Assembly: GCA_947626745.1 (NCBI GenBank)
Contig: CANQTF010000005.1
Span: 1 to 64,000, forward strand
Direction of reading: 5' to 3'
Length of the DNA: 64,000 bases
DNA from: an uncultured Lachnospiraceae bacterium
GTDB lineage: Bacteria > Bacillota > Clostridia > Lachnospirales > Lachnospiraceae
The translations under genes were made by a program, and so were the position numbers. A model generated the notes under the pieces. That model saw only the letters and a list, made by a program, of their open reading frames with translations. It had not been told where the DNA came from and did no database searches. Of the stretch, positions 1-64,000 are shown in pieces (position 1 is the stretch's first letter; each line of letters begins with the position of its first letter).

Positions 1-105
1 CCGCGTCTCTCACCTATTTTTTCTGCCGTTTAGCCATACACCTTCCACGTATCACTCAACACCTCTCCGAAATCCTGTGCCTATCGCCCGCCATTCCCAT
101 ACGGG
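1..105. repeat. Direct repeat copy 1 (~105 bp, may extend left of window)
   Basis: 1-105 matches 244-348 with one visible mismatch (t78 vs c321), constant offset 243. Confidence 0.95.
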
Positions 106-243
106 CCCGCGCGCGCCGCGACCGTCTGCGCCACATCGCAAGCGCAACGATAACGCTTGCGTTATTCCCATGAACCTCTGCCGCCCTGCTTTCATGCCGC
201 TCACTCTATATTGCCGTAACATCGCGGCATATCATATCTTACT

Positions 244-348
244 CCGCGTCTCTCACCTATTTTTTCTGCCGTTTAGCCATACACCTTCCACGTATCACTC
301 AACACCTCTCCGAAATCCTGCGCCTATCGCCCGCCATTCCCATACGGG
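244..348. repeat. Direct repeat copy 2 (~105 bp)
   Basis: Near-identical to 1-105. Confidence 0.95.
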
Positions 349-358
349 TCAGCCATGC

Positions 359-508
359 GCGTGCGGACAGCATAAGGACAAGCAGACCCTTGGAGAACGC
401 CGGCACTTGGCGAGGTCATGCGCCGCATGGCGGCGCACGAGCCTAGTACCGCTGCGTTTGGAGCGGAGCGCAAGCGTGTCTGCGGCTCCTTATGCTGCCC
501 GCGCACGC
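359..508. repeat. Long imperfect inverted repeat / hairpin
   Basis: gcgtgcggacagcataaggacaagcagac (359-387) is nearly the reverse complement of gtctgcggctccttatgctgcccgcgcacgc (478-508). Confidence 0.8.
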
Positions 509-580
509 CACGACCGTCTGCACGCCTTTCTCAAACCGACACACATACGAAATATCGTTCACATTTTTCTAAAAATCCTG

Positions 581-609
581 TTGCAATCCTTCTTCTCCTG
601 TGCTATCAT
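581..609 (+). promoter_or_regulatory. Candidate sigma-A promoter of the Rpn-like gene
   Basis: TTGCAA - 17 nt - TATCAT upstream of the ORF at 718. Confidence 0.5.
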
Positions 610-717
610 AACCACAAGCATATCTGGGAAGTCTGGCAGTTCTGACCGCAAGTCTGTATCTCTGTTCTGAAACGCTCCCTTATATGTACACACAACTTCA
701 TAAGGGAGGAAAGAAGA

Positions 718-1677
718 ATGGGAAGAAAAGACCTGCAGAAGAAAAGCTACTTCCATGACGCCGGGCGGTTCGCCGACCTGATCAACGGGCTGCTGTGCGC
801 AGGGGAACAGGTGGTGGAGGCGTCAGACCTGACGGAGCTGGACAGCCAGACAGGGCAGTTCGGCATGGCGGCATATGACAGGGCCGGCAGCGGCAGCCTG
901 AAGGCCAGACGCCGGGATCTGGTGCGCCGGGCAGCCTTCGGCGTAAACTTCATGGTGGTCGGACTGGAAAATCAGGAGGAGACGGACTACCTGATGCCGC
1001 TGCGGTGCATGTCCTATGATACGGCGGAGTATGAGAGACAGGCGGCACAGGCCGGAAAGGAAGTCAGGGACAGGAAGGATATCACGAAGGCCGAGTTCCT
1101 GTCCGGCTTTGCAAAGGACGGAAAGCTTGCACCCTGCGTGACAGTGGTGCTCTACTACGGGGAGGACTGGGACGGGCCGACGGCCCTGCATGACATACTG
1201 GACTTCCGGGAGATCCCGCCGGCGCTGCGGCGTGAAGTCAACGACTACAGGATCCACTTGTGCGAGGTGCGGAAGTTCGGGAACACGGAAGTGTTCAAAA
1301 CAGATGTGAAGCAGGTGTTCGACTGTCTCAGGTATGCGGAGGAGCCGGATAAGCTGTATGAGCTGACGGCAAACGATCCGTCGTACCGGGAGATGGAGGC
1401 GGACACCTACGATGTGATAGCGGAATATACAAGAACAAACGATCTGATGAAGGTGAAGACATACAACGAGAAGGAGGGCAAGGTAGATATGTGTAAGGCA
1501 ATAGCGGAACTGGTCGAGAGAGGCCGCAGGGAAGGCATCGAGCTGGGGATACAGGGCATGATCGAGATGGCCCGCGAGTTTGGCAGCACGAAGGAAGATG
1601 CGGTGCGCCGCCTGATCGACAAGATGCAGATATCTGATGACGAGGCCAAAAGATACGTCGGGCAGTATTGGGTGTAA
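718..1677 (+). CDS. Rpn family recombination-promoting nuclease / PD-(D/E)XK nuclease family transposase-like protein
   Basis: ORF with RBS ggagg; 'FMVVGLENQEETDYLMPLR' and the C-terminal 'GRREGIELGIQGMIEMAREFG' region resemble Rpn/YhgA-like proteins. Confidence 0.75.
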   Translation: MGRKDLQKKSYFHDAGRFADLINGLLCAGEQVVEASDLTELDSQTGQFGMAAYDRAGSGSLKARRRDLVRRAAFGVNFMVVGLENQEETDYLMPLRCMSYDTAEYERQAAQAGKEVRDRKDITKAEFLSGFAKDGKLAPCVTVVLYYGEDWDGPTALHDILDFREIPPALRREVNDYRIHLCEVRKFGNTEVFKTDVKQVFDCLRYAEEPDKLYELTANDPSYREMEADTYDVIAEYTRTNDLMKVKTYNEKEGKVDMCKAIAELVERGRREGIELGIQGMIEMAREFGSTKEDAVRRLIDKMQISDDEAKRYVGQYWV

Positions 1678-1760
1678 GACGCGTAAACTGCCGCCGATTC
1701 ACGGCATATGGCTCACTGCCTTTTACGAAACCTTAGCGGCGGCAAAATAAGAAAAACACG

Positions 1761-1794
1761 GCGGATCTGTCGGCTGGGACGGGTCCGCTTTTTT
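1761..1794 (+). terminator. Intrinsic terminator
   Basis: gcggatctgtc/gacgggtccgc stem followed by tttttt. Confidence 0.7.
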
Positions 1795-1845
1795 GTGCAT
1801 TATAGACAAAAATGAAAAAAAGTTTGAAGAAATTTTGAAAAAAGT

Positions 1846-1874
1846 TTGAATTTGTAGGTTGTAGGTGATATAGT
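1846..1874 (+). promoter_or_regulatory. Candidate sigma-A promoter of the pilus-like locus
   Basis: TTGAAT - 17 nt - TATAGT, ~57 nt upstream of the prepilin peptidase start. Confidence 0.6.
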
Positions 1875-1930
1875 AAAAGTAGTGTAGTGTCGAAATTATA
1901 AGGGAAAGTGCGCGTTGAAAGGAGCGGCCC

Positions 1931-2683
1931 ATGCCCGCAGACATCATTTTTTACATAATCATATTCCTCTTCGGGATCGTCATCGGCAGCTTTCTCAACG
2001 TCTGCATCTACCGTCTCCCGAACCGGGAAGACATTGTGAAGACCCGCTCCCACTGCATGACCTGCGGGCATACGCTGAAGTGGTACGATATGTTTCCGCT
2101 TTTCAGTTATCTTTTCCTGCGGGGGCGCTGCAGGTACTGCAAGGCGAAGCTGTCCGCCCAGTATCCTCTGATCGAGGCGCTGAACGGGATCTTATATGTA
2201 GCCATCGTGCTTTTGCACGGAGTCAATGCGGACTCTTTGCTCCTGTGTCTGCTCGCCTCGGCGCTTCTTGTGCTGAGTGTGATCGACTTTAGGACTTATG
2301 AGATACCGCTTGGCATCAATCTCTTCATACTGGCGCTGGGCGCGGTGAGGACCGCGCTGGATTACCGCAGCATAGCGGATCATCTGATCGGCCTGTTTGC
2401 CGTCAGTGTCGTCTTGGCGGTTCTCTACTACGCCACGAAGGGGCGTGCGATCGGCGGCGGCGACGTGAAGCTGATGGCGGCCTGTGGGCTGTTCCTCGGC
2501 TGGAAACTCGTCATTTTCGCATTTTTGGCGGGCTGCGTCCTGGGCGCGGTGATTCATGTCCTGCGCATGAAGCTGAGCGGGCAGGATCATGTGCTTGCGA
2601 TGGGGCCGTACCTGAGCGCGGGGGTGTTTATCGCGGCGCTGTGGGGCGAGCGGCTGATAAACTGGTATCTGGCACAATTTTAA
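1931..2683 (+). CDS. pilD: Prepilin peptidase (A24 family)
   Basis: 'GSFLNVCIYRLPNREDIVKTRSHCMTCGHTLKWYDMFPLFSYLFLRGRCRYC' and 'GGGDVKLMAACGLFLG', hallmarks of PilD/GspO. Confidence 0.95.
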   Translation: MPADIIFYIIIFLFGIVIGSFLNVCIYRLPNREDIVKTRSHCMTCGHTLKWYDMFPLFSYLFLRGRCRYCKAKLSAQYPLIEALNGILYVAIVLLHGVNADSLLLCLLASALLVLSVIDFRTYEIPLGINLFILALGAVRTALDYRSIADHLIGLFAVSVVLAVLYYATKGRAIGGGDVKLMAACGLFLGWKLVIFAFLAGCVLGAVIHVLRMKLSGQDHVLAMGPYLSAGVFIAALWGERLINWYLAQF

Positions 2684-2715
2684 ATACAAAAGGGGTTTGA
2701 AAGGAGAAACAAGCA

Positions 2716-4362
2716 ATGGCCGGTAAAGCGATCAGTATTGAGATCGGTTATTCGCTGACGAGAGTCTGCGAGGTCGATTACAAGGCGAAAACACACAGGG
2801 TATACAGGCGTTTTACGATACCGACGCCGGCGGGCGTCATCAACGACGGCGTGCTGACGGCGACGCCGGAGTATATCGAGCAGCTTCGGAGCGCGCTTGC
2901 AGACAGCAAGATGAAAGCGAAACAGGTGGTGTTCACGATCACGTCAGGCAGGATCAACAGCCGTGAGGTGATGATCCCGCTTGTCAAGGACAACCGTATC
3001 GCGGACGTTGTCGCGGCGAACGCGTCGGAGTATTTCCCGGTGGATCTGAGCCAGTATGAGCTTGCGCACAATATTCTGGGAACGGTGGGCGAGACGAAAG
3101 GACAGCAGCAGTATAAGCTGCTTGTCATGGCGGCGCCCAAAGCGCTTTTGAGCGGCTACTATGATCTGGCGAAGGCGCTGAAGCTGGAGCTGGCCGCGAT
3201 CGACTACGCCGGAAACAGCGTGTTCCAGGTTGCCAAAGACAAGGCGTCCCAAGGCACGAGCCTTGTTGTGAAGATCGACGAGCGCTCCACGCTGGTGTTG
3301 GCGATCCAGAACTCGGTCCTCACGTTTACGCGTAACGTGGCTTACGGTGTGGACGAGGCGATCCAGACGATCATGGACTCTACGCGCTGGTCAAAGACGG
3401 ACACGGTGGTAGATGCGATGGACGCGATGTCCCTGAATGACTGCACGGCTTTCCCGGAGATCGTGGAGGCGCTGACGCCGCTTGCGGGCGGTATTTCCCG
3501 CGTGATCGACTACTACGCTTCCCACAACGCGGATACCGAGATCGAGAAGGTGTACATAACGGGTATCGGCGCGGATATCAAGGGCATGGCTGATTTCCTG
3601 AACAAGGAGATCAGCTATCCGGTCGAGCCGCTGCGGCAGGTGGAGGGCTGGAAGCTGGAGCAGAGTTTCCGGACGCAGTTCTACGGCGGCTATGTGGCCT
3701 GTGTGGGCGCGGCGGCGGCGCCGCTCGGCTTTAAGAAGGACGAAAAGAAGAAAAAGGATTCCGGCGCGGGCGCTTCTTCCGGCAAGAAGGGCGGCTTCAA
3801 TCTCGCACCGGTGGCATATACGGTCTTGGGTATCGGCGTGGCGGCGGCGGTCGTCCTTGTGGTGCTGTCGGTGCTGAGGCTGATGTCGGCGCAGCAGCAG
3901 AATATGGAGCTGAAAGCGCAGAACAGCGAGCTGGAAGAGATCATTCCGATCTACAACGAATGGGTGACGACACAGAGCACTTATGCGCTGGTGCAGTCCA
4001 TGTATGACATGACGGAAAACAGGAACGAGGAGCTGGTGGAGTTTCTGGAAGAGCTGGAGACGAAGCTTCCGGCAGATGTCCACGTGGTCTCCTTTGCGAG
4101 CACGCTGGACGGTGTGGCAATCAATATGACCGTCAGCACGAAGAGCGAGGCGGCCGTGGCGATCGAACAGCTTCGTACGTTTGAAAGTCTTATCCCTGCC
4201 AGTGTGACCGTGAACTCGGTGGTCGAGGAGATCGACGAGGAGACGGGCGTCAGCTCGGTCAACTTCTCGGTTGCGGCGGTATATCAGGGCATGGATTATG
4301 TGCCGGAGGACGAGACGGCGGAAGACGCCGCAGCACAGACTGCGGACGGCGCGGCAGAGTAG
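2716..4362 (+). CDS. Type IV pilus assembly PilM-PilN fusion protein
   Basis: N-terminal PilM-like actin-fold ('ISIEIGYSLTRVCEV'), then a Lys-rich linker, TM helix and PilN-like coiled-coil/ferredoxin-like region. Confidence 0.8.
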   Translation: MAGKAISIEIGYSLTRVCEVDYKAKTHRVYRRFTIPTPAGVINDGVLTATPEYIEQLRSALADSKMKAKQVVFTITSGRINSREVMIPLVKDNRIADVVAANASEYFPVDLSQYELAHNILGTVGETKGQQQYKLLVMAAPKALLSGYYDLAKALKLELAAIDYAGNSVFQVAKDKASQGTSLVVKIDERSTLVLAIQNSVLTFTRNVAYGVDEAIQTIMDSTRWSKTDTVVDAMDAMSLNDCTAFPEIVEALTPLAGGISRVIDYYASHNADTEIEKVYITGIGADIKGMADFLNKEISYPVEPLRQVEGWKLEQSFRTQFYGGYVACVGAAAAPLGFKKDEKKKKDSGAGASSGKKGGFNLAPVAYTVLGIGVAAAVVLVVLSVLRLMSAQQQNMELKAQNSELEEIIPIYNEWVTTQSTYALVQSMYDMTENRNEELVEFLEELETKLPADVHVVSFASTLDGVAINMTVSTKSEAAVAIEQLRTFESLIPASVTVNSVVEEIDEETGVSSVNFSVAAVYQGMDYVPEDETAEDAAAQTADGAAE

Positions 4363-4374
4363 GAGGGGCGGACG

Positions 4375-5208
4375 ATGAAGGTTTCTAAGAGAGATATCTA
4401 TATTTTGCTTATATTTGTGGGGATACTGGCGGTGGTGGCGTCGTATTTTCTCGTGTACCAGCCGAACATAGAGTCCGCGGAGCTGATCGAGGCGGAGAAT
4501 CAGGAGCTGCAGGATCGGATCGCCGATCTGTCCGGCAAGATGGAGCAGAAGGATTCTTATGTGGAAGAGACGGCGGCCATGAACGAGGAGATGGATACGA
4601 TATTGCAGCAGTTCCCCATAGACGTGCGCGAGGAGGACGCGGTGCTGCTGGCCATCAATCAGGAGCTGATCTCGCCCATGGTGATCGACAGCATAGGGAT
4701 CACGGCCACGGAGCCGACCGTCCTGCCCGACATGGAGGAAGAGGACGTGGATCACACCTATGAGATCGACGAGATCGAGGAGTATGAGGCGCAGGAGGGC
4801 ATCGCGGACGAGGCCGAACAGGCGGCGGACGCGCAGACGGGCGGCGTGGCCAATGAGGATATGGCCTATGTGCTCATGCAGCGCAGCGTGACGATGAATT
4901 ATCTCGTCTCCTACGAGGGCCTGAAAAGAGGCATCAAAAATATCAGCGTACAGGACAACCGCATGAGCATCAACAACCTGACGGTGTCCTACGATGAGAG
5001 CACGGGACTGTTGACGGGCACGACAGTGGTCGATATGTACTGTATACCCGGTCAGGATAAAGAGTATGTACAGCCGAACTTCTCCTCCGTCCTGTTAGGC
5101 TCGGATAATATCTTCGGTTCTCTGGAGACATACGGGATCGGACAGCTTGACATCGGCGAGAGCGCGGCGGACGGTGAGGAAGCCGGAGACGGCGGAGCGG
5201 CGCAGTAG
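4375..5208 (+). CDS. PilO-like type IV pilus inner-membrane protein
   Basis: Position after PilMN, N-terminal TM followed by a coiled coil ('QELQDRIADLSGKMEQ'). Confidence 0.65.
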   Translation: MKVSKRDIYILLIFVGILAVVASYFLVYQPNIESAELIEAENQELQDRIADLSGKMEQKDSYVEETAAMNEEMDTILQQFPIDVREEDAVLLAINQELISPMVIDSIGITATEPTVLPDMEEEDVDHTYEIDEIEEYEAQEGIADEAEQAADAQTGGVANEDMAYVLMQRSVTMNYLVSYEGLKRGIKNISVQDNRMSINNLTVSYDESTGLLTGTTVVDMYCIPGQDKEYVQPNFSSVLLGSDNIFGSLETYGIGQLDIGESAADGEEAGDGGAAQ

Positions 5209-5302
5209 GCGTAAGCATGCGGGCAGCGCGGCTGCGGCAGATATCATAACAGATGTGATTCATATGATGAGATAAGGGCTGGGAAAACAGCGGGAAAGCG
5301 AT

Positions 5303-6919
5303 ATGAGAGCAGAGAAGATCGGTAGGGACAGACAACTGCATAGAGACGGCGGGAGAGCGGCGGACGCGGGCTTTTCGCTGGTGGAACTTTTGATCGCGGT
5401 GACCATACTGGCGATCATCGTGATCCCGCTGTTACACCTGTTCGTGACTTCCACGAGGATCAACGTGAAATCCAGACAGACCCTGCGTGCGACCACGGTG
5501 GCGCAGGACATCATGGAAGGGCTGAAGGCGTATACCTTGGAGGAAGTGCGGACGCAGTTCAATAAGACGGACGCTGCGGGCAGGATCGTGCTCCCCTCGG
5601 ATACGGCGTTCTATTATCCCGAGGACGGCTTCTATATCCTGAACAGCGATCTGATCCAGAGCGGTGTGCGGGAGATCACGGAGTTGGAGACATGGCTGGA
5701 TACGTCCACCGGCAAGCCCGTCGATCCCCACGGCGTGGATAACGAGACGTATTACTTCGGTATCGAGAACCTGAAGATGCAGGGCGGCGAGTACGATGCC
5801 CTGATCAAGCTGGATGCGTCCAAGTATGCGGAAGGCAAGGCCGGTGAAGCCGGAGACGGCACGGGGCACGACAATGTCTTTAACGGAAAATTCTACGCGG
5901 ACACCATGAGCGTGTCGGAGACCGGCAACGGCGGCGCGCAGACGGACAGCAGCTTCCACGAACCTGCGGGGCTGGCCGCGGACGTGCTGCGGGATATCCG
6001 ACAGCAGATAGAGACCGATTACGCGGCAGCCGGCGAGGCTCTGCCTACAGATTGGGAAGATGCATGGAAGGACATGGAGCTTAAGGACATCGTGACGAAA
6101 CGGGAGATCGTCGTGAAGCTGGGGGCTGCGCACACGGAGTCCGGCGCGCTCGCCAAGGACAAGGACGGCAGCGGCATCTGCCAGGCGCGGACGACTTTTA
6201 CCTATCAATGCAAATGTCCGGCGGCTCTTGCGGGCACGGTCATGAAAGACACGAACGGCGACGGGACGCCCGATCAGGCTATCCGTGATTGCACGTACAC
6301 AAGCCACGGCTTGGCGGGCGGCAGCGGCGAGGTGACTGACGGCAACACGCTGAGACAGTTTTCCAGCGGCAACTTTTATCTGTTCTACTATCCGATCTAT
6401 GCGTCGGGGGCGGTGGACGATATCAGCTTTGAGATCTCGGATATCCCGGAGCTCTTGGCGGAGGATGCGCCGCTGCTCCGCTCCGTCACGCTGGCGAAAC
6501 AGATACGCTCTACGGTCGATCCGGCGACGCACGTGATCGCCCCCGACATGACCGACGCGGAGCTGTACCATGCGGAGAGCGGCTATAAGGCGATCGTACA
6601 TATGCCAAATGACAGCAGTGTCAGGGACGGTCTGGTCTTTCGGACCAACATTGATACGAATATGGCAAAACAGGCCAAAAGAACGGATCCGGACGGAGAT
6701 GTCTACTGGGAAGAGATCTTGGGTATCACCATTCCGCCGTCGGTCAACAAGGTAGATTTGATCAGCGACGAGGTGAGCGATACCGTAACAAACGTTATTT
6801 ATGACATCGAGATCACGGTCTATGAGGCCGGAGCGGCGCAGTACTTTGGCGATCCCGATTTCGAGACGAACCATGCGGACGAGATACACAGGCTGGCGAC
6901 GATCACGAATCTGGATTGA
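5303..6919 (+). CDS. Prepilin-type N-terminal cleavage/methylation domain protein (PilV/GspI-like), large C-terminal domain
   Basis: 'AG^FSLVELLIAVTILAIIVIPLLHLF' type III signal; 538 aa. Confidence 0.85.
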   Translation: MRAEKIGRDRQLHRDGGRAADAGFSLVELLIAVTILAIIVIPLLHLFVTSTRINVKSRQTLRATTVAQDIMEGLKAYTLEEVRTQFNKTDAAGRIVLPSDTAFYYPEDGFYILNSDLIQSGVREITELETWLDTSTGKPVDPHGVDNETYYFGIENLKMQGGEYDALIKLDASKYAEGKAGEAGDGTGHDNVFNGKFYADTMSVSETGNGGAQTDSSFHEPAGLAADVLRDIRQQIETDYAAAGEALPTDWEDAWKDMELKDIVTKREIVVKLGAAHTESGALAKDKDGSGICQARTTFTYQCKCPAALAGTVMKDTNGDGTPDQAIRDCTYTSHGLAGGSGEVTDGNTLRQFSSGNFYLFYYPIYASGAVDDISFEISDIPELLAEDAPLLRSVTLAKQIRSTVDPATHVIAPDMTDAELYHAESGYKAIVHMPNDSSVRDGLVFRTNIDTNMAKQAKRTDPDGDVYWEEILGITIPPSVNKVDLISDEVSDTVTNVIYDIEITVYEAGAAQYFGDPDFETNHADEIHRLATITNLD

Positions 6920-6947
6920 GTTTTATGGATAAGTCGGGAGACGAAGC

Positions 6948-9665
6948 ATGAGAGAGGCAGACAAGGGCGGACGGACGGCCCGCCGCAACAAACTGAAGAG
7001 AGATAACAGGGGCTCGGCGATCGTCATCGTCATCATCGCGATGGCGATGATCGGTATCCTCGCCACCACGATCCTATGGGCGTCCTATCTGAATTACCGC
7101 ATCAAGATCAGCGACCTGAAGGTGAAGAACAGCTTCTACTCGGCGGAGACCGTGGTGGAGCAGATCATGGCGGGCGTGAAGAAGGATGTGGTCTCCGCTT
7201 CCGTCAACGAGGCGTATCAGGAAGTGGTGAGCAACTGGGACGCGCTCGGCACGGACGCAAACCGCGAGAGTTATTTCATCACGGCTTACACACAGGCCGT
7301 CGAGGAGAAGCTGGGCGTGGGTGATCCGGGCGTGCCGGCGGGACAGTACGATCCGGCGAAGCTGGCGCAGTATGTGGACGGCGTTTTTCTGGACGGCAGT
7401 AACGCCACGTCGGGCAACATCGCTTCGGAGGAGGACGGCGCGCCCTATGGCAGCGCGGCGGACTGGGTGTCTGCATGGAAGGGTCAGACTGACGCGAAGA
7501 AGGCCCCGCTCTTCCGATCCTTTGAGGATAACCGCGCATCGGATCCCCAATCGGGTACAATGACGCTTAGGAATGTCCGTGTGCAGTTTTACGACAGCGA
7601 CGGTCTGCTGTCCGTTATCGAGACGGATATCGCGATCGATGTGCCGAAGCTGCGCTTCACACAGGCGGGTACGATCGACAGGCTCTATCAGTATGTGCTG
7701 GTGGGCGACGACGGCATCGTGACGGAAGACAACACCAAGGTAACGATCGACGGCAGTATCTACGGCGGCGCCTATGAGACGGGCGATGCCGCGATCGACG
7801 AGGAGAATGACGGTATCCGCATCGGCAAGGGCAGCACGGTGACGGTGCAGAACGCCAACTATGTCATATCCGGCGGCGACATCATCGTGGGCACGGCGGA
7901 GAATTTTGTGAACCTGATCCATCAGGACGCGGACTTTGTCGTGAAAGATATGATCGCCGACGGCGTGGGCTTCCGCACCAACGTGTATACGCAGGGGCTG
8001 GCGGTGAACGGCAGCCATTTGAGCATAGCGGGCAAAGTGTTCGCGGCCAACGACCTGATCCTGTCCGGCAGCGGCAGCAACGTGACGCTGGAGGGACAGT
8101 ATTTCGGGTATGGCGGCGAGACGGGCAGCCGCGTGACGGCGAAGAACGAGGACGGCACGGACAAGACGGACGCCGAGGGCAGGACTGTCTATGCCAATCC
8201 GGCGCAGGTCAGCAGCGCCATTGTCATTAACGGCAAAGATTCCGCCGTGGATCTGACGGGACTCACTGTCCTGCAGCTCGCGGGACGCGCCTATGTGAGT
8301 CTGGGCGACGACGACAGCGCGGATGGTCTGCCCCATGTGCTGATGGGCGAGTCGATCTCCGTCAAGAGCAACCAGATCGCTTATCTGGTGCCGCCGGAGT
8401 GTATCGGCACGCTGGACGGCAAGACAGTCATCGGGCAGAACCCCATGTCTTTCAGCACATGGAGCAATATGGCGGCGAGCCTTGCGGACTATCTGGAGGA
8501 AGGACGGGATTTCCGCATCGTGAACGCGGGCATGTCGGCCTCCAAGCTGGGCGGCAGCAACCTGAACGCCTTCGGCATCGGCGACATCACCGCGGCGGAT
8601 TTTGAGGGCGTCGATCCGGCGAATCTGGCGGAGGTCAGCAGGACGCTCAATGCGAAGGCGGCGGCGAAGGGCGTTCGTTTCCTCTATCTGCCGGAAAAAC
8701 AGCAGGTGTACCTGTATCTCGTGATGGACGCGGAGAACGCGGAGCAGTATTTTGCGGCTTACTATAATGTGAACGGCAACAAGTCGAGTCTTGACAGCTA
8801 TTTCAATACCTATGCCTCCGGCGGTATCCGGTTAAAAGAGAATGTGCAGGGCTACACGGTGGTCGGCAACAGCATGGTCTCCCTGACGGATGCCGGGGAC
8901 GGCAACAGCATAAGGACGAACGCCGACGGCGACAAGCTGGTGCGGCTGCTCTCCAGCGTGGAGCCTGAGAAAGAGGAGGAAGAAGGCGGGGACGGGGCAG
9001 AACAGCCCAAGGATCCCGACGCCTATGAGGAAGTGTCCGACAACCTCACGGAGACGGAGAACGTAAAGGATTCTCTGGAAGATCTGGGTCAGGACAGCGA
9101 GACCGTCTATCGGAATCTGAACACCAGTCTGACGGAGGAGGAGGACGGCACGGCGCTCGCCGCCACCGTATTTGAGAATCTGGTACAGGTAGATACGCCG
9201 GCGGGCGCGGCTTCCGGCAACGTGGGTCTGAAAGACTATCTGGCGGAGGAGGGTGTGGACGAGGCCACCTTCGTGACGGACGACGCCCTGAAGCTGAAGG
9301 CCGTGCTGAAGGACGGCGATTATACGGTGGGTGACCAGGCGGGTGACAGCACTCTGCGCCTTGTGATCGCCACGGGCGACGTGACGGTGAAGGAGGATTT
9401 TCAGGGGCTGATCTTGGCAGGCGGCACGATCACCGTGGAGAACAACGCGACGTGTACGAAGAACGGCGAAGATGTGTACAAGGTCTTACAGGCGGGCAGA
9501 GATCCCGGCGAAGACGCGGCGGATACCAACGTGCCCGCCAATATCCTCTGTAACGGCTCGGGCATGGTGCTGAGCGGTTACGAGGGCGCGGAGGCCGATG
9601 CGCTCGGCAATCTGGCGATAGATTACTCGGAGATAGTAAGGTATGAGAATTGGATCAAGAAGTAA
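6948..9665 (+). CDS. PilX/GspK-like pilin-type protein with beta-solenoid-like body
   Basis: 'RG^SAIVIVIIAMAMIGILATTILWASYLNYRIKISDLKVKNSFYSAETVVEQI' N-terminus; repetitive Gly/Val/Asp-rich body; 905 aa. Confidence 0.7.
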   Translation: MREADKGGRTARRNKLKRDNRGSAIVIVIIAMAMIGILATTILWASYLNYRIKISDLKVKNSFYSAETVVEQIMAGVKKDVVSASVNEAYQEVVSNWDALGTDANRESYFITAYTQAVEEKLGVGDPGVPAGQYDPAKLAQYVDGVFLDGSNATSGNIASEEDGAPYGSAADWVSAWKGQTDAKKAPLFRSFEDNRASDPQSGTMTLRNVRVQFYDSDGLLSVIETDIAIDVPKLRFTQAGTIDRLYQYVLVGDDGIVTEDNTKVTIDGSIYGGAYETGDAAIDEENDGIRIGKGSTVTVQNANYVISGGDIIVGTAENFVNLIHQDADFVVKDMIADGVGFRTNVYTQGLAVNGSHLSIAGKVFAANDLILSGSGSNVTLEGQYFGYGGETGSRVTAKNEDGTDKTDAEGRTVYANPAQVSSAIVINGKDSAVDLTGLTVLQLAGRAYVSLGDDDSADGLPHVLMGESISVKSNQIAYLVPPECIGTLDGKTVIGQNPMSFSTWSNMAASLADYLEEGRDFRIVNAGMSASKLGGSNLNAFGIGDITAADFEGVDPANLAEVSRTLNAKAAAKGVRFLYLPEKQQVYLYLVMDAENAEQYFAAYYNVNGNKSSLDSYFNTYASGGIRLKENVQGYTVVGNSMVSLTDAGDGNSIRTNADGDKLVRLLSSVEPEKEEEEGGDGAEQPKDPDAYEEVSDNLTETENVKDSLEDLGQDSETVYRNLNTSLTEEEDGTALAATVFENLVQVDTPAGAASGNVGLKDYLAEEGVDEATFVTDDALKLKAVLKDGDYTVGDQAGDSTLRLVIATGDVTVKEDFQGLILAGGTITVENNATCTKNGEDVYKVLQAGRDPGEDAADTNVPANILCNGSGMVLSGYEGAEADALGNLAIDYSEIVRYENWIKK

Positions 9666-10212
9666 ACTGACAAACAACAACAGAGGCTTTTCCCTCGTGG
9701 AGCTGGTCATCGTGATCGCGATCATCGCCGTGGTCGGTCTCGGCGCGACCTTGTCCATCATTCTGATCTTCAGCGCCAACGCCAAGACCTGTGCCAACGA
9801 TATCTTGGGCGCGATCGCCGAGTGCAAGATCGAGACCATGAGCAAGGGGCAGGGCAACGTCAAGCTGCTGCTCTACCGCGACGGCGCGGGCGGCACGGTC
9901 TACAGCGAGCTGCAGATCAGGGATAATGCAAGCGCCGCGTGGGAGACGAAGGGCGGCGAGCGGGAGAAGATCGGCGCGAGCAAGTGTACCGTTACGAGCG
10001 GCGGCGCGGAGCTGCCGACCGACCAAAGCGGCGCGTGGGTGATCTGCTACAACCGCAGCACGGGCGCATTCGTGGAGGCGGGCGACGGCGCTGCGGGCGA
10101 GGCGACCACACAGTCCCTGTTGGATCAGGGCATAGAGGTACAGGGCGGCAGCAAGCATTACCGCATCAAACTGGAAAGGCTGACCGGCAAGACGACGAAG
10201 ACACTGGAATAG
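9643..10212 (+). CDS. Type IV prepilin-like protein (GspH-like)
   Basis: 'NNRG^FSLVELVIVIAIIAVVGLGATLSIILIFSANAKTCAND'; start overlaps upstream CDS by 23 nt. Confidence 0.85.
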   Translation: MRIGSRSKLTNNNRGFSLVELVIVIAIIAVVGLGATLSIILIFSANAKTCANDILGAIAECKIETMSKGQGNVKLLLYRDGAGGTVYSELQIRDNASAAWETKGGEREKIGASKCTVTSGGAELPTDQSGAWVICYNRSTGAFVEAGDGAAGEATTQSLLDQGIEVQGGSKHYRIKLERLTGKTTKTLE

Positions 10213-10287
10213 CTTCGGCACGGACGGGCTGACGCGGGGCGGACGCAGGACCGGAAAGGACTGCGGCAGTAAGAAGAAAGGATCCTG

Positions 10288-12972
10288 ATGATGAAAAGAG
10301 ACCAGAAAGGCTTTACGATAGTGGAATTGATCATAGCCGTGGCGATCCTCGCGATCGTGGTGCTCGCGGTGGGCGGCTTCATGGTGGTGGGCTCCAGAAG
10401 CTACACCAACGCGAATACCGATATCATGCTGCAGCAGGACGCACAGCTTGCCCTGAACCAGATATCCGACGTCATCATCGACACCACCGACAGCATCAGC
10501 TACAGCTTGGACGGCGTGAGCGTGGTGAAGGATGCCTATTACGATGGCGAGGCGACGAACAAGACGCTGGTCGTGGTGAACCGCGGCAACGAAGAGAGCA
10601 ATAACAACAACAAGAACTACTGGTTTCGCTGGGTCAAGGATTCCGCAGCGCCGGAGACGGAGACGGGCGTGATCTACTTCAATGAAGTAGATGTTACGAT
10701 AGACCCCTCCAAGAGCGAGGCGGAGCAGATCGCGGCGATACAGACGCAGATACAGGACGATCTGGACGCGCATTTCTCATCGGGTGTGGCAGAGCCGGAT
10801 ACGCCCGTGCTGGCGGAGCATGTGCAGAAGTTTTCCATTGATATCTCGCAGTTTGAGGAGAACCGCGTGGTCATGATCGCCATGACCTTCGAGAACGGCG
10901 GCAGACAGTACGACACCTCCAATAACGTGACGGTCCGCAACCGGATCGCGCTGAATACGATCGATGTCGATCCCATGAAGCTGGCGGACACTTTCGTGAT
11001 CGACGACCCCGGCAGCATCATCATCGAGCCCGGCGAGTCTTACACGATCCCGATGCCGGCGGTGACCAGTCCCGCCGAGGATCAGGCGCTCACATGGAAG
11101 AGCGTGCCCGACATCACGCCGGAGGGCACGGTACAGATAGGGCTGACCGATACGCGGGAGTCCTTCAACGTCAGGGTCGAGCGTCTGAACGAGCAGTATG
11201 CGGGACAGAACGACCGCGTGGCGAAGACCGTGAAGGTCAGGATCAAGCGGGCCACGGCGGTCAACATCACCTGCGCGCAGACCACCATTGAAGCGGGACA
11301 GCCGGTGGAGTTGACCGCATCGGTCAAAGGCAATGCGCTGGGCGAAAATTGTGTCAACGACGGGGTAGGCACCCACGGGACCGACGACATAAATAAGGAC
11401 AAGGACGTGACAAACTGGCGCATCGTTTCGGGCGCGGAGTTCGTGGAGGGCGGCATCGACGGCAGCAGCAACGAGCACGGCACGGAGGCGTCCCTGACGA
11501 TCAAATCCACGGCGGCGGAAGGCTCGGAGATCATCATCGAGGCGGATTCGGCTCTGTCCGTCCGCAAGCCTTACGATACCGTCACGGGCCGCTTCGTCAT
11601 CAGGGTGGACAAAGGCATCAGCGGCGATTATCCGCTGCAGGGCAACTTCAAGCTGGGCACCTGGGACGATCCGGGTCCGCTCGACTATATGCGCTCTCAT
11701 TTGGAGACGAATTTTGACCACTATATCTATTGTGTGCGCGTCAGAGAGAAGACTGCGACGACCGCGGCAAACGATCTGGTGGTGTTATACGAGACGACGG
11801 GAGCAAACGAGAGATTCTTCCCGGATCTTCTGGGCCTGACCTGGGACCGCGAATACAGGATCACGTTTCAGGTGCTCGACCCCGTCTCCAAGGAGACCAG
11901 AGAAAAGAAGCAAAGGGGCGAAGTATGGGGGCTGTATGCGGACAGTAATGAAGATATCGTCAATGAGTATCTGGCGCATATCGATCCCGTGACGGGCAAG
12001 TATGTGGGCGACAAGTATCCGGCAGACGATCTGTACAGCGGTCTGCTGAGTCCTCCTGCGGCGTCTTTCCGGTATAACGACATCACTTATCCGAATAACG
12101 ACAAGGATTACAGCGAGAGTTATCATTACCACTTTGGCAACGCCAATGAGACCGTAATGGGAAGGCCGGTCTTGGGCGAGTCGGCGAACATCAGGTACAA
12201 TTCGATCGAAAATCAGTTGACCTTCTCCGTATACAAGGGCGAAGGCAGCGATCCCTCGTCTTGGGAGACGATCTATGCCTATGAGGAGAAGGACGGCCAT
12301 TTGGGCTACACGGGGTCGAATCGCTACGGTTCGCTGTCCGTCAACCCGCAGGGCAGCGAGCTTTTGAAGAAGGAGGACAATAACGACCTGACGAAGACCC
12401 TCGGCACATACCACATCGTGCCCGGCTTCTACTATGCCAACAATCTGAACCTCAACCACCTGAATTATATCTATCCGGTGACCGGCGGCGGCCAGCTGGA
12501 TACCAGCAAGATGGGGCTGGACGGGAACGGCGGCGACTACTCGCTGCACTATTACCCGCAGACGGCGGCGGCCATAACGCTCAAGATAGAAATGGGAAAT
12601 ATGAAGCTGTCCGTGGCAGACAGCGATCTGAACGGCGGCGACGTCTATCTCAATCTCCCCGCGCCTAAGAAGGGGTATGACGACTTCTGGTTCGAGTTGG
12701 AGAAAGAGGAGGAGCAGGTCAAGGAAGGGCAGCGGCTGGAGGTCTGGAAGGACGGCAAGAAGTACAAGGAATTGAGTCAGGTCAAGGCTTCGTGCAAATA
12801 TGATCCTTCGGACGGCTCCTATACGGTGCATCTGTGGAATACGGAGTGGAAACCGAACGCGGCGAACGTATGGGAGGAGTATTTGGTCGATCTGGGCGAA
12901 TACAAGTGGCGGCCGGGCGACGATACGTGGACCTGCAAGACGGCGGGCACAGGCAGCAAGAAGATAAACTAG
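10288..12972 (+). CDS. Type IV prepilin-like protein (GspJ-like) with Ig-like domains, 894 aa
   Basis: 'KG^FTIVELIIAVAILAIVVLAVGGFMVV' signal; 'VNITCAQTTIEAGQPVELTASV' Ig-like segment. Confidence 0.85.
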   Translation: MMKRDQKGFTIVELIIAVAILAIVVLAVGGFMVVGSRSYTNANTDIMLQQDAQLALNQISDVIIDTTDSISYSLDGVSVVKDAYYDGEATNKTLVVVNRGNEESNNNNKNYWFRWVKDSAAPETETGVIYFNEVDVTIDPSKSEAEQIAAIQTQIQDDLDAHFSSGVAEPDTPVLAEHVQKFSIDISQFEENRVVMIAMTFENGGRQYDTSNNVTVRNRIALNTIDVDPMKLADTFVIDDPGSIIIEPGESYTIPMPAVTSPAEDQALTWKSVPDITPEGTVQIGLTDTRESFNVRVERLNEQYAGQNDRVAKTVKVRIKRATAVNITCAQTTIEAGQPVELTASVKGNALGENCVNDGVGTHGTDDINKDKDVTNWRIVSGAEFVEGGIDGSSNEHGTEASLTIKSTAAEGSEIIIEADSALSVRKPYDTVTGRFVIRVDKGISGDYPLQGNFKLGTWDDPGPLDYMRSHLETNFDHYIYCVRVREKTATTAANDLVVLYETTGANERFFPDLLGLTWDREYRITFQVLDPVSKETREKKQRGEVWGLYADSNEDIVNEYLAHIDPVTGKYVGDKYPADDLYSGLLSPPAASFRYNDITYPNNDKDYSESYHYHFGNANETVMGRPVLGESANIRYNSIENQLTFSVYKGEGSDPSSWETIYAYEEKDGHLGYTGSNRYGSLSVNPQGSELLKKEDNNDLTKTLGTYHIVPGFYYANNLNLNHLNYIYPVTGGGQLDTSKMGLDGNGGDYSLHYYPQTAAAITLKIEMGNMKLSVADSDLNGGDVYLNLPAPKKGYDDFWFELEKEEEQVKEGQRLEVWKDGKKYKELSQVKASCKYDPSDGSYTVHLWNTEWKPNAANVWEEYLVDLGEYKWRPGDDTWTCKTAGTGSKKIN

Positions 12973-13023
12973 CGTGACGGCAAGACAACGATAACCTTTC
13001 AGCAGTATAATGGGGCGATAAGT

Positions 13024-16000
13024 ATGGAACACAATGAGATCATGGAAACAGGGAAACTCCACAGCGAGGGCGGGAGCGGAGACGGCAGGAAGAAGCTTCT
13101 GCTGATCGCCGCGCTGACGTCACTGCTCTTGGCCGTGGCCGGTGCGATCTACGGCGCTTTCCGTCTGGGAAAGAAGCGGGGCGCGCAGGAGGCGGCAAAG
13201 CAGCGCACAGCGAAGCGGCGTAAGGCGGGGCGTGTCTCCGGCAGGAACAGACATGCGGCGGCCGGAAAGAGCGGGGTGCATGAGAGCGGGAGGCCGGAGG
13301 AACGGTCCGCGGCGCAGCCTGTCTATGTGGTGCGCCCTCTGCAGCCGAAGAAGAAGGAGAGCCGGGCGAAACGTTTCCGGCGGCATCTGTGTGCGGCGGC
13401 CGCAGTGATCCTTGTGATCTCCATGGTGGGCTCGAGTACGCTGCCCTATGGGGAGACGCCCACCGTTCTGGCGCGGGAGTCCTTCTCCGGCATCGGCAGG
13501 ATCGTGGCGGAGCACGAGTCCGAGCCTTATACGATATTGGATATCACGGCGGCGAACGCAGCCGATTCCTCTTCCCACACGTTCAATCTGGGCTCGATGG
13601 GCTATCTGGTGAACGGACAGTCCGCGCTGCAGACGGAGCTGGCGAAGATATTCAGCGACGACCTGACCTCCACGGGCGGCGTCGGCGGTACGGGAACGGC
13701 GGCGACGAAAACCTATGCAACGTATGATAAAAGACAGGAATTATTTAAAAATCTGACAAATTCCTCAGACCTCGTGACATATCAGGAGGCTTACGGCGGC
13801 GTGAGCGGCATGTCCACGAGCGGCTATACGCAGATCTATGCCGGGGATACGGCGGGCGCTGCGACGGGCGGTACCGGCACCGGCACTTCTACGGCGGTTA
13901 CGGGACAGAGCTTCTATGCAAGGATAGTGGAGAATACAAGCAAGACAGGCAATTACAACAAAGCGGAAGGATATGCGGGAATCGGCGGGCGTTTTGCCCT
14001 GCCGACCTATGGCTACGACGCCGAGAACGGAACGCTGCGCATTACCTTTAAGCGGGCCGGCGTCGTGCCAGAGGTGACAAACGGTTATGTGGTGCGCGTG
14101 CGCGGCGCGATGGCCGAGAACGGACAGCGCACCGAGTTTGCCACGGATACGACGGGCGTCTATCTCTGCGGCGAGGACGGCACATACAGCTATGTGGGTA
14201 CGGTGGCGCAGCTCATCGGCAGGACCTACACGAGAGTCGAGGACGAGCAGGAGCAGGAGCAGCAGCCCCAGCAGAATACGGTGACGCAGTCCCCCCAGAC
14301 GCCGGCCGAGCCGACGCCGGAGGGCGACGGCAATACGGAGCAGGACGGTGACGGGAACGGCGGCGGTGAAGGCGATGAAAGCGGCGACGGCAGCGAGGGC
14401 GAGACCACGCCCGCGCCGAGCGAGCCGGCGACAGACCCCAACCCCGCGCCGCCTGAGCCGACGCCAGATCCCAACTCTGCGCCGCCTGAGCCGGCATCGG
14501 CGCCTGGCGGGAACAGTGAAGACAACGGAAGCAACTCCACAGGGGAAGGCGAGCCGCTGATCTCCCGCGCGCTTTCGATGCCGGGCGGCTGGTATCTGCT
14601 GGCCGGGCTGACACCCGACGGCGGCGAAGGGCAGCCGGGCACAACGCCGCCGGAGCAGAGCGCAGATCCCGGTGACGGAGACGGCGAGCCGGATACGACG
14701 CCCACAACGCCGCCGGAGCAGAACACGGATCCCGGTGACGGAGACGGCGGGCAGGGTACGACGCCCACAGCGCCGCCGGAGCAGAGCGCAGATCCCGGTG
14801 ACGGAGACGGCGGGCAGGGTACGACGCCCACAACGCCGCCGGAGCAGAGCACGGATCCCGGCGACGGCGAAACACAGGATTCCGACGGTGGCGGCAGCTT
14901 CCACTATGTTGCGTCAGGCCCGGAGGACAGTGAGATAGACTGGTCCGTGTATGAGGATCTGGCAGTATGTTATTTCGAGCCCGCCACGGGGGAAGAACCG
15001 GCAGGCACGATCCTGTATGAAGTGGACAGCGTGGAGGAGATCGAGTCCGGCAGCGGGCTTCCCAGGCCCTTAGATGCCTATACGCGGCCCACAACAGGCG
15101 GCGCGATCATGCCGATCGGCGGCGGAACAGGGCTGCCGGGAACGGCACAGAACGGCATGAGCACCTACGGCACGGCGCCGATCGGCGGTCCATGGAGCCC
15201 TTACGGCACTTCTCCCAGTACGACGCCGGCTGGGTATATCTACACGCCGGGAACGGGCGATTATGATCTGGTGTATGTCTGCGGCGGGGACGTTGTGCCC
15301 GCGCCGTCGGATACGACGCTGGTGCTGGTTCAGGTGCAGGGCGCGCCTGTCTATGTGCGCTGCACCACCGGCGATGTGCTGAAGGACTCTGTATTCAGCT
15401 CCCTGTCCGGCGGCGACAATGAGAGCAGCGGGTTCAGCATTCAGGTCGTCAGCAAGCGGGCGGACGAAGTGACGGTTTCCGACGTAGCGGATGCGGATCT
15501 GATCTTTCTGGAGGACGGCAAGAACAGCCCGTTATCGACCACAGGCACAGCAGGGGGCAGCACGCTGACGGCGGCCTACATCGGCAGCGGCAGCACCGCC
15601 GGCGGTGGCGGCACTGTGGGCAGCTCGGGAGCGGATATGGCGCCCGATGTGATGCGGCGTATCCTGCTGGACGCGGCGGAAGATTTGAAGCCCGTGATCG
15701 TGGAGCACGATGTGGCCACAGACGAAGATCACTATAAGGATTCCAATTACCAGTATCTGGCGCGGGCGTTCCTGAAAGACGATCTGGCGGGCTTCTGCGC
15801 GGCGATGGACGAGGGAAGCAATTTCGCCGATAATGTCAAAATGAATGTAAGTTCCGGCAGTTATCCGGATAAAACAGACAATAGCTATCATTATGTAAAC
15901 CGAAATGTATATATCGTAGGCTCCGGCACGACGCTTGTCAGCACAGGCTTTGCTACGAAGTTTGACGGCACGAATGCAAAGGCGGGCTTCTCCGAGGTGC

Positions 16001-18498
16001 TGGATGCCATCAGCGCGGAGAACACCACTCTCTCCGAGGAGAATCGGATCTCGGCGGAGGTCAGCCCGGCGCGCGCGGTGCAGTATATCATCAACTATGC
16101 GGTGGGCATCGTCGGTGATTTCGGCGATCTCCGCATTCTGGAGTTACAGCCCTCGGCCAACCGGCGCTCCGATCTGTGGCAGGAGGGCGACGATACGAAG
16201 CTGGTCTGGAAGCGGGATTCGGTGAAGACGGCGAAGCAGATCCTGTTCAGCAGGGAAGCCTTCCGCGCTGACATCGACACGAAGTCCGTGGTGGAATTTA
16301 ACGGCGAGTGGGAGGATATCAACGGCGTCTATGACATCGTGTTCATCGGTCTGGACGGACAGCGCCTGAACCGGAACGGGGACGGCGAGACGCGCTACAA
16401 CAATGAAGATCTGAACGGCAAGGTCTACCATACCGGCGATTCGTCCGGTGCGGGAAATTATGATGCGAACGACATCACGGGGCAGAAGATGGAAGACCTG
16501 CTGAACTATATGAAGGCCGGATATCCCGTGCTGGTGGAGGACGACTGCTTTGAGGACGGCTCGGCCAAGCATGCGGACGGCGGCGATATCAACACGACTT
16601 ATATACAGGAGGATTCGGTCATGTACCGTTTCCTGAAGGCGGCGGTCGAGGATGACCAGTATGAGAACTGTATCTTCACGGTGTCCGACGTGCTGTCCAA
16701 TTCCATGTTCATGACCAGAGTGCGCCTGTCGAAGCCGCGTCTGGAATTGGTGGACGCGGAGGGGAATGAGGCGGCCGTCGTACAGACGCTGTCGCGCGGC
16801 GAGGACGATGCGTATCACGGACAGCTCTACTATCGTGTGAAGAATAACAGGGGCGAGGATTATTCCGGCGACGCGGTGGTGCGCGTCTACGCGGACTACA
16901 ACCACGACGGCAGCTTCGTGCCCGCCGAGGAAGTGACCGAATACCTGAACGCGGACAATATGCTGGACGTGAAGATAGACGGCATGGGGCCGGGCATCCT
17001 GCCCTGGAAGCTGGAGGTGTCGGATTCCGGCAACGGGTACAGGCGAAGCTCCGTTCTGGGATATTTCCAGCTCGACAGCGAGTACACCGACGATCTTAAG
17101 GTATTGCAGATCACGGAGAAGAAGGGCGATCCGCTGTATGACCTGCAGCAGATCTACAGCAAGAAGAAGGATTCCGTGCTGGCGCATTATCTGAAGGGCG
17201 CGGAGCAGATCATGAACGTGAAGTGGCAGTTCGATTCCCTGACGCCGGCGCAGCTGGCGGAGAAGCTGGCGGAGAACGCCAACTATCTGAGCCAGTGGGA
17301 TGTGGTGGTGCTGACGTTGGACGGCATGGCGGCGAATGACGCAGTGACGGAGGCGATCGGGCGCTATACGGGCGAGGGCAGGAGTCTGCTCGTGTGCGGG
17401 CAGGAGCCCGACAGCCAGAGCCAGAGAGCGGGCTTAAGCGGCGCGCTGCTGGGGCAGACGGACAACAGGACCTATGTGGACATCGGGGCTGGCGGCGCGG
17501 ACGGCTATAAGCGTTACGACGGCCTGAAAGCGGATATGTATCTGGGGCAGACGCTGCTCAAAGCCGAGCCGGTCAATACTGGCTCCATATCTCTATACCC
17601 CTACACGATAGACGGCAGATTTACCTTCGGGGAGAGAGGACTGCTCAGGGCGGCGCCTTATCTGCTGGACTTCGAGGACAATCTGGCCAGCGAGGAGAAC
17701 GTCTCCTATGTGACGGCCTGGTATACCTTCGGCAGCGATGACCCGACCGGTTCCGCTTACGGGATCTCGCCCAAGGACGCGCGCAACAACTATTACTGCT
17801 ACAGCAAGGGCAATGTGGTCTATCTGGCGCAGTCCCAGTATCCGTATACCTGTGACGAGACGACGGGGCCGGCGCCGGACGGCGAGGGCGTGGACGAGAG
17901 CCGTTTCTTCGTGAACGCGCTGACGGCGGCTTACGATGCCGGGCTTCACAACGCGCATATCCATATCGTGGGCGGTTTCTCGGATGATGCGGCGGACATC
18001 AACAGCATCTCCGTGCCTTTCGACGAGACGTGGACCACGGATACCGTTTCGTTTGACGAGGAGACGGGCGGCATCGTAGGCAATACCGTGGACGTGTACT
18101 TTAAGTTCCGCGACAACAACTTTGCGCCGCAGAAGGTCTCCGAGCTGGGCTTCTACTACGAAGATCCGGACGGCGGAGAGGTGGATATCGGAAATGACAA
18201 GGTGTCGGCGACGCCGTTTACCTCGGAGGTGTGGACCGTCACGGACAATAAGCTGGTGAAGCTGCAGCCGGGAGAAGAGCTGAAGCCCGGCAAGATATAC
18301 CGCATCAAAGCGCCGGTCAAGACCCTGCAGAAGACGTCGCCGCTCACCAGAGGGGACGCTGCGCAGCAGGAACAGGCGAACAAGGCGGATATCTATATCG
18401 TGCTGCAGACCTCCTTCACGCGGGGCGGCAGGTCCTATCGGATCACCAGCTCCGACGCGGTATCCCTGAACAGGACCAGATTGTTCCTGTTAGAGTAG
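13024..18498 (+). CDS. Giant membrane/surface protein (possibly DUF5057-type) of pilus-like locus, 1824 aa
   Basis: Single long ORF, two hydrophobic N-terminal segments, Pro/Asp/Gly-rich repeat region, long extracellular-type body. Confidence 0.75.
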   Translation: MEHNEIMETGKLHSEGGSGDGRKKLLLIAALTSLLLAVAGAIYGAFRLGKKRGAQEAAKQRTAKRRKAGRVSGRNRHAAAGKSGVHESGRPEERSAAQPVYVVRPLQPKKKESRAKRFRRHLCAAAAVILVISMVGSSTLPYGETPTVLARESFSGIGRIVAEHESEPYTILDITAANAADSSSHTFNLGSMGYLVNGQSALQTELAKIFSDDLTSTGGVGGTGTAATKTYATYDKRQELFKNLTNSSDLVTYQEAYGGVSGMSTSGYTQIYAGDTAGAATGGTGTGTSTAVTGQSFYARIVENTSKTGNYNKAEGYAGIGGRFALPTYGYDAENGTLRITFKRAGVVPEVTNGYVVRVRGAMAENGQRTEFATDTTGVYLCGEDGTYSYVGTVAQLIGRTYTRVEDEQEQEQQPQQNTVTQSPQTPAEPTPEGDGNTEQDGDGNGGGEGDESGDGSEGETTPAPSEPATDPNPAPPEPTPDPNSAPPEPASAPGGNSEDNGSNSTGEGEPLISRALSMPGGWYLLAGLTPDGGEGQPGTTPPEQSADPGDGDGEPDTTPTTPPEQNTDPGDGDGGQGTTPTAPPEQSADPGDGDGGQGTTPTTPPEQSTDPGDGETQDSDGGGSFHYVASGPEDSEIDWSVYEDLAVCYFEPATGEEPAGTILYEVDSVEEIESGSGLPRPLDAYTRPTTGGAIMPIGGGTGLPGTAQNGMSTYGTAPIGGPWSPYGTSPSTTPAGYIYTPGTGDYDLVYVCGGDVVPAPSDTTLVLVQVQGAPVYVRCTTGDVLKDSVFSSLSGGDNESSGFSIQVVSKRADEVTVSDVADADLIFLEDGKNSPLSTTGTAGGSTLTAAYIGSGSTAGGGGTVGSSGADMAPDVMRRILLDAAEDLKPVIVEHDVATDEDHYKDSNYQYLARAFLKDDLAGFCAAMDEGSNFADNVKMNVSSGSYPDKTDNSYHYVNRNVYIVGSGTTLVSTGFATKFDGTNAKAGFSEVLDAISAENTTLSEENRISAEVSPARAVQYIINYAVGIVGDFGDLRILELQPSANRRSDLWQEGDDTKLVWKRDSVKTAKQILFSREAFRADIDTKSVVEFNGEWEDINGVYDIVFIGLDGQRLNRNGDGETRYNNEDLNGKVYHTGDSSGAGNYDANDITGQKMEDLLNYMKAGYPVLVEDDCFEDGSAKHADGGDINTTYIQEDSVMYRFLKAAVEDDQYENCIFTVSDVLSNSMFMTRVRLSKPRLELVDAEGNEAAVVQTLSRGEDDAYHGQLYYRVKNNRGEDYSGDAVVRVYADYNHDGSFVPAEEVTEYLNADNMLDVKIDGMGPGILPWKLEVSDSGNGYRRSSVLGYFQLDSEYTDDLKVLQITEKKGDPLYDLQQIYSKKKDSVLAHYLKGAEQIMNVKWQFDSLTPAQLAEKLAENANYLSQWDVVVLTLDGMAANDAVTEAIGRYTGEGRSLLVCGQEPDSQSQRAGLSGALLGQTDNRTYVDIGAGGADGYKRYDGLKADMYLGQTLLKAEPVNTGSISLYPYTIDGRFTFGERGLLRAAPYLLDFEDNLASEENVSYVTAWYTFGSDDPTGSAYGISPKDARNNYYCYSKGNVVYLAQSQYPYTCDETTGPAPDGEGVDESRFFVNALTAAYDAGLHNAHIHIVGGFSDDAADINSISVPFDETWTTDTVSFDEETGGIVGNTVDVYFKFRDNNFAPQKVSELGFYYEDPDGGEVDIGNDKVSATPFTSEVWTVTDNKLVKLQPGEELKPGKIYRIKAPVKTLQKTSPLTRGDAAQQEQANKADIYIVLQTSFTRGGRSYRITSSDAVSLNRTRLFLLE
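14641..14868 (+). repeat. 63-bp in-frame tandem repeat (~3.6 copies)
   Basis: acaacgccgccggagcagagcgcagatcccggtgacggagacgg... repeats at 14641, 14704, 14767 and 14830 (partial). Confidence 0.95.
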
Positions 18499-18548
18499 CG
18501 GGGCGTCTGCCGGAACACAAATCATAAGAAAATATGGGAACGATCCTT

Positions 18549-18578
18549 GGAAAAGCTCTGCACAGGCAGGGCTTTTCC
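18549..18578 (+). terminator. Possible intrinsic terminator after pilus-like locus
   Basis: ggaaaagc...gcttttcc stem; downstream T-tract is weak. Confidence 0.4.
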
Positions 18579-18634
18579 GCATTTCTTCTATAATAATATG
18601 GGACTGCCGAAACGGCTCCTCGCAAAATTTTTCC

Positions 18635-18663
18635 TTGTCATCTCAGACGATTTAGTGTATAGT
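18635..18663 (+). promoter_or_regulatory. Candidate topA promoter
   Basis: TTGTCA - 17 nt - TATAGT. Confidence 0.65.
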
Positions 18664-18708
18664 GATTTCCGTTGACACACCGTTTCATGGAAATAAGGGG
18701 AATATGCT

Positions 18709-20787
18709 ATGGCAAAGTATTTGGTAATAGTCGAATCACCGGCGAAAGTGAAGACGATCAAGAAATTCTTAGGCCCGAATTATGAGGTCGCCGCCAGCAA
18801 CGGCCACGTGCGCGATCTGCCGCGCAGTGTGCTGGGCATCGACGTAGAGCATGATTACGAGCCGAAATACATCACGATCAGAGGAAAAGGCGATATCCTT
18901 GCGAATCTCCGCAAGGAGGTGAAGAAAGCCGAGAAGGTGTATCTCGCGACCGACCCGGACCGGGAGGGGGAAGCTATCTCATGGCATCTGCTCGCCGCTC
19001 TGAAATTGGAAAATAAGAAGGTGTACCGCATCACCTTTAACGAGATCACCAAAACGGCGGTCAAGGAATCCTTGAAGCATGCCAGAGAGATCGACATGGA
19101 TCTGGTGGACGCCCAACAGGCGCGCCGCTGTCTGGACCGCATGGTCGGCTACAAGATCTCTCCGGTGCTGTGGGCGAAGGTGAAGCGGGGCCTGAGCGCG
19201 GGGCGCGTGCAGTCCGTGGCGCTTCGCATCATCTGTGACAGGGAGGAGGAGATCAGCGCTTTTATCCCCGAAGAGTACTGGTCGTTGGATGCCGTACTCG
19301 CGGCGGAGGGCGAGAAAAAGCCGCTCGTGGCGAAGTACTGCGGCACGGCGGACAAGAATCGCACGATCTCTTCCGCGCAGGAACTTGCGGCGATCAAGAA
19401 AACGCTCGACCACGCGCAGTATCGCGTGGCGTCCGTCAAAAACGGCGAGCGGGTGAAGAAAGCGCCGCTGCCCTTTACCACCTCCACGCTGCAGCAGGAG
19501 GCGAGCAAGCTGCTCAATTTTTCCACACAGAAGACGATGCGGCTGGCGCAGCAGCTCTATGAGGGCGTCGATCTCAAAGGCAGCGACACGGTCGGCATCA
19601 TCACCTATCTCCGTACGGATTCCACCAGAGTGTCCGAGGAGGCGGAGACGATGGCGCGCGACTACATTGCGGAGCAGTACGGCAGGGAATATGCGGCCGG
19701 TACGCAGACGCGGGGCGGCAGCAAGCAGAAGATACAGGACGCCCACGAGGCGATCCGTCCCACGGACATAAGCCGCACACCGGCGGATATCAAAGATTCC
19801 CTTTCCAGAGATCAGTTCAGGCTCTATCAGCTCATCTGGAAGAGATTCGTGGCGAGCCGCATGGCGAGCGCCGTGTACGAGACGACCTCGATCAGGATAG
19901 AAGCCGCCGGACAGACCTTTTCCGCCTCTTCCTCCAAGGTGAAGTTTGACGGCTTTATGAGCGTTTACACGGAGGACGACGAGAGGGAAGAGGACAACGC
20001 GGCGGTGAGTAAGATAACAGGCGATACGAAACTGTCGCTGCTCAGACTGGAGGAAAAACAGCACTTTACCCAGCCCGCGCCGCACTATACGGAGGCGTCT
20101 CTCGTGCGCGCCATGGAAGAGCTGGGTATCGGGCGGCCGAGCACCTACGCGCCTACGATCACCACGATCCTCGCAAGGCGCTATATCGTCAAAGAGAACC
20201 GGAACCTCTATGTGACGGAGCTGGGCGAAGTGGTGAACAACATGATGAAGGAGGCGTTCCCGTCTATCGTGGACGTGAATTTTACGGCGACGATGGAGGC
20301 GCTTCTGGACGGCGTGGAAGAGGGAAGCGTCAAGTGGAAGACGGTGCTGGAGAACTTCTATCCCGATCTGGAACAGGCGGTGGAACAGGCGGAGAAGGAG
20401 CTGCAGGAGGTGGAGATCGCCGACGAACTTTCCGACGAGTACTGCGAGCTGTGCGGCAGACAGATGGTGATCAAGTACGGCCCGCACGGCCGCTTCCTTG
20501 CGTGTCCGGGCTTCCCGGAGTGCCGCAACACGAAGCCCTACTTCGAGAAGATCGGGGTCGCGTGTCCCAAGTGCGGCAAGGACATCGTCATGAAGAAGAC
20601 GAAAAAGGGCAGGAAATATTACGGGTGCATCGACAATCCGGAATGCGATTTCATGGTCTGGCAGCGCCCCGTCAACGACAAGTGCCCGCGGTGCGGCTCC
20701 GTCATGCTGCAGAAGGGCAGCAAGCTGGTCTGCGCCGATGAAAACTGCGGTTTCGTGAAGGACGCGCCGAAGGCGGTCGAGGCATAG
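18709..20787 (+). CDS. topA: DNA topoisomerase I
   Basis: 'MAKYLVIVESPAKVKTIKKFLG', 'GIITYLRTDSTRVS', C-terminal zinc ribbons. Confidence 0.98.
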   Translation: MAKYLVIVESPAKVKTIKKFLGPNYEVAASNGHVRDLPRSVLGIDVEHDYEPKYITIRGKGDILANLRKEVKKAEKVYLATDPDREGEAISWHLLAALKLENKKVYRITFNEITKTAVKESLKHAREIDMDLVDAQQARRCLDRMVGYKISPVLWAKVKRGLSAGRVQSVALRIICDREEEISAFIPEEYWSLDAVLAAEGEKKPLVAKYCGTADKNRTISSAQELAAIKKTLDHAQYRVASVKNGERVKKAPLPFTTSTLQQEASKLLNFSTQKTMRLAQQLYEGVDLKGSDTVGIITYLRTDSTRVSEEAETMARDYIAEQYGREYAAGTQTRGGSKQKIQDAHEAIRPTDISRTPADIKDSLSRDQFRLYQLIWKRFVASRMASAVYETTSIRIEAAGQTFSASSSKVKFDGFMSVYTEDDEREEDNAAVSKITGDTKLSLLRLEEKQHFTQPAPHYTEASLVRAMEELGIGRPSTYAPTITTILARRYIVKENRNLYVTELGEVVNNMMKEAFPSIVDVNFTATMEALLDGVEEGSVKWKTVLENFYPDLEQAVEQAEKELQEVEIADELSDEYCELCGRQMVIKYGPHGRFLACPGFPECRNTKPYFEKIGVACPKCGKDIVMKKTKKGRKYYGCIDNPECDFMVWQRPVNDKCPRCGSVMLQKGSKLVCADENCGFVKDAPKAVEA

Positions 20788-20835
20788 AAGCTGCCGGATA
20801 TCGGATCGTCTTGCGGATCGTTGACTGAAAATAAA

Positions 20836-20864
20836 TTGATTTTCAGTAAATATTGTGATAAAAT
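20836..20864 (+). promoter_or_regulatory. Candidate codY promoter
   Basis: TTGATT - 17 nt - TAAAAT. Confidence 0.6.
20838..20852. promoter_or_regulatory. CodY-box-like sequence
   Basis: GATTTTCAGTAAATA vs AATTTTCWGAAAATT, 12/15 match. Confidence 0.45.
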
Positions 20865-20926
20865 CAAAATATGAAAAAGGGTTTTTACCGATGCGGCCGC
20901 ATCACCGTAAGATAAGGAGCAGTAAC

Positions 20927-21712
20927 ATGAGCAGTGTTCAGTTGTTGGATAAAACGAGAAAGATCGGGAAGCTTCTGCATAACAATAATTCCGGCAAAGT
21001 CGTATTCAACGATATCTGCGATGTGCTGAAAGAGATTCTCGTCTCCAATGTGCTCGTCATCAGCAGGAAGGGCAAGGTGCTCGGCATCGGCGATCAGGAC
21101 AGCGTGGAATCGATCACGGAGCTGATCGTGGATCATGTGGGCGGCTTTATCGATCCGATGCTGAACGAAAGGCTTCTGGCGGTCCTGTCGACGAAGGAGA
21201 ACGTCAATCTGGAGACGCTGGGCTTTGAGAATATCGATACGCGGCGGTTCCGGGCAGTGATCGCGCCGATCGAGATATCGGGCGAACGCCTCGGCACGCT
21301 TTTTATCTACAAGTGCGATGCGCAGTACGACATCGACGATATCATCTTATGCGAGTACGGGACGACGGTGGTCGGGCTGGAGATGTTACGCGCGGTGAGC
21401 GAGGAGAACGCGGAGGAGAACCGCAAGGTGGCGGTGGTGAGATCCGCGATCGGCACGCTGTCTTACTCGGAAATGGAAGCGATCACGCACATCTTCGACG
21501 AGCTGGGCGGCATGGAGGGTATTCTGGTGGCGAGCAAGATCGCCGACAAGGTCGGCATCACCCGGTCGGTCATCGTCAACGCGCTGCGCAAGTTCGAGAG
21601 CGCGGGGGTCATCGAATCGCGTTCCTCCGGCATGAAGGGCACTTACATCAAGGTGCTGAACGATGTGGTGTTCGAGGAAGTGGACAAGCTGAGAGAGCAG
21701 ACGAGACATTAG
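20927..21712 (+). CDS. codY: GTP-sensing transcriptional pleiotropic repressor CodY
   Basis: 'MSSVQLLDKTRKIGKLLHNN' start (downstream of track start 20855) and C-terminal wHTH 'SKIADKVGITRSVIVNALRKFESAGVIESRSSGMKGTYIKVLND'. Confidence 0.95.
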   Translation: MSSVQLLDKTRKIGKLLHNNNSGKVVFNDICDVLKEILVSNVLVISRKGKVLGIGDQDSVESITELIVDHVGGFIDPMLNERLLAVLSTKENVNLETLGFENIDTRRFRAVIAPIEISGERLGTLFIYKCDAQYDIDDIILCEYGTTVVGLEMLRAVSEENAEENRKVAVVRSAIGTLSYSEMEAITHIFDELGGMEGILVASKIADKVGITRSVIVNALRKFESAGVIESRSSGMKGTYIKVLNDVVFEEVDKLREQTRH

Positions 21713-21746
21713 ACATTCATAAGGAAACGCATGGACAGCGCAGGGT

Positions 21747-21790
21747 AAAAGGATTTACACAGAGCTTCGGCTTGGGTAGATCCTTTTTTT
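21747..21790 (+). terminator. codY intrinsic terminator
   Basis: aaaggatttacacagagc-ttcg-gcttgggtagatccttt + T-tract. Confidence 0.8.
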
Positions 21791-21831
21791 GTTCCGTCTT
21801 CTGGGAATTTGTGAAATTAAATCGAAAAACC

Positions 21832-21859
21832 TTGTAATTTTTGATAAATAATTTATAAT
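21832..21859 (+). promoter_or_regulatory. Candidate sigma-A promoter of fla/che cluster
   Basis: TTGTAA - 16 nt - TATAAT upstream of flgB. Confidence 0.65.
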
Positions 21860-21902
21860 GGAGTATGGATTCTAATCTTTACTAAAGTGGAGGTTTGTGC
21901 TT

Positions 21903-22301
21903 ATGAGTACTTTGGCGAACACGAATGTGTTTGACTACATCAATGTGCTGGACAAGGCGGCGGACGCCTCCTGGCTGCGCAACGACGCGATATCGAACAA
22001 TATCGCCAACGCGGACACGCCGGGCTACAAGCGTCAGGACGTGAACTTTGAGACGCAGCTTGCGAAGGCGCTGCATCACTACCGCTATACGAGCGTGGAC
22101 GAGAGAGTACACAATGTGAAGCTGAACCGCCTGAATCCGATCACCTACACGGACTATTCGGGATTTTCTTACCGCATCGACGGCAACAACGTGGATCCCG
22201 ATACGGAGGGCGTGTACCTTGCCAAGAACCAGGTCGTCTATCAGGGCTTGGAGCTGTCTATCAATCAGGAATTTAAGAACATCGAGTCGGTATTAAAATA
22301 A
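21903..22301 (+). CDS. flgB: Flagellar basal-body rod protein FlgB
   Basis: 'LRNDAISNNIANADTPGYKRQDVNFE'. Confidence 0.95.
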   Translation: MSTLANTNVFDYINVLDKAADASWLRNDAISNNIANADTPGYKRQDVNFETQLAKALHHYRYTSVDERVHNVKLNRLNPITYTDYSGFSYRIDGNNVDPDTEGVYLAKNQVVYQGLELSINQEFKNIESVLK

Positions 22302-22309
22302 TCGGAGGT

Positions 22310-22762
22310 ATGATCATGGGAATGTTTTCGGCTTTTGATATCAATGCGACTGGCATGACCGCGGAGCGTTTCCGCATGGACATCATCGCGCAGAACGTTG
22401 CGAACGCGGAGACGACGCGCACCGAGGACGGGACGCCGTACCGCCGGAAAGTGGTCGTGTTTGAGGAGAAGAATTCACAGACGCCTTTTCATCAGGTGCT
22501 CGCGAAGGAGCGTGACCGCTATTCGGGCAGCGGCGTGAAGGTGACGGGCGTGTATGAGGATGAGTGGACGGAGGGAAATCTCGTCTACGATCCCTCCCAC
22601 CCCGACGCGGACGAGAACGGCTATGTGATGTACCCCAACGTCAATATCGTGACGGAGATGACGAACCTGATCGACGCCAGCCGCGCTTATCAGGCGAATG
22701 CGACGGCCTTTGAGGCGAGCAAGAATATCGCGACCACGGGGCTTTCGATGCTCAACAGTTAA
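22310..22762 (+). CDS. flgC: Flagellar basal-body rod protein FlgC
   Basis: 'MFSAFDINATGMTAERFRMDIIAQNVANAETTRTEDGTPYRRKVVVF'. Confidence 0.97.
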   Translation: MIMGMFSAFDINATGMTAERFRMDIIAQNVANAETTRTEDGTPYRRKVVVFEEKNSQTPFHQVLAKERDRYSGSGVKVTGVYEDEWTEGNLVYDPSHPDADENGYVMYPNVNIVTEMTNLIDASRAYQANATAFEASKNIATTGLSMLNS

Positions 22763-22832
22763 TGCCTTGGGATCTGAGGGGATCCCGCCGGGGTCATAAG
22801 GGATAGAATACTTTGTGTACGGAGGAATGGAC

Positions 22833-23159
22833 ATGGCTTTAGATATCACGGAGCTTTACAACGTATCCTCGAATGCCATTAAGGAAGCGGCGAAGACGGC
22901 GCCTACCAACAGGGTCGATACATATGAGGATAAAGACTTTGACTCGCTGCTGCACACGGCGATCGACAATCTGACGACGACCAATAACTATCTGTCGGAT
23001 GCGGAGAATGAGGAGATCAAGTGGGCGCTGGGTGAGACCGAGAACACGCACGATTTAAGCATCGCCCTGCAGAAGGCCTCGGTGGCGCTGCAGTATACGG
23101 TCGCTATCAGGGACAGGCTTCTGGACGCTTACAAGGAGCTCATTCAGATGCAGATATAG
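22833..23159 (+). CDS. fliE: Flagellar hook-basal body protein FliE
   Basis: Position and 'TENTHDLSIALQKASVALQYTVAIRDRLLDAYKELIQMQI'. Confidence 0.93.
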   Translation: MALDITELYNVSSNAIKEAAKTAPTNRVDTYEDKDFDSLLHTAIDNLTTTNNYLSDAENEEIKWALGETENTHDLSIALQKASVALQYTVAIRDRLLDAYKELIQMQI

Positions 23160-23197
23160 CATGAGCGCAGGAAGAGTGGGAATCTGAAGGAGAGTAA

Positions 23198-24811
23198 GTG
23201 ACCGTGGACAAATTGATAGAGAAACTGAAAGAATTACTGAATCGGATACTGGAGTGGTGGAACCGCTTTACGGCGAAGCAGAAGACGCTGATCGTTGCGG
23301 GGATCGCGGTCTTGGTGCTGGCGATCGTCATCATCGTGTCGCGGCTGACCCAGCCGCAGTACGTGCTGCTCAAAGAGTGCGAGAATACCGCGGAGGCGGC
23401 GCAGATCAGGGATCTGCTCGAAGGGGAGGAGCTGAAATATACCATCTCGGACGACGGGCTGGTCATTCATGTCCTCAGAGAGCAGGTGTCAGACGCGCAG
23501 CTCTTGCTTGGCGCGAACAATATTCAGGCGGCCGGCTACACGATAGACAATGTGACGGACGGCAGCTTTTCCACGACGGAGTCCGACAAGCAGAAGAAAT
23601 ATATCGTGTATCTGGAGGATTCTCTGGAGCGCGATATCGCGAAGTTCGATGCGGTCCAGAGCGCCAATGTGCGGCTGAACATTCCGGAGAACGACGGAAC
23701 GCTCGCCTCCGAGGACGAGGAGTCCTTCGCATGGGTGCTCCTGACGCTGAAAGATGAATTCAGCACGGACAGCGCGGCGTATCTGGCGCGTTCCGTGGCG
23801 ACGGCTATCGGCAATACGACGACGAACAATATCGTGATCATGGATTCCGAGGGCAATATGCTTTTTACCGGGGACGATAACTACACCGTGTCCGGCGCTG
23901 CGAATGCCCAGCTTTCGGTGAAGGCGGAAGCCGAGAAGCAGATGATCAACGAGGTGCGCAAGGTGCTTTTGGGCACGAAGGAGTTCGACAACGTGGAGGT
24001 GGCCACCAACCTTGTGCTGGACTTCTCCAACTCCGAGCGGACGACCCACACCTATTCCGCGCCGGAGGGCCGGACGGAAGGCATGAAGGCGCATGACGAT
24101 ACCTATAACTCGGAGAACGAGAGCGGCGTGGGCGGGATACCGGGCACGGACTCGAACGACGACGATACCACCTATGTGCTGGAGGACGACGGCACCTCAC
24201 ACTCGACGGTGACGGAGGAATCCAACGACTATCTGCCGAATGAGGAGATCACGACGACCAAGACGCCGGCGGGCGTGATCGATTACAGCCAGTCGTCGCT
24301 GGCGGCGGCCCTGATCAAGTACAACATCGTCCGCGAGGAGGATGTGCGGACGCAGGGGCTCTTGGAGGGCGTCACATGGGAAGAATATAAGCTGGCAAAC
24401 AACGAGCGTACGCGTCTCGAGGTGGACGACGAATTCTACACGGCTGTGGCGAATGCGACAGGCATTCCCTCAGACAGCATCTCACTGGTCGCGTACAGCG
24501 AGAACGTCTTTTTTGACAGGGAAGGCTCAGGCATCACGGCCACGGATATCCTGCAGATCATTCTGATCGTGGTGATACTGGCGCTCCTTGCTTTTGTTGT
24601 GCTCAGAAGCATGCGCGGCGAGAAGCACGCGGAAGAGGAGGAAGAGCTCACCGTGGAGTCGCTGCTGCAGTCCATGCCCGAGACGCAGGTGGAGCAGATC
24701 TCTCTGGAGAACGAGTCCGACGAGCGCAAGATGATCAACAAATTCGTGGAAGAGAATCCGGAGGCTGCGGCGAATCTGCTGCGTAACTGGCTGAACGAAG
24801 AGTGGGGGTAG
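23198..24811 (+). CDS. fliF: Flagellar M-ring protein FliF
   Basis: YscJ/FliF-type N-terminus, two TM segments, position before fliG. Confidence 0.97.
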   Translation: MTVDKLIEKLKELLNRILEWWNRFTAKQKTLIVAGIAVLVLAIVIIVSRLTQPQYVLLKECENTAEAAQIRDLLEGEELKYTISDDGLVIHVLREQVSDAQLLLGANNIQAAGYTIDNVTDGSFSTTESDKQKKYIVYLEDSLERDIAKFDAVQSANVRLNIPENDGTLASEDEESFAWVLLTLKDEFSTDSAAYLARSVATAIGNTTTNNIVIMDSEGNMLFTGDDNYTVSGAANAQLSVKAEAEKQMINEVRKVLLGTKEFDNVEVATNLVLDFSNSERTTHTYSAPEGRTEGMKAHDDTYNSENESGVGGIPGTDSNDDDTTYVLEDDGTSHSTVTEESNDYLPNEEITTTKTPAGVIDYSQSSLAAALIKYNIVREEDVRTQGLLEGVTWEEYKLANNERTRLEVDDEFYTAVANATGIPSDSISLVAYSENVFFDREGSGITATDILQIILIVVILALLAFVVLRSMRGEKHAEEEEELTVESLLQSMPETQVEQISLENESDERKMINKFVEENPEAAANLLRNWLNEEWG

Positions 24812-24814
24812 TGT

Positions 24815-25831
24815 ATGGCTAAGAATGACGACAAGCTGACCGGAGGTCTTCAGAAAGCGGCGGTCCTGCTGATCGCCTTGGGGCCGGAGAAATCGGCGGC
24901 TATTTTCAAACATCTGAAAGAGGACGAGATCGAGGAGCTTACACTGGAGATCGCCAATACCAGAAACATCACGCCGCAGATGAAGGACGAGGTGGTGAAC
25001 GAGTTCTACCAGATCTGCCTTGCCCAGCAGTACATCGCGGAGGGCGGTATCGGCTATGCGAAGGAGCTGTTGGAGAAGTCCTTCGGCTCGGAGAAGGCGG
25101 CGGACGTGATCGGCAAGCTGACGGCGTCCCTACAGGTAAAGCCTTTCGAGTTCGTGAGAAAGACGGACGCGACCCAGCTTCTGAACTTTATTCAGGACGA
25201 GCATCCGCAGACGATCGCCCTGATCTTATCCTATCTGTCGCCCCAGCAGGCCGCGCTCATCGTATCGGCGCTCCCGCCGGACAGACAGGCGGACGTGGCG
25301 AAGCGTATCGCCGTCATGGACAGAACGAGCCCGGACGTCATCAAGGAAGTGGAGAAGGTGCTGGAGTCCAAGCTGTCTTCTCTTGTCAATCAGGATTACA
25401 CGATCATTGGCGGCGTGGACGCTGTCGTAGAGATCTTGAATACGGTGGACCGCGGTACGGAGAAGCACATCATGGAGACGCTGGAGATCGAGGAGCCGGA
25501 GCTGGCGGACGAGATCAGAAAGAAGATGTTTGTGTTCGAGGATATCCTGCTCTTGGACGACAGGGCGATCCAGCGTGTGCTGCGTGACGTGGATAACGGT
25601 GATCTGGCGATCGCGCTGAAGGGCTCCAACGAGGAAGTGCAGAATGCGATCTTCAACAACCTCTCCAAGCGTCTCGGCGTCATGATCAAGGAGGATATGG
25701 AATTTATGGGCCCCGTCCGTATGAAGGACGTGGAGGAAGCGCAGCAGAAGATCGTCAACATCATCAGAAAGCTGGAAGATTCCGCAGAGATCGTTATCTC
25801 CAGAGGCGGAGGTGACGAGATCATTGTCTAG
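24815..25831 (+). CDS. fliG: Flagellar motor switch protein FliG
   Basis: 'LTGGLQKAAVLLIALGPEKSAAIFKHLKEDEIEELT', 'EHPQTIALILSYLSPQQAA'. Confidence 0.98.
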   Translation: MAKNDDKLTGGLQKAAVLLIALGPEKSAAIFKHLKEDEIEELTLEIANTRNITPQMKDEVVNEFYQICLAQQYIAEGGIGYAKELLEKSFGSEKAADVIGKLTASLQVKPFEFVRKTDATQLLNFIQDEHPQTIALILSYLSPQQAALIVSALPPDRQADVAKRIAVMDRTSPDVIKEVEKVLESKLSSLVNQDYTIIGGVDAVVEILNTVDRGTEKHIMETLEIEEPELADEIRKKMFVFEDILLLDDRAIQRVLRDVDNGDLAIALKGSNEEVQNAIFNNLSKRLGVMIKEDMEFMGPVRMKDVEEAQQKIVNIIRKLEDSAEIVISRGGGDEIIV

Positions 25832-26717
25832 GAATTTGTTTAAGTCTTACTGGGTGGAAGTGGCCGACGACGAGGCGCGCGTGATAGACAACAACGAGAT
25901 CATAGAGCAGCGTATCGAGGAGCTGGAGACGCTCAGACAGCACCGGCTGCATACGCCGCTCGGCTTCGGCGATCACGAGGAAGCCGAGGAGGAGGGCGAG
26001 CCGGAGTTCGTGGACGGACTCGGCGGCGAGAGGATAGACGCGCTGCTCGCAGACAGCGCGGAGGGCGGCATCATCAAGGGCGAGGCCGCAGAGCAGGGGC
26101 CGGATCTCGCGGAGATCGAGGCACAGGCACAGGCGATGCTCGAGGACGCACAGGCGCAGATCGACGAGATGACGCAGAAGGCGCGCGGCGATATCGAGGA
26201 GGAGCGGCGGCGCACCCTCGAGGAAGCGAACAAGCACGGTTATGACGAGGGCTATAAGCGCGGCTATGCGGAGGCGGACGAGATGAAGCGCGAGCTGGCG
26301 GCGGAGAAGCAGCGGCTCTATGACGAATATGACCGCATGATAGAAGATCTGGAACCGAAGTTCATCGACACGATCACCGAGATCTACAGCCATATCTTCG
26401 GCATTGAACTGAGCGATAAGAGAGATATCCTTGTACATTTGATCGATTCCACCTTACGGCAGGTGGAGAGCAGCAAGACCTTTATCGTCCATGTCTCGAA
26501 GGAGGATTTCCCTTTCGTCAACGTACATAAGCAGGAGTTCGTGGAAGGAGCGACCGCGGGCAAGGGCACGGTGGAGATCATCGAGGACATAGCGCTCTCC
26601 CAGGGCGCGTGCCTGATCGAGACGGACGGCGGTATTTTTGACTGCGGCATAGATACGCAGCTGCAGGAGCTGACTAACAGATTACGGGTGTTATCATTTG
26701 AAAAGACCGGTTATTGA
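25812..26717 (+). CDS. fliH: Flagellar assembly protein FliH
   Basis: Coiled-coil body with FliH/V-ATPase E-like C-terminus, between fliG and fliI. Confidence 0.85.
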   Translation: MTRSLSRNLFKSYWVEVADDEARVIDNNEIIEQRIEELETLRQHRLHTPLGFGDHEEAEEEGEPEFVDGLGGERIDALLADSAEGGIIKGEAAEQGPDLAEIEAQAQAMLEDAQAQIDEMTQKARGDIEEERRRTLEEANKHGYDEGYKRGYAEADEMKRELAAEKQRLYDEYDRMIEDLEPKFIDTITEIYSHIFGIELSDKRDILVHLIDSTLRQVESSKTFIVHVSKEDFPFVNVHKQEFVEGATAGKGTVEIIEDIALSQGACLIETDGGIFDCGIDTQLQELTNRLRVLSFEKTGY

Positions 26718-28011
26718 TTTTAACAAATACAGTAAAATAGCGGACGGCACGTTTTTCAGGCGCAAGGGGCGTGTGGAAAATGTGGTCGGCCTGACGATCG
26801 AGTCGGCCGGGCCGGAGTCGAAGCTGGGCGATCTGTGCAGGATCTATCCCGACGACGAGAGTTACCGGCCGGTCATGGCCGAGGTGGTGGGCTTCAAGGA
26901 CCGCAAGACGATTCTCATGCCCTGCGACAAGACGGACGGCATCGGGCTGGGCTGTATCGTGGAGAACACGGGAGAACCCCTGACGGTGCCGGTCAGCGAC
27001 GGGCTGCTCGGTAAGGTCTTGGACGGGCTCGGCAGGATCGACGGCGAGTATATGCCGGGCACGCCTTACAGCGTGGAGGCGCCGCCGCCGGACGCCATGA
27101 GCAGGAAGATCATCGACGAGGTGCTGCCGCTTGGCGTGAAAGCGGTGGACGGGCTGATGACGGTGGGCAAAGGACAGCGTATCGGCATCTTCGCCGGCTC
27201 CGGCGTGGGCAAATCCACCCTGATGGGCATGTTTGCCCGCAACACCAAAGCGGATATCAACGTGATAGCCCTGATCGGCGAGCGGGGCAGGGAAGTGCGT
27301 GAATTTATAGAGAGAGATCTGGGCGAGGAGGGCATGAAGCGCTCCGTCGTGGTGGTCGCCACCTCCGACAAGGCCGCGCTGGAGAGGAACAAGGCGGCCA
27401 AGACGGCGACCGCGATCGCGGAATATTTCAGGGATCAGGGCAGGGACGTGCTGCTGATGATGGATTCCCTGACGCGTTTCTCCATGGCGCAGCGGGAGAT
27501 CGGGCTTGCCAGCGGCGAGCCGCCGGTGTCCAGAGGTTATCCGCCGAGCGTGTACTCGGAGATGCCGAAGCTGTTGGAGCGGGCGGGCTGTGCGGCCGTC
27601 GGCTCGATCACCGGACTGTACACGGTGCTGGTGGACGGCGACGACATGAACGAGCCGATCACCGATACCGCCAGAAGCATTCTGGACGGACATATCATGC
27701 TGAACCGCCGTCTCGCGCATCAGAACCACTATCCCGCCATCGACGTGCTGCAGAGCATCTCCCGGTGCATGTCCCAGATCGTGGGCAAGGAGCACAAGCA
27801 GCTTGCGGGACAGCTTAAGAACGTGCTCGCCACCTACAGCGACGCGGAGGATCTGATCAACATCGGCGCGTACAAGAGCGGCAGCAATCCGAAGATCGAC
27901 TATGCCATAGCCAAGATCGACGCGGTGAACGAATTCCTGCAGCAGGACGTGAACGAGAAGTTTGATTATGAACAGGCGGTAGATATGCTGAGGACGCTTT
28001 TCGCGGACTGA
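26698..28011 (+). CDS. fliI: Flagellum-specific ATPase FliI
   Basis: Walker A 'GIFAGSGVGKSTLMGM', 'GERGREVREFIERDLG'. Confidence 0.98.
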   Translation: MKRPVIDFNKYSKIADGTFFRRKGRVENVVGLTIESAGPESKLGDLCRIYPDDESYRPVMAEVVGFKDRKTILMPCDKTDGIGLGCIVENTGEPLTVPVSDGLLGKVLDGLGRIDGEYMPGTPYSVEAPPPDAMSRKIIDEVLPLGVKAVDGLMTVGKGQRIGIFAGSGVGKSTLMGMFARNTKADINVIALIGERGREVREFIERDLGEEGMKRSVVVVATSDKAALERNKAAKTATAIAEYFRDQGRDVLLMMDSLTRFSMAQREIGLASGEPPVSRGYPPSVYSEMPKLLERAGCAAVGSITGLYTVLVDGDDMNEPITDTARSILDGHIMLNRRLAHQNHYPAIDVLQSISRCMSQIVGKEHKQLAGQLKNVLATYSDAEDLINIGAYKSGSNPKIDYAIAKIDAVNEFLQQDVNEKFDYEQAVDMLRTLFAD

Positions 28012-28024
28012 GGGGTGAGCGGTC

Positions 28025-28477
28025 ATGGCGAAGTTTATCTACAGGATGCAGAGCCTTCTGAACATACAGTATCAGCTTGAAGATCAGGCCAAAATGGAAC
28101 TCGGCAGGGCGCAGCTGCGGCTGCTTACGGAGGAAGAGAAACGGGACGGGCTGATCGCCAGAAAAGAGGCTTATCTCGAGGAAGGGCGTAAGATGCGCAG
28201 CGACGCGGTGCATGTGGACGATCTGCGGGACAATCGGAACGCCGTCCTCATCATGGACGAAATGATAGAGGCACAGAAGAAGCAGGTCGCCCTCGCCGAG
28301 GAACTTGTGGAGGAGGCGCGGCGCAAGCTGACGGAAGTCATGCAGGAACGCAAGATGCACGAGAGGCTCAAAGAGAAGGCGCTCGAGCAGTTCCGGCGTG
28401 AGGAACTCGCCGCCGAGGGCAAGGCGGTGGACGAGCTGACCAGCTATGTGTACGGTCAGCGCGGAAAAGAGGAATAG
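28025..28477 (+). CDS. fliJ: Flagellar export protein FliJ
   Basis: Small coiled-coil protein after fliI. Confidence 0.85.
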   Translation: MAKFIYRMQSLLNIQYQLEDQAKMELGRAQLRLLTEEEKRDGLIARKEAYLEEGRKMRSDAVHVDDLRDNRNAVLIMDEMIEAQKKQVALAEELVEEARRKLTEVMQERKMHERLKEKALEQFRREELAAEGKAVDELTSYVYGQRGKEE

Positions 28478-28487
28478 AGGAATAGAG

Positions 28488-29363
28488 ATGGCTGATGAGG
28501 TAATGAGCGCCGCTGCGGATGCGCAGGCGGAGAAGAAAAGATTAAAGGAAGAGCGCAGGAAGCTGAAAAACGAGCAGAAGGCGCAGCGCAAAGAGGCGAA
28601 GCAGCGCGCCAAGGAGATATCCAAGCAGGAGGCGGCGCTTTCCGAGGACGAGGAGGCGGGCGGCGTCTCCGTCGTTTTAGTAACGATTGTTATTGTTATT
28701 ATCTGGCTGGCGATCCTGTGCCTTCTCATCAAGCTGGACGTGGGCGGCTTCGGCTCCGGCGTGCTGGCGCCGGTCCTGAAGGACGTGCCGGTCATCAACA
28801 AGATCCTGCCGGCTGATTCCGTGGTCACCACGGACGACGGGGAGGCTTACGGCGGTTACACGAGTCTGCGCGAGGCGGTGGACTACATAACGGAGCTGGA
28901 GCTGGAGCTGGAGATCGCGCAGAACGCGAACAACACGGACTCCGAGGAGCTGGAGGAGCTGCGGGCGGAGATCGACAGACTGCAGACCTTCGAGGACGCG
29001 CAGGTGGAGTTCGAGCGGATCAAGACGGAGTTTTACGAGGAAGTCGTCTACGCCGAGAACGGGCCGGGGCCGGAAGAATACCAGAAGTATTACGAGTCGA
29101 TGGATCCCGCCACGGCAGAGTATCTGTACAAGCAGGTAGTGGAGCAGGCGGAGGCGGACAAGGAGATCCAAGATTACGCACAGGCTTACTCCGAGATGAA
29201 GCCGGCAGCCGCGGCCGCGATCTTTGAGTCGATGACGGACGATCTCGATCTGGCGGCGAAGATCCTCTATGAGATGAGCGCGGAGGACAGGGGCGCGGTA
29301 CTGGGCGCTATGGATCCGGAGATCGCTGCCAGACTGACGAAGATCATGGATCCCGATTCCTAG
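28488..29363 (+). CDS. MgtE N-domain-like flagellar protein (MotE-like)
   Basis: TM segment plus 'AAAAIFESMTDDLDLAAKILYEMSAEDRGAVLGAMDPEIAARLTKIM' MgtE-like repeat. Confidence 0.75.
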   Translation: MADEVMSAAADAQAEKKRLKEERRKLKNEQKAQRKEAKQRAKEISKQEAALSEDEEAGGVSVVLVTIVIVIIWLAILCLLIKLDVGGFGSGVLAPVLKDVPVINKILPADSVVTTDDGEAYGGYTSLREAVDYITELELELEIAQNANNTDSEELEELRAEIDRLQTFEDAQVEFERIKTEFYEEVVYAENGPGPEEYQKYYESMDPATAEYLYKQVVEQAEADKEIQDYAQAYSEMKPAAAAAIFESMTDDLDLAAKILYEMSAEDRGAVLGAMDPEIAARLTKIMDPDS

Positions 29364-29433
29364 GAGACGGATGTCCGGATATTTTTTTCGGGAAAATGTC
29401 TGCCGCGACTTTAGAAACCGCGGGATAAGACCG

Positions 29434-29499
29434 ATATATATGGTAGCGGCGCAGGCGTATGCGCGCCCCGCCGCGCCTATATATAGATGCCGTAAGGCA
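29434..29499 (+). ncRNA. Structured intergenic/leader RNA candidate upstream of fliK
   Basis: A/T palindromic flanks around a GC-rich fold plus tgcc-GTAA-ggca tetraloop hairpin. Confidence 0.3.
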
Positions 29500-29534
29500 C
29501 AGTACCTTGAAAACTTAAGAAAGGAGGACAGAGT

Positions 29535-31058
29535 ATGACTGTAAACAATGTGAACGCTCTGCTGAACTTCACGACGCCGCAGACGAATCAGACGGATACG
29601 GTGTCAAAGCAGGACGGCAGCTTCGGTCAGGCCATGTCGAAGGCGGGCGAGACGCTCAAAAACCTTCAGACGGAGAACATCGGCACAGCCGCATCGGCAG
29701 TGCAGCCGGCACAGCCCGCGGACAACACGGCGAAGACTGGCAGAGATGTGCAGACGAAGGAGACGGGGCAGACGGCGGCGGACGATACCGGCAGGGCAAA
29801 GGACGCGGCGGCGCAGGACGACAGCGGGGCCGTGAAGGACGCCGAGAACGGCGCTAAGACGGACGCGGCACAGGACGAAGCCGCGGAAGAGGTCGAGAGA
29901 TCGGCCAAGGAGCTGGTGAAGCAGGTCGCGGACGAGATGGACGTGAGCGAAGAGGAAGTGGAAGCGGCTATGGCGGCGTTGGGACTTGTTCCGGCGGAAT
30001 TGTTTGACACAGGCAATCTCAGGCAGCTTCTGCTCGCGATATCGGACAGCGGTGAAGACGGGCTTGCGCTTGTGACAGACGAGGCGCTCTACGGCAGCAT
30101 GCGGAATCTTTTTGCGGCAGCGGAGGAAAACCTGCAGGGCTTACAGGAAGAGCTGGGGCTGAGCGGAGAAGAGCTGGAAGCACTGCTTAAGCAGGTGACG
30201 GCAGCACAGGAAGCGCAGCAGACGGCAGTCGTCGAGGAGACACCGGATCAGGAGGACGGCATCGAGACGTTCGGTCCGACACAGGAACCGGCGGAGAGTC
30301 TGGAAGGAATGAAGGACTACACGGTGACGGTGCAGAGAGACGGCGAGACGGTTCAGGTGAAAGTGACCGTGGACGACGAAAGCAACGGCAAGAGCGTTCA
30401 GGAGGAAGTGACAGACGCACCGAAAGAGGAGGTGCAGACCGATCACAGGGCGAGACAGCGGGAGGCTTCCCCGGAGCATGGCAGAGGGGATGGCAGTCAG
30501 GCGGACAGCGGCGCAAACGCTTTCTTGCAGAATCCGGACAAAGCGGAGTTTGGCATAGAGACGCCGGCGCCCGTAAGCGCAGGATATCAGTCGGCGCAGA
30601 CGCAGGAGATCATGGATCAGATCCTGGATTACATGAAGATCAACCTGAAAGCCGATACGCAGGAACTGCAGATGCAGCTTCATCCCGCAAGTCTGGGAAC
30701 GGTCAACGTGCAGATCGCGTCGAAGGACGGAGCGATCACGGCACAGATCACCACGCAGAACGAGACAGTGCGCGCGGTGGTGGAAACACAGCTGATCCAG
30801 CTGAAACAGCAGTTCGAGGAACAGGGAATCAAAGTGGACGCAGTGGAAGTCACGGTGGCGAATCATCAGTATGGCGAGCAGTTTTCGCAGGAACGTGAGG
30901 ACGCGGACGAACAGGCACGCAGATCCGCCAAGAGAACAAGACGGATCAATCTCGGTGAGCCGGACGCAGAGGAAGGCTTGGAAGAGATGGAAGAGCCGGA
31001 GCGCATCGCGGTGGAGATGATGCGGGCCAACGGCGGCACGGTGGACTATACTGCATGA
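29535..31058 (+). CDS. fliK: Flagellar hook-length control protein FliK
   Basis: Low-complexity N-terminus and Flg_hook C-terminus 'LQMQLHPASLGTVNVQIASKDGAITAQITTQNETVRAVVETQLIQLKQQFEEQGIKVDAVEV'. Confidence 0.93.
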   Translation: MTVNNVNALLNFTTPQTNQTDTVSKQDGSFGQAMSKAGETLKNLQTENIGTAASAVQPAQPADNTAKTGRDVQTKETGQTAADDTGRAKDAAAQDDSGAVKDAENGAKTDAAQDEAAEEVERSAKELVKQVADEMDVSEEEVEAAMAALGLVPAELFDTGNLRQLLLAISDSGEDGLALVTDEALYGSMRNLFAAAEENLQGLQEELGLSGEELEALLKQVTAAQEAQQTAVVEETPDQEDGIETFGPTQEPAESLEGMKDYTVTVQRDGETVQVKVTVDDESNGKSVQEEVTDAPKEEVQTDHRARQREASPEHGRGDGSQADSGANAFLQNPDKAEFGIETPAPVSAGYQSAQTQEIMDQILDYMKINLKADTQELQMQLHPASLGTVNVQIASKDGAITAQITTQNETVRAVVETQLIQLKQQFEEQGIKVDAVEVTVANHQYGEQFSQEREDADEQARRSAKRTRRINLGEPDAEEGLEEMEEPERIAVEMMRANGGTVDYTA

Positions 31059-31083
31059 CGACATTACGGAAAGGAGTGAGGAT

Positions 31084-31821
31084 ATGGGAGTAGTACAGGA
31101 AGTCAAGGACGGTCAATTCGTCGAGAGTACGGCGCAGGCGACCAAGAAAGAAGAAGAGAAGAAAAAGACCGGCAACGACAGCCTCGGCAAGGACGCTTTC
31201 TTACAGCTTCTGGTGGCACAGATGAAATATCAGGATCCTTTGGAGCCTACCTCCAACACGGAGTACATTTCACAGTTCGCGACCTTCTCGGAGCTGGAGC
31301 AGATGCAGAACATGAGCGCGACGCTGGAGCTTTCGAGAGCCTCTTCTCTGGTAGGGCAGACGGTGATGATGAACGTGACGGACAGCTCGGGCAGAGAGAC
31401 TTATGTACAGGGAAATGTGGACTACGTGAAGTACGAGAACGGCAAGGTCTATCTTTCCATCGGCGGAGAACTCTACTCGATGGACGATCTGGACACGGTT
31501 GCGGACGAGAAATACCTGTCGGCATACAAGCTGGGCGCGGAGGTCTTGAATCTCTTGAACAAGCTGCCTGAGATCGGTATGCTGACGACGGATTACAGGA
31601 CGCAGGTGGAGCGCTTGGGGGAGATCGTCACGAATATGTCGGAGTACGAGAAGAGTTTCCTGACGGATGAGGACTTCGAGAAAGCGCAGGAGTACATCGA
31701 CAAGATGAAGAGCATCGTTCCGACGGGCGATGAGGAGGACGCTGCGGATAAGACCGAGGATAAGGGCGCAGCGGACGACGGAGACGACAGCAAGGACGCG
31801 GATCAGACGGACGGAGAATAA
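31084..31821 (+). CDS. flgD: Flagellar hook capping protein FlgD
   Basis: 'LGKDAFLQLLVAQMKYQDPLEPTSNTEYISQFATFSELEQMQNM'. Confidence 0.97.
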   Translation: MGVVQEVKDGQFVESTAQATKKEEEKKKTGNDSLGKDAFLQLLVAQMKYQDPLEPTSNTEYISQFATFSELEQMQNMSATLELSRASSLVGQTVMMNVTDSSGRETYVQGNVDYVKYENGKVYLSIGGELYSMDDLDTVADEKYLSAYKLGAEVLNLLNKLPEIGMLTTDYRTQVERLGEIVTNMSEYEKSFLTDEDFEKAQEYIDKMKSIVPTGDEEDAADKTEDKGAADDGDDSKDADQTDGE

Positions 31822-31838
31822 GAGCGGAGGGATAAGCT

Positions 31839-32243
31839 ATGAAGATTCAGGGCAATCAATTCCTTTCCATCGAACGGCTGCAGGATCAATATCTGAATGC
31901 GGCGAAGAAACAGGCAGGGACGCCTAAGACAGACGAACCGAGTTTCCGGGATATCCTGAACGGCAAGACGCAGGGGATCGGCACGGAAAGCGAGGTCAGG
32001 TTTTCCAAGCACGCGGCAAATCGGCTGCTCGACCGAAATATCGAGCTGACCAGGGATCAGGTGGAACGCCTGAATCTGGGAGCGGCCAAAGCCGGCGCGA
32101 AAGGGATCAACGAGTCGTTAGTCATTGTCGATTCACTGGCATTCATCGTGAACGTACCCAATCAGACGGTCATCACGGCCATGGATCAGACAGAGACGGA
32201 CGAGAACGTATTTACCAATATTGACGGAGCCGTTATCATATAA
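31839..32243 (+). CDS. Flagellar operon protein (TIGR02530-like)
   Basis: 'VRFSKHAANRLLDRNIELTRDQVERLNLGAAKAGAKGINESLVIVDSLAFIVNVPNQTVITAMD'. Confidence 0.9.
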   Translation: MKIQGNQFLSIERLQDQYLNAAKKQAGTPKTDEPSFRDILNGKTQGIGTESEVRFSKHAANRLLDRNIELTRDQVERLNLGAAKAGAKGINESLVIVDSLAFIVNVPNQTVITAMDQTETDENVFTNIDGAVII

Positions 32244-32267
32244 GCCGGACCTTCGTGGAGGCTTACG

Positions 32268-32322
32268 ACCCCTGAATGACAGACGGGGTTTCAAGGATTC
32301 CGGGGAATCCGAACGGTTTCGG
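32268..32322 (+). other. Cluster of three small stem-loops upstream of flgE
   Basis: acccc(12 nt)ggggt; ggattc-cggg-gaatcc; ccgaa-cggt-ttcgg (last two overlap by 2 nt). Confidence 0.5.
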
Positions 32323-32349
32323 AACGAATAGCAAGGAGGTCATTTCATT

Positions 32350-34416
32350 ATGATGAGATCACTTTTCTCTGGTGTTGCGGGTCTTAAGACGCACCAGACA
32401 AGAATGGACGTTATCGGTAACAATATCGCCAATGTCAACAGTACGGCGTACAAATCACAGAACATGGTATTCAACGATCTGCTCTATCAGCAGACACAGG
32501 CGGCTTCCGGCGCAAATGCGACGACCGGACGCGGCGGCATCAACCCCAGACAGATCGGTCTGGGCTCCAAGACCGGCTCGATCACTACGGCCATCGACCA
32601 GCAGGGCGGTGCGCAGAACACGAACAACCCGTGGGACATCATGATCGAGGGAGACGCGTTCTTCATCGTCAACGACGGCTCGCAGAACTTCTTCACGAGA
32701 GACGGTTCTTTCACCGTGGATGGCGCGGGCAACCTCGTCAGCGCGAGCACCGGCTATACGGTCATGGGCTGGCAGGTAGACCCGAGCACGGGCGAGGTGC
32801 GCTCCGACGTGGTATCGGCGCTGCGCGTCATGAGCCCGGAGAATATGACGGCGCAGCCGGAGGCGACTTCGATGGCGTACATGAGCGGTATCCTCGACAA
32901 GACGGACACCGATATCAACAGCACCAAGGGCGCGGTCCGCACGCTGAAATTCTATGACGCGCAGGGCTACGCATACACGGCGCTCTTCAGCGTACACGGC
33001 ACGGGCAGCGACGACGTGTTCCGCGTGCAGCTGGACGACATTCAGGACGAGGACGGCGTGTCCCTCGTCAAGAAGTACGGTCTCTCCAGCATCGAGCAGA
33101 TCGCCAACTTCGGCGAGAACAGCGTGAGATCCACCACCTCCGTCTACGGGCTGGCGGACGGCGTGACCTACGACAGCGGGACGAACACCTTCACGCTGGA
33201 ACAGGCCATGGATTCCCTTCTGAAAAACTACAGCGACAACGCGCTGGTGGTCGCGGCGGGCAAGGACGCCACAATCAGTGAGATCAAGGGCACGGCTGTG
33301 GGCAATACCGGCACGGTGTCTGTCGCGAAAGGCGATAAGGTCAAGGTAAAGGGCTCGGTGACGCTCACCAGAGACCAGCTGGAGGCTTCCCCCTACAACC
33401 TGATCTTCAATGAGGATAACAGTACCTATTATAAGAAGAAGGCCGACAACGATCCACAGAGCGATCCGATCACCGGCGCTAGCCCTGACGACATAACAGC
33501 GGCGTGGAAGAACGTCCTGACCGGCATGAAAGGGCTGGACACGGTCGATCCGAACAGCCTTGTGATCACGCAGGACGGCGACAAGGTGACCGTTACCTTT
33601 GCGGCGGAGTTCGAGGCGACGCAGGATTCCCAGTACAACGCCCAGACCAAGGTGTTCGGCACGACCATCGAGAACACGGAGACCAACGCAAAGCAGGTCC
33701 TCGAGCAGGTCTATAACATGAAGGACGGCGACGGCAAGACCTACGGTCTGGACTTCGTCGGACCGGACGGCCGGGCGCAGATCACCGTGACCGAGACGAC
33801 CAAGGGCAACCAGCTCGTGTTCGACCACGACACGGGTAAGTTCTCCTACATCGGCACGCAGGGAAACGACACGGCGACGCTGGTATTCAACGATTCGGCT
33901 TCCAGCCTGTCGGGCGAGACGGTGCAGCTGACCCAGTTCAGCGATATCGACATCGACTTTGCGTCCATCTCCAACGTCGGCAACGGCGGCAAGTGTACCC
34001 TCGAGATGACCTCCGGGTCGAGAGAGCAGAGCGCGATAGGCGCGGGCCGCAGGACCGGCGAGCTGATCGGTCTCGAGGTGGGACAGGACGGCACGATCAC
34101 GGCGTCTTATGACAACGGGCTGACCAAGACCCTCGGACAGATCGCGGTGGCGGAGTTCGCCAATGCGTCGGGTCTTGCGAAGGCGGGCAACAACCTCTAT
34201 TCCGCGACCCAGAACTCCGGCGAGTTCGACGGCGTGGGCGTTGACATCACCGCCAACGGCGGCCAGATGACCTCCGGTTATCTGGAGATGAGCAACGTAG
34301 ACCTGTCCTCCGAGTTCACCACCATGATCACGACACAGCGTGGTTTCCAGGCAAACAGCCGTATCATCACGGTTTCCGATACGATGCTTGAGGAACTCGT
34401 CAACCTGAAGAGATAA
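32350..34416 (+). CDS. flgE: Flagellar hook protein FlgE
   Basis: 'MRSLFSGVAGLKTHQTRMDVIGNNIANVNSTAYKSQNMVFNDLLYQ' and C-terminal 'SSEFTTMITTQRGFQANSRIITVSDTMLEELVNLKR'. Confidence 0.98.
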   Translation: MMRSLFSGVAGLKTHQTRMDVIGNNIANVNSTAYKSQNMVFNDLLYQQTQAASGANATTGRGGINPRQIGLGSKTGSITTAIDQQGGAQNTNNPWDIMIEGDAFFIVNDGSQNFFTRDGSFTVDGAGNLVSASTGYTVMGWQVDPSTGEVRSDVVSALRVMSPENMTAQPEATSMAYMSGILDKTDTDINSTKGAVRTLKFYDAQGYAYTALFSVHGTGSDDVFRVQLDDIQDEDGVSLVKKYGLSSIEQIANFGENSVRSTTSVYGLADGVTYDSGTNTFTLEQAMDSLLKNYSDNALVVAAGKDATISEIKGTAVGNTGTVSVAKGDKVKVKGSVTLTRDQLEASPYNLIFNEDNSTYYKKKADNDPQSDPITGASPDDITAAWKNVLTGMKGLDTVDPNSLVITQDGDKVTVTFAAEFEATQDSQYNAQTKVFGTTIENTETNAKQVLEQVYNMKDGDGKTYGLDFVGPDGRAQITVTETTKGNQLVFDHDTGKFSYIGTQGNDTATLVFNDSASSLSGETVQLTQFSDIDIDFASISNVGNGGKCTLEMTSGSREQSAIGAGRRTGELIGLEVGQDGTITASYDNGLTKTLGQIAVAEFANASGLAKAGNNLYSATQNSGEFDGVGVDITANGGQMTSGYLEMSNVDLSSEFTTMITTQRGFQANSRIITVSDTMLEELVNLKR

Positions 34417-34431
34417 GGATAAAGGAAAAGC

Positions 34432-34462
34432 GCCCCTCCGCAGCTGCGGAGGGGCATTTTTT
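34432..34462 (+). terminator. Strong intrinsic terminator inside fla/che cluster
   Basis: gcccctccgca-gc-tgcggaggggc + atttttt, perfect 11-bp stem. Confidence 0.92.
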
Positions 34463-34491
34463 GCGGGCGGGCGCGTCTGGTAAATTTTGTT

Positions 34492-34520
34492 TTGTAATTT
34501 CACGGCATATGTGATAAAAT
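34492..34520 (+). promoter_or_regulatory. Candidate sigma-A promoter for the second fla/che transcription unit
   Basis: TTGTAA - 17 nt - TAAAAT between terminator and flbD. Confidence 0.65.
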
Positions 34521-34572
34521 ATAAAAGCTAATACAGCGATATGCATAGTTATGCATTGTTTCGGAGAGCGGT

Positions 34573-34758
34573 ATGATCGAAGTAACGAAGATAAACGGCG
34601 TAAAAATCCTTGTCAATCCGGATCTGCTCGAGCTGGTCGAGGAGACGCCCGACACTGTGCTGACATTTACGACAGGACGGAAAATAATTGTCAAAGAGAG
34701 TAGACAAGAAGTGAAAAATTTAGTAAAATCGTATAGAAAGGATATTTTTGCAGATTAG
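34573..34758 (+). CDS. flbD: Flagellar FlbD family protein
   Basis: 'MIEVTKINGVKILVNPDLLELVEETPDTVLTFTTGRKIIVKES'. Confidence 0.95.
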   Translation: MIEVTKINGVKILVNPDLLELVEETPDTVLTFTTGRKIIVKESRQEVKNLVKSYRKDIFAD

Positions 34759-34778
34759 TGTAAAGTGGGTACATACGT

Positions 34779-35591
34779 ATGGATATAGCTTCGATTATCG
34801 GTTTGGTGGCGTGCTTTGTCCTGATGGTATTCGGTATCGTCTTTGACAAGGACACGGGCGTCAACTTCAGCGTTATAGTGGGATTCTTGGATGTGCCGTC
34901 GGCGCTCATCACCTTCGGCGGATCTTTCATGTGTATTCTTGCCAGCTATAAGCTGCCGGATTTCCTCGGCGGCCTTAAGAGCATCAAGCTGATCTTCAAG
35001 ACGGCGACGATGAATGTCTCCGAGATCATTCAGAAGATCATAGATCTCTCCAATGTGGCTCGTAAAGAGGGCTTGCTTTCTCTGGAGGAGGCGGCCAGCG
35101 AGATCGATGACGATTTCCTCAAAAAAGGGATTCTGCTCGTCGTGGACGGCACGGATCCCGAACTTGTGCGCGCCATTATGGAGACGGAGCTTGCCAGTGT
35201 GGAGGGCCGGCATAAGAGCAAGATCGGCTTTTGGGAGAACCTCGGTTCCATGGGTCCTGCGTGGGGTATGATCGGCACGCTGATCGGACTGATCAACATG
35301 CTGCGAGACCTGTCCGACTTTGCGTCTATCGGTCCTAACATGGCGGTCGCTCTGGTCACGACGCTGTACGGCTCCGTGCTGGCCAACTGGATCTGTGCGC
35401 CCGTGGCTACCAAGCTGAAGGGCAGGAACGACGAAGAGATGATGGTGAAGGAGATAGAAGTCGAAGGGCTTCTGTCCATTCAGGCGGGTGAAAATCCCCG
35501 TGTCATAGAGGAAAAGCTGAAATCTTTCTTAGCGCCCGGTGACAGGAAATCTCCGAACGATGAAGCCGGAGGTGAGGCCGATGGCGAATAG
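34779..35591 (+). CDS. motA: Flagellar motor stator protein MotA
   Basis: 'FWENLGSMGPAWGMIGTLIGLINML', four TM segments. Confidence 0.97.
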   Translation: MDIASIIGLVACFVLMVFGIVFDKDTGVNFSVIVGFLDVPSALITFGGSFMCILASYKLPDFLGGLKSIKLIFKTATMNVSEIIQKIIDLSNVARKEGLLSLEEAASEIDDDFLKKGILLVVDGTDPELVRAIMETELASVEGRHKSKIGFWENLGSMGPAWGMIGTLIGLINMLRDLSDFASIGPNMAVALVTTLYGSVLANWICAPVATKLKGRNDEEMMVKEIEVEGLLSIQAGENPRVIEEKLKSFLAPGDRKSPNDEAGGEADGE

Positions 35592-36390
35592 GAAGCCTGA
35601 CGAGCCCAAGAAGGGCGCGCCTGCCTGGCAGAGTACCTTTGCCGACCTGATGAATCTGCTGCTGTGCTTCTTCGTGCTGCTCTTTGCGATGTCAAGCATC
35701 GACGAGGATAAGCAGGAACAGATCATCGCCTCTTTCAACAATATGTTTTCCGTCTTTGACGGCGGCGCTACCGCGATCGGCGACGGTATGCTGATCAGCA
35801 ACGGCGTCAGCCAGCTCAACGAGCTGGACCAGTACATCAACAGCACGGGCAAGATGGACGATGAGGGCGAGGTCGTGGACGACGATCTGGCAAATGCGCA
35901 GGAGAAGTTAGAGGAAGCGCAGCTCGAGGAGTCCGAACAGCTTGCCGAGAAGATACAGGAAGCGATCGACGAACAGAATATGGGAAGTGAGATCGACATC
36001 GACTTTACGGCCCAGTATGTGCAGCTCACGATGAAGGGCGGTATCCTCTTCGATTCCGGAAGCGTGGAGCTGAAGCCGGAAGCGCTGCCCGTCTTGGATC
36101 AGGTGGGGGTCATCCTGCAGCGGTACGCGCAGGGCACGATCGAGATCGAGGGACACACGGACAATGTGCCGATGTCCGGCGCCAAGTATTCCAACAACGA
36201 CGAGCTGAGCTCGGGACGTGCGCTCTCCGTATTCGACTATCTGCTCTCGATTACGGATCTCGACCCGGCCAACGTCAAGCACGCGGGCAGAGGCGAGTAT
36301 GTGCCGATCGCGGACAATTCCACGCCGGAGGGCAGGAGCCGCAACAGGCGCGTTGAGATCAAGATATACAACACGCTCAGTTCTTATTAG
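35581..36390 (+). CDS. motB: Flagellar motor protein MotB
   Basis: 'PAWQSTFADLMNLLLCFFVLLFAMSS' plus OmpA-like 'IEIEGHTDNVPMSGAKYSNNDELSSGRALSV'; start refined to 35581. Confidence 0.96.
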   Translation: MANRKPDEPKKGAPAWQSTFADLMNLLLCFFVLLFAMSSIDEDKQEQIIASFNNMFSVFDGGATAIGDGMLISNGVSQLNELDQYINSTGKMDDEGEVVDDDLANAQEKLEEAQLEESEQLAEKIQEAIDEQNMGSEIDIDFTAQYVQLTMKGGILFDSGSVELKPEALPVLDQVGVILQRYAQGTIEIEGHTDNVPMSGAKYSNNDELSSGRALSVFDYLLSITDLDPANVKHAGRGEYVPIADNSTPEGRSRNRRVEIKIYNTLSSY

Positions 36391-36430
36391 AGATGATAGA
36401 TAAGATGTGTATAAAGGAGAATGTTCAGGC

Positions 36431-36961
36431 ATGAAGAAGAATCTGATTTCCATTGTCATATTGGCGCTTTTGATCGTCAATATCGTGCTGACCGCTATCA
36501 TGATGTTCAGCGTGGTGGGCTCTTCGAGAAAGACGGCGGCGCTCGTGGATAACATAGCGACGGCGCTCAATCTGGAGCTGGCGGCGTCCGGCGAGGCCGA
36601 GGAGGCCGAGGAGGTCGTTCCGATGTCCGATATCGCCACCTACGACATCACGGACAAGATGACGATACCGCTGAAGGTGGAGGTCAACGCAGACGGCGAG
36701 GAGGAGCAGCACTACTTTATCGTGAAGGTGACGCTGTCCATGAACACCAAGGCCGACGGCTACAAGGATTACGGCGAGACGCTCGCGGACAGGGAGAGCC
36801 TGATCAAGAGCGAGATCACGGACGTCATTCAGTCCCACACGGTCGATGAGGCGAGAAACGGGCAGGATCAGATCCGGCAGGAGATCCTCGACAGGCTCCA
36901 GACCATGTTTGACTCGGAATTTATCTTCAATGTATCCTTCAGTGACACTTTGATCCAATAG
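36431..36961 (+). CDS. fliL: Flagellar basal body-associated protein FliL
   Basis: N-terminal TM and FliL C-terminal 'RQEILDRLQTMFDSEFIFNVSFSDTLIQ'. Confidence 0.88.
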   Translation: MKKNLISIVILALLIVNIVLTAIMMFSVVGSSRKTAALVDNIATALNLELAASGEAEEAEEVVPMSDIATYDITDKMTIPLKVEVNADGEEEQHYFIVKVTLSMNTKADGYKDYGETLADRESLIKSEITDVIQSHTVDEARNGQDQIRQEILDRLQTMFDSEFIFNVSFSDTLIQ

Positions 36962-37000
36962 TGCCATTGCCCAAAATAGTGCCGCAGGAGGTGAACTTTC

Positions 37001-37981
37001 GTGGGAGAGGTACTGTCTCAAAGTGAGATCGACAATCTGCTCGCTGCCCTAAGCAGCGGTGAACTCGATGCAGACGACATGGGAGATTCCAGCGACAAGC
37101 AGGTCAAGAACTACGACTTTAAACGTCCTACCAAGTTCTCGAAGGAGCACCTGCGAACGCTGGAGATCATATATGAACACTACGGACGGCTCCTGTCCAC
37201 GAGTCTTCCGATCTACTTAAGAAAAAACGTGCAGATCTCGGTGGCCAGCTCCGAGACGGTCATCTTTTCGGAGTTTACGAACGCTCTGTCCAATCCGGTC
37301 ATTCTGGGGATCGTGAATTTCCAGCCGTTGGGCGGCACGATACTGATCGAGCTGGCGGCGCAGCTGGGATATGCGATGATCGACAGGATGTTAGGCGGTG
37401 CGGGCGAGCCGCTGGAAAAGAACAGGGACTTTACGGAAATAGAGATGACGATCATAGAGAAGATGATGGTGGTGTGCATGCAGCTCATGCGCGAGCCGTG
37501 GAAGAACGTGATCGACACGAATCCCGTGATGGAGCGTATCGAGACGAACTCACAGTTTGCACAGGTCATCGCCCCCAACGATATGATCGCGATCGTCACG
37601 CTGAACATGAAGATAGGCGATGTAGAAGGCTTCATGAATGTCTGCCTTCCGTTCTTCACACTGGAATCCATTATGGATAAGCTGAATACCAAGTACTGGT
37701 ATGCAACGCTTCAGGAACAGAAGGAGGAAGATCTGGAGGAGTACATCGAGGCGCTCATCAGAAGAGTGGATGTTCCGGTCAAGGCAGTGCTTGGCAGCAC
37801 GCGGGTGTCCGTCAACGATTTCATCAATCTGCAGGCGGGGGACATCATACGGCTCGACACCGACATCAAGGACGATCTGAAGGTCTATGTCGGCAATATT
37901 AAAAAATTCACCGCTTTACCGGGTTCGAGCAAGGATAAATACGCCGTGCGCGTAACGTCGGTGATCAGAGAGGGGGAATAG
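37001..37981 (+). CDS. fliM: Flagellar motor switch protein FliM
   Basis: 'VLSQSEIDNLLAALSSGEL', 'YDFKRPTKFSKEHLRTLEIIYEHYGRLLST'. Confidence 0.97.
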   Translation: MGEVLSQSEIDNLLAALSSGELDADDMGDSSDKQVKNYDFKRPTKFSKEHLRTLEIIYEHYGRLLSTSLPIYLRKNVQISVASSETVIFSEFTNALSNPVILGIVNFQPLGGTILIELAAQLGYAMIDRMLGGAGEPLEKNRDFTEIEMTIIEKMMVVCMQLMREPWKNVIDTNPVMERIETNSQFAQVIAPNDMIAIVTLNMKIGDVEGFMNVCLPFFTLESIMDKLNTKYWYATLQEQKEEDLEEYIEALIRRVDVPVKAVLGSTRVSVNDFINLQAGDIIRLDTDIKDDLKVYVGNIKKFTALPGSSKDKYAVRVTSVIREGE

Positions 37982-37985
37982 AAGC

Positions 37986-39251
37986 ATGGACGGAATGCTA
38001 TCACAGGATGAAATAAATGCGCTTTTGAGCGGCATGGACGTAGCGGGCGACGGCGCCGGCGATGCCGGGGCAGCTCCGGAGGCTCCTGCGGCCTCGGAGG
38101 CTCCTGCGGCTCCCGATACTTCCGCGGCGGCGGAGCCGGTCAGCAACGCCCTGTCGGATATCGAGAAGGATGCCGTCGGGGAAGTGGCCAACATCAGCAT
38201 GGGCTCTTCGGCCACGACGCTGTATTCGCTCGTCAACCGCAAGGTCAACATCACGACGCCGGTCGTTACGGTGGCGAGATGGGACAGCGTATTACAGGAT
38301 TACGAGAAACCCTGCGTATTTATTCAGATCAAATATACGGTGGGTCTGGACGGCAGCAATATCCTCGTGCTGAAAGAGCATGATGTGAAGGTCATCACGG
38401 ACCTGATGATGGGCGGGGACGGCAGCAACACGGACGGAGAGTTATCGGAGCTTCACCTGAGCGCGATCTCCGAGGCGATGAACCAGATGATGGGCTCCGC
38501 GGCGACCTCGCTCTCCACGATGTTGGGCAAGATGATCGATATCAGCCCGCCGGAGGCCAGTCTGGTAGACCTGACGGCATTTAAGTCCGGCGGAGAGATA
38601 GCGCCTTTCCTTTCGGGGGAATTTGTCAAGATCGCATTTCGGATGCAGATCGATGAATTGGTGGATTCCACGATCATGCAATTATATCCTATGGACTTTG
38701 CAAAGGAATTGTGCGATACTTTCTTAAAGAACCAGTTGGGGGAGGATACGGAACCCGCGGCGGCGCCGCCGCCGGAACCCGCGCCGGCAGCGCCCGCGCC
38801 TCAGGCAGCGCCGCAGCAGGCGGCGCCCCAGATGGCTCCTCAAATGGCGCCCCAGATGGATATGAGCCAGATGGGTATGGGCATGGGCATGGGAATGCCG
38901 CAGATGCAGATGATGCCGCAGATGCAGATGATGCCGCAGATGCAGCCGAGCATGAACATGAATATCCAGCCGGCGCAGTTCCAGAGTTTTACCAACGACT
39001 TCAATCCGGCGCAGATGCAGGAGAACATCAGCCTGATCAAAGATGTTCCGTTGGAGGTCACGGTGGAACTCGGCAGGACATCGAAGCCGATATCGGATAT
39101 TCTGGACTTTTCGCCGGGTACTATCATAGAACTCGACAAAATAGCCGGCGAACCGATCGACGTGCTGGTGAACGGCAAGTTTGTCGCAAAGGGCGAGGTA
39201 GTCGTGATCGAAGAGAGTTTTGGCGTTCGAGTAACCGAAATCATCAAATAA
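37986..39251 (+). CDS. fliY: Flagellar motor switch phosphatase FliY/FliN
   Basis: CheC-like domain, Pro/Gln/Met-rich linker, FliN C-terminus 'VPLEVTVELGRTSKPISDILDFSPGTIIELDKIAGEPIDVLVNGKFVAKGEVVVI'. Confidence 0.95.
   Translation: MDGMLSQDEINALLSGMDVAGDGAGDAGAAPEAPAASEAPAAPDTSAAAEPVSNALSDIEKDAVGEVANISMGSSATTLYSLVNRKVNITTPVVTVARWDSVLQDYEKPCVFIQIKYTVGLDGSNILVLKEHDVKVITDLMMGGDGSNTDGELSELHLSAISEAMNQMMGSAATSLSTMLGKMIDISPPEASLVDLTAFKSGGEIAPFLSGEFVKIAFRMQIDELVDSTIMQLYPMDFAKELCDTFLKNQLGEDTEPAAAPPPEPAPAAPAPQAAPQQAAPQMAPQMAPQMDMSQMGMGMGMGMPQMQMMPQMQMMPQMQPSMNMNIQPAQFQSFTNDFNPAQMQENISLIKDVPLEVTVELGRTSKPISDILDFSPGTIIELDKIAGEPIDVLVNGKFVAKGEVVVIEESFGVRVTEIIK
38898..38945 (+). repeat. 18-bp in-frame tandem repeat in fliY linker (~2.7 copies)
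   Basis: ccgcagatgcagatgatg x2 + ccgcagatgcag. Confidence 0.9.
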
Positions 39252-39273
39252 ATGATAGAAGAGGAGAAGAGAG

Positions 39274-39636
39274 ATGGCAAAAAATATTTTGATATGTGAC
39301 GATGCAGCATTTATGCGTATGATGATCAAAGACATCTTGACCAAGAACGGATACAATGTGGCCGGAGAAGCCGAGAACGGCGCCAAGGCTGTCGAGAAAT
39401 ATAACGAACTCAAGCCGGATCTGGTCCTGATGGATATCACGATGCCCGAGATGGACGGTATTCAGGCGCTTAAGAAGATCAAGGAGAGCGATCCCGGCGC
39501 AATGATCATCATGTGTTCCGCAATGGGACAGCAGGCGATGGTCATCGAGTCCATACAGTCCGGCGCAAAGGACTTTATCGTAAAGCCTTTCCAAGCCGAT
39601 CGTGTGTTGGAGGCTGTCAAAAAGGTAGTAGGGTAA
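39274..39636 (+). CDS. cheY: Chemotaxis response regulator CheY
   Basis: 'ILICDDAAFMRMMIKDILTKNGYNVAGEAENGAKAVEKYNELKPDLVLMDITMPEMDG'. Confidence 0.96.
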   Translation: MAKNILICDDAAFMRMMIKDILTKNGYNVAGEAENGAKAVEKYNELKPDLVLMDITMPEMDGIQALKKIKESDPGAMIIMCSAMGQQAMVIESIQSGAKDFIVKPFQADRVLEAVKKVVG

Positions 39637-40019
39637 TGATACTTGCGGTATCGGGGAGAGCCGACTCCTATATACAGTTTGTTACGGTGCTGCTCCTGTT
39701 CCTGTTCGTGCTGTTCGTCACCTACTGGGTCACGAAGTGGACGGCGGGATACCAGAAGAGCAGGAACGCCGGCGCCAATATGGAAATTATGGAGACGATC
39801 CGGCTTGCGGGCAGTAAGTATGTCCAGATCATCCGTGTAGGGCGGAAATATTTGGCGGTTGCAGTCTGCAAGGATACTGTTACAATGTTGACAGAGATCT
39901 CCGAGCAGGATCTGCTGTTTCAGGATAGCGGTGCGTCCGGACAGGGCAGCTTCCGGGATATCCTGAACAGGATACAGGGGAAGGATCATCTGGAAAAAGA
40001 AGATAGGCGAGACGAATGA
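39636..40019 (+). CDS. fliO: Flagellar biosynthetic protein FliO
   Basis: Single TM small protein between cheY and fliP; start refined to 39636 (overlaps cheY stop). Confidence 0.8.
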   Translation: MILAVSGRADSYIQFVTVLLLFLFVLFVTYWVTKWTAGYQKSRNAGANMEIMETIRLAGSKYVQIIRVGRKYLAVAVCKDTVTMLTEISEQDLLFQDSGASGQGSFRDILNRIQGKDHLEKEDRRDE

Positions 40020-40900
40020 AAAAGATTTGTTCCGGATATCATTTGGCGAGAGTGATATGCCTGCTGTTACTGGCAGGCATATTGTGTCTTAGCCGGAAGA
40101 CCACGGCGTTTGCCTCGTCCGCGGACACGCCCTACAGGGATTCCAACCTGACGGGGACGACGGACGAGAGGACGAACGAGCGTGAGCCGGGCGCGTCGCA
40201 GGACGCGGATGAACTCGCGGAATTGAATATAGCCAACACCGTGACGATCACGTACGGCGAGGGCAACGGAAGTGTGAACGGCGCGCTGCGCATACTGATC
40301 ATTCTCACACTGATCGCTGTCGCGCCCACGCTGCTCATCATGATGACCTCGTTTACAAGGATCATCATCGTCCTTCACTTTACGAGACAGGCTCTCAACA
40401 CACAGACGGCGCCGCCTAACACGGTATTGATAGGCATTGCGCTCTTTTTGACGTTCTTTATCATGCAGCCGACCTTCACGGAGGTCTACACGGAGGCGGT
40501 CGCGCCCTACGAGGCCGGCGAACTGGAGACGGAGGAGGCGCTGGAGAGGGCGGCGGCTCCGATCAGGCAGTTTATGTACAAGCAGACGCTTAAGAAGGAC
40601 GTCAACCTTTTCATGGGGATCAACCGTCTGGATTGGAACGGTGAGCTGGACGATATCCCGATGAGCGTGCTCGTGCCGAGTTTTATCATCAGCGAGTTGC
40701 GGAGCGCGTTTGTGATCGGCTTTTTGATCTATATCCCTTTTATCGTGATAGATATGGTGGTGGCCTCGACGCTGATGAGCATGGGTATGATGATGCTGCC
40801 GCCGACGACGATCTCCATGCCGTTCAAGATCCTTCTGTTTGTGCTTGCCGACGGCTGGTATCTGATCATTTCGGGGCTGGTGCAAAGCTTTAATATGTAG
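40016..40900 (+). CDS. fliP: Flagellar type III secretion system pore protein FliP
   Basis: 'RILIILTLIAVAPTLLIMMTSFTRIIIVLHFTRQALNTQTAPPNTVLIGIALFLTFF'. Confidence 0.98.
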   Translation: MKKICSGYHLARVICLLLLAGILCLSRKTTAFASSADTPYRDSNLTGTTDERTNEREPGASQDADELAELNIANTVTITYGEGNGSVNGALRILIILTLIAVAPTLLIMMTSFTRIIIVLHFTRQALNTQTAPPNTVLIGIALFLTFFIMQPTFTEVYTEAVAPYEAGELETEEALERAAAPIRQFMYKQTLKKDVNLFMGINRLDWNGELDDIPMSVLVPSFIISELRSAFVIGFLIYIPFIVIDMVVASTLMSMGMMMLPPTTISMPFKILLFVLADGWYLIISGLVQSFNM

Positions 40901-40912
40901 CCGGAGGAAAGT

Positions 40913-41182
40913 ATGTCTATAGATGACGTCACTGCCGTAGCGCAGACAGCAATCTTTACAATCATCAAATGTGCGGCGCCGCTGCTTCTGGTGTCTCTGT
41001 GCGTGGGTCTGATCGTCAGTATCTTCCAGACGGTCACGTCCATTCAGGAGCAGACGCTCACCTTTATCCCGAAGATCCTTGCGATCTTTCTGGGACTGAT
41101 TCTGATGGGGCACTGGATCATGAATACGATGGTGGAGTACATGGTCAACCTGTGGACTGATTTCAGCGTGTACCTCAGATAG
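40913..41182 (+). CDS. fliQ: Flagellar biosynthesis protein FliQ
   Basis: 'LLVSLCVGLIVSIFQTVTSIQEQTLTFIPKILAI'. Confidence 0.97.
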   Translation: MSIDDVTAVAQTAIFTIIKCAAPLLLVSLCVGLIVSIFQTVTSIQEQTLTFIPKILAIFLGLILMGHWIMNTMVEYMVNLWTDFSVYLR

Positions 41183-41196
41183 AAGCGGGAAACGGC

Positions 41197-41976
41197 ATGA
41201 TCGATATTACATTTACTTACGCGGATTTGGAATTTTTTTTGCTTGTTCTGGTGAGGATCACATGCTTTGTCTATGCCGCGCCTTTTTTTTCGATGGACGG
41301 CGTTCCGCGGCGGGTCAAGGTGGGCTTCAGCATCTTTCTGGCCTATCTGGTCTACGCGGCGCTGGACCGCAGCGAGATCGTGTACAACACGCTTTTGGGC
41401 TACGCGGTCATTGTCATGAAGGAGGCGCTCACCGGCTTTTTGATCGGCTGGGGCGCGCAGATCTGCACGACGGTGACGGCCTTTGCGGGAAGCGTCGCGG
41501 ATATGGAGATCGGCATCTCCATGGTGTCCCTGATGGACCCGACGACCAGACAGCAATCGACTTTTACAGGGGTGTTTTACCAGTATATCTTTACGCTGTT
41601 TATGATCTTTTCGGGCATGTACCAGTACCTGTTACAGGCGCTGATCGACAGCTTTACGCTTATACCGGTCAACGGCGCGGTCTTTCGGACGGACGCGCTG
41701 CTGCAGTCGATCATCATGTTTCTGGGCGACTACATCACGATGGGCTTTCGCATCATCCTGCCGATCTTCTGCACGATGCTGCTCCTAAACGCCGTCCTCG
41801 GCGTTTTGGCCAAGGTGTCGCCGCAGATGAATATGTTTGCGGTCGGTATGCAGCTTAAGGTGCTGGTCGGACTGGGGATCCTGTTTTTGACCGTCAGGAT
41901 GCTGCCGTCGGCGGCGGACTATGTGTTCTCGGAGATGAAGAGAGTGATCGTATCATTTGTGGGGAGTATGTCATGA
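41197..41976 (+). CDS. fliR: Flagellar biosynthetic protein FliR
   Basis: Multi-TM FliR-like protein between fliQ and flhB. Confidence 0.95.
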   Translation: MIDITFTYADLEFFLLVLVRITCFVYAAPFFSMDGVPRRVKVGFSIFLAYLVYAALDRSEIVYNTLLGYAVIVMKEALTGFLIGWGAQICTTVTAFAGSVADMEIGISMVSLMDPTTRQQSTFTGVFYQYIFTLFMIFSGMYQYLLQALIDSFTLIPVNGAVFRTDALLQSIIMFLGDYITMGFRIILPIFCTMLLLNAVLGVLAKVSPQMNMFAVGMQLKVLVGLGILFLTVRMLPSAADYVFSEMKRVIVSFVGSMS

Positions 41977-43085
41977 TCTTGGAATATAACCTGCAGTTTT
42001 TCGCAAAAGACGGGCCCGGCGGAGAGAAGACGGAGGAGCCCACCTCCAAGAAGCTGGAGGACGCCCGCAAGGAGGGTCAGGTCGCCAAGAGCAGGGAGAT
42101 CACCAACGCGTTCGAGCTCCTGTCGTTCTTTGTGATCATATATTTCTGGGCGCAGTACATGGGCACTTTTTTCGTCGGCGACATGTACGATATCTATACG
42201 CAGATACCGGAGTATGTCAAGATGTACGAAGGGCATGTGCAGGAGCAGACGCTCAGCATGCTGTTTGTGCAGTCGATGCTCCGTATCCTGCTGATGCTGG
42301 CGCCGGTGCTGGCGGCGGGTATGCTGGTGGCTTTTGTGACGAACGTGGTGCAGGTGAAGTGGAAGCTGACAACGAAGCCGCTCCAGCCGAAGTTCAACAA
42401 GCTGAGCCCGATCAGCGGTTTTAAGCGGATATTTTCCCTCAATTCCCTTGTGGAGTTGGTGAAGTCGCTCCTTAAGATCGGCCTGATCGGTTACGTTGTC
42501 TACTCTTATCTGAAGAAAAATATGCCGCCCCTCTACCAGTTCTACGGCTTGTCCCTGAATCAGGGCATCATGACGATCGGCATGCTCGTGGTGAATCTGG
42601 GGATCCGGATATCGCTCTTCTACATGGTCATCGCGTTCCTTGACTTGATCTACCAGAGGGTTAAGTTCAAGAACGACATGAAGATGACGAAGCAGGAAGT
42701 GAAGGACGAATACAAGAATCAGGAGGGAGATCCGCAGATCAAGAGCAGACAGCGCCAGAGGATGCAGGAGGCTTCCAGAAGGCGTATGATGCAGCAGCTT
42801 CCGCAGGCCGACGTGGTCATCACGAACCCGACGCACTATGCGGTGGCGATCAAGTACGATCAGGACTTGTACGATGCGCCTTACGTTGTGGCGAAGGGCG
42901 CCGACTATCTGGCACAGAAGATCAGGGAGACGGCCAGAGAGAACCACATTGAGATCGTGGAGAACAAACCGCTTGCGCGCATGCTCTACGCCAACGTGGA
43001 CGTGGGCAGCGTAGTTCCGCCGGAGCTGTATCAGGCGGTGGCGGAAGTGCTCGCTTTCGTATATCATCTGCAGGGCAAGGTGTAG
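41973..43085 (+). CDS. flhB: Flagellar biosynthesis protein FlhB
   Basis: 'GEKTEEPTSKKLEDARKEGQVAKSREI' and autocleavage motif 'NPTHYAVAIKY'. Confidence 0.98.
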   Translation: MILEYNLQFFAKDGPGGEKTEEPTSKKLEDARKEGQVAKSREITNAFELLSFFVIIYFWAQYMGTFFVGDMYDIYTQIPEYVKMYEGHVQEQTLSMLFVQSMLRILLMLAPVLAAGMLVAFVTNVVQVKWKLTTKPLQPKFNKLSPISGFKRIFSLNSLVELVKSLLKIGLIGYVVYSYLKKNMPPLYQFYGLSLNQGIMTIGMLVVNLGIRISLFYMVIAFLDLIYQRVKFKNDMKMTKQEVKDEYKNQEGDPQIKSRQRQRMQEASRRRMMQQLPQADVVITNPTHYAVAIKYDQDLYDAPYVVAKGADYLAQKIRETARENHIEIVENKPLARMLYANVDVGSVVPPELYQAVAEVLAFVYHLQGKV

Positions 43086-43153
43086 CATAAGCGCCGGAGC
43101 CGCGGACACACCGGCGGCGCGGCATAGAATACATGGGAAAGGAGGAAGAGCGT

Positions 43154-45196
43154 ATGGGTAATCTGAAGAAGGCCGATATCGGCGTTGCCGCTTATGTGCT
43201 GGCGGCGTTTGTCATGCTGATTGTGCCGATCTCTTCGGGACTTCTGGACGTGCTGCTGGCGTGCAACATCGCCGTGGCGTTCACGATCATGTTTGGCTGC
43301 ATGTTCGCGGAAGAAGTGCTTAAGATGTCTTATTTCCCGACGATCCTCCTCTTCACGACGATCTTCAGGATCGCACTGAACGTATCGTCCACCAAGCTGA
43401 TCCTTTCCACGGGCGATCCCGGCAACGTGGTCCGCACGTTCGGAGAGTACGTCGGCGGCGGCGATCTTGTCATCGGCGTCATCGTGTTCATCATTCTGAT
43501 CCTGGTGCAGTTTATGATCATCAACAAAGGCTCCGAGCGTGTGGCTGAGGTTACGGCCAGATTTACGCTGGACGCGATGCCCGGTAAACAGATGGCGATC
43601 GACGCCGACCTGAACACGGGCGCGATCAACGATGCGGAGGCGAAGCGGCGCCGTGACAAGATTCAGGAGGAGGCCAGCTTCTTCGGATCCATGGACGGTG
43701 CCGTGAAGTACGTCAAGGGAGACGCCGCGGCGGGCCTCATCATCACCGTTGTCAACATCGTGGGCGGTATCGCCATGGGCATGTGGCGCCGCGGCATGGA
43801 TATCAACGACGCCTTATCGACCTATACGATCCTGACTATCGGTGACGGCCTGGTGAGCCAGATCCCGTCGCTTCTGATCTCGCTCTCCACAGGTATCCTC
43901 GTCACGAAGGGCTCCAAGGACGCGGATTTCGGCACGGTGCTCGTGGGGCAGCTCTTCGGCGTGCCGAAGGTGCTCTATCTGGTGGGCGTGGTGATCGCGG
44001 CATTGGGGATCGTCACACCGCTCAACACGATCGTCTTCGTGGGACTCGGGCTGGTCTTCATCGTAGCCGGCAGGATCATGGCGGGTACGATCGAGACGGC
44101 GGAGATCGAGCACGAGGCGGACGAGGAGGAGGCTGCGGCGGAGGAGATCAGGCAGCCGGAGAACGTCACTTCGCTCCTGCAGGTCGACCCGATCGAGCTG
44201 GAGTTCGGCTACGGTATCATACCGCTTGCCGATGTCAATCAGGGCGGCGACCTTCTGGATCGAGTCGTTATGATCAGGCGGCAGATCGCGCTGGAGCTCG
44301 GTACTGTCGTGCCGATCATTCGTCTGCGTGATAACATACAGTTGAATCCGAACCAATATATTATTAAAATAAAAGGGGTACAGGTCAGCGAAGGCGAGAT
44401 TCTGTTCGACCACTACATGGCCATGAATCCCGGCTATGTGGAGGAGGAGATCACAGGCATCCCGACCTTCGAGCCTTCGTTTCATCTGCCGGCCATATGG
44501 ATCACGGAGGGGCAGAGAGAGCGCGCGGAGAGTATGGGCTACACCGTAGTGGATCCGCCGTCTATCATAGCGACGCATCTGACGGAGATCATCAGACAGT
44601 ACATAGCGGAGCTTTTGACGAGACAGGACGTACAGAATCTGGTGAACAACCTGAAAGAATCCAATCCCTCTCTCGTGGAGGAGCTTGTTCCGAAGCTGCT
44701 TGGGCTTGGTGAGATACAGAAGGTATTGCAGAATCTCCTGAAAGAGGGCATATCCATCAGGGATCTGCTCACGATATTCGAGACGCTGGCGGATTACGCT
44801 GCGACGACGCGGGATACGGATATCCTGACAGAGTACGTGAGACAAAGCCTCAAACGGGCGATCTCCAACAAATTCTTCCCGTCCAATGAGACGACCAGCG
44901 TGGTGACGCTGGATCCGACGCTGGAGCAGGAGATCATGGCCAGCGTGAAGCAGACGGAGCAGGGGGCGTATCTGACGCTCGATCCCGCCAAGACGAAGGC
45001 GATCATGGACTCCGTGCGCGCGGAGACGAAGAAGCTGGAGGATCTGGGCAAGATGCCTATCGTGATCACGTCGCCGATCGTGAGAGTGTACTTTAAGAAG
45101 CTGACGGAAGATTACTTCAAGGATCTGATCGTCGTATCTTACAATGAAGTGGAATCCAACATTGAATTACAGTCTGTTGGGATGGTGACAGCATAA
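43154..45196 (+). CDS. flhA: Flagellar biosynthesis protein FlhA
   Basis: 'FPTILLFTTIFRIALNVSSTKLILS', 'MDGAVKYVKGDAAAGLIITVVNIVGG'. Confidence 0.98.
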   Translation: MGNLKKADIGVAAYVLAAFVMLIVPISSGLLDVLLACNIAVAFTIMFGCMFAEEVLKMSYFPTILLFTTIFRIALNVSSTKLILSTGDPGNVVRTFGEYVGGGDLVIGVIVFIILILVQFMIINKGSERVAEVTARFTLDAMPGKQMAIDADLNTGAINDAEAKRRRDKIQEEASFFGSMDGAVKYVKGDAAAGLIITVVNIVGGIAMGMWRRGMDINDALSTYTILTIGDGLVSQIPSLLISLSTGILVTKGSKDADFGTVLVGQLFGVPKVLYLVGVVIAALGIVTPLNTIVFVGLGLVFIVAGRIMAGTIETAEIEHEADEEEAAAEEIRQPENVTSLLQVDPIELEFGYGIIPLADVNQGGDLLDRVVMIRRQIALELGTVVPIIRLRDNIQLNPNQYIIKIKGVQVSEGEILFDHYMAMNPGYVEEEITGIPTFEPSFHLPAIWITEGQRERAESMGYTVVDPPSIIATHLTEIIRQYIAELLTRQDVQNLVNNLKESNPSLVEELVPKLLGLGEIQKVLQNLLKEGISIRDLLTIFETLADYAATTRDTDILTEYVRQSLKRAISNKFFPSNETTSVVTLDPTLEQEIMASVKQTEQGAYLTLDPAKTKAIMDSVRAETKKLEDLGKMPIVITSPIVRVYFKKLTEDYFKDLIVVSYNEVESNIELQSVGMVTA

Positions 45197-46416
45197 TGAT
45201 AATCAAGAAATTTACCGCAAAAACCGAGAAAGAGGCAGTGGAGAATGCCAAGAAGGAACTGGGAGAGGGCGTCGTCGTCATGAACGTCAAGGACGTCAAG
45301 GCGAAGGGCTTCTTTGCTTTCTTAAAGCCTCACATGACAGAGGTGACCGTGGCGCTGGAGGAGGAGAGCGAGCGGTATACGGCGGCGGTGTCCGCGATCA
45401 ACAGCGTGATCGCTTCCAGTGAAAAGAAGGAGGAGGCCGCGGCCGCAGACAAGGCAGCCGCACCCGCCGCGCCGCCAAAGGAGCCGGCCGGGAAAGAGAA
45501 CAGCAGCGCCATAGAGGAGAAGCTGGACAGTCTGCAGTATCTGTTGGAGCAGCAGCTGCAGAAGCCCGAGGAGGCCAGGGATACCAAAGAGGAGAACGGC
45601 GGGAAGAAGGAGGAGACGGAGATAGACCGCTTCATGAAGCTCCTTCACGACACCATGCTGGACAACGAGGTGGATGAACGCTACGCCGAGGAGATCATCG
45701 GTGAGATCGCGCAGGTCAACAAGCCGAATATGCCGTTTGACTATGCGCTGGCAAATATCTACCAGAAGATGATACTCAAATTCGGCAAGCCGAGCTGCAT
45801 CACGCCCGCGGCGAAAGGGATCAAAATGGTGTTTTTCCTCGGGCCCACGGGCGTCGGCAAGACGACGACGATCGCCAAGATCGCCTCGATCTTCCGGGTG
45901 GATCAGAAGAAAAAGGTGGCGCTTCTGACCGCGGACACGTACCGCATCGCGGCGGCGGAGCAGCTGCGCACGTACGCAAATATACTTGAAGTGCCTTTCC
46001 GCATCATCTATACGGTGGAAGAGATCGAGAAGGCGATGGAGGACTTTAGGGATTACGACTATATTCTGGTCGATACGGCGGGGCATTCCCACCAGAACAG
46101 CGCGCAGAAGGAGAGCATGAACAAGTTCATTCACTCCGTGGACGGCAAGGCGGACAAGGAAGTATACCTCGTCCTCAGCGCGACCACGAAGTACCGCGAC
46201 CTGATCAGCATAGCGGATGCCTACAGGGAGATGACCGACTATAAGCTGATCTTCACGAAGCTGGACGAGACGACGACGCTGGGGAATCTGCTCAATCTGA
46301 GACTGTACACGGGCGCGGAGCTGTCCTATGTGACATACGGACAGAATGTGCCGGACGATATCGAGGAGTTTAATCCGCAGCGCACGGTGAAGAAATTACT
46401 TGGGGGAAAGAACTAA
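45196..46416 (+). CDS. flhF: Flagellar biosynthesis GTPase FlhF
   Basis: SRP-type G domain 'FLGPTGVGKTTTIAKIASIF'. Confidence 0.96.
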   Translation: MIIKKFTAKTEKEAVENAKKELGEGVVVMNVKDVKAKGFFAFLKPHMTEVTVALEEESERYTAAVSAINSVIASSEKKEEAAAADKAAAPAAPPKEPAGKENSSAIEEKLDSLQYLLEQQLQKPEEARDTKEENGGKKEETEIDRFMKLLHDTMLDNEVDERYAEEIIGEIAQVNKPNMPFDYALANIYQKMILKFGKPSCITPAAKGIKMVFFLGPTGVGKTTTIAKIASIFRVDQKKKVALLTADTYRIAAAEQLRTYANILEVPFRIIYTVEEIEKAMEDFRDYDYILVDTAGHSHQNSAQKESMNKFIHSVDGKADKEVYLVLSATTKYRDLISIADAYREMTDYKLIFTKLDETTTLGNLLNLRLYTGAELSYVTYGQNVPDDIEEFNPQRTVKKLLGGKN

Positions 46417-46428
46417 GGAGGAAGCCTC

Positions 46429-47304
46429 ATGGATCAGGCTGAACAATTAAGGAATATCATCAAGGCAAGCAGCCAGCCGCAGCGTCCTGTGGCGAGGGTC
46501 ATCACCGTGACGAGCGGCAAGGGCGGCGTCGGCAAATCCAACACGGCCATCAATCTGGCGATACAGTTCCGCAAGATGGGACAGCGGGTCATCATACTTG
46601 ACGCGGATTTCGGTCTGGCGAATATCGAGGTCATGTTCGGCGCGGTTCCGAAACATAACTTGTGTGATTTAATATACCAAGGCAAAAATATCAGGGATAT
46701 CATTACGTGGGGGCCTATGGAGGTCGGTTTTATCTCCGGCGGTTCCGGGATAGCGGGAATGTCCAATCTGAGCAGGGATTATCTGAATTATATCATTCAG
46801 AATCTGGCGGAGTTGGACGAGATGGCGGACATCATCATCGTGGACACCGGGGCCGGCATTTCCGACGCCGTGCTGGAATTTCTGGTGGCGAGCGGCGAGA
46901 TCCTTCTCGTGACGACGCCGGAGCCGACTTCTATCACGGACTCCTACTCTCTGCTCAAAGCGCTGAGCAGACATCCGCGCTACTCGCAGGAAGCGTCGCA
47001 GATCAAGGTGCTCGCCAACAAGGTGTTCGGCGAAGCCGAGGCCGAGGCGCTCTATGAGAAGCTGGAGGCGGTGGTCGGGAGATACCTGAAGCTGCCGATC
47101 ACGTATCTGGGTATGATACCGCAGGACACGCAGCTTGCCAAGGCTGTGATGCAGCAGATGCCGGTATCCTTGGACAATCCGCGCGCAAGATCCGCGGTCG
47201 CGTACGAGGCGGTGGCAGCCAAGCTGATGAACAAGGAGATCTCTTCCAATGTGACGAGACGCGGCATGGCGGCATTTTTCTCGCATATCATATCCAAGAG
47301 ATGA
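46429..47304 (+). CDS. flhG: MinD/ParA-like flagellar number regulator FlhG (YlxH)
   Basis: 'VITVTSGKGGVGKSNTAINLAIQFRKMGQRVIILDADFGLANIEVMFG'. Confidence 0.96.
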   Translation: MDQAEQLRNIIKASSQPQRPVARVITVTSGKGGVGKSNTAINLAIQFRKMGQRVIILDADFGLANIEVMFGAVPKHNLCDLIYQGKNIRDIITWGPMEVGFISGGSGIAGMSNLSRDYLNYIIQNLAELDEMADIIIVDTGAGISDAVLEFLVASGEILLVTTPEPTSITDSYSLLKALSRHPRYSQEASQIKVLANKVFGEAEAEALYEKLEAVVGRYLKLPITYLGMIPQDTQLAKAVMQQMPVSLDNPRARSAVAYEAVAAKLMNKEISSNVTRRGMAAFFSHIISKR

Positions 47305-47346
47305 CGATACCGTTTGCGGAGAGGGGCAAAGACGGGAGGAGACAGT

Positions 47347-48084
47347 ATGGCTAATCTATTATCGAAATATGTGATGCCCGGCTGCCGCGTGGATCTGCAG
47401 GAGCTGGGACGTCTGCAGGACAGCGGCGGTGAGGAGCGAAAAAGTTACCAGAGCAGGGTGCTCGACGTCCTCTCGGAGGACAGGGTGGAGATCGCTATGC
47501 CCATGGAGAGATCCAAGCTGGTGCTTCTGCCAGTGGATGGGGAGTACGACCTGTATTTTTACTCCGATAACGGGCTGTACCAGTGTTATGCGCGGATCGT
47601 TGACCGCTATAAGAATAACAGCCTTTATGTTTTGGTGCTGGATCTGATCAGCAATCTGCGCAAGCACCAGAGGAGAGAGTATTATCGCTTTAGCTGCGCG
47701 CTGGAGATGAGTTCCAGACAGCTGCGCGAGGAGGAGGAAGCGGCGCTGTCGAGCGAGGGAGAAGGCACGCTGATGCCGCAGCTTCCGCTGAAGAGCAGCG
47801 TCATCGTGGATATCAGCGGCGGCGGGCTCCGCTTCGTGGCGAACTATGCCTACGAGCCGCAGAGCCTGATCCTGTGCCGGTACGATCTGCTGGTGAACGG
47901 CGAGAACAAGGAGTATAATCTTGTCGGCAAGGTGCTGAGCGTGCGGGAGCTGGAAAGCCGCAAGGGAGTGTTTGAACACAGGGTTCAGTATGTCAATGTG
48001 GATGACGCGGAGAGGGAGGAGATCATCAGGTATATCTTTGATGAGGAGCGCAGAGCATTGAGGAATCAGAAGGGTGAATATTAA
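47347..48084 (+). CDS. PilZ-domain (YcgR-like) c-di-GMP binding flagellar brake protein
   Basis: YcgR-like N-domain; PilZ 'RKHQRREYYRFSCALEM' and 'DISGGGLRFVAN'. Confidence 0.9.
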   Translation: MANLLSKYVMPGCRVDLQELGRLQDSGGEERKSYQSRVLDVLSEDRVEIAMPMERSKLVLLPVDGEYDLYFYSDNGLYQCYARIVDRYKNNSLYVLVLDLISNLRKHQRREYYRFSCALEMSSRQLREEEEAALSSEGEGTLMPQLPLKSSVIVDISGGGLRFVANYAYEPQSLILCRYDLLVNGENKEYNLVGKVLSVRELESRKGVFEHRVQYVNVDDAEREEIIRYIFDEERRALRNQKGEY

Positions 48085-48105
48085 CAGAGACAGGAGAATG
48101 AAGCC

Positions 48106-49176
48106 GTGAAAAAAATATTAGTCGTTGACGACTCTGCACTCATGAGAAGAGTGCTGTGTGATATAATTGAAAGCGATGAGAGATTCCAGGTGGCGGACCG
48201 CGCCGTGAACGGCGTGGAGGCGCTGGAGCTTCTGACCAAAAATACATACGACGCGGTGGTGCTCGATGTCAACATGCCCCGGATGAACGGGCTGGAGCTG
48301 CTGAAGGAGCTGCAGAAGCGCAAGATCTCGGCAAGGGTCATGATGGCGAGCACGGACACGAAGGAGGGCGCGAAGACGACTCTGGACGCGTTGGAGTTAG
48401 GCGCGCTGGATTTCGTACATAAGCCGAACAACGCCATGGACTGCCGCACGGACGCTTTCAGGGATAAGATCCTGAATACGCTGTCGGTCGTGGTGGATTC
48501 CAAGATCTCTTCCTTCGGCAAAGCCTTTACGCTGGAGGAGCTCAAAACGTCCAAGAAGGTAGCCGAGCTGGTCGGCAGACATGCCTCGGCGGTGACCGGC
48601 AGTCGTATCGTGGCCCTTGCAAGTTCCACGGGCGGGCCGAAAGCGCTGCAGTCGGTCATTCCAAGGCTGCCTAAGAACCTGAAGGCGCCGGTGGTCATCG
48701 TGCAGCACATGCCGGCCGGATTCACGGCGTCGCTTGCCGAGAGATTGGATTCGCTGAGCGAGGTTTCTGTCAAGGAAGCGGCGGAAGGGGACGTTCTGGA
48801 AGCGGGGACCGTGTACATCGCCATGGGCGGCAGACACCTGAACATTCAGACGTCGGCGGGCAAGTGTACGATCCATTACACGGATCAGCCGACCAGGGAA
48901 GGGGTAAAGCCCTGCGCCAACTATATGTACGAATCCCTGATGGACAGCCGCTTTGACCAGATCGTGTGCGTTGTCATGACGGGTATGGGAGCGGACGGCA
49001 CGGAAGGGATCAAACATCTGAAAGAAAAGAAAAAGACTCATGTGATCGCGCAGGAAGCGAGCACGTGCGCGGTGTACGGTATGCCGAAGAGCGTTGTGAA
49101 CGCGGAACTGACGGATCAGATCGTACCGCTCGACCAGATCGCACAGGAAATCATAATGAACGTGGGGGTAAAATAA
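48106..49176 (+). CDS. cheB: Protein-glutamate methylesterase CheB
   Basis: REC domain plus 'ALASSTGGPKALQSVI', 'VIVQHMPAGFTASLAERLD'. Confidence 0.97.
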   Translation: MKKILVVDDSALMRRVLCDIIESDERFQVADRAVNGVEALELLTKNTYDAVVLDVNMPRMNGLELLKELQKRKISARVMMASTDTKEGAKTTLDALELGALDFVHKPNNAMDCRTDAFRDKILNTLSVVVDSKISSFGKAFTLEELKTSKKVAELVGRHASAVTGSRIVALASSTGGPKALQSVIPRLPKNLKAPVVIVQHMPAGFTASLAERLDSLSEVSVKEAAEGDVLEAGTVYIAMGGRHLNIQTSAGKCTIHYTDQPTREGVKPCANYMYESLMDSRFDQIVCVVMTGMGADGTEGIKHLKEKKKTHVIAQEASTCAVYGMPKSVVNAELTDQIVPLDQIAQEIIMNVGVK

Positions 49177-49177
49177 C

Positions 49178-51295
49178 ATGGATGTAAGTCAGTATCTCGA
49201 AATTTTCCTTGATGAAACAAGTGAACATCTGCAGAACCTGAACACGCAGATCCTCGCATTGGAACAGGATCCGGGCAACATGGATACCATCAATGAGATA
49301 TTCCGTGCGGCGCACTCGCTGAAGGGTATGGCGGGCACGATGGGTTATAAGAGGATGCAGAATCTGACCCATGATATGGAGAACGTGTTCTCCGAGGTCC
49401 GCAACGGCAACATTACCGTAAAGGCGAGCATGATCGACGTGCTGTTCCAGTGTCTTGACGCGCTGGAGGAGTACACCACCAATATCCGCGAGAATGCTGA
49501 CGAGGGAACGAACGATAACGAGCCTCTGATCAAACAGCTCAACGATATCCTAAACGGCGGGGACGGCGGCGAAGAGGAAGCTGCCGCGCCCAAGCAGGAG
49601 GAGGAAGCGCCGGCGGAGGCGGCGGCCCCGTCCGGAGCAAACGGCGACAAGAAATGGCTGGATATCAAACTCGGCGATTCCGAGCGGAGCGTTCTGAAGG
49701 GGGCCATCGAGGAAGGCAAGAAGGTGTACGGCCTGACCGTCAAGGTACAGGAGTCCTGTATCCTGAAAGCGGCGCGCGCGTTCCTTGTGTTCAAGGCGAT
49801 CGAGGAGACCAGTGAGATCCTCCTCTCCAATCCGTCCGCACAGGACATCGAAGATGAAAAATTCGAGCTGGATTTCAGCCTGATCGTCATTTCGGGCGCG
49901 GAGCTGGATCAGGTGATCGCGGCTGCCAAGAATGTGTCCGAGATCGAGGACGTCATCGGCGGCGTGGTAGATCCCGACAGCGCGGCGACGCCGGCGGAGG
50001 AGGCCGAGCCCGCCAAGGCGGAGGAGACGAAGCCCGCGGCGGCGGAGAAGAAAGCGCCCGCCCCCGCTGCAAGCACACCGGCGGCATCGGCGGCGTCCGG
50101 CAAGAAGAACGACGAGAAGAAGCCCGGCGCAAACAAGCCGGTGGTCAACAGGACCGTCAGGGTGGATATCGAGAAGCTGGATACGCTGATGAATCTGGTC
50201 AGCGAGCTTATCATTGCGAAGAACTCTCTCGTATCGGCATCGGCGGCGTCCGGCACGTCGAGCACGGCCGTGAACGAGCAGATCGAATATCTGGAGAGCG
50301 TTACGACGTCCCTGCATGAGTCGGTTATGAAAGTGCGTATGGTGCCTATCGAGAGCACGGTGAGCAAATTCCCGCGTATGGTCCGCGACCTGCAGAAGAA
50401 GCTGGGCAAGAAGATGGAGCTGTATATGTCCGGTGAGGAGACGGAGCTTGACCGTACCGTGGTCGATGAGATCGGCGACCCGCTGATGCATCTGCTCCGC
50501 AACTCCGCAGACCACGGTCTGGAGTCCGCCGAGGTCCGTAAGGAGAGAGGCAAGCCGGAGGTCGGCTCGATCTTCCTCGACGCCTATCAGGACGGCAATA
50601 ACGTTATCATTGAGGTGCGGGACGACGGTAACGGTATCGACACACAGGCGGTCAGGAACAAAGCTATCGAAAAAGGCATCATCACGCCCGAACAGGCTGA
50701 GAATATGAGCGAGAAGGACAGCATCGACCTGCTGTTCCACGCGGGCTTTTCCACGGCGAAGGTGGTATCCGACGTATCGGGCCGCGGCGTTGGTCTGGAT
50801 GTGGTGAAATCCAAGATCGAGGCGCTGAGCGGTGAGGTAGAAGTAAAGAGCAAGCTGGGTGAGGGAAGTTCGTGGATCATCAGGCTGCCTCTGACCTTGG
50901 CGATCATTCAGGCTCTTATGGTGGACATCGGCAACGAGAAGTACGCGATCTCACTGGGCTCTATCCAGACGATCGAGGATATCGCTCCGTCCGAGGTAAA
51001 ATTCGTTCAGGCGAAGGAAGTGATCCAGCTTCGTGACCTTGTCATCCCGCTGATCCGTCTCAACGAGATCCTTGACGTGGAGAGCAAGAAGGACCCCAAC
51101 GACAATCTTGTTGTCGTTGTCGTCAAGAAGGGCGACAAGCAGGCCGGCCTCGTGGTGGACGAACTGATCGGCCAGCAGGAGATCGTTATCAAGTCTCTTG
51201 GCAAATATATCAGCAAGTGCAAGATCATCAGCGGCGCGACCGTTCTCGGCGACGGCGAGGTAGCGCTGATTCTCGACGCCAACACATTGATCTAA
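49178..51295 (+). CDS. cheA: Chemotaxis histidine kinase CheA
   Basis: HPt 'FRAAHSLKGMAGTMG', kinase 'LLRNSADHGLE', CheW-like C-terminus. Confidence 0.98.
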   Translation: MDVSQYLEIFLDETSEHLQNLNTQILALEQDPGNMDTINEIFRAAHSLKGMAGTMGYKRMQNLTHDMENVFSEVRNGNITVKASMIDVLFQCLDALEEYTTNIRENADEGTNDNEPLIKQLNDILNGGDGGEEEAAAPKQEEEAPAEAAAPSGANGDKKWLDIKLGDSERSVLKGAIEEGKKVYGLTVKVQESCILKAARAFLVFKAIEETSEILLSNPSAQDIEDEKFELDFSLIVISGAELDQVIAAAKNVSEIEDVIGGVVDPDSAATPAEEAEPAKAEETKPAAAEKKAPAPAASTPAASAASGKKNDEKKPGANKPVVNRTVRVDIEKLDTLMNLVSELIIAKNSLVSASAASGTSSTAVNEQIEYLESVTTSLHESVMKVRMVPIESTVSKFPRMVRDLQKKLGKKMELYMSGEETELDRTVVDEIGDPLMHLLRNSADHGLESAEVRKERGKPEVGSIFLDAYQDGNNVIIEVRDDGNGIDTQAVRNKAIEKGIITPEQAENMSEKDSIDLLFHAGFSTAKVVSDVSGRGVGLDVVKSKIEALSGEVEVKSKLGEGSSWIIRLPLTLAIIQALMVDIGNEKYAISLGSIQTIEDIAPSEVKFVQAKEVIQLRDLVIPLIRLNEILDVESKKDPNDNLVVVVVKKGDKQAGLVVDELIGQQEIVIKSLGKYISKCKIISGATVLGDGEVALILDANTLI

Positions 51296-51316
51296 GCAGA
51301 GGAGGGACAGGGACAT

Positions 51317-51772
51317 ATGGATACAGAATTGAAGACAGTCGGAGAAACCACACAGTTCATTGTGATCAAGCTGGGCGATGAACAGTACGGTATTGATATC
51401 AAATATATAGACAATATTGTCAGGATGCAGCATATCACGAGAGTGCCGAAGGTGGACGCTTACTTAAAGGGCGTGATCAATCTGCGCGGCGAGGTCATTC
51501 CGGTCATGAGTATCCGCATCAAAATGGGTTTGGAGCCGGATGTGGAGACGAAATCCAGCCGGATCATTATCCTGAAAATGGAGCAGCAGGGCACGATCGG
51601 CGTGATCGTCGATGAAGTCAAGGAAGTCGTTACGCTGGAGAACGATCAGATCGAGAAGATGGCTTACGACTCCAAGGACGACAAGAACAGCTTCCTGTGC
51701 GGGATCGGCAAGTGCGACGGCGGGCTGATCTCTCTGCTGGATCTGAATTCCGTAGTACTTGAAAACGTTTAG
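51317..51772 (+). CDS. cheW: Chemotaxis coupling protein CheW
   Basis: 'QFIVIKLGDEQYGIDIKYIDNIVRMQHITRVPKVDAYLKGVINLRGEVIPV'. Confidence 0.98.
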   Translation: MDTELKTVGETTQFIVIKLGDEQYGIDIKYIDNIVRMQHITRVPKVDAYLKGVINLRGEVIPVMSIRIKMGLEPDVETKSSRIIILKMEQQGTIGVIVDEVKEVVTLENDQIEKMAYDSKDDKNSFLCGIGKCDGGLISLLDLNSVVLENV

Positions 51773-51783
51773 GAGGTTTCACT

Positions 51784-52398
51784 GTGAGTGACATGACCGT
51801 GGAAAAAATGTCGGATGAGTATTTCGACGTTTTGAAGGAGATAGGCAATATCGGAGCGGGCAACGCCACCACTGCGCTGGCGCAGATGATGCAGTGCAAG
51901 GTAGATATGTCCGTTCCGCAGGTTAGACTGCTGGAATTTAAAGAAATGGGCGAGATGATGGGCGGCGAGGAGACGATCATGGCCGGCATCTATCTCGGCA
52001 TAGAGGGGGACATCACGGGAAGCATCATGTTCCTGTTGGAGAAACAGGCGGCCAGACATCTCGTGAGCAAGCTGATGGGTATGCAGATGGAAGGGGAGGA
52101 GTTCTCCGAAATGGAGTTTTCCGCCCTTAAGGAAGTGGGGAATATCATCACGGGCGCATACCTGAATTCCCTGTCAACACTGACCAATCTTGTGATCTAT
52201 CCGTCCGTCCCCGATCTGACCGTGGACATGGCGGGCGCTATCTTAAGCGTGCCGGCGATCCAGTTCGGTGAGCTGGGCGACAAGATGCTTTTGATCCAGA
52301 CGCAGTTTTTTGACGAAAATGTTTTGGACGGGTATTTCATTCTTGTCCCGGATCTGGATTCCTACGGCAAGATATTGTCGGCATTGGGAATCGCTTAA
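51784..52398 (+). CDS. cheC: CheY-P phosphatase CheC
   Basis: 'LKEIGNIGAGNATTALAQMM', 'LKEVGNIITGAYLNSLSTLT'. Confidence 0.96.
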   Translation: MSDMTVEKMSDEYFDVLKEIGNIGAGNATTALAQMMQCKVDMSVPQVRLLEFKEMGEMMGGEETIMAGIYLGIEGDITGSIMFLLEKQAARHLVSKLMGMQMEGEEFSEMEFSALKEVGNIITGAYLNSLSTLTNLVIYPSVPDLTVDMAGAILSVPAIQFGELGDKMLLIQTQFFDENVLDGYFILVPDLDSYGKILSALGIA

Positions 52399-52452
52399 AG
52401 TGTGCGGTTACTGTAAGAACAGATCGAGAAGTGTAACGGGAGATGTCAGATT

Positions 52453-52938
52453 ATGGGCAATTTGATAAAGGTCGGTATGGCCGATTTGAATGTGTGCATC
52501 AGTCCTGACAGCATCACAACCTTGGGACTGGGTTCCTGTGTGGGAATCGCTATCCGCGATCCGGTGACGAAGATAGGCGGCCTTGCGCATATCATGCTGC
52601 CGGACAGCACCTCTATCCGCAACAACACCAACATTCCGAAGTTCGCGGATACCGGTATAGAGGAGCTTGTACGCCGGGTGGTGGCCAAAGGGGCGAGCCG
52701 CGGGCGTCTTGTCGCCAAGATCGCGGGCGGCGCGCAGATGTTCGCATTTCAGAGCAAAAACGATATGGTCCGCGTAGGGGAGAGAAACGTACAGGCGACC
52801 AAGCAGAAGCTGGCGCAGCTTAAGATCCCCATTTTGGCGGAGGACACGGGTAAGAATTACGGCCGGACCGTTATTTTCTACCCGGAGACGGGAGATTTCG
52901 TGATCCGCGCCGTGGGGAAACCGGAAAGCGTGATCTAG
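52453..52938 (+). CDS. cheD: Chemoreceptor glutamine deamidase CheD
   Basis: 'LGLGSCVGIAIRDPVTKIGGLAHIMLPDS'. Confidence 0.97.
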   Translation: MGNLIKVGMADLNVCISPDSITTLGLGSCVGIAIRDPVTKIGGLAHIMLPDSTSIRNNTNIPKFADTGIEELVRRVVAKGASRGRLVAKIAGGAQMFAFQSKNDMVRVGERNVQATKQKLAQLKIPILAEDTGKNYGRTVIFYPETGDFVIRAVGKPESVI

Positions 52939-52969
52939 CGGACCGCGGATACAATGGAAGGATCAGAAA

Positions 52970-53386
52970 GTGGATTATGAAGCGGTAAATACCGACGGGG
53001 AAGAGGTCATCGCAGACGACGTCGGTGCGGAAAATGCGGGAGAAGAGGAAAACGCCCGTACAGAGACGCCGCGCGAGCGGAAGGCCAGAGAAGAACGGGA
53101 GGCAAGAGAGCGGGCGCTCCGCGCCAAAAGGCGCAGGCTGATTCCGCCTTTTGTCATGTTGTCCGCAGGGGCGGTCACGAGCATTACGATGCGTCTCCTG
53201 CACTATGAGACGAAGACGATGCTGATCATCCTGCTGTGCGTCCTGATCGGCTTCTATATGGCGGGAGACGTGATCAGATATATGCTGGATAAGTTTGAGC
53301 AGCAGATCGAGGCGGCCGGCATGGAAGAAGGCGAGGTCATCGAGAAGGAGCTCGCGGAAGAGGACGGCGCACAGCGGCGGCCTTAA
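52970..53386 (+). CDS. Uncharacterised membrane protein between cheD and sigD
   Basis: Acidic N-terminus, Arg-rich segment, two hydrophobic helices. Confidence 0.7.
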   Translation: MDYEAVNTDGEEVIADDVGAENAGEEENARTETPRERKAREEREARERALRAKRRRLIPPFVMLSAGAVTSITMRLLHYETKTMLIILLCVLIGFYMAGDVIRYMLDKFEQQIEAAGMEEGEVIEKELAEEDGAQRRP

Positions 53387-53410
53387 CGGTCGTATCATGG
53401 AAAAGGATAA

Positions 53411-54202
53411 ATGGGAACGCATATGGACGAAGCGGGCAGAAAGAAACTCTGGGAGCAGTATGCGAAGACGAGATCCCCGGAGATCAGGGAAAACATCATA
53501 TTGGAGTATGCGCCCCTCGTCAAGGTGGTGGCGGGCCGGCTGAGCATGTACCTCGGCTATAATGTGGAATATGAGGATCTGGTGAGTTACGGCATTTTCG
53601 GACTGATCGATGCGATCGACAAGTTTGATTTCCTGAAGGATGTCAAGTTCGAGACATATGCGAGTCTGCGGATACGGGGCGCGATCCTTGACCAGATCCG
53701 CAAGATGGACTGGATCCCGCGGACGATCAGACAGAAGCAGAAGAGGATCGACGCGGTGATCAAGGATATCGAGGTGCGGTGCGGCAGAAACGCCACGGAC
53801 GGCGAGATCGCCGAGGGACTGGGTATCTCGGACGAGGAATATCTGGACTGGCAGTCCCAGATGAAGGTGACGAACGTGGTGTCGCTCAACGAATTTCTGG
53901 AGCAGGGCAGCGAAGTGCCGAACGAGGCGGGCCACACGAAGAGCACACAGTTCGACAGCCCGGAGGAAGTGCTGGAGCGCGATGAACTGAAGAAGAAGCT
54001 GGCGGAGGCGCTGGAGATCCTGACCGAGAAGGAGCGCAAGGTCATCGTGCTGTATTATTATGAGGAACTCACGCTGAAAGAGATCAGCAATATACTTGAG
54101 GTGTCCGAGTCGAGGATATCGCAGCTTCACACGAGGGCCCTGCAGAAGATGAAATCCAAGCTGGGCAGCTATATCGGAATCCTGACGGAAGCGGGGCAGT
54201 AG
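53411..54202 (+). CDS. sigD: RNA polymerase sigma-28 factor (SigD/FliA)
   Basis: 'EYEDLVSYGIFGLIDAIDKFD', 'FETYASLRIRGAILDQIRKMDWIPRTIRQK'. Confidence 0.97.
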   Translation: MGTHMDEAGRKKLWEQYAKTRSPEIRENIILEYAPLVKVVAGRLSMYLGYNVEYEDLVSYGIFGLIDAIDKFDFLKDVKFETYASLRIRGAILDQIRKMDWIPRTIRQKQKRIDAVIKDIEVRCGRNATDGEIAEGLGISDEEYLDWQSQMKVTNVVSLNEFLEQGSEVPNEAGHTKSTQFDSPEEVLERDELKKKLAEALEILTEKERKVIVLYYYEELTLKEISNILEVSESRISQLHTRALQKMKSKLGSYIGILTEAGQ

Positions 54203-54208
54203 GCGGAA

Positions 54209-55804
54209 ATGGGGAAAAACGGATATTTCAGATTGATCAACGGGGAGAACAGCACGAGCATCAGGCTGATCCCGCCGAAGGAAGGCGGCAGACCGCTTCA
54301 CATCAATGATGTGATCGAATATATGACGATGAAGGACTACGCCTGTGATCTTCCCGCGCTGCGGCGCGCGGTGGAAGCCTCCGCCGCGGAGGAGACGACG
54401 TTCGTCATCGACCAGAATAAAAGGTATCCCGAACGGGAATGTTATAAGCTGACGATCGAGCCGGACAAGATGCGGGCGAGTGCAAGATTTTATGCGGCGT
54501 CCGAAGGAGCGGAGGAGCTGACGGCGGACGAGATCGTGCATGATCTGGAGGCCAAGGGCATCGTGAACGGCGTGAAACGGGACGCGATCGAGGCTTATGT
54601 GCAGGACAGGGAGTACTGCGAGGATATCCTGCTGGCGGAGGGCGAGCCGCCCGTACAGGGAAAGGACGCCTGCATCGAATACCGCTTCAATACGGACAAG
54701 AAGGCAAGGCCCACATTGAAGGAAGACGGCAGTGTGGATTTCTTCCATTTGAACATACTGAACCACTGTGCAAAGGGGGACGTTCTGGCGATCCTGCACC
54801 CGGAGGAGCCGGGAACGGACGGCAGCGACATCTTCGGCGGGCGCATCAGACCTGCAGACGTGAAGACGATGTCCCTCAAATACGGCAAGAACATTGAGAA
54901 GTCCGAGGACGGCATGACGCTCACATCTATGGTGGACGGCCATGTGGAGCTTGTGGAGAGCCAGGTCTTCGTCTCGGATATGCTGATCGTGGAGAACGTG
55001 GATAACGCCACGGGGAACATAGAGTATGAGGGCAGCGTGCAGGTCAACGGCAACGTGGCCACGAACTTTTCCGTGAAAGCGCACGGCGATATCATCGTCA
55101 ACGGCGTCGTGGAGGGCGCGCAGCTGCAGGCGGACGGCAATATCGTTATCGCCAGAGGCATGAACGGCATGGGAAAGGGCAGCCTGTACGCCAAGGGCAA
55201 CATTATAGCGAAATTCCTGGAGAATGCCACGGCACAGGCGGACGGCTATGTCGCTTCGGAGTCTATCCTGCACAGTAAGATCATGGCCGGCAGCGAGGTG
55301 AACGTGGACGGCAAGCGCGGGTTCATCACCGGCGGCAGGGTGAGCGCGGCGGGCGGTATCAATGTCAAGACGCTGGGCTCGGAGATGGGCGCGGACACCG
55401 TTGTGGAGGTGGGCGCAGACCCCAAGGTCAAGGCGCGCATCGCACAGCTGGAGAAGCAGATCGAGGAAGATACGAAGACGCTGAAGACGGTGCAGCCCGT
55501 GCTGACGGCCGCGATGCAGAAGATCAAGCAGGGCGTCAAGATGAGTCCGGATCAGGTGAAGCAGATCCAGGCGCTGAATGTGACGGCGCAGCAGAAGAGC
55601 GCGGCGCTCAAAGCAGGGGAGGCCGAGCTGCAGGAGCTGAAGGAACAGGCCGGCAGCACGACCGAGGCGCAGATCAAGGTGAGGGGCATGGTGTATCCCG
55701 GCACGAAGATCTGTATAGACGACGTTTCGATGACCGTGCAGAAGGCTCTGCATTACTGCCGGTTTGTCAAAGAGCGCGGCGACGTGAAGATGGCGCCGCT
55801 GTAG
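54209..55804 (+). CDS. FapA family protein (DUF342)
   Basis: 'VEYRFNTDKKARPTLKEDGSVDFFHLN'-type N-domain and beta-helix 'GSVQVNGNVATNFSVKAHGDIIVNGVVEGAQLQADGNIVIARGM'. Confidence 0.92.
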   Translation: MGKNGYFRLINGENSTSIRLIPPKEGGRPLHINDVIEYMTMKDYACDLPALRRAVEASAAEETTFVIDQNKRYPERECYKLTIEPDKMRASARFYAASEGAEELTADEIVHDLEAKGIVNGVKRDAIEAYVQDREYCEDILLAEGEPPVQGKDACIEYRFNTDKKARPTLKEDGSVDFFHLNILNHCAKGDVLAILHPEEPGTDGSDIFGGRIRPADVKTMSLKYGKNIEKSEDGMTLTSMVDGHVELVESQVFVSDMLIVENVDNATGNIEYEGSVQVNGNVATNFSVKAHGDIIVNGVVEGAQLQADGNIVIARGMNGMGKGSLYAKGNIIAKFLENATAQADGYVASESILHSKIMAGSEVNVDGKRGFITGGRVSAAGGINVKTLGSEMGADTVVEVGADPKVKARIAQLEKQIEEDTKTLKTVQPVLTAAMQKIKQGVKMSPDQVKQIQALNVTAQQKSAALKAGEAELQELKEQAGSTTEAQIKVRGMVYPGTKICIDDVSMTVQKALHYCRFVKERGDVKMAPL

Positions 55805-55839
55805 GGGCATTTCATATCTTATATATGGAGGTGTGTTGA

Positions 55840-56157
55840 ATGGCGATCGGATTTGTGGAGATGCAGGGACAGGTCACGCGCGCGCAGGATTTCACGGCGA
55901 TCAAGCACAATGAAGACACGAAGGCCATGGTGGAGCAGTCGAACTTCGGCCAGCAGATGACGAAGCAGGTAGACCGGCAGGTCAACAGGGTCAATGAGGG
56001 AAAACAGCCCGAATACCAGGAGCATAAGTTTGACGCCAAGGACAAAGGGAGCAACGAGTATCACGGCGACGGCGGCAGATCCAGAAAACAGAAGCCGGGG
56101 ACAAACCCTGACGGCAAAGTGCTTATGAAAAAGTCGCAAATCGATTTCACCGTGTAG
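55840..56157 (+). CDS. Uncharacterised small protein in fla/che cluster
   Basis: Intact ORF with RBS ggaggtg; charged, no TM. Confidence 0.75.
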   Translation: MAIGFVEMQGQVTRAQDFTAIKHNEDTKAMVEQSNFGQQMTKQVDRQVNRVNEGKQPEYQEHKFDAKDKGSNEYHGDGGRSRKQKPGTNPDGKVLMKKSQIDFTV

Positions 56158-56209
56158 CGGGTCCGGAGTCATGGAGAGCGGCGAGGAATAAGGGAAGGAA
56201 CGGACGAGG

Positions 56210-57340
56210 ATGAGTGCAACGGAGATCGTTTTGATCGTGATCGGCGCAGTGATCTTCCTGCTGGGATATCTGATGCCCGCGCGGAAGAAGGAGACAGACG
56301 AAGAGGTACAACTGATCAGCGAGGACGAAGTCAGGAAGATGATCTCTTCCGAGGTGGAGCAGGTCAAGGGCAAGATCGAGGACATTGTGGACGAGACCGT
56401 CAATTACTCGATCGAGCGCGCGGAGCGCGCTATGGAGCGCGTGACGAATGAGAAGATCATGGCGGTCAACGAATATTCCGACACGGTTCTGGAGGAGATC
56501 AACAAGAATCACAAGGAAGTCGTATTTCTGTACGATATGCTGAACGACAAGCATGATAATCTGATGTCCACGATCAATGAGGCGGCGTCCCTTGCGGATG
56601 ACATCAAACAGACCGTCAAGGACGCGGAGCTCACGGCTGCGGAGGCGGCGGACAAGATCGACGCGGTGCTGCAGGCGGCCGACGATGCGGCGGATATCAT
56701 CAAGGACGCGGAGGATGCGGCGGCACAGGCGCAGGATGCCGTGCGCTCCGCCGTAAGGACGGCGGACAGCGGACTTGCGTCCCTGCAGAGCGCCCAGCCC
56801 TATCATGAGGACGTGGTGCGGGAAGTGGAGGAGGCGCTTGCCGACGGGCCGCAGCCGTCGGTTGCGGTGCAGGAAGACGAGCCTGTCCTCGCCGATGCGT
56901 CAGCCATTATAGGAGCTGTGGAGACGCCGGAGGAGGCCGACCGGGTCGACGCGGAAGAACAGCCGGACTTCTCGCCGATCAAACCGAGGCGGGTGGAGAT
57001 CATTCATCAGCCCGAGGCCGATTACGTGGCCGACGATACGCCGGAAATGTCCACCAGCGAGGCGTTTGCCAGCATGGGCTTCTTCCCCCAGAGGGCGGGA
57101 ACGTCCGCGGAATCGGGCAGAAAGACCAGAACAAGAAGAAGCTCCAGAAGGGAGCGGGCGCAGGAGAGCGCGGCTTCCGTTGACATACAGTTTGCACAGG
57201 AAGAGAACAACGGGCGCAACAGCAACGAGAGGATATTGGAGCTGCACAAGGCGGGCAAGTCCAACATGGCGATCGCCAAGGAACTGGGCTTGGGACTGGG
57301 TGAAGTAAAGCTGGTCATCGACCTGTTTGAAGGCATGTAG
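56210..57340 (+). CDS. SwrB/DUF6115-like membrane-anchored coiled-coil protein with C-terminal HTH-like motif
   Basis: N-terminal TM, coiled coil, 'ERILELHKAGKSNMAIAKELGLGLGEVKLVIDLFEGM'; position between sigD and rpsB. Confidence 0.7.
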   Translation: MSATEIVLIVIGAVIFLLGYLMPARKKETDEEVQLISEDEVRKMISSEVEQVKGKIEDIVDETVNYSIERAERAMERVTNEKIMAVNEYSDTVLEEINKNHKEVVFLYDMLNDKHDNLMSTINEAASLADDIKQTVKDAELTAAEAADKIDAVLQAADDAADIIKDAEDAAAQAQDAVRSAVRTADSGLASLQSAQPYHEDVVREVEEALADGPQPSVAVQEDEPVLADASAIIGAVETPEEADRVDAEEQPDFSPIKPRRVEIIHQPEADYVADDTPEMSTSEAFASMGFFPQRAGTSAESGRKTRTRRSSRRERAQESAASVDIQFAQEENNGRNSNERILELHKAGKSNMAIAKELGLGLGEVKLVIDLFEGM

Positions 57341-57369
57341 CGATACGGCGGCCGATAAGGGTGACGATT

Positions 57370-58044
57370 ATGGAACGGAAATATTATTTGCGTGGTCTGG
57401 GACTTGGCATCGTGGTAACGGCGGTTATCATGGGCGTGGCGCTGTCGGGCGGCAGAAAGATGACGGACGATGAGATCATCGCCAGAGCGAAAGAGCTGGG
57501 GCTGGTGGAAAATACGGTGCTGGCGGACGGCGGGGACACGGAACAGGCTGCGGAAGAGCAGAGCGGACTGCCGGAGGATACGGCTTTGGCTGCGCCGCAG
57601 GAGACTGCGGAAGATCTTGATATAACAGACGTTACGGAATCTGCGGACGATCCGGCAGAAGCGGCGCAGGAACAGGAAGAGCCGATGCCGGCAGAAGACG
57701 GAGCTGTGCCGCAGGAGGAGGCCCTTCCCGAAGACGGGGAGGCGGTCCCGGGCGATCAGTACGCGACGCCGGGTGCGCCGCAGGAGGCGGATATCTCTGA
57801 CGCTGCGCCGGAGACGCCGGACGCATCCTCCGGTGTCGAGAAGGTGATCGTCATCAACAGCGGCGACGGTTCCTATACGGTGGCGAAGAAGCTGGAGGCG
57901 GCGGGCGTAGTGACCTCCGCGAAGAATTTCGACACCTTTCTGTGTGCCAACGGCTATGATAAGAGGCTGCGCACGGGAGAATTTTCGATTCCTGCGGATG
58001 CCAGCGACGAGCAGATCGCGCGTATCGTGACCGGCGCGGAGTGA
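57370..58044 (+). CDS. Membrane-anchored protein with MltG-like LysM-type domain, no transglycosylase domain
   Basis: N-terminal TM, acidic linker, 'GDGSYTVAKKLEAAGVVTSAKNFDTFLCANGYDKRLRTGEFSIPADASDEQIARIV'. Confidence 0.7.
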   Translation: MERKYYLRGLGLGIVVTAVIMGVALSGGRKMTDDEIIARAKELGLVENTVLADGGDTEQAAEEQSGLPEDTALAAPQETAEDLDITDVTESADDPAEAAQEQEEPMPAEDGAVPQEEALPEDGEAVPGDQYATPGAPQEADISDAAPETPDASSGVEKVIVINSGDGSYTVAKKLEAAGVVTSAKNFDTFLCANGYDKRLRTGEFSIPADASDEQIARIVTGAE

Positions 58045-58071
58045 TGAGGCCGAAATACGGTGAAATATATG

Positions 58072-58099
58072 AAAAACCCCTTGCAAAAGGGGTTTTTTT
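58072..58099 (+). terminator. Strong intrinsic terminator ending fla/che region
   Basis: aaaaaccccttgcaaaaggggttttttt. Confidence 0.92.
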
Positions 58100-58109
58100 G
58101 TGGTATTGT
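58081..58109 (+). promoter_or_regulatory. Candidate rpsB promoter overlapping terminator
   Basis: TTGCAA - 17 nt - TATTGT. Confidence 0.5.
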
Positions 58110-58145
58110 AATGGGTGCGTGCAAACGCAGAGAAACAAGTAATCA

Positions 58146-58233
58146 CATATGCCGGTATGCCGGTGTTCTCATCGGTCTGCACGTGGCTGCCGGTGCTCCT
58201 TGACGCCGGGGTGGCAGCGGACGATGGCATATG
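58146..58233 (+). ncRNA. Structured rpsB 5' leader (candidate ribosomal-protein autoregulatory element)
   Basis: catatgcc (58146-58153) pairs with ggcatatg (58226-58233); inner gctgcc/ggcagc stem. Confidence 0.55.
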
Positions 58234-58260
58234 GAAGCAAAACCAAACGGAGGTAGAAAA

Positions 58261-59028
58261 ATGAGCGTTATTTCAATGAAACAGTTGTTGGAGGCGGGTG
58301 TACATTTCGGACACCAGACGAGAAGATGGAACCCCAAGATGGCTCCCTACATCTTTACGGAGAGAAACGGTATCCACATCATCGACCTGCAGAAGTCCGT
58401 AGGCAAGGTGGACGAGGCATACAAGGCAGTGTTCGATGTGGCTTCCCAGGGCGGAACGATCCTCTTCGTAGGCACGAAGAAACAGGCGCAGGACGCGGTC
58501 AAGACGGAGGCGGAGCGCTGCGGTATGTACTATGTCAATGAGAGATGGCTGGGCGGTATGCTCACCAACTTCAAGACCATTCGGTCAAGGATCGACAGAC
58601 TGAAAGCGATCGAGACGATGTCCGAGGACGGCACTTTTGACGTGCTCCCCAAGAAAGAGGTCATCAAGATCAGGAAGGAATGGGAGAAACTGGAGAAGAA
58701 CCTCGGCGGCATCAAGAACATGACAAGGATCCCCGACTGCATCTTTGTGGTAGATCCCAAGAAAGAGCATATCTGTGTGCAGGAAGCGCATACGCTCGGC
58801 ATCACGCTGATCGGTATCGGCGACACGAACTGCGATCCCGAGGAGCTTGACTATATTATCCCCGGCAATGACGATGCGATCAGAGCCGTCAAGCTGATCG
58901 TTTCCAAGATGGCGGACGCTGTCATCGAGGCAAATCAGGGCGCAGAGGAATATGTTGAGGAACAGGCAGCGGACGGCGAGGCGGAGGATATCGAAGAGAT
59001 CGCTTCCGAGGAGAGCGCAGAGGCATAA
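58261..59028 (+). CDS. rpsB: 30S ribosomal protein S2
   Basis: '[44 protein letters not shown]'; start refined to 58261. Confidence 0.99.
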
Positions 59029-59081
59029 GGCGGACGCGCGCGATATATCATAACGATCGAATTTATCAGGAGGAAAGATAA

Positions 59082-60020
59082 ATGGCTATTACGGCAGCAA
59101 TGGTAAAAGAGTTGAGAGAGATGACCGGCGCAGGTATGATGGACTGTAAGAAGGCGCTGAACGAGACGAACGGCGATATGGACGCAGCGATCGAGTATCT
59201 GAGAAAGAACGGTCAGGCAAAGGCGGAGAAGAAAGCCGGCAGGATCGCAGCCGAGGGACTCTGCCGCGTGTCGGTCAAGGACGACAGGACCGCAGCGGTA
59301 GTGGAAGTGAATTCCGAGACGGATTTCGTAGCCAAGAACGAAGATTTTCAGGCATATGTGGAAGCGGTGGCCGAACAGGCGGCCTCGTCCGACGCGGCGG
59401 ATATGGACGCGTTCCTTGCAGAAAAGTGGCATCTGGACACTTCCAAGACGGTCAAAGATGCGTTGGTCGATAAGATCGCTGTGATCGGTGAGAACCTGAC
59501 GATCAGAAGATTCGAGAAGATCGTGGCGAACGACGGCTGTGTGGTATCTTACGTACACGGCGGCGGCAGGATCGGCGTTCTCGTAGAGGCTGCCACGAAT
59601 GTGGTGAACGACGCGATAAAAGAGGCGCTCGTCAATATCGCCATGCAGGTCGCGGCGCTCTATCCGAAGTATGTATCCACGGACGAGGTGTCCGAGGAGT
59701 ACAAGGCGCATGAGAAGGAGATCCTCACGGAGCAGATCAAGAACGATCCCAAGATGGCGGGAAAGCCCGACAAGGTGATCGAGGGTGCGGTGAACGGCCG
59801 TCTCAACAAAGAGCTGAAGGAAGTGTGCCTGTTGGAGCAGGTATATGTCAAGGCTGATGACGGCAAGCAGAGCGTTGCGCAGTATCTGGCGCAGGTAGCG
59901 AAGGAGAACGGCGCAGATCTTTCCGTCAAGAGATTCGTCCGCTTCGAGACAGGCGAGGGCCTTGAAAAGAAAGAGGAGAACTTCGCGGAAGAAGTGGCAA
60001 AGCAGATGGCCGGAAACTAA
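59082..60020 (+). CDS. tsf: Translation elongation factor Ts
   Basis: 'ITAAMVKELREMTGAGMMDCKKALNETNGDMDAAIEYLR'. Confidence 0.99.
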   Translation: MAITAAMVKELREMTGAGMMDCKKALNETNGDMDAAIEYLRKNGQAKAEKKAGRIAAEGLCRVSVKDDRTAAVVEVNSETDFVAKNEDFQAYVEAVAEQAASSDAADMDAFLAEKWHLDTSKTVKDALVDKIAVIGENLTIRRFEKIVANDGCVVSYVHGGGRIGVLVEAATNVVNDAIKEALVNIAMQVAALYPKYVSTDEVSEEYKAHEKEILTEQIKNDPKMAGKPDKVIEGAVNGRLNKELKEVCLLEQVYVKADDGKQSVAQYLAQVAKENGADLSVKRFVRFETGEGLEKKEENFAEEVAKQMAGN

Positions 60021-60086
60021 GAAGAAGGCGCAGCCCTGCACGGTATGCGCCGCCGTAAAAAAGTGATAGGCAGACTATGATAAAAA

Positions 60087-60128
60087 TGCTATAATCATAT
60101 CAGATACTGATCGATTATAGCATTTTTT
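60087..60128 (+). terminator. Intrinsic terminator after tsf
   Basis: tgctataatc...gattatagca + tttttt. Confidence 0.88.
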
Positions 60129-60149
60129 ATGTAAAAGGAGGAAAGAGCC

Positions 60150-60794
60150 ATGTTGGAAGATAAGGTCATCAAGATTCAGTCAAACAGAGATCCGGATGTC
60201 GCGCTCAAGGTGCTGCCCGGGCATTTTGCGACGCCCCAGTCCCATATCACGCACTATATGGATATGACGACGATGAAGACGCGCTGCAAGGAAGCGCAGA
60301 AGGTCGCGGAGCTTATGGCGATGAAGTATTCCGTCTCCACGCCGGTGGATACCATTGTCTGTATGGAAGGTCTGCAGGTGATTGGCGCCTATCTGGCGGA
60401 GGATCTCGCCAAGGCGGGCGTTCTCTCCATGAACGCGCACAAGACCATTTATGTTGTGACGCCGGAGTTTTCTTCCGCAGGGCAGATGATCTTCCGCGAC
60501 AATCTAAAGCCGATGATCGCGGGCAAGAATATCATATTTTTGGAAGGCTCGATCACGACGGGCAAGACGCTGCTTGCCTGTGCGCGGAGTCTCGACTATT
60601 ACGGCGGCAAGCTGCAGGGGATCTGCGCGATCTTCAGCGCCGTCAGCAAGATGGGAGATATCGACGTGAACGCGATCTACAGCCGGAGCGATATCCCGCA
60701 TTACGAGAGTTACAGACAGGAGGACTGCCCTCTGTGCAAGCAGAAGGTGAAGCTGGACGCGCTGGTGAACAGCTACGGCTATTCCAAACTGTAG
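60150..60794 (+). CDS. Orotate phosphoribosyltransferase-like protein
   Basis: PRTase fold 'IIFLEGSITTGKTLLACARSLDYYGG'; C-terminal 'CPLC'. Confidence 0.75.
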   Translation: MLEDKVIKIQSNRDPDVALKVLPGHFATPQSHITHYMDMTTMKTRCKEAQKVAELMAMKYSVSTPVDTIVCMEGLQVIGAYLAEDLAKAGVLSMNAHKTIYVVTPEFSSAGQMIFRDNLKPMIAGKNIIFLEGSITTGKTLLACARSLDYYGGKLQGICAIFSAVSKMGDIDVNAIYSRSDIPHYESYRQEDCPLCKQKVKLDALVNSYGYSKL

Positions 60795-60810
60795 AAAGAC
60801 AGGATATCAT

Positions 60811-62067
60811 ATGTTATTTAATACGTTGTTCCATAAGTGCAAAAATATCTGCGGCGGCATTTTCTGTGCCGCCGCCTTATTGCTGTGCGTGACGGCGTGT
60901 GCTGCGCCGGCGTCCGCAGCGCAGACGCAGGACGCGCAGGACGCACAGGAGAGCCGGACCGTGCAGAGCGGCCCGCAGCCGCAGGAGACACCCCTATGGA
61001 ACGGGCTTGGCGAGCCTGTCCGTATCCCGCTCACCTATGCGGACAGGTTCACCATGGACCGCTATGCGCAGGGATACGTGCTGATCACGGTGGCGGACAG
61101 GGATCGTTTTCTGGTCGTGCCCGAGGGAATGCAGCCTCCGGCGGGGCTGGATGAGGACATCGCAGTGATCCGGCAGCCGGTGGACCGTATCTATCTGGTT
61201 GCTTCCGCCGCCATGGATATGTTCCGCTCGCTGGACGGGCTTTCCGCGATCCGGCTGTCGGGCACGGAAGCGGACGGCTGGTGCATGGAAGATGTGGCCA
61301 GGGCGATGGAGGAAGGCGAGATCCTGTATGCCGGCAAGTACAGTGCGCCGGATTATGAGCTGATCCTGTCCGAAGGCTGTGAGCTGGCGATCGAAAACCT
61401 GATGATCGACCACAGCCCGGAGGTGCGGGAAAAGCTGGAATCCTTCGGCATTCCCGTTCTGGTGGACTATTCCAGCTATGAGAGCCACCCGCTGGGGCGC
61501 GTGGAGTGGGTGAAGCTGTACGGCGTCCTGCTCGGCAGGGAAGCCGAGGCCGACGCTGCCTTTGCAGAGCAGGAGAAACTTCTCGAGGCGGTCAGTCGGG
61601 AGACGGCGGAGGCGCAGGGAAGCGACGGGGCTTCGGCCGACGGCCGCAAGACGGTGGCTTTCTTCTATATCACCGGCAACGGGGCGGCCAACGTGCGCAA
61701 ATCCTCGGATTATATCCCGAAGATGATCGGACTTGCGGGCGGAGCGTACATCTTCGACGACTTGGGGGACGAATCGAGCCATTCCTCCTCTGTCACCATG
61801 CAGATAGAGGAATTCTATGCGTCGGCGAAGGACGCGGACTACATCATTTACAACAGCACGATAGACGGGGAGATCCGGACGGTGGACGAGCTGCTCGACA
61901 AGTGTACACTGCTCGCGGGTTTTCGGGCGGTGCAGGAGGGGAACGTCTACTGCACGACCAAGAATCTGTATCAGGAGTCCATGTCCATAGGCGTCATGAT
62001 CGACGATATGCACAAGATGCTGACGGGCGGGGAGGATATGCGGTATCTGTATCGCCTGTCGAAATAG
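60811..62067 (+). CDS. ABC transporter substrate-binding lipoprotein (iron-complex/cobalamin type)
   Basis: Lipobox 'LLCVTAC', FecB/BtuF-like fold, followed by FecCD permease. Confidence 0.85.
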   Translation: MLFNTLFHKCKNICGGIFCAAALLLCVTACAAPASAAQTQDAQDAQESRTVQSGPQPQETPLWNGLGEPVRIPLTYADRFTMDRYAQGYVLITVADRDRFLVVPEGMQPPAGLDEDIAVIRQPVDRIYLVASAAMDMFRSLDGLSAIRLSGTEADGWCMEDVARAMEEGEILYAGKYSAPDYELILSEGCELAIENLMIDHSPEVREKLESFGIPVLVDYSSYESHPLGRVEWVKLYGVLLGREAEADAAFAEQEKLLEAVSRETAEAQGSDGASADGRKTVAFFYITGNGAANVRKSSDYIPKMIGLAGGAYIFDDLGDESSHSSSVTMQIEEFYASAKDADYIIYNSTIDGEIRTVDELLDKCTLLAGFRAVQEGNVYCTTKNLYQESMSIGVMIDDMHKMLTGGEDMRYLYRLSK

Positions 62068-62080
62068 GACGGGAAAGAGG

Positions 62081-63124
62081 ATGAAGAGAGTGACAAACGA
62101 CAAAATAGACAGACCGGACGGCGCGCTTTGCTTTGGCGTGCTGCTTATCCTGCTCGCGCTTCTGCTGCTGCTCAGTCTCGCCATAGGCAGCGTGCCCGTT
62201 TCCGTGAAAGATATCCTGCGCAGCGTCGGCATGGGCGGCGGCAGCGTTTCCGATACCGTCCGCGATATCCTGTGGCAGATCCGCATGCCGCGGGCGCTGG
62301 CGGCCCTGATACTGGGCGGCGCGCTGGGACTTGCGGGGTATCTTTTGCAGACCTTTTTCCACAATCCCATAGCGGGGCCCTTTGTGCTGGGGATCTCCTC
62401 CGGCGCGAAGCTGACGGTCGCCCTTCTGACGGTATTTTTCCTCGGGAGGGGTGTCCGAGTCAGCTCATGGGGCATGATAGCGGCGGCCTTTGCGGGCGCC
62501 GTCGCCGCGATGGGGGTGGTGCTTGTCATGTCCGGCAAAGTGGACAGTATGGCGATGCTCATTGTCAGCGGCGTCATGATCGGCTATATCTGCTCGGCGG
62601 TCACGGATCTGGTCGTCACCTTCGCACAGGACGCCGACATCGTGAATCTGCACAATTGGTCGAAGGGCAGCTTCTCGGGCATCACGTGGGACAACGTTGC
62701 GGTCATGGGGATCGTCGTGGCGGCGTCCGCAGCGGCCTCCCTGTGGCTGTCGAAACCGATCGGCGCGTATCAGCTCGGGGAGAGTTATGCGGCCGGCGTG
62801 GGCGTTGACGTCCGGGCGCTGCGTTTCCTGTTGGTCCTTTTGTCGAGTATTCTGGCGGCGTGCATCACGGCGTTTGCCGGGCCGGTCTCTTTCGTCGGGA
62901 TCGCCGTGCCGCATCTGGTCAAGGGTCTTTTCAGGACGGCGAAGCCGCTTGTCATGATACCGGCATGCTTCCTCGGCGGCGCGGTGTTTTGTCTCTTCTG
63001 CGACCTGCTGGCGAGGACGCTGTTCGCGCCCACGGAGCTGAGCATCAGTTCCGTGACGGCGGTGTTTGGCGCGCCGGTGGTGATCGCGGTCATGCTGAGA
63101 CGCAGGAGAGGGGGAGAGCGATGA
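62081..63124 (+). CDS. FecCD-family iron-complex ABC transporter permease
   Basis: 'RMPRALAALILGGALGLAGYLLQTFFHNPIAGPFVLGISSGAKL', 'VSFVGIAVPHLVK'. Confidence 0.96.
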   Translation: MKRVTNDKIDRPDGALCFGVLLILLALLLLLSLAIGSVPVSVKDILRSVGMGGGSVSDTVRDILWQIRMPRALAALILGGALGLAGYLLQTFFHNPIAGPFVLGISSGAKLTVALLTVFFLGRGVRVSSWGMIAAAFAGAVAAMGVVLVMSGKVDSMAMLIVSGVMIGYICSAVTDLVVTFAQDADIVNLHNWSKGSFSGITWDNVAVMGIVVAASAAASLWLSKPIGAYQLGESYAAGVGVDVRALRFLLVLLSSILAACITAFAGPVSFVGIAVPHLVKGLFRTAKPLVMIPACFLGGAVFCLFCDLLARTLFAPTELSISSVTAVFGAPVVIAVMLRRRRGGER

Positions 63125-63888
63125 CGGAGTATCACATGCAGGTGAGACAGTTGACGGCCGGTTATCATGACGTTCCCGTGCTGCGCAACGTCACGATCGA
63201 GATCCCGCGGGGCGGGATCGTGACGCTGATCGGACCCAACGGAGCCGGCAAGTCCACGCTCCTTCGGAGTATCGCCGGACAGCTTGCGCCGACGGCGGGC
63301 TGCGTCCTGCTGGGGCAGGAGGATCTGTACGGCATGAGCAGACAGGAGCTGGCGCGGCGTATGGCGTCGGTCTTTACGGACAAGGTGCGCACGGAGCTGA
63401 TGACCTGCGAGGATGTGGTGGCGGGCGGCAGATACCCCTATACGGGGCGTTTCGGCATCCTGTCGGAGCAGGATCGGCGCATCGTGTACGACTCTATGGA
63501 AATAACACGTGTTCTCGATATCGGGCAGAGAGACTATAACAAGATCAGCGACGGGCAGAGACAGCGGGTGCTGCTCGCCCGGGCGCTCTGTCAGCAGCCG
63601 GAGATCATACTGCTCGACGAGCCGGTCTCCTATCTGGATATCCGCTATAAACTGGAATTTATGTCCGCCCTGCGGCGGCTTGCCGGAGAAAAGGGAATGA
63701 CGGTCGTTATGTCACTGCACGAGCTGGAGCTGGCCAGACACTTTTCCGACAGGGTGCTGTGCGTCAAGAACGGCTGTGTGGTGCGCTCCGGCCCGCCTGA
63801 ACGGATCTTTGGACAGGGCTATATGAGGGAGCTTTTTGATATCGGGGCGGAGTATGCCGACGGGACGGCGTGGGAGCGGCTGCTGTGA
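63121..63888 (+). CDS. ABC transporter ATP-binding protein (FecE/BtuD type)
   Basis: Walker A 'GPNGAGKSTLLRS', signature 'ISDGQRQRVLLARAL', 'IILLDEPVSYLD'. Confidence 0.97.
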   Translation: MTEYHMQVRQLTAGYHDVPVLRNVTIEIPRGGIVTLIGPNGAGKSTLLRSIAGQLAPTAGCVLLGQEDLYGMSRQELARRMASVFTDKVRTELMTCEDVVAGGRYPYTGRFGILSEQDRRIVYDSMEITRVLDIGQRDYNKISDGQRQRVLLARALCQQPEIILLDEPVSYLDIRYKLEFMSALRRLAGEKGMTVVMSLHELELARHFSDRVLCVKNGCVVRSGPPERIFGQGYMRELFDIGAEYADGTAWERLL

Positions 63889-63950
63889 GATAACAGGATA
63901 ATTTTTCTTGTGAATTTTTCATAAAATTTCTTTTCGTTGTGCGATAAATA

Positions 63951-63959
63951 TGTTATAGT
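63951..63959 (+). promoter_or_regulatory. Extended -10 promoter candidate before a CDS starting at ~63993 (truncated)
   Basis: TGTTATAGT upstream of RBS gagagg and ATGGCGCA at window end. Confidence 0.35.
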
Positions 63960-64000
63960 ATAAAAGAGTTTGATATTAAGGAGCGAGAGGTCATGGCGCA

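Follow-up and report, generated by a model that had tools for sequence, protein, structure and literature searches.

Does a type IV pilus (T4P) locus that shows no motor genes build a structure of its own, or is it the visible part of a larger system? The question is raised by a window of 64,000 nucleotides from an uncultured Lachnospiraceae bacterium. In this window, a prepilin peptidase, PilMN and PilO are followed by four pilin-like proteins of 538, 905, 189 and 894 aa and by a protein of 1824 aa. A sequence-only reading had listed these genes, all of which are present, and had called the locus motor-less, either a dedicated tip that uses a motor encoded elsewhere or a static display structure. 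It had also reported that PilB, PilT, PilC and a major pilin were absent, and none of them was found within the window. We consider it likely that the window holds the 3' portion of a complete, motor-driven type IVa cluster of monoderm gut Lachnospiraceae, and that its minor pilins and the 1824-aa protein form an adhesive tip, which may take a PilY1-like role. The large protein is named here after its Pfam domain, DUF5057.

Assembly context and the missing motor genes

The source assembly represents an 83.5%-complete Lachnospiraceae genome of 2.69 Mb in 49 contigs. The window is contig C5 from its first base, and base 1 is thus a contig end. A 110-nt direct repeat lies at this break (copies at 1-110 and 244-353, span 1-353), followed by an Rpn-family (Transposase_31-like) gene at 718-1677 and then by pilD; all genes described here for the window are on the forward strand. 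The profile match of the Rpn gene (0.00089) is just below the cut-off. Its counterpart at the same position in the congener G010 is 77.5% identical, and an Rpn gene of another type is found in G018. The gene is outside the pilus system and sits between the missing pilA and pilD. The promoter and upstream terminator previously ascribed to the locus itself exist as pattern matches (1846-1874 and 1760-1789, respectively), but the terminator-like site follows the Rpn-family gene.

The motor genes are found on other contigs. Contig C15 carries an intact pilB (Pfam 1.2e-140) and an intact pilT encoding 351 aa, with 91-95% identity to the PilT of cluster relatives. Both proteins are ordinary T4P ATPases. 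PilC, a protein of 404 aa (1.6e-35), is encoded on contig C22. Since the window begins at a contig end and these genes lie on C22 and C15, the motor-less look is an assembly effect and not a property of the locus. The genes comM and dprA lie between pilT and pilB on C15 (L006:5537-11789) and adjoin the pilus cluster in several relatives, which may point to a link with DNA uptake. The same genome also holds two Tad-type (T4cP) loci (G000:C17:22500-26500 and G000:C3:190400-195000), in each of which a TadA-type ATPase and a TadZ-like protein are encoded along with platform proteins.

Synteny with congeners indicates how the contigs fit together. On C22, pilC lies about 1.5 kb from the contig end and is followed by an Rpn-family gene and then by the break. 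The genes argS, queH and carB adjoin pilC there, as they do upstream of pilC in G010 (names read from translations). In nine congeners, a single contiguous run on one strand has the order PilC-PilA-PilD-PilMN-[PilO]-PilV-PilX-FimT-PilW-DUF5057 protein, where the brackets mark that the PilO reading frame is displaced by an overlapping frame in three of them. In all nine, a class III pilin of 151-178 aa is encoded between pilC and pilD. The two nearest congeners, G010 and G018, whose PilC is 93% identical to that of the window genome, read pilC-Rpn-pilA-Rpn-pilD-pilMN-pilO-pilV-pilX-fimT-pilW-DUF5057 protein-topA (names read from translations). Rpn genes thus occur at both broken ends, on C22 and C5, as they do on each side of pilA in these two genomes. 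PilA was not matched anywhere in the assembly, neither by profile search nor with a congener's protein, and therefore most likely lies in the gap between C22 and C5. We infer from this synteny that the two contigs would join across the gap, pilA included.

An ordinary complete T4P locus immediately upstream, which would speak against a stand-alone tip, is thus what the congeners show, the join itself lying in the assembly gap. The suggestion that the motor is encoded elsewhere applies to PilB and PilT but not to PilC, whose gene is directly upstream by congener synteny. A search of the rest of the genome, as proposed earlier, recovered PilB, PilT and PilC but no major pilin.

The major pilin is variable among the congeners. 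Its first 38 residues are 79-100% identical (L050-L068, between pilC and pilD), while the tails fall into classes unrelated to PilC or PilD similarity, with alleles that cross the phylogeny. For instance, the tails of G010 and G018 share 26% identity and their PilC 91%, whereas G010 and G017 share 60% in the tail and 80% in PilC. Because Rpn genes flank pilA on both sides in G010 and G018, this pattern suggests an exchange of pilA alleles.

Assembly genes and minor pilins

The prepilin peptidase PilD (1931-2683, 250 aa) matches A24_N and Peptidase_A24 above the cut-off (Pfam 5e-36 and 6e-20). It is followed by a fused pilM-pilN gene (2716-4362, 548 aa) with a PilM_2 match of 3.6e-17 and a hydrophobic segment after the PilM part. 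Relatives have the same fused length. The PilM part is assigned from Pfam, PilN and PilO from position and weak similarity. The pilO-like gene (4375-5208, 277 aa) has 53-86% identity to its relatives. As for the fusion, pilM-pilN is one gene of 534-581 aa in the Lachnospiraceae loci that can be read whole, and two separate genes in the order-level relative G085 and in some other Clostridia loci.

Four minor pilins come next. They are PilV/GspI-type (5303-6919, 538 aa), PilX/GspK-type (6948-9665, 905 aa), FimT/GspH-type (9643-10212, 189 aa) and PilW/GspJ-type (10288-12972, 894 aa). Class III prepilin signals, with N_methyl matches above the cut-off, are present in the 538-, 189- and 894-aa proteins. 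The start of the 905-aa protein, NRG|SAIVI, resembles that of PilX/GspK and lacks Glu5. By profile, the subunit labels given in the sequence-only reading are weak (PilV 1.5e-7, GspK 0.2); they gain good support from the order of the genes and from the lack of Glu5 in PilX. Indeed, Glu is found at mature residue 5 in none of the 58 readable PilX members, while PilV, FimT and PilW have it. A cap subunit lacking Glu5 is located at the tip (PMC10191384). The earlier identification of the four proteins as a minor-pilin tip set of the H-I-J-K type with large extra modules holds.

The extra modules of PilX and PilW matched no Pfam family. PilX keeps its length across the family, at about 697-917 aa with a single exception of 1303 aa. 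PilX_N is matched in only 2 of 49 PilX relatives, and the other Pfam matches are at chance level. PilW ranges from 166 to 1380 aa among relatives. Short PilW proteins (166-203 aa) stop at the RN with which the pilin module terminates (aa 217-218 in the window), and the giant PilW is therefore read as such a module to which a C-terminal part has been grafted. In the window protein, a 218-aa pilin module (10288-10941), where the short relatives stop, is followed by a fast-evolving string of tandem Ig-like beta-sandwiches of 676 aa (aa 219-894, 10942-12972). Identity to G010 and G018 drops from 85-91% at the start of PilW to 25-45% in the extension. The structural model (pLDDT 81.0, pTM 0.48) combines a pilin part, made of the long helix and a sheet, with a string of beta-sandwiches, and its fold matches are multi-Ig proteins with low TM-scores. 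Such low-TM multi-Ig proteins make up most of the fold matches of both the PilW and the DUF5057 models, which were used for the term Ig-like alone. The grafting of an extra module, proposed to sit at the tip, on a small pilin module is the modular-pilin strategy (PMC8179133). As this strategy is already known, the large pilins of the window belong with the known modular pilins.

The DUF5057 protein

The last gene of the cassette (13024-18498) encodes the 1824-aa protein. DUF5057 (PF16480) is matched at aa 1149-1413 (5.5e-15, 56.1 bits against a gathering cut-off of 27.9). A signal-peptide-like segment near aa 118-150 is followed by a variable region at aa ~200-750 and by a conserved region at aa 745-1824. 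Most relatives have signal-like N-termini, as read by eye, and the window's group has an additional hydrophobic segment ahead of the signal-like one. Identity to G010 and G018 is about 32-59% in the N-terminal half and 60-83% in most of the C-terminal half. Pro/Thr/Asp-rich linker repeats with 33-nt and 63-nt units (14410-14867) are a likely site of length variation.

The C-terminal 1080 aa were modelled with confidence (pLDDT 84.9, pTM 0.81). The model contains ThuA/glutamine-amidotransferase-like Rossmann units and Ig-like units. The ThuA-like match to 4e5v is modest, with a probability of 1.00 and a TM-score of 0.44 to the target. No beta-propeller is among the Foldseek matches listed for this part, and no relatives of solved structure were found by sequence. 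A literature search yielded no paper naming DUF5057. The protein also contains an EF-hand-like loop, DYNHDGSFVPAE (aa 1291-1302, 16894-16929), which may bind calcium. The D, N, D and G of its DxNxDG stretch (aa 1291-1296) are among 12 positions invariant in 64 sequences. The strict 12-residue EF loop pattern is present in 60 of 75 members, and the strict 9-residue PilY1 motif somewhere in 33 of 75. The loop thus has a 12-residue geometry in most members, in contrast to the 9-residue consensus of PilY1.

Conservation and linkage of the tip cassette

In a scan of named genomes, 78 DUF5057 loci were recovered, nearly all labelled Lachnospiraceae or Clostridiales, for instance in Catonella morbi ATCC 51271, Anaerosporobacter faecicola, Anaerobium acetethylicum and Blautia schinkii. 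The cassette was counted in the 64 loci whose sequence extends for more than 5.5 kb ahead of the DUF5057 gene. In every one of them, pilW comes before this gene, which closes the cassette. A complete PilX reading frame lies ahead of it in 60, the locus edge cutting it in the other four. The 1824-aa protein therefore belongs with the minor pilins, as previously stated, and the neighbourhood survey across Lachnospiraceae that had been proposed led to T4P minor-pilin loci in every case with readable flanks. In G085, the gene closes a T4P cluster or lies close to its end. The same holds for 6 of 6 genomes beyond this genus with an above-cut-off match in the class sample of Clostridia, two of which are of the same family. 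A sub-cut-off match in G152, not in a pilus locus, was treated as chance. Because the cassette linkage recurs in the 64 loci, in G085 and in these six genomes, DUF5057 is, judged from sequence, a marker of T4P loci.

Relative to G010 and G018, identity amounts to 84-93% in PilC, PilD, PilM and PilO and to 46-73% in the tip proteins. What survives in the window is the conserved tip cassette.

Proposed function and comparison with known systems

Display at the pilus tip, as proposed in the sequence-only reading, is the best reading of the cassette. PilD would process the pilins, and PilMN-PilO together with PilC, PilB and PilT would form the inner-membrane assembly and retraction machine. PilV, PilX, FimT and PilW would make up the complex that initiates the pilus and is finally located at its tip, probably capped by PilX, the subunit without Glu5. 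PilX and PilW would bear large extra modules there, those of PilW serving as Ig-like stalk domains. The DUF5057 protein, presumably secreted by a Sec-type route, may dock on this complex via its conserved C-terminal half. Its variable N-terminal half would then face outward and make the retractable pilus an adhesive organ.

This part would resemble that of PilY1 in diderms, which docks on FimU-PilV-PilW-PilX, primes assembly and remains at the tip (PMC7541494). A type I signal and a calcium motif are described for PilY1, as is an N-terminal domain that varies (PMC8833165), and a 2023 review presents PilC/PilY1, which is not a pilin, as the tip effector of diderm T4aP (PMC10191384). Like the DUF5057 protein, PilY1/PilC (Neisseria; PF05567) is encoded with four minor pilins. 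Neither is a pilin, and PilY1 is secreted, as the DUF5057 protein probably is. In both, the N-terminal half varies and the C-terminal half is conserved, and the EF-hand-like loop of the DUF5057 protein recalls the calcium motif of PilY1 (PMC7541494, PMC8833165). Gene position and conservation polarity match, signal and loop match roughly, and homology does not. The DUF5057 protein has Rossmann and Ig-like domains, and a direct Pfam scan gave no PF05567 match. With no propeller among the listed matches either, it was ruled out as a PilY1 homologue. PF05567 was not matched in the relatives' genomes either, but no control genome matched, which makes this genome-wide absence weaker than the direct scan. 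The DUF5057 protein may thus be a non-homologous counterpart that plays the part of PilY1 in monoderms.

Modular pilins such as PilB/PilC of Streptococcus sanguinis, CofB, ComZ and GspK likewise combine a pilin module with an extra module (PMC8179133). Here, in contrast, two giant modular pilins and a non-pilin partner are found in one cassette, and the PilW extension is Ig-like and, by sequence, not a vWA or lectin module. The monoderm T4aP of Clostridia and S. sanguinis share PilB, PilT, PilC, PilD, PilM, PilN, PilO and a major pilin, without a secretin (PMC6916266). Unlike the PilABC set of S. sanguinis, the cluster described here keeps the full H-I-J-K minor set and adds the DUF5057 protein.

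Alternative explanations

The absence of PilB, PilT, PilC and PilA from the window would fit a display structure that is static and works without a motor, or a tip locus that has no pilus of its own. This explanation is barely credible, as the window starts at a contig end, pilC and pilA lie directly upstream in nine congeners, and the genome encodes PilB, PilT and PilC, by which it is already contradicted. It is also very improbable that the cluster builds, in place of a pilus, a pseudopilus of the competence (ComG) type or one resembling that of type II secretion. The vicinity of comM and dprA to pilT and pilB, and to the cluster in several relatives, would fit it, as would the I-H-J-K set, which is common to T2SS. 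Nevertheless, the system includes the retraction ATPase PilT, the platform protein PilC and PilM-PilN-PilO, and monoderms are not expected to have a secretin.

The cluster could also be a complete T4P in which the DUF5057 protein serves as a substrate for secretion through or by the machinery, like CofJ, TcpF or T2SS effectors, or as an enzyme, and not as a fixed tip subunit. Its ThuA/glutamine-amidotransferase-like Rossmann units and Sec-type signal (signal-like, by eye) are consistent with such a role, and T4bP have known tip effectors that are not pilins (PMC10191384). We regard this as unlikely, given that the gene is always last in the minor-pilin cassette, that length and C-terminal half are conserved, and that the protein is restricted to T4P loci where flanks are readable; a non-systematic inspection identified no catalytic residues. 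Moreover, the extra hydrophobic segment in the window version means that the protein could be anchored and not displayed. For the more specific form of the preferred reading, we see about an even chance. Here, the retractable pilus would carry in DUF5057 a separate, non-homologous class of T4P tip effector, which docks via its Rossmann/Ig-like half on the H-I-J-K complex, needs calcium and, with the giant modular PilX and PilW, forms an unusually large tip.

Significance

If DUF5057 proteins are tip effectors in gut Clostridia, a role can be assigned to a domain that so far has none. The PilW series runs from a pilin of 166 aa without any extension to a protein of 1380 aa, and would document in natural variants how cargo is grafted onto one tip subunit. 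If the proposed tip is correct, the attachment of monoderm commensals by T4P becomes testable.
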